The translations under genes were made by a program, and so were the position numbers. The notes under the pieces were generated by a model that searched no databases, was not told where the DNA came from, and saw only the letters and a list, made by a program, of their open reading frames with translations. DNA of 34,104 nt from Microgenomates group bacterium GW2011_GWF2_46_18 (GTDB lineage Bacteria; Patescibacteriota; Microgenomatia; UBA1400; UBA12108): assembly GCA_001002415.1 (NCBI GenBank), contig LCMB01000011.1, positions 1 to 34,104 of the forward strand, read 5' to 3'. The first letter of the stretch is position 1; the number at the start of each line of letters is the position of its first letter. Below, in pieces: positions 1 through 34,104 of this stretch.

Positions 1-1
1 G

Positions 2-562
2 GGTAAGCTCGTTCATATTGTGGGACAGATGACTGATTTGCGCGTGCAGATCGGGGGGAGATTGGCTCAGGCTTGTGCGGGAGAGCGGAATATTCCCGAC
101 GGAGAGTGCTTTTTGGCACCGGTTACCGATGGAATCGAGGGGGAAATCTATTTTGAGTTCCCGACTCTGGCGTTTGGGCACGAAGTGGCGGGGATTCATT
201 TGGAATTTTCCCAAGGGAAGGTAGTCAAAGCCCAAGCTGAGCGAGGAAATGAAGCTTTGCAAAAAATGTTAGCGACAGATTCGGGAGCGAGGTATACGGG
301 AGAGCTGGCGATTGGAACCAACTATCAGATAACTCAAGGGATGCTTAACACTTTGTTCGACGAGAAAATCGGAGGAACAATTCATTTGGCACTAGGCAGA
401 GCGTACAAAGAAAAACGGGGAGGAGGAGAAAATAAGAGCGCGATCCATTGGGATTTAGTCAAAGATATGCGGCTAGCTGGGTCGACCCTAACAATTGATG
501 GCAAGATTATTTTGCGAGAGGGGAAGGAGCGGATGGGTCGCATGACCAATGTGGGAGCGTAG
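2..562 (+). CDS. Aminopeptidase, M29 (AmpS/thermophilic metalloprotease) family, C-terminal part; gene begins before window
   Basis: Open frame from base 2 (GKLVHIVGQMTDL...); motif GGTIHLALGRAY...NKSAIHWDLVKDMR resembles the M29 metal-binding C-terminus. Confidence 0.85.
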   Translation, partial: GKLVHIVGQMTDLRVQIGGRLAQACAGERNIPDGECFLAPVTDGIEGEIYFEFPTLAFGHEVAGIHLEFSQGKVVKAQAERGNEALQKMLATDSGARYTGELAIGTNYQITQGMLNTLFDEKIGGTIHLALGRAYKEKRGGGENKSAIHWDLVKDMRLAGSTLTIDGKIILREGKERMGRMTNVGA

Positions 563-602
563 TTTTCTATACCGAAAACTATTTTTGATAAAATGGTGAG
601 AT

Positions 603-1137
603 ATGAAAAATGCCTTGATACTTCATGGGACGGATTTTGATAAGGAGAAGAAACAACACTTCAATAATTGGTTTCCTTGGTTGAAGAAAAAACTGGAAGA
701 ATTGGGTTATAAGGTATGGTTGCCGACTGGAAAGATATTGGAATTTTCTTCGCGGATTTGAGTTTAACGAAGAAACTATATTGATCGGTCATAGCTCTGG
801 AGGTTCAATGGTTTTTGGAGTTCTTCACAAGCTTCCCCCCGAAAAAAAGATTAATCTAGCTATTTCAGTGGCTGGTTTTTACAGAGATGAAGATTGGGGT
901 TGTAGTGAACTTTTTTCTGAGCCATACGATTGGCCAAAAATTAAACAACAAGCAAAGAAGATTAGCATAATCTGGTCACCAGATGATCCCTATATTTCTA
1001 AGGAGCAGACCGATTATTTGTGTAGTCAGCTGAACATTAATCCGCTAATTTTTCCAAACAAGAAACATTTTAATCTGGAAGCTGGTCAAGAATTCAAACA
1101 ATTCCCCGAACTAGTGGAGATAATCAAAAAATCCTAG
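603..1137 (+). pseudogene. Alpha/beta hydrolase of the RBBP9/YdeN type, disrupted by a frame break near 720-735
   Basis: ATG at 603 gives MKNALILHGTDFDKEKKQHFNNWFPWLKKKLEELGYKVWLP; the frame is then lost and resumes as RLERYWNFLRGFEFNEETILIGHSSGGSMVFG...KKHFN in the frame of ORF 781-1137. Confidence 0.7.
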
Positions 1138-1158
1138 TTAATTTGATATAATGTTCTT

Positions 1159-1506
1159 GTGAAGAGCGTAGAGGTTCCCATGGAGTTTAGGTGTGGTAGT
1201 GATAGAAGGACGGTGTTTTTGGATAGAGTAGGGATGGACAACATTGAGTCTTTTCAGGTTGTGCAGTTGACGGAAGATTTAGATGAACCTTATCATACAA
1301 ATACGAGTGGTTTAGTATTGTGCTTTGTAGTAGAGGGATGGATGGAAGCTCATTGCGCGGGGCAGGACTATAGAATTGAGGAAGGTGGGGGAATTGTATT
1401 TGAACCGGGGGAAAGACACAGAATTAATAAAGGCAAAGGTTGGATGTTATCACTTTCTACAAAGAATTATGAAAAATCTTTGGGAACTCAGTGGGAAGAA
1501 AAATAA
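1159..1506 (+). CDS. Cupin-domain protein
   Basis: GTG start 6 nt after TATAAT; cupin-like GWMEAHCAGQDYRIEEGGGIVFEPGERHRI. Confidence 0.75.
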   Translation: MKSVEVPMEFRCGSDRRTVFLDRVGMDNIESFQVVQLTEDLDEPYHTNTSGLVLCFVVEGWMEAHCAGQDYRIEEGGGIVFEPGERHRINKGKGWMLSLSTKNYEKSLGTQWEEK

Positions 1507-1507
1507 A

Positions 1508-2395
1508 TTGAGTGAACTTGACGAATTTGTTAGAAAATATAAACATCAAATTGATCGGGGGATTAAAGAGGAACTAGAGAAGAGGTTGGCGGAGGTTAAG
1601 GATATTTCACCTCAACTGGTTTCGGTAGTATTAGCGATGAGCGAACTTGCGGCCGGGGGGAAGCGGATGCGAGGACTATTAACGATATTGGGATATGAGT
1701 TAGCGGGAGGGAAAGACGAAAAAGAGATCGTGAAAGCGGCAGTGGTTATGGAACTATTTCATTTGGGACTGTTAATTCAAGATGATGTCATGGATCGGGA
1801 TGAACTGCGGCGGGGAGTCAAAACCATTCACGTACGCTATCCTGACTTGCATCTAGGCGAAGCGGTAGCGAATTGTGTGGGAGATCTGACGTTTGGATGG
1901 GGGATGGAAATAATCTCAAAACTTAATATTCAAAGTTCAAAAGTGGTAGCGGCCATGAGCGTATGGGGGAAGTATTTTGCGCGAGTAGGGTATGGGCAGA
2001 TCCTGGATGTGATGAAGGTGGCGGATCAAACTACTCTTTTGAATATTTTGGCGCTTAAAAGCGGAGAGTATAGTTGTGTCTTGCCGCTCCTAATGGGCGC
2101 AACCTTGGGGGGAGCTCAGGCAGAGTTACTGGATAAGTTAACTAGGTATGGGATGGAACTGGGGTGGGTGTTCCAGCTAAGAGACGATTGGCTGGCCGAC
2201 TTTGGTGAGAGCCAAAAAACTGGTAAACCAGTGGGGAACGATAGACGGGAAGGGAAAAAGACCTTGGCAACAATGTACGGGAGAGAAAAATTAGAGGAGG
2301 AGATTGTGTGGCACACGAAGCGAGCGAGAGTGGAAGCGGGGGAGGAAAAGATGTTGCTAGCGTTGGTTGAGTGGGCGGGGACGAGAGAAAATTGA
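1508..2395 (+). CDS. Polyprenyl synthetase family protein (isoprenyl diphosphate synthase)
   Basis: Likely TTG start at 1508 just after the cupin stop; DDVMD and DDWLAD aspartate-rich motifs, GGKRMRG and GNDRREGKKTL. Confidence 0.9.
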   Translation: MSELDEFVRKYKHQIDRGIKEELEKRLAEVKDISPQLVSVVLAMSELAAGGKRMRGLLTILGYELAGGKDEKEIVKAAVVMELFHLGLLIQDDVMDRDELRRGVKTIHVRYPDLHLGEAVANCVGDLTFGWGMEIISKLNIQSSKVVAAMSVWGKYFARVGYGQILDVMKVADQTTLLNILALKSGEYSCVLPLLMGATLGGAQAELLDKLTRYGMELGWVFQLRDDWLADFGESQKTGKPVGNDRREGKKTLATMYGREKLEEEIVWHTKRARVEAGEEKMLLALVEWAGTREN

Positions 2396-2464
2396 TATAT
2401 ATTGATATATTGACTAGAGGAGAATAATTCGCAAGAATATCGAGTTATTAGGAGGTAAATCAAA

Positions 2465-2638
2465 ATGTGTAATATATTTTCAGAACAAGATCCAGCTAGG
2501 ATACCGGTAGATATCACCATGCCTGCTCCAATACCAGAGAGTGATGACATTGTAATGACTCCAAAAGAGCTAGAAGAGGCAGGGGAAGCTGCTAGAGCTT
2601 GGGTAGCACAAGTGGGAGTAACTAGTGGGATTGTGTAA
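2465..2638 (+). CDS. Small hypothetical protein, 57 aa (MCNIFSEQDPARIPVDITMPAPIPESDD...)
   Basis: ATG with strong Shine-Dalgarno (taggaggtaaatcaaaATG); open frame to TAA at 2638; not in the supplied ORF list. Confidence 0.55.
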   Translation: MCNIFSEQDPARIPVDITMPAPIPESDDIVMTPKELEEAGEAARAWVAQVGVTSGIV

Positions 2639-2647
2639 GATTGAGTT

Positions 2648-3280
2648 ATGTTTCGATCGGTAGGGAAAGAGAGTTATCCAGAAGCTTTGCGGCAGATTGC
2701 GTGGGTACCAACTAGACTGTATTACGAAGGTGAGATTGCGCTATTAGCTAATCCCAGAATAATTGCGGTGGTGGGAACTAGAAGGATGAGCGAGTACGGG
2801 GAATTGGTTACCAGAAAATTGGTACGAGAATTAGTGGCAAGAGATTGGGTGATTGTGAGTGGACTTGCTCGAGGAGTAGATAGAGTGGCTCACGAGACCT
2901 GTTTGGCTAATGGCGGGAAGACGATCGCAGTTTTGGCTCATGGGCTGCAGATGACATACCCACCGGAACATGCAGATTTACGCCAAAGAATTGTGGATAG
3001 CGGTGGGTTGATTATGTCTGAACACAAAGAAGGGATTGGATTAACCAAACAAAACTTGGCAGTGCGAAATCGAATTGTCGTGGCGATTGCTCAGTGTGTC
3101 TTGGTCACCGAGTCGCCAAAATCGTCGGGGACAAAAATTACCGTGAGGTTTGCGGCTGATCAAGGGAAGGATGTTTATGTAGTTCCGGGACCGATCAACG
3201 ATCCAACGTATGAGGGGAGCGTTGAGTTGATGAGAGATGGATGTATACCAATAGGAAAGGCTGAGGACATAGAATTTTGA
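2648..3280 (+). CDS. dprA: DNA-processing protein DprA/Smf
   Basis: GTRRMSEYG, VSGLARGVDRVAHETCL, VVPGPINDPTYEGS: DprA Rossmann-fold motifs. Confidence 0.92.
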   Translation: MFRSVGKESYPEALRQIAWVPTRLYYEGEIALLANPRIIAVVGTRRMSEYGELVTRKLVRELVARDWVIVSGLARGVDRVAHETCLANGGKTIAVLAHGLQMTYPPEHADLRQRIVDSGGLIMSEHKEGIGLTKQNLAVRNRIVVAIAQCVLVTESPKSSGTKITVRFAADQGKDVYVVPGPINDPTYEGSVELMRDGCIPIGKAEDIEF

Positions 3281-3300
3281 GTCTCTGCTATCATATCTAT

Positions 3301-3837
3301 ATGAAAGTTATCGCAGGACTAGGGAATCCGGGGGAGAAATACAGCAGGAATCGACATAATGTTGGGTTTATGGTGATGGATAGGTTACAACAGTTAACGG
3401 ATAATGGACAGTGGACCAAGAGTAACAAATTTGAGGCAGAGATAGTCCAAACAGAAAACTATTTGTTAGTAAAGCCGCAGACTTTTATGAATAAAAGTGG
3501 ACTTTCTATTGCAAAAATTTGTCACTTTTACAAAGTGAAGTATGAAGATTTATATGTGATCCATGATGATTTGGATATTACTTTGGGTAATTACAAAATT
3601 CAATTTGGGAAGGGGCCGCAGATTCATAACGGCTTGTTGTCGATTGAAGAATCGTTGGGGACAGATCAATTTTGGAACGTTAGGGTGGGAGTGGAGAATA
3701 GACCAGTGAGAGGGAATAGGGGTGTGCCAGGGGTTGTTTATAGCTTGCAAAACTTTGAGGGAACAGAGGTAAGTATGATCACAAAGGTGATCCAGCAAAT
3801 AGTGAATGATTTGATTATGGGAATCGTTGCACGTTGA
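3301..3837 (+). CDS. pth: Peptidyl-tRNA hydrolase
   Basis: MKVIAGLGNPGEKYSRNRHNVGFMVMD, KPQTFMNKSG, HDDLDI, HNGLLSI. Confidence 0.93.
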   Translation: MKVIAGLGNPGEKYSRNRHNVGFMVMDRLQQLTDNGQWTKSNKFEAEIVQTENYLLVKPQTFMNKSGLSIAKICHFYKVKYEDLYVIHDDLDITLGNYKIQFGKGPQIHNGLLSIEESLGTDQFWNVRVGVENRPVRGNRGVPGVVYSLQNFEGTEVSMITKVIQQIVNDLIMGIVAR

Positions 3838-3872
3838 CACCGTGAGTATATTGCGAGTATTTTGGTACAAGT

Positions 3873-5846
3873 ATGGATTTAGTTATTGTTGAATCACCGA
3901 CCAAGGCTAGGACCCTAGCCAAGTATTTGGGAAACGATTACAAAATCGAAGCTTCCATGGGGCATGTCAGAGATTTGCCGGAGAAAGGTGGGGGATTAGC
4001 GATTGATATCGAACATGATTTTGCACCGCAGTATACCGTGCTAGTTAGTAAGAAGGCGCGGGTAGCAGAGCTAAAGAAAATTGCCAAGACAGCAAAGGTA
4101 GTGTACTTGGCAACTGACCCTGACCGAGAGGGAGAGGCCATTGCTTATCATGTCCAGTACTTACTGGCTGAGAAAGCTAAAGGGGGGCAGGAGCGGTTCA
4201 AGAGGGTAACTTTTCATGAAATTACCAAGACGGCCATATTGGGGGCACTGGAACATCCGGGAGTTGTGAATATGCCGATGGTGCATGCCCAACAGGCAAG
4301 GCGAGTACTTGACCGGTTGGTGGGATATACCTTGTCCCCTTTGTTGTGGAAGAAAGTCCGACGGGGACTATCGGCGGGGAGAGTGCAATCGGTGGCAGTC
4401 CGGTTAATCGTGGATAAAGAGCGAGAGATCACGGCATTTGTGCCGGAAGAATATTGGCAGATATTTGTGGACCTAAAGACGGAAAAAGAGAAGAAAGATT
4501 TGCGGGTGGAGCTAATCAAAATTGAGGATAAACCAGTAAAAATTGCGAAGGGTGAAACGGCTAAGGAGATAGTAGGGGAGTTAACAAAAGCGAGTTATAC
4601 CGTTTCGGATGTGACCAAGGAAGAGCAACATAGTTCTCCTTATCCGCCACTTACCACTTCGTTACTAGCCCGAGCGGGAAGTAACGTATTTGGGTGGAGT
4701 GCCAAGATGACGATGCAGATTGCCCAAGCGCTTTACGAACGTGGATACATTACCTATCACCGGACCGACTCGTTTAATTTGGCCACCGAAGCCATCACGA
4801 TGGCCAGAGGATATATTGAGCAAAGTTTTGGGAAAGCGTACTTGCCCGCCGAAGCGAGAGTGTATAAAACGAAGGCGGCCAGTGCGCAGGAAGCTCACGA
4901 GGCTATTCGGCCAACTAGGGTAGAGCGGGTGGGATCTGAGTTGACAGCCGAAGGGATCACTTCCCGGCATCAAAAATTATATGAATTGATCCGCTCACGA
5001 TTTTTGCAGTGCCAAATGAGTGATGCCAGATTTGATAAAACATCTATTTTTGTTACTGCCGGAAAATATGGATTGAAAGCTGACGGGAAGAGAATGATTT
5101 TTGATGGATACTTAAAATTGGGTAAGAGTGCAGAGGATGTGTTTGTGCCAGAAGTTGCGGCAGGAGAAGTACTTACCTTAATCAAAGTAGAGCCAGTGCA
5201 GAAATTTACCCAACCGCCAGCTAGATACACTGAGGCCGGACTGATTAAGGAATTGGAAAAGCGGGGAATTGGCAGACCGAGTACTTATGCCGCGATCATT
5301 TCAACAATTCAGGACAGGGGATATGTGATTAAGGAGGAAAAAAAGTTCAATCCGACAGCGATTGGGGAAGCTGTCGTTGATTTTTTGGTGAAAAATTTTG
5401 CTGATGTGATGGCTTATGAGTTTACGGCGAAGATGGAGAATAATTTGGACAGAATTGCGGAAGGGGAAGAGAAATGGGTTCCAGTTGTTAGAGAGTTTTG
5501 GGAGAGTTTGAGTAAACGAGTGGAGAAAGCTGAGGAGACGGGAGCCAGGGTTAAGGTGAAAGTGGAAAGCACGGGGAAGAAATGCCCGGAATGTGGAGAA
5601 GGAGAGGTGGTAGTTCGGACTGGTAGGTATGGGAAATTTTTATCATGCAGTCTTTACCCAGAGTGTAAATATACTCAACAGTATGTGGAATACGTGGCGG
5701 GTTATAGTTGCCCAATGGACGGGGGGAGAGTTAAGGCCATGAAGAGCAAGAAGGGGGCAAAGTTTTTTGGTTGCGAGAATTTCCCTAAATGTAAATGGGC
5801 AACGTGGAAATTGCCGGAGAAGAAAGATGTCAATAATGAAAAGTAA
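3873..5846 (+). CDS. topA: DNA topoisomerase I
   Basis: IVESPTKARTLAKYLG, TDPDREGEAIAYH, active-site YITYHRTDS, C-terminal CPECG zinc-finger repeats. Confidence 0.96.
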   Translation: MDLVIVESPTKARTLAKYLGNDYKIEASMGHVRDLPEKGGGLAIDIEHDFAPQYTVLVSKKARVAELKKIAKTAKVVYLATDPDREGEAIAYHVQYLLAEKAKGGQERFKRVTFHEITKTAILGALEHPGVVNMPMVHAQQARRVLDRLVGYTLSPLLWKKVRRGLSAGRVQSVAVRLIVDKEREITAFVPEEYWQIFVDLKTEKEKKDLRVELIKIEDKPVKIAKGETAKEIVGELTKASYTVSDVTKEEQHSSPYPPLTTSLLARAGSNVFGWSAKMTMQIAQALYERGYITYHRTDSFNLATEAITMARGYIEQSFGKAYLPAEARVYKTKAASAQEAHEAIRPTRVERVGSELTAEGITSRHQKLYELIRSRFLQCQMSDARFDKTSIFVTAGKYGLKADGKRMIFDGYLKLGKSAEDVFVPEVAAGEVLTLIKVEPVQKFTQPPARYTEAGLIKELEKRGIGRPSTYAAIISTIQDRGYVIKEEKKFNPTAIGEAVVDFLVKNFADVMAYEFTAKMENNLDRIAEGEEKWVPVVREFWESLSKRVEKAEETGARVKVKVESTGKKCPECGEGEVVVRTGRYGKFLSCSLYPECKYTQQYVEYVAGYSCPMDGGRVKAMKSKKGAKFFGCENFPKCKWATWKLPEKKDVNNEK

Positions 5847-8010
5847 GTTACAGGTACTCAAGCGAAGTGAGCGGGAGGAACTGTTAACTGTTGAAAAAAT
5901 TGCGGAGTCGATTTTTTTGGCGGCACAGGATGTGGGAGGAACAGACGATAAATTGGCGAGGAAGTTGGCTGGGATAGTAGTAGATCGATTGGAAAAACAC
6001 TATGGACGAATCAAAAAGATTGCCTCGGCCGAAATTGGCGATATGGTGGAGCGGGTCTTACTCGAAAATGCACATTACAAGACAGCTAAGGCATATATTA
6101 TCAATCGGGAGAAGAAACGACAGATTGAAGCCAGTAAGCGGGCGCTGGGAGTACACGATGATATCGGGCTTTCGTATAACGCTTTGTTGGTAGCCAAGGA
6201 GAAATACCTTTTAAAGGATCGAGAGGGAGAGGTAGTTGAAACACCAGGAGGAATGTTTGACCGAGTGGCTAAGTTTTTGGCGAAGGCAGAAAAGAAAGAG
6301 AGAAATAAGTGGGAAAGAAAGTTTGCAGAATTGATGAGAGAGCGGCGGTTTATCCCTGGAGGGAGAACGTTAGCCAATAGTGGGACCGCGAATAACCAAT
6401 TGGCTAATTGTTTTGTGATGCCCATGCCGGATAATATTGAGGGGATTTTTGAGTCGCTAAAAGAAAGTTCGATTCTCAAAAAATACGGAGGAGCGGTTGG
6501 GTTTAACTTTGGACATATTCGGCCCAAAGGAGATATGGTCAGCACAACCAGCGGAGCAGCGGCAGGACCGATTGCTCTGATGCAATTAATTAATGATGCG
6601 TCAGAAATTTATTTGCAGGCCGGGAAACGTCGGAGTGGGAACATGGTGACTTTGCCGGTAACCCATCCGGATGTATGGGAGTTTATTCATTGTAAGGAAT
6701 CCGGGACCAATCTCCCCCACATTAATTATTCTCTTGCCGTCACGCATAAATTTATGGAGGCGGTTAAGCAAAATCAAGATTGGGAACTAATAAATCCGCG
6801 CAGCGGCAAACAAGTGGCCAGGGTATCGGCAAGAGGACTATTGGAAGAGGCGGCGAGGATGGCTTGGAAAACAGGGGATCCGGGATTAATTTTTATTGAT
6901 GAAATCGAGAAACATAATCCAACCCCTCAGGTAGGGCCTTTGGAAACAGTGAATTTGTGTGGGGAACAACCACTCCTTTCGTATGAAGCGTGCAATTTGG
7001 GAAGCGTAAATTTGGCGGTACATGTGGTTGGGCAAAACGGCGAAGCCAAGGTTGAGTGGAAAAAATTGGAGGAAACTGTGCGGGTGGGAGTGAGGATGTT
7101 GGATGATGTAGTTAGTGTTTGCCAATATCCACTGCCGCAGGTAGCCAAGATGGTCGCGGCCAATCGCAAGATTGGTTTGGGGGTGATGGGATGGGCAGAT
7201 ATGTTGGTAAAACTAAAGATTCCCTATGACGCGCCAAAGGCACGTACATTAGCGGAAGAGGTCATGGGATTTATCCAAAAAATCGGCCATGATGAGTCGA
7301 GTCGATTGGGGAAGGAAAAGGGGAGTTTCCCTAATTTCCGTGGCAGCAGCTGGGAAAAGAAGGGGTACAAACACTTTCGCAATGCGACCGTAACCACGAT
7401 TGCACCGACTGGATCGATCTCGATGATAGCAAACGCCAGCGGTGGGATTGAACCACATTTTGCGCTGGCATATTTCCGCAAATCGATGGGGCAGTATGAA
7501 CTGCCGGAGGTTAATAATGACTTGGTCTGGATGATCAAACACGTCAATGGGCTTTACTCGACTGAGTTGATGGATGAAATTGCGAGATTGGGGAGTATCC
7601 AAAAAGTTGGGCGGATTCCCAAGAAAATCCGCGACGTATTTGTCACCTCGATGGATATTGATCCCGTGATTCATGTCAAAATGCTGGCGGCTTTCCAAAA
7701 ATATACCGATAACGCCGTGTCGAAGACGATCAATTTGCCGGCTTCGGCTAGTGTGGAGGATGTAATTGGGGTATATATGTTGGCTTCTGAACTTAAATGT
7801 AAAGGGATTACGGTTTACCGGGACAAAAGCCGGGGGGAGCAGGTACTCAATATAGGAACGCAAAAGTCAAAAATCAAAAGTAAAAACTGGGATCCAGTAT
7901 CAAATAATTCTTTATCCAAAGAAGAAAGTTGTCCAGAGTGCGGAAGTAAGTTAGCGATCGAAGAGGGGTGTAAAAAATGTTATGGCTGTGGTTATAGTGT
8001 ATGCGGGTAG
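5829..8010 (+). CDS. nrdJ: Adenosylcobalamin-dependent (class II-like) ribonucleoside-diphosphate reductase with N-terminal ATP-cone-like region
   Basis: FIPGGRTLANSGT, NCFVMPMPDNIEGIF, CEQPLL/CNLGSVNL, TTIAPTGSISMIANASGGIEPHFA, C-terminal CPECGSKLAIEEGCKKCYGCGYSVCG; start overlaps the topA end. Confidence 0.92.
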
Positions 8011-8023
8011 TAGGGAAATTGTA

Positions 8024-8236
8024 TTATTGGGCGCGTAACTGATGAAGACAAGCTTTACAGCCGTTGGTAGCTATTTCTAACCTGTCTTGTAAAACCAGAA
8101 TAATTGTTTGTAAATGAACTACTTGAGTTTGATCTTGATTTTGTTCGGCTGCTGCGAGAAAGGACTTAGTTAAATCAATTTGGCTATAAATGTCCGCAGC
8201 GGCACAATTTTCGCAATAATTTTTGGGTGGTGACAT
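8024..8236 (-). CDS. Small hypothetical protein with two CxxC pairs (CENC...CKAC)
   Basis: 70 aa ORF between the reductase and TS genes, preceded on the minus strand by TTGACA. Confidence 0.5.
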   Translation of the reverse strand: MSPPKNYCENCAAADIYSQIDLTKSFLAAAEQNQDQTQVVHLQTIILVLQDRLEIATNGCKACLHQLRAQ

Positions 8237-8342
8237 AACCGCGAAGTTTGCTACTGCTTGTGAATTTTGTCAAGGAGAGGTTTGAAAGTAGGAATAAGAG
8301 CTTGGCTTTGGTATCATGAACGAATAACTATATCACGATATT

Positions 8343-9860
8343 TTGAAGGTTAGGGATCCAGTTAATCACGTGGGAATTTGTACTCTTTGGACGGAACGGG
8401 AGATTGTTGAGAAAATCCTGGACAAATTGCCGTATAACGTGATTGGGAATCTGTATAGCGCACAGGGGATCAACGCGATGATTCGTAACGTGATGGCGAA
8501 CCCCAATATCCGAACGATAGTACTGTGGGGGAGCGAGATGAGTTTGTCGGGCCATTCGCTTTTGATGCTGATGAAATATGGGGTGGATGAGAAACGAAAA
8601 ATTATCAAAGGACGGGGAGAGATCGAGAGCGAAATACCTGATCAAGTGATTGAGGAGTTTAGGCACAAGATTGAAATCGTAGATTTGCGGGGGCAGACCA
8701 AGGATCAATTGGTGCGAAAGATGGATGAGCTAGCCAAAGTTCACAAGGAACCGTTTAGTACCAAGCCGCGAGAATTTCCCAAGAGCGAACCCAAAGTAGA
8801 GGTGTTGCCTTCTGAACAAACCGGTTTTTACGTGCAGGGGAAAACAGTCGCCCAAACTTGGCTCAAGCTTTTAAATGAAATTTATAAATACGGCCGTCCC
8901 AAACATACGCGGTACAGCAAAAATAATGAGCTCAAGGAGATTCTTAATTTGACGGCGGTGGTGACCGAGGAAGATCCGGCTAAAGTGTATTTCCCGGAGT
9001 ATTTGCCCTTTGAGCGAGGAGAACTAGAAGCATATTACGCCGAGATTATGACGGATCGGGAGGTGCCAGGGGTGGCCTACAACTATGGGAGGCGGATGCG
9101 CCAGCATTTTGGGGTAGATCAAATCAAGGAGATGAAACAACTGTTGAAAAATCGGCCAGACAGCAAAAAAATGCTGGCAATTACCACTGACCCGAAGTTA
9201 GATTGGGGACGGGCGAATAATGGGGATACTCCTTGTTTGGTAATGCTAGTAGGGAGTGTCCAGGACAATAAATTTTTCCTGACGGCCCATTTTAGGAGTC
9301 AGGACATGGTCCACGGATGGCCCAGGAATACCTTTGCCATTCGGAAGCTGCAAAAGGAGATTGCTGATTATGGGGAATACCCCATGGGACCATTAACGAT
9401 GATTACCCATTCGGCGCATATGTATGGGGATGATTTGGCACTGGTTGAGAATTTGTTGATGGATCATTACGAAAAGGAATTGGGGTACACGCCGGCGGTC
9501 CATTTTGATTTTGATAAACGAGCCAATATGGTGGTAGAGGTGATTCCGATAACGGAAGCGAAGGCTTGGTCAGCATGGAGTAAGCGCTACGAGAAGCAGG
9601 CGATCCCCATGGCAGTCATGGTTGAACTAAAGCGGATGCCCAAAAAGGCACAGCGGTTAATTCGTTGTACTTTGTATGAGCCTAACGGAGGGCCGGCACT
9701 CAAGATGTGGGAGGGGAGGACGGCACAGGAAGTGGCCTGGCAGATTACCGATTGGGGGTACCTAAAAGACGCTGGGCACGCGATGTATGTGGGGACCGAG
9801 CTACAGCGGGCGGAGGAGGCGATTGTAACTGGGAGAGAATATAGTCAGGATCCGGCCTAA
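8343..9860 (+). CDS. Thymidylate synthase, long archaeal-like form with an additional N-terminal domain (DUF4346-like)
   Basis: N-terminal VGICTLWTEREIVEKIL...IRTIVLWGSEMSLSGHSLL; C-terminal TPCLVMLVGSVQDNKFFLTAHFRSQDMVHGWPRN resembles the ThyA catalytic Cys and RSxDxxxGxPxN region. Confidence 0.8.
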   Translation: MKVRDPVNHVGICTLWTEREIVEKILDKLPYNVIGNLYSAQGINAMIRNVMANPNIRTIVLWGSEMSLSGHSLLMLMKYGVDEKRKIIKGRGEIESEIPDQVIEEFRHKIEIVDLRGQTKDQLVRKMDELAKVHKEPFSTKPREFPKSEPKVEVLPSEQTGFYVQGKTVAQTWLKLLNEIYKYGRPKHTRYSKNNELKEILNLTAVVTEEDPAKVYFPEYLPFERGELEAYYAEIMTDREVPGVAYNYGRRMRQHFGVDQIKEMKQLLKNRPDSKKMLAITTDPKLDWGRANNGDTPCLVMLVGSVQDNKFFLTAHFRSQDMVHGWPRNTFAIRKLQKEIADYGEYPMGPLTMITHSAHMYGDDLALVENLLMDHYEKELGYTPAVHFDFDKRANMVVEVIPITEAKAWSAWSKRYEKQAIPMAVMVELKRMPKKAQRLIRCTLYEPNGGPALKMWEGRTAQEVAWQITDWGYLKDAGHAMYVGTELQRAEEAIVTGREYSQDPA

Positions 9861-9865
9861 AAAAT

Positions 9866-10516
9866 ATGAAAACAAAGAAATTAGCAGGAATAAAAGCAAT
9901 TGGATTGGATGTGGATGGGACGTTGTATAAAATGCCGACGAAGTTATCGGCAATCATGGGTATGAAAGTCATTAAATGGGCGGCAGAAAAATTGGGTCGT
10001 GATGAAGATGAATTTGCACAGGAATACCTGGAACGAAGAGATAATTATCGTAGTAACACTTTGACGTTGAATAGTTACGGCTTGAATGGAGAAGAAATAT
10101 TTCAGAAAGTTGGTGATGAATTCCCACTTGATCAATTTCTAGGTAGAGATGAAAAACTGGTAATACTTATCAATAATCTAAAACGAAAATATCAATTATT
10201 TATCATTACTAACGGAACAGGAAGACAAGTTGAGAAAAAATTGAAAGTATTAGGGCTCAATTATCATGATTTTGAGCCAAGAATATATTGTTACGACCAG
10301 GGTTGGATCAAGCCGGAGCCAGCCCCATTTCTGGCGGCAATCGAGGCTCTACAGCTTCGACCAGAGGCAATGGTGTATGTGGGAGACCGAGAAGATGTGG
10401 ATGTGGAGGGAGCCAAGTCAGTCGGGATGAAAGCGGTACTTGTCGGGGGGACGAGTCGATTGGCAGATCAGAGTGTAGTAGATATATACCATTTGCGCGA
10501 TATCTTTTTGACTTAA
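9866..10516 (+). CDS. HAD family hydrolase
   Basis: IGLDVDGTLYKMP, FIITNGTG, KPEPAPF, VYVGDREDVDVEGAKSVGMKAVLV: HAD motifs. Confidence 0.9.
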   Translation: MKTKKLAGIKAIGLDVDGTLYKMPTKLSAIMGMKVIKWAAEKLGRDEDEFAQEYLERRDNYRSNTLTLNSYGLNGEEIFQKVGDEFPLDQFLGRDEKLVILINNLKRKYQLFIITNGTGRQVEKKLKVLGLNYHDFEPRIYCYDQGWIKPEPAPFLAAIEALQLRPEAMVYVGDREDVDVEGAKSVGMKAVLVGGTSRLADQSVVDIYHLRDIFLT

Positions 10517-10536
10517 AGCGTGGTTAAAATAGCTAT

Positions 10537-11643
10537 ATGAAAGTATACTTCGGAGCGTCAGTTTCGCTCGACCGGTCGATGTTGCCAGTCTATCAGGAGG
10601 TGGTGGCGAATCTCAAAAAGTTAGGCCATACGGTAATGTCAGAGAATGTGATCGATCCGACCATGCCGGTCGGGGGAGGACTAACCCCTAAGGAGTTGTT
10701 TGTTCGTGAAGCCAAGTTGATCGAGCAGGCTGAGGTGATGGTAGCCGAAGTGACCCTGCCGTCTTGGGGAACGGCTTTTTTGATGGAACATGCCCTGTCA
10801 CATGGAAAGAAAGTCTTAGCCTTGTTTTACAAGGATGCGTCTACCCCTTTGCCATACATGATTGAGGGGCATCCTGACTTGTATGTAGCTCACTACAGCA
10901 AGGGTAACGTAAGGACAGTACTGAAGAAGAATCTGGAGGATTTTGCCTCGATGGATCGAAGGAAGGGGAAACTGATCGTGATAGATGGGACGGACGGAAG
11001 TGGGAAGGGGACACAAACTGAGTTACTGCTTAAATATTTGGAACAACATAAGGTCAAGAATAAGTATATTGATTTTCCCCGGTATTACACCAGTTTTCAT
11101 GGACAGATGGTGGGGAGATATCTGGCGGGGGAATTTGGGAATAAGGAGAGCGCGAGCCCATATTTATCATCTTTGTTTTACGCGATGGATCGGTTAACGG
11201 CGCGAGATGAGATTGTGGATTGGCTAGAAGAGGGCAATACCGTGGTAGCCAACCGCTATACCACTAGTTCGATGGCATTTCAAACCGCGAGGATCGAAAA
11301 GAAGAAGCGAGAGGAATTTTTGAAGTGGCTGTATGAGATGGAATATAAGGAACACAAGCTCCCCAAGGAGGATGTGGTCATTTTCCTGTATGTACCGGTG
11401 GAGATTTCACAAAAATTGATTGAGCAAAAAGCCAAACGCGAGTATGCCAAGGGTAAAAAGAAGGATGAATATGAGGCGGACGTGGAGTACCAAAAAGAAG
11501 TGTTGAGACTTTATCTGGAGCTAGCCAAAAAGTATAAACACTGGGAAGTGATTAGGTGTGTGGACTCAAAGGGCAAGCTGCTGCCAGTTACAAAAGTTCA
11601 CCAGAAAATAATGAAGGCCTTGAAAAGGCATGGGGTAGTGTAG
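10537..11643 (+). CDS. Fusion: N-terminal nucleoside 2-deoxyribosyltransferase/DNPH1-like domain + C-terminal thymidylate kinase
   Basis: N-term MKVYFGASVSLDRSMLPVYQEVVANL...VMVAEVTLPSWGTAFLMEHALSHGKKVLALFY; C-term LIVIDGTDGSGKGTQTELLLKYL...FPRYYTSFHGQMVGRYLAGEFG...NRYTTSSMAFQ. Confidence 0.85.
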   Translation: MKVYFGASVSLDRSMLPVYQEVVANLKKLGHTVMSENVIDPTMPVGGGLTPKELFVREAKLIEQAEVMVAEVTLPSWGTAFLMEHALSHGKKVLALFYKDASTPLPYMIEGHPDLYVAHYSKGNVRTVLKKNLEDFASMDRRKGKLIVIDGTDGSGKGTQTELLLKYLEQHKVKNKYIDFPRYYTSFHGQMVGRYLAGEFGNKESASPYLSSLFYAMDRLTARDEIVDWLEEGNTVVANRYTTSSMAFQTARIEKKKREEFLKWLYEMEYKEHKLPKEDVVIFLYVPVEISQKLIEQKAKREYAKGKKKDEYEADVEYQKEVLRLYLELAKKYKHWEVIRCVDSKGKLLPVTKVHQKIMKALKRHGVV

Positions 11644-11760
11644 TATAGTGGCGAAAGTTATGAAATTTGGTTGGCACTGCACTATGTCCCGTTTTTACCT
11701 TCCTAAAAAGGTGGGGGGATTTGTAGTGTAGGCATAAATAACCAAAGAAAAGCACACATA

Positions 11761-11787
11761 ATCCCCTCCCACCCGAGGGGATTTTTT
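11761..11787 (+). terminator. Intrinsic (rho-independent) terminator
   Basis: atcccctc-ccaccc-gaggggat followed by TTTTTT: perfect 8-bp stem, 6-nt loop, U-tract. Confidence 0.85.
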
Positions 11788-11830
11788 GTAGCGCCAGAAA
11801 GAATATATGGTACCGTGGTTTGCGAGAGGG

Positions 11831-12052
11831 ATGTATTACCAGATGGAGCCGGGAGTGTTGGCGATGCAAAAATGTAGCATCGACCACCACAAAAAGATGG
11901 ATGAAATTTTGGCGGAACTGATTTTGGCACATGGGGGAACGAAAAGCTCCCAGTGTGAAAATTGCGGAAGCTCACTGATTGTCACGTGGTACGGAGTCGA
12001 CCGGTGGGAGATGAGGGAGCTGCCGCCAAGGGGCGGGATCGAGCGCAAATAA
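11831..12052 (+). CDS. Small hypothetical protein with CxxC (CENCGSSL)
   Basis: ORF (ATG 11807 or 11831) MYYQMEPGVLAMQKCSIDHHKKMDEILAELILAHGGTKSSQCENCGSS... Confidence 0.5.
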   Translation: MYYQMEPGVLAMQKCSIDHHKKMDEILAELILAHGGTKSSQCENCGSSLIVTWYGVDRWEMRELPPRGGIERK

Positions 12053-12081
12053 AATTAATTATTATAAAATAAGGAGGAGTT

Positions 12082-13395
12082 ATGTTAGACCTAACTGATT
12101 TACAGACCTACCTCTCATTTGAGAGTATTAGTACGAGTACTCAACACAAAGGAATTTGCCAGGCAACGGCCAAGTGGTTGGCCAAGTATTTGGCAGGAAT
12201 GGGGGTAAAGACCCGAGTAATCCCAACCAAGGGGAATTCGATAGTGTACGGCGAGTTGGGGGGTGACCCCGCCAAAAAGACAATCCTGGTATATGGCCAC
12301 TATGATGTTCAGCCGGCAGAGCCAATTAACGAGTGGCAAGTGGACCCCTGGGGAGGAGCCATCAAGAACGGGGCCATTTGGGGGAGGGGAAGTAGTGATA
12401 ATAAAGGTCAATTTTGGTGCCAGGTGTTGGCAATCAAGGAGGCGATGGCAAAGAAGGTGGAGATCCCGGTCAACCTCAAGCTGGTAGTTGAAGGAGAGGA
12501 AGAAGTCGGAAGTACCCAAATGGAAACATTTATCCGGCAACACAAAAAGCTACTCAAAAGCGATATCGTCTGGATTGCGGATGGGAGTGCAACGACCCAA
12601 GGAGCGCCGACAATCGATGCGGGACTCCGAGGTTGTTTGAATGGTTGTTTAACCTTGCGTGGTCCCAAGAAGGATTTGCACTCAGGAAGCTATGGAGGAG
12701 CCGTTGCGAACCCGGTGAACACTCTCGCGACAGTGCTCTCTAAGCTGGCTGATCCAGCGGGGATCGTAAAGATCCCGGGCTTTTACCGAACAGTTAAACC
12801 AATCTCACCTTCGGCTAAACGGGTGATGAAGGGGGAGGGTTGGAGCAAAGCCGAGTTTTTGCGCGTAACTGGGGCAAAAGCTTTAGCGGGGGAAGCGGGG
12901 TACTCTACCCAGGAGCGAGTGGGACTGCGGCCGACTTTGCAGGTTACCGGGATTACCGGCGGATATTCGGGCGAGGGATTTAAGAATATTGTGCCAAAAG
13001 AGGCTGTAGCCAAGCTTAATTTCCGATTGGTAGCGGGGCAGGATTGGCGAGAAATTGCCAAGTTAACCGAGCAGTACATGGCTAAGATTATCCCCTCGGA
13101 AGTAGCGTGGGAGTGGGAGATTGACAACGGTAACGATGCCTATTTAGCTGACCCTGACTCATTTGTAATCAGGGTTGCCAGAGAAGTTTTGGCCAAAGCA
13201 TTTGGAAAAAAGACGGTAGTACGTTTTGAGGGGGCGAGTTTGCCCGTCACCAACTACTTTGCCGAGATGATTACTCCCCAAGTACTATTGTCTGGTTGGG
13301 CAGGGGAGATGCACGGAGTAGACGAAAATCTGTCGCTTGCGGCGATCGAACGAGGAGTCTCTGCCGTGGCCGCATTTTGGCAGGCAATCGCGTAG
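12082..13395 (+). CDS. M20 family metallopeptidase (dipeptidase/deacylase)
   Basis: Shine-Dalgarno aaggaggag; TILVYGHYDVQPAEP, WGRGSSDNKGQ, VEGEEEVGS, DLHSGSYGGAVANP. Confidence 0.93.
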   Translation: MLDLTDLQTYLSFESISTSTQHKGICQATAKWLAKYLAGMGVKTRVIPTKGNSIVYGELGGDPAKKTILVYGHYDVQPAEPINEWQVDPWGGAIKNGAIWGRGSSDNKGQFWCQVLAIKEAMAKKVEIPVNLKLVVEGEEEVGSTQMETFIRQHKKLLKSDIVWIADGSATTQGAPTIDAGLRGCLNGCLTLRGPKKDLHSGSYGGAVANPVNTLATVLSKLADPAGIVKIPGFYRTVKPISPSAKRVMKGEGWSKAEFLRVTGAKALAGEAGYSTQERVGLRPTLQVTGITGGYSGEGFKNIVPKEAVAKLNFRLVAGQDWREIAKLTEQYMAKIIPSEVAWEWEIDNGNDAYLADPDSFVIRVAREVLAKAFGKKTVVRFEGASLPVTNYFAEMITPQVLLSGWAGEMHGVDENLSLAAIERGVSAVAAFWQAIA

Positions 13396-13404
13396 AATAG
13401 AACC

Positions 13405-14118
13405 ATGAAATATTGGGAGACGTGGAAGAGACGCCGGGAGAAGAAGTACCGGGTGCTATATAAGCGGGGGCCATCGACTCTAGCCTTGATTTTTGCGGGG
13501 ATGGCGCTAACTCTCTGGGGGATCTTTGCCCTCTTATCGAGTTATCCGGTGGGGTTATATCTGTATTACACGGTTGTGCCCAGGACTTCGGAACTACTAG
13601 GGAAGGCACTCACCGAAACTAGTCAGAAAATGGTGGCGGTTGCTTCGCCTAGACCGGTAGTTGCGGAGCCGCCAGTTGTACCCGTCTTTACCCGCGATAT
13701 TACGCTCCCGGAGGGGCATTACCTGATGATTCCCAAGATTGGAGTGGATACGGTGATTTGGGAGGGGGAAGGGGATAACTATGAGAAAGCGCTCAAGAAG
13801 GGCGTGTGGAGAGTGATGGAGTTTGGAAAGCCAGATTCAGTGGAAGAGGGGAGGCCGATTATCTTGGCGGCCCATCGGTTTGGGTATATAGAGTGGACGC
13901 AGGACTACCGCGAACAAAATGCCTTCTATAATCTGCCAAAACTAGAAGAGGGTGACCAGGTAGCAATTGTGTGGAATCAGCACCGATATATGTATAGAGT
14001 AACCCAGGTTACAGAGGCGACGGAGATTGCCGATTACTCGAGCGAGTTGATTATGTATACCTGCAAGTTCATGATTTCACCGATTCGCATCATAGTTTAT
14101 GCTGATTTAGTTGAATAG
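13405..14118 (+). CDS. Sortase, membrane-anchored
   Basis: N-terminal TM segment; IPKIGVDTVIWEG, IILAAHRFG (catalytic His), IMYTCKFMISPIRIIVYADLV (Cys/Arg). Confidence 0.88.
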   Translation: MKYWETWKRRREKKYRVLYKRGPSTLALIFAGMALTLWGIFALLSSYPVGLYLYYTVVPRTSELLGKALTETSQKMVAVASPRPVVAEPPVVPVFTRDITLPEGHYLMIPKIGVDTVIWEGEGDNYEKALKKGVWRVMEFGKPDSVEEGRPIILAAHRFGYIEWTQDYREQNAFYNLPKLEEGDQVAIVWNQHRYMYRVTQVTEATEIADYSSELIMYTCKFMISPIRIIVYADLVE

Positions 14119-14129
14119 TCCTATAGGGG

Positions 14130-14157
14130 TTGACAAATCGATCTGGCCGTGTATAAT
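14130..14157 (+). promoter_or_regulatory. Sigma70-like promoter TTGACA-N16-TATAAT
   Basis: Consensus hexamers at 14130-14135 and 14152-14157, 7 nt before the ATG at 14165. Confidence 0.8.
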
Positions 14158-14164
14158 GCGGCAC

Positions 14165-14428
14165 ATGAAAAGACTTATAGCGTTGGTTACCCTGTTATTC
14201 GCTTTGGCCACCCCAGTGGCGGCTGAGACTGTCCGCACCTGTTCCAGTGTTTACGGTGGAGGCGAGGTTTGCGGTGAAGCGACTACAAACGTCACGATTG
14301 AGCATAAAGTGGTCGAAACCGGAATCAGTAATGAACAGATTTTCAAAATGTTAGCTAGTGTTGCCGGAGCAGCTTTGCTGGCCACAGTGCTTTACAAATT
14401 AACTTACAAATCCTACATCCTCGGATAA
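14165..14428 (+). CDS. Small secreted/membrane protein (signal peptide, Cys pair, C-terminal TM)
   Basis: MKRLIALVTLLFALATPVAAETVRTCSSVYGGGEVCGEA...MLASVAGAALLATVLYKLTYKSYILG. Confidence 0.7.
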   Translation: MKRLIALVTLLFALATPVAAETVRTCSSVYGGGEVCGEATTNVTIEHKVVETGISNEQIFKMLASVAGAALLATVLYKLTYKSYILG

Positions 14429-14451
14429 ACTTTTTTCCAGCGTTTTTTGGC

Positions 14452-14739
14452 TTTGCCCTGAGCCACCCAAATAAGAGAAACTTAGGGCAAAACCACTAAG
14501 CAATTAGTCGTACCTTAAAAATTAATAGCTATAGGATATGACCCTAGGAATGGGGACTGCGACAAGGGCAGGTTCGCAGTCTCCATTCTTGAGGTTAACT
14601 CCTCAAGTACTGGTAAAGCCGGTGACTCACAGAGCGTGAAGATATCGGTGGCGCTAGTAGCTCTTTAACAAGGCGTGTAGAACTCTAGGGAGCAATCCCA
14701 GGAGTAGATACTTTGTCATGCGAAAGCATGACAATCGCT
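14452..14739 (+). ncRNA. Candidate large structured RNA: at least 7 helices, 3 GNRA tetraloops, 1 pseudoknot; family not recognised
   Basis: Stems read directly: 14452-62/14481-91; 14495-99/14504-08 (GCAA loop); 14549-61/14575-87; 14588-94/14601-07; 14608-13/14654-59; 14619-23/14644-48; 14682-91/14696-705 (GCAA loop); 14713-21/14726-34 (GAAA loop); pseudoknot 14631-35 with 14660-64. Confidence 0.65.
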
Positions 14740-14802
14740 AAATAAGTTGTATATAAATGGGAACGAACAGGAGCTTCTTTTTGAAAATTGAGTAACCTTT
14801 GG

Positions 14803-14857
14803 TCTGGTGTACTTTGCTTGTAAATAATCACAAAAATTATTGGCAAGGTACACCAGA
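14803..14857 (+). promoter_or_regulatory. Long stem-loop in the leader of the 14896 gene
   Basis: TCTGGTGTACTTTGC (14803-17) pairs with GCAAGGTACACCAGA (14843-57), one GU; inner AATAAT/ATTATT; no U-tract follows. Confidence 0.6.
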
Positions 14858-14895
14858 TTATTTGGTGAAAAAAATTGAGAAAAGGAGAAAGTAAG

Positions 14896-15201
14896 ATGGA
14901 ACAAAATGTTACGAGTTGGTTGTTAGACCCAGCCTCATGGTTGGCGCCAGGTCCGGTTGCTCAGTTCATTGGGATTTTGTTGGTAGGCTTCGCCTTCCTG
15001 CAGTCTCTTCCCAATGATTGGGCTGGTGGCAAGCTCTTTTCCCGTAAAGCCGCGTGGCTCACCTACATATTGACCGCCGTCTATGTGATGGTTGTCTTTG
15101 TAGCGCCATTTGTTGGCTACGGTGTTGTGCTTGCCCTTGTCGTGATTTTCACCCTGCTCATCGTCGCATTCCGTGTGCGCGAGAGTTGGAAGACTCAGTA
15201 A
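14896..15201 (+). CDS. Small multi-pass membrane protein, unknown
   Basis: SD aaaggagaaagtaagATG; about 3 hydrophobic segments (VAQFIGILLVGFAFL; AWLTYILTAVYVMVVFVAPFVGYGVVLALVVIFTLLIVAF). Confidence 0.7.
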   Translation: MEQNVTSWLLDPASWLAPGPVAQFIGILLVGFAFLQSLPNDWAGGKLFSRKAAWLTYILTAVYVMVVFVAPFVGYGVVLALVVIFTLLIVAFRVRESWKTQ

Positions 15202-15220
15202 TGAGTTTTAGGAGATTCCC

Positions 15221-15718
15221 ATGAAAAAGATCTTGATCCCCCTGTTCGTGATTGTTGCCCTGTTGTCGGCATGCCTCCCCAACCCCGGCTCACCTTCTGT
15301 GCCGACTGCACAGCCGCTGAATGCTCCCGTTGATTTGGGAACAGCAGATTGTCGCAATCATGGTGTCACTTCTTGGCAGAATGACAACCAAGTCTCCGGT
15401 GCAAGCTATGGAGAAGCTCCAGTTGGCGGTCTCGATGAGACATGCTGGGTGGTAGCACAAACTTGGTGGGTTGACTCCAATGGCACTTCCCATCGGGCAG
15501 TGTTTGCGGTTCGTCCCCACACGGTCGCGTGGCTTTCGGGTCACAAAGGTGGTACAGGTTGGTATTTTGGCGGCAGCATAGCTGACGTTAAAGCCAATTT
15601 GGCTGATCAATCCCGACAACTGTTGGAACGCGATGGTGAGATGGACACTTTGACAATCATCCTTCCGGATGACGCTGCGAAGTTTCCTATCCTCACCCGC
15701 TTTTCACAGAAGCAGTAA
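15221..15718 (+). CDS. Predicted lipoprotein, unknown function
   Basis: SD ttttaggagattcccATG; MKKILIPLFVIVALLSAC lipobox (LSAC). Confidence 0.75.
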   Translation: MKKILIPLFVIVALLSACLPNPGSPSVPTAQPLNAPVDLGTADCRNHGVTSWQNDNQVSGASYGEAPVGGLDETCWVVAQTWWVDSNGTSHRAVFAVRPHTVAWLSGHKGGTGWYFGGSIADVKANLADQSRQLLERDGEMDTLTIILPDDAAKFPILTRFSQKQ

Positions 15719-15737
15719 CCGGTCTAGCAAACCGAAG

Positions 15738-15835
15738 AAAACTGGAGTGACCAAACTCAGCCACCCACATGCAGTCGCTCACGCGAACTTGCATAACCTG
15801 TCGACATTTGTCGCACATGGGCTGCCTCCAGTTTT
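15738..15835 (+). other. Nested inverted repeat / structured 3' region
   Basis: AAAACTGGAG (15738-47)/CTCCAGTTTT (15826-35), 10 bp perfect; nested CAGCC (15758-62)/GGCTG (15820-24). Confidence 0.55.
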
Positions 15836-15955
15836 TATTTACAACTTAGGTTTTACGACCACTAGCGAGAATGTATCGTATCTTTCCTTAATCGGAAACT
15901 ATACCTACACGCCTCGCTTCTTGAGTACATAATAATTTGTGTGCTCAAAGGCGAT

Positions 15956-16819
15956 ATGGAGAAGATACTAGAAAAAATTAATATGATATTTGGCGGAAGG
16001 GGAATGGACAAGAAGTTTCCCTTTTTGTTGTGGCTATTTAAGTATGTATTTGCCATGATTCAAAAAGATTCACCAATAACTGTAAACACAGGTTATGGAA
16101 AGAATCTGATAGTGTCGGCACGTGATGCGGGCTTAGGGCTGATGTTACGGACGCGCGGTAAGTACGAACCGCTTTTGACTGATTACCTACAAACAAACGT
16201 GAAACAGAGTGTGATAGCTGTAGATATAGGTGCGAATGTGGGATATTTTACCAAACAATTAGCTGAATTGGTGGGGAATAAAGGGAGGGTAATAGGGTTT
16301 GAACCTTGTGAGACAAATTGGAAATATTTAACAAAAAATGTAGCTGGACATAAGAATGTTGTGATAGTGCAAGTTGCCTTGAGTGATACTGATGGTTTGC
16401 ACCGGTTTAGTGAAGATAGGGCTAATCCTGGGGAGAATGGGTTGAGTAGAAGGGGTAATTTGCGTGTGAAAACGATGACGATGGATGGTTGGATGAAGGC
16501 AAAAAGAATACAAAAAATTAATCTGATCAAAATCGACGTCGAAGGGGCGGAGGTGATGGTGCTAAAAGGCGCTAAAACCATGATCCGCAACCAAAAGAAA
16601 ATCACAGTGATCTGCGAGTGTAACCCAGAAGCATTACAAAAGCTCGGGTATTCTGCGATTGATTTGACCAAAATTTTAAAGTCTTGTGGGCTAAAGATAG
16701 GTCAAATCATGGATGAGCGACTCAAGATAAAGTGCGACTATACACCAGAAAAATTGAATATGATGCTCGCAAAATCTGCTTATGTGACACTAATTTCGGA
16801 AGGTGGATATGCAAAATAA
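15956..16819 (+). CDS. FkbM family methyltransferase
   Basis: VIAVDIGANVGYFTKQLA, GRVIGFEPCETNWKYL, INLIKIDVEGAEVMVLKGA. Confidence 0.9.
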   Translation: MEKILEKINMIFGGRGMDKKFPFLLWLFKYVFAMIQKDSPITVNTGYGKNLIVSARDAGLGLMLRTRGKYEPLLTDYLQTNVKQSVIAVDIGANVGYFTKQLAELVGNKGRVIGFEPCETNWKYLTKNVAGHKNVVIVQVALSDTDGLHRFSEDRANPGENGLSRRGNLRVKTMTMDGWMKAKRIQKINLIKIDVEGAEVMVLKGAKTMIRNQKKITVICECNPEALQKLGYSAIDLTKILKSCGLKIGQIMDERLKIKCDYTPEKLNMMLAKSAYVTLISEGGYAK

Positions 16820-17750
16820 AAAATTGCACCCACTAGTCAGTGTCATAATGACTGCATACAACGCGGATAAATTTGTAGGGCAAGCGGTCGGCAGTATCCA
16901 AGCTCAAACATATCCAAACTTGGAACTAATAGTAGTAAACGATGGATCGGTTGATAATACGCTTTCTGTAGTGCGAAAAATTGCACAATCTGATAAGCGT
17001 ATCAAGGTAATTAGTTATGATAAAAATAGAGGAGCTAGCTATGCTTCAAATCTCGCTTTAGATAAAGCTCGTGGAAAACTCATAGCCCGTATGGACGCGG
17101 ATGATATTGCAATTGTAGATAGATTTGAAAAACAAGTGAATTATTTACTATCTAATCCTGAGGCGATTGCGGTCGGGGGGCAGTGTGAGCTGATCGATAG
17201 TTTGGGTAAAAGTATTGGAGAGAAAAGCTTTCCTTTAATTCACACCCAAATTTATTCGGCTCTATACCAATATAACCCTGTACAACACCCGACTATTATG
17301 GTAAATACAAAACTACTAGGGAAACACAAACTTGTCTATCACTCTGATGTGGTACTAGCACATGACCTAGAACTATTGTTTTTTTTGGCTCAATACGGTC
17401 AACTCGCCAACTTACCTGACACTATTCTCCAATATCGTATCCACAATGACTCTCTTTCACTACGCAACCCTAAGAAGACATTCTATGACACGATTGCTGT
17501 GAGAAGTAGGGCGGTCAAGAAGTATGGATATGTACCAAACTTGCGAGGGCAGGTTATGGGGTTAATGCAACAAATGATCGTAGGAATATTGCCTAATGTG
17601 ATTATTTATCCGTTGTTTCACCTGATCAGGATGAGTCAGGTTGGGGATGTAAAGACGCTAGTTTTAAGTACCGGGAGATATACGACAAGACAAATACAAT
17701 TGAGATTGGCTGGAATGACGGCTGCTATAGCTACATGGTTGGTGAGGTAA
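16809..17750 (+). CDS. Glycosyltransferase family 2
   Basis: VSVIMTAYNADKFVGQAVGSIQAQTYPNLELIVVNDGSVDNT...ARMDADDIA. Confidence 0.93.
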   Translation: MQNKKLHPLVSVIMTAYNADKFVGQAVGSIQAQTYPNLELIVVNDGSVDNTLSVVRKIAQSDKRIKVISYDKNRGASYASNLALDKARGKLIARMDADDIAIVDRFEKQVNYLLSNPEAIAVGGQCELIDSLGKSIGEKSFPLIHTQIYSALYQYNPVQHPTIMVNTKLLGKHKLVYHSDVVLAHDLELLFFLAQYGQLANLPDTILQYRIHNDSLSLRNPKKTFYDTIAVRSRAVKKYGYVPNLRGQVMGLMQQMIVGILPNVIIYPLFHLIRMSQVGDVKTLVLSTGRYTTRQIQLRLAGMTAAIATWLVR

Positions 17751-17765
17751 TATACTAAATCTAAG

Positions 17766-20750
17766 ATGAAAAAACTGTTGAGATGGCTAAGCTGGCGGAA
17801 GATAATTTTTTTACTGATCCTTGGAACTGTAATATTTCAAAATAGAATTGGTGTTAACGAGTATTTGTCGGGGTGGGATAACTTGCACCCAGAAATTAAC
17901 TTTAAGTTGGAAATAAGTAGGGGGTTGAGTGTTGTGTGGCAAGAATTTCGAGGTTTGGGTCACCTAGGTGGGATGGGTCATGTAGCTGATTTATCTAGGA
18001 CAATTCTGCTTTGGATAGTGAGTTTTGTAGTGCCTAGCAATTATTTGCGATGGGTGTGGCACATGGGGATGTTGGCACTCGGCCCGATAGGGATGTGGTA
18101 TTTGACAATGAAACTGTGGAAGTGGAGTGAATCGGCTAGTTTGGTTACTAGCGCTTTTTATCTACTTAATTTGGCGACTGTCCAGTATTTTTACACCCCT
18201 TACGAATCATTTAGTGGATTTTATGGATTTTTGCCGTGGCTAATTTCTATGTTTACGAGATATCTAAAAGAGGGGAACAGACGTGATTTACTCAAATTTT
18301 TGGGAGTTTCGATACTGGCTACGACGGCTTTTTATGTACAGACATTGTTTGTGGTTTATGTGCTAATACTGGGAATAATTTCTTTGACATATTTGAGTAC
18401 TAACTGGAAAAGAGTTTTGACTGGATGGACAGTTGTATTTATGGTAAATGCATTTTGGTTACTACCTGTTATGTATTTTGTGGTGAGTAATGCAGGTGTG
18501 GTAGGAATGTCAAAAATTAACAGCGTTGCCTCACCAGAAACTGCTCATATGAATGAAGCAATGGGTGGGTGGAGAGATGTATTGTCGATGCGTGGATTCT
18601 GGCTAGAATATCTTGAGTGGAAAGGTAATGGTTGGGGGAGACTACTGCAGGTTTGGCAAGGATGGGTGAGTGATAATATTGCCAGCTTACTGAATCTATT
18701 GGTAGCTGGGTTGAGTATTTTTGGGACCGTGATGGGGGTGATAAAAAAGCGGATAAGCTCGTGGGTTATATTGGTCTTTGGACTGACATATTTTATGTTG
18801 GCATCTAATAATCCTCCAATTGGATTTGTATATAGTTGGCTGATCGGAAAAGTCCCTTTTTTTGGAGAGATGTTTAGGTCGGTGTTTACTAAATGGTCAG
18901 CGGTGATGGCAATGGTACTGGCTATGGGTTTGGGCGTAATTGTGGAGGTTTTGGAAAGGAAAAAATTGGCAGTAAATATTTTGGCTGTTTTTATAATTGG
19001 AGTTTCTGGTTATATTGTGTGGCCAGTTTTCCAGGGAAGTTTAGTGTTTGATTCGATGAAGGTGGAATTCCCTGATGAATACAGACTGTTGTACCGATTC
19101 TTTGACAAAGAAAATAAGAGTGGACGAGTTGTATATTTACCTAGTGCTTGGATGTGGGGATGGCAGGTACATGATTGGGGGTATTCCGGGAGTGGATTTT
19201 TGTGGTATGGGATAGAACAACCAATATTAGACCGGGCTTTTGATGTGTGGAGCCCGTATAACGAGGGATTTTATAATGAGTTTAGTGATGCGCTGTATAG
19301 AGAAGAGACGGGGAGAGTGAGGAGGGTGCTAGATAAATACGATGTGGGATATGTACTACTGGATGAGAGTGTAATTGCGCCGGGGCAAGATGCGACAATA
19401 CTCAGGATAGAGGAAACGAAAAAAATTGCTGAGCAACTAGGGTGGAAACAGACATTCCGCGAAGGAGCTTTGACGGTGTGGGAGACCGGAGAAGAGACTG
19501 GTTTTGTAAGCACGCCAAGAGAATATACGTGGGTCGAGGCAGATACAGCCAAAGTGAGGAGGGATGTAGTGTATGAGGAAGTGGGGACGTATATTTCGGA
19601 AAACTCAGAAGACTCAGAAAACTCGGAGAGAGGAATAATTTTTCCTTTTGCAGGACTGATGAGGGAAGAGATCACGGGAGTAGAGTACCAGGATAATAGC
19701 CTACAGATTACCGCTAACAAAGTAGAACAAGGTCAAGAATTGGTGGTGCCGGGGTGGGAAGTGGGGCAAATTGTGCGGATTAATTATCAGGACGAAGTGC
19801 CACTGCCAGCGTACAAAGTAAACGACTTAGATGGTCCAGTATTTAGGGGGAAGGAGAAACCAGAAGAGGGGAAAAACTATATTGTGGCGAGGGTGAGTGA
19901 GAATGAGGAGTGGAGTGAGTACAGACAAGATTTTAGATTCCAGATGTTAGATTCCAGGGTAATAGTGGAGGTTGGGGGAGAGCCATTTGTGTATGATTTT
20001 GGGAGGAGTGGGCAGGGAACTATCGGAAATTGTGATGTCCTAAGCCGGGGGATGGCAGAGAAGAGCGGGAATGTGTACATAGCGGACGAAAGAGGAGCTG
20101 TGTGTGATTATGTGGTCATGAGTGAGCTGGATCCGCGCCTCCCGTATTTGATGAGAGTGAGAGGGGAGAACATTGAGGGGAGAAGCGTCAAGTTTTTCCT
20201 GTGGAATACGGGATCAAAAAGAAATGATTTGGAGTATTTGTTAGGGAAGAGTGAGTTTGATCAGGCCTTTACCATGCTGCCTTGGAGCTGGGACGGGTTT
20301 TATACCCTAAATATTGAGACGCGGAGTTTTGGACAAAGGACAGAAAATATTGTGGAACCAGTAGAGGTGAGATGGTTGCCACTATCGCAGATAGCAGGAA
20401 CAAAACTGATAACTAATCAAACACTTGATAATAATCTCAGAATAATAGAGGTAAGTAAGACGGGGACGTGGTTGTACAAAGTAAAAGTAGAGGGGCAGGG
20501 ACTAATCAAGTTATCTCAGGGATATGATGCGGGATGGGTGGCAATAAAAACTGAAAACTCAAAGTTCAAAGTGCAAAAGTTTAGCCACGTAAAAGTTGAT
20601 GGCTGGGCGAATGGATGGGAAATAAACTCAAAACTCAAAAATCAAAACTCAGAAGTAATAATTTTTTACTGGCCACAGTTACTCGAATATGTTGGCTTGA
20701 TCGTATTGGTGGGAACGGGTTTGGGTTTGCTCTTGAAGAAACGTGGTTGA
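17766..20750 (+). CDS. Large polytopic membrane protein, possibly GT-C/YfhO-like, with a long C-terminal soluble region
   Basis: 994 aa; many TM segments in the first ~430 residues, soluble region, C-terminal TM (LLEYVGLIVLVGTGLGLLLKK). Confidence 0.7.
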   Translation: MKKLLRWLSWRKIIFLLILGTVIFQNRIGVNEYLSGWDNLHPEINFKLEISRGLSVVWQEFRGLGHLGGMGHVADLSRTILLWIVSFVVPSNYLRWVWHMGMLALGPIGMWYLTMKLWKWSESASLVTSAFYLLNLATVQYFYTPYESFSGFYGFLPWLISMFTRYLKEGNRRDLLKFLGVSILATTAFYVQTLFVVYVLILGIISLTYLSTNWKRVLTGWTVVFMVNAFWLLPVMYFVVSNAGVVGMSKINSVASPETAHMNEAMGGWRDVLSMRGFWLEYLEWKGNGWGRLLQVWQGWVSDNIASLLNLLVAGLSIFGTVMGVIKKRISSWVILVFGLTYFMLASNNPPIGFVYSWLIGKVPFFGEMFRSVFTKWSAVMAMVLAMGLGVIVEVLERKKLAVNILAVFIIGVSGYIVWPVFQGSLVFDSMKVEFPDEYRLLYRFFDKENKSGRVVYLPSAWMWGWQVHDWGYSGSGFLWYGIEQPILDRAFDVWSPYNEGFYNEFSDALYREETGRVRRVLDKYDVGYVLLDESVIAPGQDATILRIEETKKIAEQLGWKQTFREGALTVWETGEETGFVSTPREYTWVEADTAKVRRDVVYEEVGTYISENSEDSENSERGIIFPFAGLMREEITGVEYQDNSLQITANKVEQGQELVVPGWEVGQIVRINYQDEVPLPAYKVNDLDGPVFRGKEKPEEGKNYIVARVSENEEWSEYRQDFRFQMLDSRVIVEVGGEPFVYDFGRSGQGTIGNCDVLSRGMAEKSGNVYIADERGAVCDYVVMSELDPRLPYLMRVRGENIEGRSVKFFLWNTGSKRNDLEYLLGKSEFDQAFTMLPWSWDGFYTLNIETRSFGQRTENIVEPVEVRWLPLSQIAGTKLITNQTLDNNLRIIEVSKTGTWLYKVKVEGQGLIKLSQGYDAGWVAIKTENSKFKVQKFSHVKVDGWANGWEINSKLKNQNSEVIIFYWPQLLEYVGLIVLVGTGLGLLLKKRG

Positions 20751-20804
20751 ATGTTCCGACGTACGATATTATAAAAAACTAAAACTGAGTAGGTGTGATT
20801 ATTT

Positions 20805-21617
20805 TTGAGAGGTTGTGGGGGAGTGATAAAGCTCGGTATAGTGGATAAGTATGAGTTTGGTGGCAGAATTTTTGGGGAATTTGAGCATGAGTTATATAAG
20901 ATTGGCAGGTTGCCGACACTAGAGGCAAAATCAGCGGCGTTGAGGGGTAGGTTGGACTTGGCAGTGAGCGCACTGGTTACTTGGGATGATTTACAGCGCG
21001 AATTGAGAGAAATACCTGGATTGGGAGATATTCAATCGTTAATTAATGATGAGCTAAGGGAAGTGAAAGAGAAGGAACCATTGGAACATGAGCTAGTTTT
21101 GTTAAAAGATAAACATTTACCTTGGTATGAACGAGAACGAGCGAAGGACTATTGGAATGTGGCAAATGAGATGGCAGATGTACTCGTATTTGTAGTTGGC
21201 AAAATGAGGCGGTCTTGCCCGAACGATCCTAATAGTGAGGAAGTGATGGCAGCTTTGATGGGACGCTCGGAATATATTGATAAACCACTCATTAATGAAA
21301 TGATCGCGAGAACGGCGGCATTGGGAATGGATTTGGCAGAAATAATGATCTTAAAAACGGAAGTAAATTTTCAGCACCGGGATTCGGGTTTACTACCCTG
21401 GGTGAGAGGAGATGGGTTTATGAAGGAGATCCGCCGCTCGATCGGCAATGCGGATAGCCAGATTCCTCATTTGGCTCAAGGGTTTTTGGGCGAGACAGTG
21501 TTGACGAGATTGCAGGCTCCTAAATTGATGAGTGGGGAAAGAGTTGACCTATCTAATTTGAAAAATATTTTTGCTCACGAATTACTTAATCGAGCAAGTA
21601 TGTTTGTTGTCAATTAG
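20805..21617 (+). CDS. Protein with MazG-like all-alpha NTP pyrophosphohydrolase signature (tentative); start could be GTG 20823
   Basis: Acidic helix pair LINDELREVKEKEPLEHEL ... WNVANEMADVLVFVVGKM resembles the MazG ExxE...ExxD layout. Confidence 0.5.
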   Translation: MRGCGGVIKLGIVDKYEFGGRIFGEFEHELYKIGRLPTLEAKSAALRGRLDLAVSALVTWDDLQRELREIPGLGDIQSLINDELREVKEKEPLEHELVLLKDKHLPWYERERAKDYWNVANEMADVLVFVVGKMRRSCPNDPNSEEVMAALMGRSEYIDKPLINEMIARTAALGMDLAEIMILKTEVNFQHRDSGLLPWVRGDGFMKEIRRSIGNADSQIPHLAQGFLGETVLTRLQAPKLMSGERVDLSNLKNIFAHELLNRASMFVVN

Positions 21618-21622
21618 CAAAT

Positions 21623-22312
21623 ATGGGAAAAAATAATCACTTAGTATACCCACGGGTGAGGCAAAAGCAGGAGGGAATTCGCATTGAGGTGATGGCAGAC
21701 TCGATGAGAGTCGGGAAGACCACGGCAGTCAAAGTAATCGGGGAAGGATTGAGAAAACGGGGACATAGGGTTTTGGAAAGTTATGAGGATTGGCAGCACA
21801 ATCCGTACTTGAAAGAAAGTTATGCCGACCCAGAGAAGAATTTTTTGGAATCACAAAAATGGTTTGTCCAGCGAAAATGGGAGCAGGTAAGCAAAAAGGT
21901 TGATGCTAAAGTGCTGATTCAAGATGTATCCCCGGAAATGGATTTTTGTTATGCCGAGACTAATCGAAGGCTTGGGAGAATGAGCGAAGCACATTTTGGG
22001 GAATACGAGCATTTTTTCCGGCAACTAGATTGGAAGGTAGCTCCGGCTCCTGACTTATTAGTTTATTTGGCAGTAGGGGATGAAGAGTTGATCCGTCGAG
22101 CGCATGAGTCACGGCGAGAGTTTGAGACGGTAGATCCAACTTATTTTTTGATGATGAAACAAGTTAATCGGGAGTGGCTGGCGGGAGCTACGGTTCACCC
22201 AGATTATAATGTGTTGGTGGTGGAGACGGATAAGCTGGATTTTGCGCATGAGGAGAAGGCTCGAACAAAGTTGGTCGAGATGGTCGCAAAGAACTTGAAA
22301 ATTGTTAATTAA
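21623..22312 (+). CDS. Deoxynucleoside kinase-like P-loop protein
   Basis: IRIEVMADSMRVGKTTAVKVIGEGLRKRGHRV; ...PAPDLLVYLAVGDEELIRRAHESRREFE. Confidence 0.65.
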   Translation: MGKNNHLVYPRVRQKQEGIRIEVMADSMRVGKTTAVKVIGEGLRKRGHRVLESYEDWQHNPYLKESYADPEKNFLESQKWFVQRKWEQVSKKVDAKVLIQDVSPEMDFCYAETNRRLGRMSEAHFGEYEHFFRQLDWKVAPAPDLLVYLAVGDEELIRRAHESRREFETVDPTYFLMMKQVNREWLAGATVHPDYNVLVVETDKLDFAHEEKARTKLVEMVAKNLKIVN

Positions 22313-22329
22313 TATCCTATAATCTTGGG

Positions 22330-22632
22330 ATGTCGAAAAAGGAAGGTCCTTCGCTGTTGGGTTCGGATCAGCAAGAGGGTTATTTTAACCGTGAGTCACC
22401 TCCCGGGCTGTTTAATTGTGAAGTTAAAGGACATAAGCATGATGCTGAGGCTTTTATAGAAGTTTGGACTTTTGAGGGAACAGAATTTATTCCGACTTGT
22501 ATAAGTGGAGCTAGTGGGGTAATTAAAATATTACAGGATGAGATGAAAAGTGGACATGGTGTACGTTGGGTGAATGAGACTCTAGTAATGGTTGCAAGCG
22601 GGATGATTAATGGAACATTAAGCAGTAGATAA
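22330..22632 (+). CDS. Hypothetical protein, 100 aa
   Basis: ATG 6 nt after TATAAT; intact ORF in collinear cluster. Confidence 0.6.
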   Translation: MSKKEGPSLLGSDQQEGYFNRESPPGLFNCEVKGHKHDAEAFIEVWTFEGTEFIPTCISGASGVIKILQDEMKSGHGVRWVNETLVMVASGMINGTLSSR

Positions 22633-22635
22633 TAT

Positions 22636-23184
22636 ATGAGCCTAGAGCAGATAAAATCGATCGCAATTGCGGGAGAAGCGGGTAGCGGGAAAACGACGAT
22701 TGCACGTGAGTTGGGTAGTAAGTTGGGATGGGAGGTGTTTGGAGCGGGAGAGTTATACCGAATATGGTGTGAGCGGAATGGGATGAGCAGTTATGGGGCG
22801 GAATTAGCGGGTGACAGTGTCCACGATGGAATTGACCAAATGATGATAGAAGAAATGAAGAAGGGGAGAACGATTGAGGAAGGGAGGGTGGCGGGGTTGG
22901 TGGCAGTCGTAAATAATTTGCCGGGAGTGTTAAAGGTTTTATTGGTGTGTAGCGCGGAAGAGAGAGTTCGAAGGATATTTGCACGGGACCCTGAATTATA
23001 TAAAGATCTAGCTGAGGCGCGGTATGTTACTAATGAACGAGAAGCGAGTAATTTGCGAGTGTTTACAGATCGTTATGGGGGGAGGTCATATCTAAATCGC
23101 TTGTTGTACGACATGACAGTGGATACAAAGAGATTTAGTGTGGAAGAGACGACCAGGTTAATTATGAACAGGGTGACTAATTAG
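22636..23184 (+). CDS. Cytidylate kinase-like / AAA P-loop NMP kinase
   Basis: IAIAGEAGSGKTTIARELGSKLGWEVFGAGELYR; NREASNLRVFTDRYG. Confidence 0.75.
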   Translation: MSLEQIKSIAIAGEAGSGKTTIARELGSKLGWEVFGAGELYRIWCERNGMSSYGAELAGDSVHDGIDQMMIEEMKKGRTIEEGRVAGLVAVVNNLPGVLKVLLVCSAEERVRRIFARDPELYKDLAEARYVTNEREASNLRVFTDRYGGRSYLNRLLYDMTVDTKRFSVEETTRLIMNRVTN

Positions 23185-24388
23185 AGGGTGAAAGCGTAGC
23201 AATAATTTTCTTCGCAACTTCGAGCATGTCTTTTTCGGTGTAGCCGCGGGTAGTAACAGCCGGGGTGCCGAGACGGAGACCTGAGGGGTTCCAGGGTTTG
23301 CCGGTTTCCCCGGGCACGGTATTTTTGTTGGTAATGATCCCAACTTTTTCAAGAGCGAGAGCAGCGTCTTTGCCGGAAATACCTTTGTTGCGCAAATCCA
23401 GAAGGATCAGGTGTTTATCGGTGCCGCCGGAGACGACATGGAAGCCGGCCTTTTTAAGTTCAGCAGCTAGAACCTGGGCGTTTTTCACTACCTGCTGAGC
23501 ATAGGTTTTAAATTCGGGCTGCAAGGCTTCGTGGAGAGCCACGCCAATCCCGGCAATACTGTGGTTTTGGGGTCCACCCTGGAGGGCGGGAAAGACAGCA
23601 AAATCGATTTTCTCGGCAACGCTGTCACCCAAAAGTTTTTTGCTGGCGAAGATCATCGCGCCGATCGGGCCGCGAAGCGTCTTCCTTGTAGTCATAGTGA
23701 CAACATGGGCGTGGGGGAAGGGAGAAGTGTTGGCTCCACCGGCAATTAAGCCCGCCTCGTGGGCGACATCAGCCATGTAGATAGCTCCGACTGAGTCGGC
23801 AATCTCGCGCATCTTGGCATAATCGATTTCGCGAGGATAGGCGGTGCCACCACTAATTAAGATTTGGGGCTTAACCTGAGCGGCAATTTTGGCAATCTGC
23901 GCATAATCAAAAACTTCGGTCTGGGGGTCGACATTGTAGAAGTAGGTATCATAGATTTTGGAAGTGAAACTAATGGGTTTGCCATCCGGCAATTTCCAGC
24001 CGTGGGTGAGATGACCACCGTCATAGAGGGACATGGCAAGCATACGGTCGCCGGGGGATAAAAGTGCGGCATAGACGGCAAAATTGGCTATACTCCCGGT
24101 CACTGGCTGGACGTTGACATGCCAATCCTTTGAATCGAGGCCAAAAACTTGGAGGGCGCGTTGTTCCACGAGGGATTCAATTGCGTCGATGTTGCCGTTA
24201 CCTTGGTAGTAACGTTTGCCGGGCTGGCCTTCGCTGTATTTGTTCATGAGAACACTGCCGACGGCCTCTTTGACTGCTTCGCTGACAATATTTTCGCTGG
24301 GGATCATGGCTAGTTCGTCGGTTTGACGCTTCTCTTCGGCTTGGATCAGGGCATAGATCTCGGGATCGGTTTGTTGTAGTTTGGACAT
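23177..24388 (-). CDS. glyA: Serine hydroxymethyltransferase
   Basis: AMIPSENIVS, NKYSEGQPGKRYYQGNGNID, NVQPVTGSIANFAVY, DVAHEAGLIAGG, TTRKTLRGPIGAMIF, GLRLGTPAVTTRG. Confidence 0.94.
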   Translation of the reverse strand: MSKLQQTDPEIYALIQAEEKRQTDELAMIPSENIVSEAVKEAVGSVLMNKYSEGQPGKRYYQGNGNIDAIESLVEQRALQVFGLDSKDWHVNVQPVTGSIANFAVYAALLSPGDRMLAMSLYDGGHLTHGWKLPDGKPISFTSKIYDTYFYNVDPQTEVFDYAQIAKIAAQVKPQILISGGTAYPREIDYAKMREIADSVGAIYMADVAHEAGLIAGGANTSPFPHAHVVTMTTRKTLRGPIGAMIFASKKLLGDSVAEKIDFAVFPALQGGPQNHSIAGIGVALHEALQPEFKTYAQQVVKNAQVLAAELKKAGFHVVSGGTDKHLILLDLRNKGISGKDAALALEKVGIITNKNTVPGETGKPWNPSGLRLGTPAVTTRGYTEKDMLEVAKKIIATLSPSN

Positions 24389-24420
24389 GGGTACATTATA
24401 GCTTATGGTTTACTGGCAGT

Positions 24421-24437
24421 CGCACGAAATTTGTGCG
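24421..24437. promoter_or_regulatory. Operator-like near-palindrome between divergent glyA and HD-protein promoters
   Basis: CGCAC(g)AAATTTGTGCG: perfect 16-bp palindrome apart from one extra G. Confidence 0.5.
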
Positions 24438-24481
24438 CCTACCATAAATACACTGTTTGGTGTGTCCTGTAGAATGAGGGG

Positions 24482-25567
24482 GTGATAAATCAGTCGGTAC
24501 CCAAATGGAATATAGATATTCACTCTCCCTTTCTTGGTAGTGACGAGATGAGAAGGGCAGACGGAGTGGGTTTGTGGGAGTACTTTCATTCGGCGGGGAT
24601 CGAGTACCAAAAGGACGATTTCCCGTTTTTGACTAATCATCGCGTGCCGAAGGTAAAACAATTGTTTGATTTTGGGGAATACTTACATTTGTCAGGCAAA
24701 GGGGAGTCACTGGCGTATTTGTATCGGGGGCTAGGGAAAACGTGGAATTATGTGGGTCCCGTGCTTGACCTGGAGTTGCCACACGGATTTAATGATCATA
24801 CCGATAGGCATACTCTGTGGGTGACGGGAACGGCCATCGAACTATTAGCTAGAGCGGGGAAGAGCTATGGGAACAAAGGAGGATGGTACGAGAGTAAAAG
24901 TGAGAACTTATTAACTTTGGTCGGGATGACCCATGATTTGGGGAATTTGTGCGATCGAAAAGAGCATTCCATGTACTCGGCTTGGCTACTTACGCGGCTA
25001 TTTGCTAATACAAAATTGCACGAAGCGGAATGGAGAGCTGTTTTGTACACAATTCTCTTTCACGAAGAGCCAATGCTAGCGGATTTAGGGGTAAACTTGG
25101 GGGCAGGGATACCGTTGCAGTGGGCACTGGTTGCAGCAGATAAGATGCATGTCGGACGGGATAGGATTGGGGATCGCTCGTATGCGAGCGGGATTGCTAA
25201 CAATGCTTTGGAAGAAGATGTCCATATCTTACTCAATGCGCTAATCGTGCGAAGCTCCTGGGCGATGGCGCCAAAGGCTCTAGAGTGGCAGTTGGATTTT
25301 GAGGTTGAACAGTTGGAAGAGAAATTCGGTAGTTTTACGAAGGGGGACGGGAAGATTTGGGTGCCGGAGAGTTTTCATGCAGAGTATAAACAAGGCAGTA
25401 GTTATCGGGAGATTTTTACCAAGATGTTTCTGGAGATTTATGAAGCCAGAATGCGGATGGCGGCGATGAGTATTTTCCTGCTTTTCCCCCAAGTGGAGCG
25501 GTTTGTGGTCAAGCTGATAGATCGCAAGTATGCCGAGAGTGAGGTAATTTGCCAGGTAGTTAAATAA
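24482..25567 (+). CDS. HD-domain phosphohydrolase-like protein
   Basis: NDHTDRHTLWVTGTAIEL...LVGMTHDLGNLCDRKEHSMYSAWLL; GTG start 6 nt after TAGAAT. Confidence 0.7.
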   Translation: MINQSVPKWNIDIHSPFLGSDEMRRADGVGLWEYFHSAGIEYQKDDFPFLTNHRVPKVKQLFDFGEYLHLSGKGESLAYLYRGLGKTWNYVGPVLDLELPHGFNDHTDRHTLWVTGTAIELLARAGKSYGNKGGWYESKSENLLTLVGMTHDLGNLCDRKEHSMYSAWLLTRLFANTKLHEAEWRAVLYTILFHEEPMLADLGVNLGAGIPLQWALVAADKMHVGRDRIGDRSYASGIANNALEEDVHILLNALIVRSSWAMAPKALEWQLDFEVEQLEEKFGSFTKGDGKIWVPESFHAEYKQGSSYREIFTKMFLEIYEARMRMAAMSIFLLFPQVERFVVKLIDRKYAESEVICQVVK

Positions 25568-25587
25568 ACACGGTATAATCCGTAGGT

Positions 25588-26388
25588 ATGTTATTTGATG
25601 GTAAAAGATTTGCAGTTGAGATAGAGGAGCAGATTCGGCAAAGAGTTTCTGAGATGGAGACAAAACCCAAAATCGTGAGTGTGTTGGTGGGGAGTGACCC
25701 GGCAAGCGAGCTATATACGCGGCTCAAAAGTGAGGCGGCCAAACGGGTAGGAGTGGAGTTTGAGGTGGTAAGGTTGGACACAGGAATTGGGAAAGAGGAA
25801 TTAGAAAAGAGGGTACGAGAAATTGGAGAATACACGGAGGTAACGGGTCTAATGGTACAACTACCGATTCCAGGTTTAAAGGAAAACGAAGTACGGGAAG
25901 TATTGGCGGCTATCCCCCTGACCAAAGATGTAGATGGACTGCGGAGTGAAGAATCGGGGATTATGCCGGCCACGGTGAGAGCAATTATTAGCATCATGGA
26001 GAGTGTGGCGGATGACCGACTGTGGCAAAGGGAAATTGTGGTGGTGGGGGGGACGGGAGCGGTGGGAAAATCATTGATCGCCTGGTTAAGCAAGAAACAT
26101 GAAGTAACAGCAGTGGCAGTGAACAGCCAGACCAAGGATTTGGCGGGTGATCTGGCACAGGCTGATACAGTGATTAGCTGTGTGGGGAAACCTGGGCTAA
26201 TTACGGGGGAGATGGTACGATCAGGGATTGTGGCGATAGATGTAGGGGCGCCACAGGGAGATATGACCAAAGAAGTGTATGCGAAAGCGAGGGTGGCGGT
26301 GCCGGTACCAAATGGGGTAGGGCCTGTTACAATAGCTTGTTTGATGGAGAATCTAGGGGATATTTATGTCAGAAAAAGTAAGATATGA
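25588..26388 (+). CDS. folD: Bifunctional methylenetetrahydrofolate dehydrogenase/cyclohydrolase
   Basis: VLVGSDPASELYTRLK, TGLMVQLPIPG, TKDVDGL, TVISCVGKPGLI, PVPNGVGPVTIACLMEN. Confidence 0.93.
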   Translation: MLFDGKRFAVEIEEQIRQRVSEMETKPKIVSVLVGSDPASELYTRLKSEAAKRVGVEFEVVRLDTGIGKEELEKRVREIGEYTEVTGLMVQLPIPGLKENEVREVLAAIPLTKDVDGLRSEESGIMPATVRAIISIMESVADDRLWQREIVVVGGTGAVGKSLIAWLSKKHEVTAVAVNSQTKDLAGDLAQADTVISCVGKPGLITGEMVRSGIVAIDVGAPQGDMTKEVYAKARVAVPVPNGVGPVTIACLMENLGDIYVRKSKI

Positions 26389-26557
26389 TTGGACGCCATT
26401 GCCGCCTGACGCAATCCAAATTATTCCTGGTTGGATGAGAAGAGCGATTGAGTCAAGGGGGGTATCTCCAGGAACACCCGAGTATGATCAGTTAATTGAA
26501 GAACTTTTAAAACCACCAGAGCTTGGTGAGCGGGAGAAGTTTGAGCCCCATGAATAG
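26366..26557 (+). CDS. Small hypothetical protein, 63 aa, overlapping folD 3' end
   Basis: MSEKVRYDWTPLPPDAIQIIPGWMRRAIESRGVSPGTPEYDQLIEELLKPP... Confidence 0.55.
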   Translation: MSEKVRYDWTPLPPDAIQIIPGWMRRAIESRGVSPGTPEYDQLIEELLKPPELGEREKFEPHE

Positions 26558-26593
26558 GGTTTGTGATATAATTCCAGAGTTACAAAATTTACA

Positions 26594-26627
26594 TCTAGGG
26601 GAGACCTCCTGATTTCAGGCCCCTGGA
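26594..26627 (+). promoter_or_regulatory. Stem-loop in rpsB 5' leader
   Basis: TCTAGGGG (26594-601)/CCCCTGGA (26620-27) enclosing CCTG-ATTT-CAGG; TATAAT at ~26572. Confidence 0.6.
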
Positions 26628-26645
26628 GAAGTTTAAGGAGGCAAA

Positions 26646-27332
26646 GTGAGTGAATCAACCAATCTTCCTGAGTTAAAGGACATGTTAGAAACCGGAATGC
26701 ATTTTGGGCATTCGGTGAAGAGACGTAACCCACGAATGGATAAATATGTGTATGCCATCAAAAATGGAGTACAGATTTTTGACTTGGTGAAAACCAGAGA
26801 GAAGTTGGGAGAGGCTTGTGAGTATTTGACCGAAGCAATTGCTAAGGGTGGGCAGATTTTGCTGGTTGGAACCAAAGGCCAGGCTGCACCGACCATTAAA
26901 GCCGAGGCTGAGCGATTGGGGGTTCCTTACATCGCCAACCGGTGGGTGGGTGGCTTGTTTACCAACTGGGAACAAATCAAAAATCGAATTGCTGATTACA
27001 AGAAATACACCAAAAAAGAGCAAGTGATTTTGAAACGGGAGATGGATAGACTGGAACGGATGTATGGGGGAGTAGTACTGCTCACCAAACTGCCTGACTT
27101 GGTCTTTATCGTGGATCCGATCCGCGAGAATACTGCGATGGCAGAGTCAATTGCCAAGGAAATCCCAATTGTCGCAATTTGCGATACCAACTGTGATCCG
27201 ACTTTTATTACCAAAGTAATTCCTGCCAATGACGATGCTTTGAAAGCTGTGGTCATGCTCCTTGAATCAGTGTCAAAAGCCATCGAAAAAGGACTCAAGT
27301 TGGCCAAGGACCAAGCAAAGGGGAAAGTATGA
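26646..27332 (+). CDS. rpsB: 30S ribosomal protein S2
   Basis: GTG start with aaggaggcaaa [45 protein letters not shown]. Confidence 0.97.
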
Positions 27333-27775
27333 AAATTACCATGGAACAAATCAAAGAGCTACGTGAGGAGACCGGAGCGGGAGTGATGGAGGTGAGAAAA
27401 GCCTTGACGGAGAGTAAGGGAGATGTCCAAAAGGCCAAGAAATTGATTGCAGCGCAAGGACTCGCTAAAGCAGAGAAGAAAGCTGATCGAGAGACGGGAG
27501 CTAGTCATGTGTTTGCCTACGTGCATTTCAATGGGAAAGTGGGAGCGTTGGTAAAACTAGCTTGTGAAACGGATTTTGTTGCCAAAACAGAGGATTTCCA
27601 GAAACTCGGGAAGGAACTAGCGATGCAGGTGGCTTCGATGAAGCCGGCGAGCGTGGAAGAGTTATTGAAACAGGATTATCTGAGAGATCCGAGTAAGACA
27701 GTCGAAGTGTTGGTAAAGGGAGTCAGTGGGAAAACGGGAGAAAATGTAAGGGTTCTGGCGATTACCTGTTTGTAG
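27329..27775 (+). CDS. tsf: Elongation factor Ts, short form (148 aa)
   Basis: [56 protein letters not shown]. Confidence 0.93.
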
Positions 27776-27790
27776 GGTATAATCGGAGCG

Positions 27791-28867
27791 GTGACGACGA
27801 TTCTAGTTTTATCACTTCTGGTTTTATTGCATGAATTGGGACACTTTTTGGTAGCAAAGTTGTTTGGGATTAAGGTGGAGGAGTTTGGGATTGGGTTGCC
27901 GCCGAAAGCAGTTAAATTGGGAATGTGGGGAGAGACGGAGTTTAGTTTAAACTGGCTGCCAATTGGAGGATTTGTACGTTTGGCTGGGGAAGAAGAGGAT
28001 CCTAGTTTGTGGGAGAAGATTAATCCAATGCTTAGGAAGAAACTGTTTTTTGCCAAGCCGGCCTGGCAAAGAGCCTTGGTAACCGTTGCGGGAGTAGCTA
28101 TGAATTTGGTGCTAGGGATCTTGGCATTTAGTGTGGTGTATACCCGCTTAGGTGTACCCAAAGAGGTGGGTCAGCAGGTCATGGTTTCACAGGTGATTGC
28201 TGGATCTCCAGCCGAAGCGGCGGGAGTAACTGTCGGAGTGGTAGTTGTGAGAGTTAAAGGAGAACAAATTGATGACGCGGATAAGTTTGTGGAGATGATC
28301 AAACAGAACAAGGGTCAGATGATTAGTCTTTACCTATCAACGGTAGACGCAAATGGGCAGCGGAGCGCAAGTGAAACAGTGGTGAATGTGATCCCACGGG
28401 AGAACCCACCAGAGGGAGAGGGATCTTTGGGAGTGGGAGTTGTGGATGTGCCAATTATTGTCTACGAACAGAAGGCTTGGTACAGTGCCCCTTTTTATGG
28501 AGCTAATGAGGGGATGAAGGAAGCGTGGGGATGGACTAAAGAATTTGGGCGAATATTGGCTCACCCGGTTGAGCTAGTCAAAAATGTATCGGGACCGGTC
28601 AAGGTAGTGCAGATTGGACAGCAAGCGGCTGATCAAGGGTGGATTGTGCTTGTTAGATTTGCGGGAATAATTTCACTAAATTTGGCGATCTTTAATTTGT
28701 TGCCGATCCCGGCCTTAGATGGGGGCAGATTATTGTTAATCGGATTGGAAAAAGTTGTGGGAAGAAAACGCATTGCGAGAGTCGAAAAATATGTCAACGC
28801 AGTCGGAATGGCCTTACTTATTTTGTTATTAATTACCGTGACTATCAAGGATATCTTTTGGGGATGA
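27791..28867 (+). CDS. rseP: Membrane-associated zinc metalloprotease, site-2 protease family (RseP-like)
   Basis: LLHELGHFLVAKLFGIKVEEFGIGLPP (HExxH), PDZ-like segment, LLPIPALDGGRL. Confidence 0.94.
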   Translation: MTTILVLSLLVLLHELGHFLVAKLFGIKVEEFGIGLPPKAVKLGMWGETEFSLNWLPIGGFVRLAGEEEDPSLWEKINPMLRKKLFFAKPAWQRALVTVAGVAMNLVLGILAFSVVYTRLGVPKEVGQQVMVSQVIAGSPAEAAGVTVGVVVVRVKGEQIDDADKFVEMIKQNKGQMISLYLSTVDANGQRSASETVVNVIPRENPPEGEGSLGVGVVDVPIIVYEQKAWYSAPFYGANEGMKEAWGWTKEFGRILAHPVELVKNVSGPVKVVQIGQQAADQGWIVLVRFAGIISLNLAIFNLLPIPALDGGRLLLIGLEKVVGRKRIARVEKYVNAVGMALLILLLITVTIKDIFWG

Positions 28868-29868
28868 AGAAAAAAATTGTGGTGATTGGGGGGGGAACGG
28901 GAACATATACAGTGCTTAGGGGCTTGAAAAAATACAATGATTTAGAGATTTCAGCGATTGTGACGATGGCGGATGATGGCGGGAGTAACAAAGTTTTGCG
29001 GGATGAATTTGGCTTGCTGCCGACGTCGGGAGTGAGACAGTGTATGGTAGCGCTTTCGGCGAATGAGGGAATTTTGCGAAAATTATTTTCGTATCGATAT
29101 TATCAGGGAGTAGGAATTAGCGGAATGACGTTTGGGAATTTATTTATGGCGGCGGTGTCAGATGTGTTGGGCGACCAGCGAGGGGCCATCAAGGAAACGG
29201 CGAAATTGTTGGATGTAAGAGGGAAGATTTTGCCGATTTCGTACGATAAAGTGTCACTTTTGGCGACATACACCGATGGAACAGAAATACTGGGAGAACA
29301 CTTGATTGATTTGGGGCAGGGGAAAGTGGGGAAGCAGAGGATCAAACACTTTCGGACGATCCCCAAAACGAGAATTGATAGCGAAGCTAAGCGAGCAATC
29401 GCCGAGGCGGATATGATAGTGTTAGGGCCCGGTGATTTGTATACCAACACGATGGCTAATTTGGTAGTGACGGGGACAGTCGAAGCAATTGTTAAAAGTC
29501 AAGCTAGGGTGGTATTTGTGATGAATGTGATGACCAAAAAAGGGGAGAGTTACGGGTATGGGGCTCAAGATTTTTTGATTGATTTGGGGAAATATTTGCC
29601 GCTGTCACGAGTTAACTATGTAGTAGTCAATACGGATCAGACGATTGAGAAGGCGGTAGCTAAAGCATACGCTAGGGAAGAAGCAGATTGGGTTAAGGAT
29701 AATTTGGATGAAGTGGCCAAAACTAATGATTCCTGGCAGGTAATCAGAGGAAGATTGCTAGCTAAGGGGAGGGTAGAAAAAGAGAAGGGGGATAAATTGG
29801 CACGAAGCATGGTCAGACACGATCCGGATAAATTGGCCAAGATTTTGGTAGAATTACTCTATGTCTAA
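28864..29868 (+). CDS. yvcK: YvcK/CofD-like (gluconeogenesis factor) family
   Basis: IVVIGGGTGTYTVLRGLKKY, VTMADDGGSNKVLRDEFGLLPTSGVRQC, GNLFMAA, LGPGDLYTN. Confidence 0.9.
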   Translation: MKKKIVVIGGGTGTYTVLRGLKKYNDLEISAIVTMADDGGSNKVLRDEFGLLPTSGVRQCMVALSANEGILRKLFSYRYYQGVGISGMTFGNLFMAAVSDVLGDQRGAIKETAKLLDVRGKILPISYDKVSLLATYTDGTEILGEHLIDLGQGKVGKQRIKHFRTIPKTRIDSEAKRAIAEADMIVLGPGDLYTNTMANLVVTGTVEAIVKSQARVVFVMNVMTKKGESYGYGAQDFLIDLGKYLPLSRVNYVVVNTDQTIEKAVAKAYAREEADWVKDNLDEVAKTNDSWQVIRGRLLAKGRVEKEKGDKLARSMVRHDPDKLAKILVELLYV

Positions 29869-30703
29869 GATTATTGTGATGCACCGGAATCCGGATTTGG
29901 ACGCTATGATGGCGGGATGGTTGCTGATCCGGTTTGACCCTGCCCATTATGGAGATGCGGAGCTTACATTTATCCCTGCGGGCTCCACTTACAAAAATGT
30001 AGCCGTAGATACTGACCCACATGTAACTCATGTTGACGTGGGGTTTGGCAAGTTTGATCATCATCAGCCGGGAGCCAAAAAAACCTGTGCCAGCAAGTTG
30101 GTGTGGGAAGAGTTAGTGTCGCAAGGACTGATTAGCCCAAGTGATACTGGGGTTTCTGCGATGGTTGCGCACGCATACCAAATTGATCATTTTGATGACT
30201 GTTTTTGGCAAGAGGCAACTGAACCTCGATTTGCCTTTACCTTGGCAGAAATAATTCCCTCCCTGCACCGATTACAGACTCTGGATAATGCGGCGGTAGC
30301 GAGAGCTGGATTCTTATACTTGGACGGAGTTTATCAAAGACTGAAGGATTGGGAGAAGGGGAAGCAGGCGATTGCTATGGGGAGCGAGTTTGAGAGTTTG
30401 TGGGGGAAGGGAATTGTGGTAGTAACCGGAGCCGATGACGTCTCTAAGGTGGCTCAGCGGGCTGGATACGATATCGTGGTGGTACACGACCCTGAAAAGG
30501 GCTATTTAAAGATTAAATTAAAACCGGATGTAAAGCTTAATTTGGACCGATTGTATGTTAAAATAACAACGCGCGAGTCCAAAAAAAGATGGTTTTACCA
30601 CAATTCGGGACTGATGCTATTTTCGGGATCCGATAAGGGTTCCGCAAAAGAAAAAACTGAACTGACTCCAGCAGATATACTGGAAATGATAAGGGGGTGT
30701 TGA
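29861..30703 (+). CDS. MYG1/DHH-like metal-dependent protein (tentative)
   Basis: MHRNPDLDAMMAGWLL, HVDVGFGKFDHHQPGA. Confidence 0.6.
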   Translation: MSKIIVMHRNPDLDAMMAGWLLIRFDPAHYGDAELTFIPAGSTYKNVAVDTDPHVTHVDVGFGKFDHHQPGAKKTCASKLVWEELVSQGLISPSDTGVSAMVAHAYQIDHFDDCFWQEATEPRFAFTLAEIIPSLHRLQTLDNAAVARAGFLYLDGVYQRLKDWEKGKQAIAMGSEFESLWGKGIVVVTGADDVSKVAQRAGYDIVVVHDPEKGYLKIKLKPDVKLNLDRLYVKITTRESKKRWFYHNSGLMLFSGSDKGSAKEKTELTPADILEMIRGC

Positions 30704-30709
30704 TAATTA

Positions 30710-30928
30710 ATGCCGATTATTGTAAGAGCGAAAAAGGACGAGAGTCCGGACGCAATCATCCGACGGTTTAAGAAAAAAGTCTTGAATGAGAATATCATTG
30801 AAGAGGTGCGTGAACGTGAATTTCATAAATCTCCAGCCGTAAAACGCAAGGAGCGAAATAATGAAATTAAGCGTAAGCGTTATACCGAACGGATGCAAAA
30901 ACTAGCTGCCAACCGAAAGAAATCATGA
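30710..30928 (+). CDS. rpsU: 30S ribosomal protein S21
   Basis: MPIIVRAKKDESPDAIIRRFKKKV...; size, basic C-terminus. Confidence 0.85.
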   Translation: MPIIVRAKKDESPDAIIRRFKKKVLNENIIEEVREREFHKSPAVKRKERNNEIKRKRYTERMQKLAANRKKS

Positions 30929-31380
30929 GCATTGCCGGGGATTTGCAGGATGAGATGAAGAAGGCGATGAAAGCCCAGGATGCGCCGCGGCTTTCGGCGA
31001 TACGGATGCTGATTTCGGCGATTAGATATGCCGGAATTGATTTTGCGGCGGGGGGTGGGGGAGAGATGACCGATGAACAGGTAATCCCGGTACTAGCAAA
31101 AGAAGCCAAAAAGCGACGCGAGTCGATTGTGGCCTATCGCGCAGCGGGGAGAACCGAGCAAGCCAAACAAGAGGAATTTGAACTAGCGATGATTGAGGGG
31201 TATTTGCCCAAGATGATGGATGAAGCGGAAGTTAGAATTAGAGTGTTGGGAATGAAAGAAAAGTGGGAAGGAAGGACCAATTTTGGCGAAGTAATGCAAA
31301 GCATTATGAAAGAATTTAAAGGACAGGCGGAGGGAAGTATTGTTGCCAAAGTGGTAAAAGAAGTTTTGACACAACAATGA
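30925..31380 (+). CDS. GatB/YqeY domain protein
   Basis: DLQDEMKKAMKAQDAPRLSAIRMLISAI...VIPVLAKEAKKRRESI...EGYLPKMM. Confidence 0.92.
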   Translation: MSIAGDLQDEMKKAMKAQDAPRLSAIRMLISAIRYAGIDFAAGGGGEMTDEQVIPVLAKEAKKRRESIVAYRAAGRTEQAKQEEFELAMIEGYLPKMMDEAEVRIRVLGMKEKWEGRTNFGEVMQSIMKEFKGQAEGSIVAKVVKEVLTQQ

Positions 31381-31769
31381 TCACGATCAACATTGCGGCA
31401 GATGCCAAGTATCCATTTGATCGGACGGCTTTGCGGAATCACCTAGAAAAGATTTTGGAAGCACATCAACTAAAGGACGGGATCGAAGTGGAAGTTGAGG
31501 TAGTCGGGAAGCGGAAGATGAGTCAGATTCACCAGACTTACATGCAGGTAGCGGGGCCGACGGATGTTTTATCGTTCCCCTTAAATGATCCGGCGGATGA
31601 CCGGCCTTTTTTGATGCCGCCGGACGGGATATTGCGCATGGGAGATATCGTGATTTGCTATCCTGAAGCGGTAACCGAAGCTTTGGAAAAACAAATCAAA
31701 GTGGATATCCAGATCCAGTTTTTGGCGGAGCATGGACTCATGCATTTACTGGGATTTCATCACGAATAG
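31377..31769 (+). CDS. ybeY: Endoribonuclease YbeY (rRNA maturation)
   Basis: PTDVLSFPL, GDIVICYPEA, EHGLMHLLGFHHE. Confidence 0.92.
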   Translation: MITINIAADAKYPFDRTALRNHLEKILEAHQLKDGIEVEVEVVGKRKMSQIHQTYMQVAGPTDVLSFPLNDPADDRPFLMPPDGILRMGDIVICYPEAVTEALEKQIKVDIQIQFLAEHGLMHLLGFHHE

Positions 31770-31795
31770 GTGAGAACTCGTGGTAAAGTATGAGT

Positions 31796-33193
31796 ATGAG
31801 TTTGTATTTGAAATACCGTCCTCGCACGATTGATGAACTAGATTTGGCCAGTGTGAGAAAGACTCTGGAACAAATCGTGACGGCGAATAAAGTTGCCCAC
31901 GCATATTTACTGACAGGTCCAAGGGGAGCGGGGAAGACGAGCGCGGCTCGAGTCTTGGCAAGAATCGTTAACTGCGAGAAAAACCGGAATAAATTGGGAG
32001 AGCCATGTAACGAGTGTAGTGCATGTAAGTCGATTTTGAACGGATCGGCAGTCGATTTTATCGAGATTGATGCGGCTTCCAATCGAGGTATTGATGATAT
32101 TCGGGAATTGAAAGAGAAAATTCGTTTGGCTCCGTCGCAACTTTCTTACAAAGTGTACATTATCGATGAAGTTCACATGCTGACGACGGAAGCATTTAAT
32201 GCCTTACTTAAGACCTTGGAAGAGCCACCGAAACATGCCATATTTGCCTTGTGTACGACCGAGACACATAAGGTTCCGGAAACAATTAAATCACGCTGTG
32301 TACCGATTCAGTTCGGGAAAGCGAGCGAAAACGAAATGAAGCGATCGTTATCGCGGGTGGTAGCTGGGGAAGAAAAGAAAATCAGTGAGGAGGCTCTTAG
32401 TTATTTGGCTAAAGCGGTTGATGGGTCATTTCGGGATGGAGTGAAGGCTTTGGAAATAGCGCTAACTACGACTATGGAAGTAGATTTGGGGAGAATGGAA
32501 GAGGTAGTCGTGGGAGTGGCCGGATTTTCGGCCAAGCCACTGGCTCATGCTTTGGCGGACAAGGATGCCGACTTGGCTTTGCAGGTTTTTCGCAAGGCGG
32601 TTTTGACAGGAGTTAATTTGGGATACTTGTTGGTAGAGACGATGAAGGCTTTGCGAGATTTGCTAATGGAAGGGAAAGAAGTAACCTTAACGAAGTTAAT
32701 TTTTGCCTTGGATGAGGTGGCTAGTAAGAGCGGGACAAGTGCAGTGCCGGAACTGCTGGTTGAAATGGTGATAATCGATTGGTGCGGAGTAGTCCCAAAA
32801 CCATCGAACTTTGGGGAAAAGAATAAGGATCCGAAACCGACGAAGATAGTTCCACAAAGTCCCAAGCCAGAGAAAAAAATGGCGGCGGTTAGTCACGACG
32901 AAGTTTGGCAAAAACTACTTAAAGGACTGAATGGAGACAGTCTGACACTGGGAGCGCTGCTATCCAAGGCGACCCCGGCGCAGATCTCGGGAGACATTTT
33001 AACTATCAAAGTGGGATATGCTTTTCATAAAGAACAAATAATGACGGAAAAGATTTTGGGGAAATTAGAAAAATTGTTGAGTGAGGCGATGGGAAGAGAG
33101 ATGAAGGTCAAGTGTGAAGTAGCGGAAGCGGCAGCCAAGATGCCCGCGCCAAGTGATACAATAGACGAAGCGATGGCCATATTTAATAGTTAA
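31796..33193 (+). CDS. dnaX: DNA polymerase III subunit gamma/tau
   Basis: MSLYLKYRPRTIDEL, GPRGAGKTSAARVLAR, YIIDEVHMLTTEAFNALLKTLEEPP; ATG 31796 preferred over 31790. Confidence 0.95.
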   Translation: MSLYLKYRPRTIDELDLASVRKTLEQIVTANKVAHAYLLTGPRGAGKTSAARVLARIVNCEKNRNKLGEPCNECSACKSILNGSAVDFIEIDAASNRGIDDIRELKEKIRLAPSQLSYKVYIIDEVHMLTTEAFNALLKTLEEPPKHAIFALCTTETHKVPETIKSRCVPIQFGKASENEMKRSLSRVVAGEEKKISEEALSYLAKAVDGSFRDGVKALEIALTTTMEVDLGRMEEVVVGVAGFSAKPLAHALADKDADLALQVFRKAVLTGVNLGYLLVETMKALRDLLMEGKEVTLTKLIFALDEVASKSGTSAVPELLVEMVIIDWCGVVPKPSNFGEKNKDPKPTKIVPQSPKPEKKMAAVSHDEVWQKLLKGLNGDSLTLGALLSKATPAQISGDILTIKVGYAFHKEQIMTEKILGKLEKLLSEAMGREMKVKCEVAEAAAKMPAPSDTIDEAMAIFNS

Positions 33194-33207
33194 CCAAAAG
33201 GAGAGAT

Positions 33208-33516
33208 ATGTTCGATAAATTTAAACAAATGGGGCAACAGGCATCACAACTGAAACAGATTCGAGACCAAGCAGTTCAGATGCAGAAACAATTGCAGGCT
33301 GAAGTTATTGAGATGGAAGCGGATGGGATCCGAGTAGTTATGACAGCTGACCAAAAGGTCCAGACAATAACCATTGATGGCAAGTATGAGGAAAGATTGG
33401 TCAAAGTATTGAATGATGCGGTCAAAAAATCCCAACAGATTGCGGCCAAGAAACTGCAAGAAATGTCGGGAGGACTCAAGGGACTATTGGGAGGAATGGG
33501 TGGAGGACAACAGTAA
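33208..33516 (+). CDS. YbaB/EbfC family nucleoid-associated protein
   Basis: MFDKFKQMGQQASQLKQIRDQAVQMQKQLQ...; located between dnaX and recR; aaaaggagag SD. Confidence 0.92.
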   Translation: MFDKFKQMGQQASQLKQIRDQAVQMQKQLQAEVIEMEADGIRVVMTADQKVQTITIDGKYEERLVKVLNDAVKKSQQIAAKKLQEMSGGLKGLLGGMGGGQQ

Positions 33517-33528
33517 GTTGTTCGCTAC

Positions 33529-34104
33529 ATGCGTTTACCTAAAATTGTCGAAGACTTAACAAGCTCGTTTGAGAAATTGCCGGGGATTGGGAGACGGAGT
33601 GCACAGCGACTGGCATTTTACTTACTTCGGGTACCTCAGCGGGATTTGGATAGTTTTGCTGCCTTCCTCGCCAATTTAAAAAAACAAACTAAGCTGTGCA
33701 GTATTTGCCATAATTTGAGTGATCAGGAGCAGTGTGCGGTGTGTGCGGATTCCTCGCGCAATAGTCGACAGGTCTGTGTAGTTGAGTCATTTCAAGATGT
33801 GTTGGCGATTGAGAAGTCGGGAAGTTACAGCGGGGTTTACCACGTCTTGCACGGCTGTATTTCCCCTTTGAATAATATCGGGCCGGACGAACTGTTTATT
33901 GATACTTTGGTTACCCGGGTCAAAAAAGGCGGAATCGACGAGGTGATTTTGGCAACCAATACCAGTTTGGAAGGGGAGGCCACGGCACTGTATGTTAAGC
34001 AAGCATTGGATGGACTAAAAGTGGAAATTAGTCGGATAGGTCGTGGACTTCCGACGGGAGTTGAGATAGAATATGCAGACGAAACCACGCTGGCCCATGC
34101 GTTT
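33529..34104 (+). CDS. recR: Recombination protein RecR, 5' part; continues past window end
   Basis: LPKIVEDLTSSFEKLPGIGRRSAQRLAFYLL, CSICHNLSDQEQCAVC, VVESFQDVLAIE, YHVLHGCISPLNNIGPDEL, ATNTSLEGEATALY. Confidence 0.95.
   Translation, partial: MRLPKIVEDLTSSFEKLPGIGRRSAQRLAFYLLRVPQRDLDSFAAFLANLKKQTKLCSICHNLSDQEQCAVCADSSRNSRQVCVVESFQDVLAIEKSGSYSGVYHVLHGCISPLNNIGPDELFIDTLVTRVKKGGIDEVILATNTSLEGEATALYVKQALDGLKVEISRIGRGLPTGVEIEYADETTLAHAF

Follow-up and report, generated by a model that had tools for sequence, protein, structure and literature searches.

A folded RNA with an rRNA-type boxA, probably the leader of an rRNA-operon-like unit of protein genes in Microgenomates

The window, the whole stretch of 34,104 nucleotides analyzed here, is one complete contig (C11) of a 674 kb Microgenomates genome in 24 contigs. 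This genome is referred to as G000, and G002, G003, G004, and G005 are other genomes of the same family. Near the middle of the window, a sortase gene is followed by a small secreted protein, a non-coding gap, and two further genes.

13405-14118: sortase gene (Pfam Sortase)
14130..14157, + strand: candidate strong promoter TTGACA-16-TATAAT of the small-protein/RNA transcript, read in the sequence
14165..14428, + strand: gene of a small secreted membrane protein, 87 aa, with a C-x3-YGGGxVCG motif, adjoining the sortase
14896..15201, + strand: downstream gene 1, a 101-aa membrane protein with ribosome-binding site AAAGGAG
15221..15718, + strand: downstream gene 2, a lipoprotein with a weak lipobox match

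The small secreted protein (14165..14428) matched no Pfam family, and about 21 full-length orthologs were found among 384 sampled genomes of the class. The type itself, a small secreted C-x(n)-YGGGxVCG protein next to a sortase in Microgenomates, lacks a Pfam family. G002 and G004 likewise have a TTGACA..TATAAT-type motif 5' of their small-gene ortholog. Genes for an FkbM methyltransferase, a family 2 glycosyltransferase, and a 994-aa membrane protein lie 3' of the lipoprotein gene. In a codon-bias test against ribosomal genes, the three genes of the unit showed the highest use of C-ending codons in the window, which is at most suggestive of high expression.

The first-pass annotation described the gap as a densely structured RNA, capped by three GNRA tetraloops and tied by a pseudoknot, in front of a membrane protein/lipoprotein pair. 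That pair is present (14896..15201 and 15221..15718), and all of the listed helices were located where they had been placed. The local features of the RNA are as follows.

14452-14462/14481-14491, + strand: helix 1, 11 bp, TTTGCCCTGAG/CTTAGGGCAAA, nearly invariant in sequence in six genomes
14495-14508: helix 2, ACTAA/TTAGT, as first described
14510..14545, + strand: degenerate boxA-like stretch ACCTTAAAAATTAATAGC, then a conserved TATAGG..CC hairpin (six-genome alignment)
14549-14561/14575-14587, + strand: hairpin 3, 13-bp stem with invariant loop GGGCAGGU, compensatory changes in five genomes
14588..14607, + strand: hairpin 4, CTTGAGG/CCTCAAG, kept in the Roizmanbacteria record L052
14608-14613/14654-14659, + strand: helix 5, TACTGG/CTAGTA, kept in L052
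14608..14659, + strand: helices 5-7, TACTGG/CTAGTA, CCGGT/ATCGG, and TCAC/GTGA, kept in L052
about 14682-14706 and about 14714-14735: GNRA-capped hairpins, present in the window sequence
14803..14857, + strand: long hairpin 5' of the ribosome-binding site

A stretch of 481 nt folds at -168.2 kcal/mol against -117.4 kcal/mol for shuffled sequences (z = -9.02), with none of 100 dinucleotide shuffles reaching the native energy, which bears out the earlier claim of a structured RNA. When 240-nt windows were slid along the 34-kb contig, those starting at 14521 and 14401 ranked first and third of 283. Most of the region from 14.4 to 15.96 kb is unusually structured, including the trailer of the lipoprotein gene. 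That trailer, 15720-15950, is a second highly structured intergenic stretch (z -6.0), in which CTCAGCCACCCACAT recurs, a near match to CTGAGCCACCCAAAT in helix 1 (14458). An initial reading of the long hairpin at 14803-14857 as a relic of rRNA processing was dropped, the true leader and trailer arms being found further out.

Homologs of the RNA are known in five genomes besides that of the window. A DNA search in the window's family found it following the small-gene ortholog in G002, G003, G004, and G005, and a motif scan of genome contigs recovered a full-length copy in L052, the only new one among known family members and chance matches. The exact-motif scan of viral contigs gave no matches. 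The alignment of the window with L052 spans helix 1 and hairpins 3 to 7, continues for 15 nt, and then ends; 99% of its cells are paired under the structure versus 35-50% when the alignment is slid. Helices 1, 3, 4, 5, 6, and 7 are preserved, with one compensatory change (A-U to G-C) in helices 5-7. The GNRA tetraloops, although present in the window, are not conserved, as hairpin 2 and both 3' GNRA hairpins are missing from L052. The pseudoknot AGAGC/GCTCT fares similarly: the complementarity exists in the window, but in L052 AUAGC stands against GCUCU, so that one of five pairs is broken without compensation, the sole loss of a pair in the two-sequence alignment.

The compensatory changes are concentrated in hairpin 3, where 11 of 14 pairs show them in five genomes while the closing A-U and the loop stay constant; L052 lies one register off the window, which inflates some of the counts, and 11 positions stay by hand count when it is omitted. 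The arms of the hairpin pair at 12.8 of 14 positions with their own partner and at 7.9 when taken from different genomes. For the window and L052 alone, a pairwise covariation count did not exceed shuffles, and the covariation support of the RNA comes from hairpin 3 in five genomes and from the arms described below. A covariance model built from one family (R1) recovered no homologs in the window's family and few elsewhere, because the element diverges too fast. Rfam searches at gathering and permissive thresholds returned no riboswitch, ribozyme, or large ncRNA family, with only microRNA-type chance matches, in agreement with the first-pass view that the RNA lies outside known families. The gap thus holds a real, conserved structured RNA.

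The last conserved stretch of this RNA, AGCTCTTTAACAAGG, contains a sequence of a different kind. The leaders of rRNA operons carry boxA, the loading site of NusB/S10, and the genome's own 16S rRNA has TTGTTCTTTAACAAC about 93 nt upstream. The boxA of the RNA matches that of the organism's rRNA. The GCTCT at 14660-14664, previously read as a pseudoknot partner, belongs to this conserved element. The features of the outer unit are as follows.

14659..14670, + strand: boxA AGCTCTTTAACA, candidate NusB/S10 binding site (rRNA-leader matrix)
14671..14680, + strand: leader arm AGGCGTGTAG, immediately 3' of boxA, -18.7 kcal/mol with the trailer
14743..14757, + strand: inner leader arm, complementary at 14 of 15 positions to 15834-15848
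15834..15848, + strand: inner trailer arm, pairs with 14743-14757
15905..15914, + strand: trailer arm CTACACGCCT behind the downstream genes, pairs with 14671-14680

A matrix was compiled from the rRNA boxA of 13 genomes, with 12-mers selected by eye from the leaders, and run in leave-one-out fashion on the intergenic regions of the element. Its top site was the conserved box in 14 of 14 genomes (the window and 13 relatives), with p 0.007 in the window leader and p <= 0.023 in 12 of the 13 relatives; the match in G208 was weak (p 0.17), and in G002 the last leader unit was taken alone. With a matrix of rRNA boxA plus the element's own sites, six intergenic sites in 650 kb score this high, namely this RNA, the 16S and 23S leaders, tmRNA, and two long mRNA leaders. 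The YTCTTTAACA sites in the genome number six and include the 16S leader, this RNA, and tmRNA, with two others in ORFs of more than 200 codons; the occurrences inside ORFs are presumably due to chance. The perfect boxA sequence within tmRNA, 28 nt from its 5' end (G000:C5:35228, L076), is probably also a chance match. Of the two long mRNA leaders among the six intergenic sites, both headed by boxA, one precedes a gene for a Cys-rich small secreted protein (G000:C2:4800, L197:4800); in the other, an ATG with its ribosome-binding site follows boxA at a distance of about 200 nt (G000:C4:38074, L226:18074). The stretch ACCTTAAAAATTAATAGC within 14510..14545 is possibly a second, degenerate boxA.

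In rRNA precursors the sequence behind boxA pairs with the trailer, and the genome's own 16S, taken as a control, shows a 21-bp leader-trailer stem after its boxA. The same arrangement recurs at the element, where the arm behind boxA pairs with a trailer that directly follows the secreted-protein gene or pair of genes. Duplex energies computed over the whole length carried no information, and limiting the comparison to the arm behind boxA was decisive. The helix has p <= 0.022 in 9 of 13 loci and 0.032 in a tenth, values that are not independent across loci because the loci are related. The arm sequences differ between lineages: the window has 10 perfect base pairs, G145 13 (ATCGAGGCAAAAA/TTTTTGCCTCGAT), G429 14, G366 12 (AATAGGCAACTT/AAGTTGCCTATT), G371 15 (AAAGATATACACTTT/AAAGTGTATGTCTTT), and G208 13 (CGAAACATACAGA/TCTGTATGTTTCG), while L052 forms an interrupted helix of -21.5 kcal/mol (GGCATACGG/CCGTATGCC). 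The single-locus tests are weak (p 0.12-0.15) for G002 when ungapped, where a bulged 12- to 13-bp helix reaches -20.1 kcal/mol, and for G110 and G130, which have in common the short ATCGAGGC/GCCTCGAT (p ~0.12). In a blind search over up to 6 kb, the best helix lay between -18 and +187 nt from the gene stop at 8 of 14 loci. In the window, the inner 15-nt pair 14743-14757/15834-15848 nests within the outer helix. The arms enclose no rRNA, as the window has no Rfam match to one and the 16S and 23S genes are on another contig.

These results bear on the idea that the element is a free-standing ncRNA derived by processing of the small-protein mRNA at its 3' end, with the likeness to boxA and the trailer helix being incidental. 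Helix 1 and hairpin 3 do follow the small gene in G002, even with a convergent next gene. This reading is nevertheless very improbable, given that the rRNA matrix puts its best site at boxA in all 14 loci and that the trailer helix recurs with changed sequences. The free-standing ncRNA kinds named in the first-pass annotation give way to a probable rRNA-type leader, of a unit that reaches as far as the trailer at 15905-15914.

The unit extends beyond the window's family. Many of the genomes with an ortholog have the same order: the small protein, a folded RNA with boxA-like GCACYTTAAMAAATCGAGGC, a strong ribosome-binding site, and a secreted protein or lipoprotein. The order continues with a membrane protein of about 1000 aa and, in several cases, Rho, an assignment confirmed by the RNA-binding domain in G145 only. 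In G145, G302, G130, G319, and G208 (another family), the apparent Rho gene comes immediately after that of the ~1000-aa membrane protein or a short way further on. The downstream proteins vary between lineages, two of the secreted proteins/lipoproteins being collagen-like. Some genomes with the small protein lack the leader, which counts against the reading as an rRNA-type leader unit: G313 and G290 have no more than a short one, and G404 and G001 have no boxA-like site.

In G002 (G002:C17, L061 reverse complement 2290-4230), three antisense gene modules separate hairpin 3 from the last boxA. They comprise HicA with its partner, an ORF fragment, and a pair of HepT and nucleotidyltransferase genes. 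Two of the three have their own boxA in front and are flanked by GTAGGATRTCAC/GTGATATCCTATAG inverted repeats. The G003 locus also carries an antisense insert. Such modules suit antitermination because the sense transcript is untranslated there. The G002 inserts are also compatible with a rival reading as mobile cassettes, in which boxA and the arms would be the edges of integron- or transposon-like units carrying toxin-antitoxin or surface genes, and the helix a DNA inverted repeat at a recombination hot spot. The repeat-bounded modules with their boxA sequences, together with the G003 insert, speak for this reading, but hairpin and arm sequences co-vary, gene order is orthologous across families, the boxA matches the genomes' rRNA boxA, and no recombinase was seen near the locus. 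A recombination hot spot is judged improbable.

In four leaders of another Microgenomates family (L101, L117, L125, and L099), the region 3' of boxA contains three strands that allow two exclusive pairings, ACGGTGAG/CTCACCGT/GGTGAG. The same leaders carry a perfect palindrome, TTCTCTGGCCAGAGAA, which is altered to TTCTTCGGCCGAAGAA in L125. The exclusive pairings look like a switch. A further alternative is that the RNA is mainly a cis-regulatory leader, either riboswitch-like or a protein-binding attenuator, with the hairpin 3 loop GGGCAGGU as the sensor and upstream folding switching access to boxA. The invariant loop on a covarying stem, the helices immediately 5' of boxA, and the mutually exclusive palindromic pairings seen by eye in L101, L117, and L125 are compatible with such a role. 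Against it stand the lack of an Rfam match, the loss in L052 of the pseudoknot that would form the switch, the variation of the downstream proteins between lineages, and the retention of hairpin 3 in G002 and G003, where intervening antisense genes divide the RNA into portions that are also set apart from the surface genes. A mainly regulatory leader is unlikely. The riboswitch or ribozyme framing of the first-pass annotation found nothing to support either kind; the conserved features are the invariant-loop hairpin, boxA, and the arm that pairs with the trailer.

The reading best suited to the sequence evidence, and one that we consider probable, is that the region is the 5' leader of an rRNA-operon-like unit containing protein genes, with Nus antitermination, looping, and perhaps RNase III processing. 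The required genes are present: NusB and Rho are encoded in six of six family genomes, and the window's genome encodes RNase III (signature, Pfam-confirmed), with NusB on the same contig as RNase III. Transcription from a strong promoter where the sortase gene ends would cover the gene of the small secreted protein and then some 460 nt of folded RNA that is not translated. On emergence of boxA (14659-14670), NusB/S10 with NusA/NusG would load onto RNA polymerase, the long untranslated leader would escape Rho, and the polymerase would run on processively into the membrane-protein/lipoprotein pair and the glycosyltransferase genes that follow, permitting high expression. We propose that arm 14671-14680 is held ready because boxA is tethered to the polymerase. 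Once both genes are transcribed, the arm would pair with trailer arm 15905-15914, looping out the two genes in the fashion of pre-16S rRNA, and RNase III may cut the helix to release a discrete mRNA.

A broader proposal, about which we are tentative and slightly more doubtful than convinced, is that Microgenomates exported the architecture of rRNA production (boxA antitermination with leader-trailer looping and processing) to a modular secreted/membrane-protein unit, in which varied cargo such as lipoprotein genes, collagen-like proteins, and antisense toxin-antitoxin modules lies in the loop of a boxA-headed helix. If true, the module for rRNA transcription and processing would be movable to mRNA, and the unit would be a natural system in which antitermination through boxA could be told apart from ribosome assembly. 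The setting is a group of tiny, mostly uncultured bacteria (Microgenomates, Candidate Phyla Radiation) whose surface biology is barely known.

Several known systems resemble parts of the unit. The EAR RNA of Bacillus eps operons and LoaP-type antitermination use an inter-cistron RNA in a surface-polysaccharide-type operon to promote polymerase processivity; by analogy, the window RNA lies between cistrons of a surface-type operon and would make the polymerase processive, but it has no Rfam match to EAR and carries boxA. The lambda nut sites combine boxA with hairpins, and helix 1 holds a similar GCCCTGA..AGGGC stem; in the window, however, the hairpin is upstream of boxA, no phage genes were recognized in the adjoining sequence, and we know of no N protein for this system. 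To our knowledge, the pairing of boxA with a leader-trailer helix is considered specific to rRNA, and none of the literature searched, which covered open-licence papers only, described both together around protein genes. Known boxA sites outside rRNA include the suhB leader, repressed through boxA by a translation block, and a ParE-like toxin gene in Citrobacter koseri, and such sites were described without report of a leader-trailer helix (PMC5725501). The window shares with these genes a boxA in an mRNA leader outside rRNA operons and differs from suhB in that its leader is long, structured, and joined to a trailer helix, with boxA ~225 nt 5' of the start codon. In Escherichia coli, the leader-trailer helix of pre-16S rRNA begins with boxC, the arm that follows boxA and overlaps the RNase III site; the antitermination complex is believed to keep this arm at the polymerase until the trailer has emerged (PMC10250234). 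The cargo of the window is protein-coding, its hairpins are much larger, its arm directly follows boxA rather than about 18 nt on, and its sequence is unrelated to the rrn leader outside boxA. It nevertheless shares with the boxB-boxA-boxC leader of rrn operons a boxA followed by an arm that pairs with a trailer behind the cargo (PMC10250234), together with structured hairpins before boxA, the presence of Nus and RNase III genes, and the order found at the organism's own 16S.
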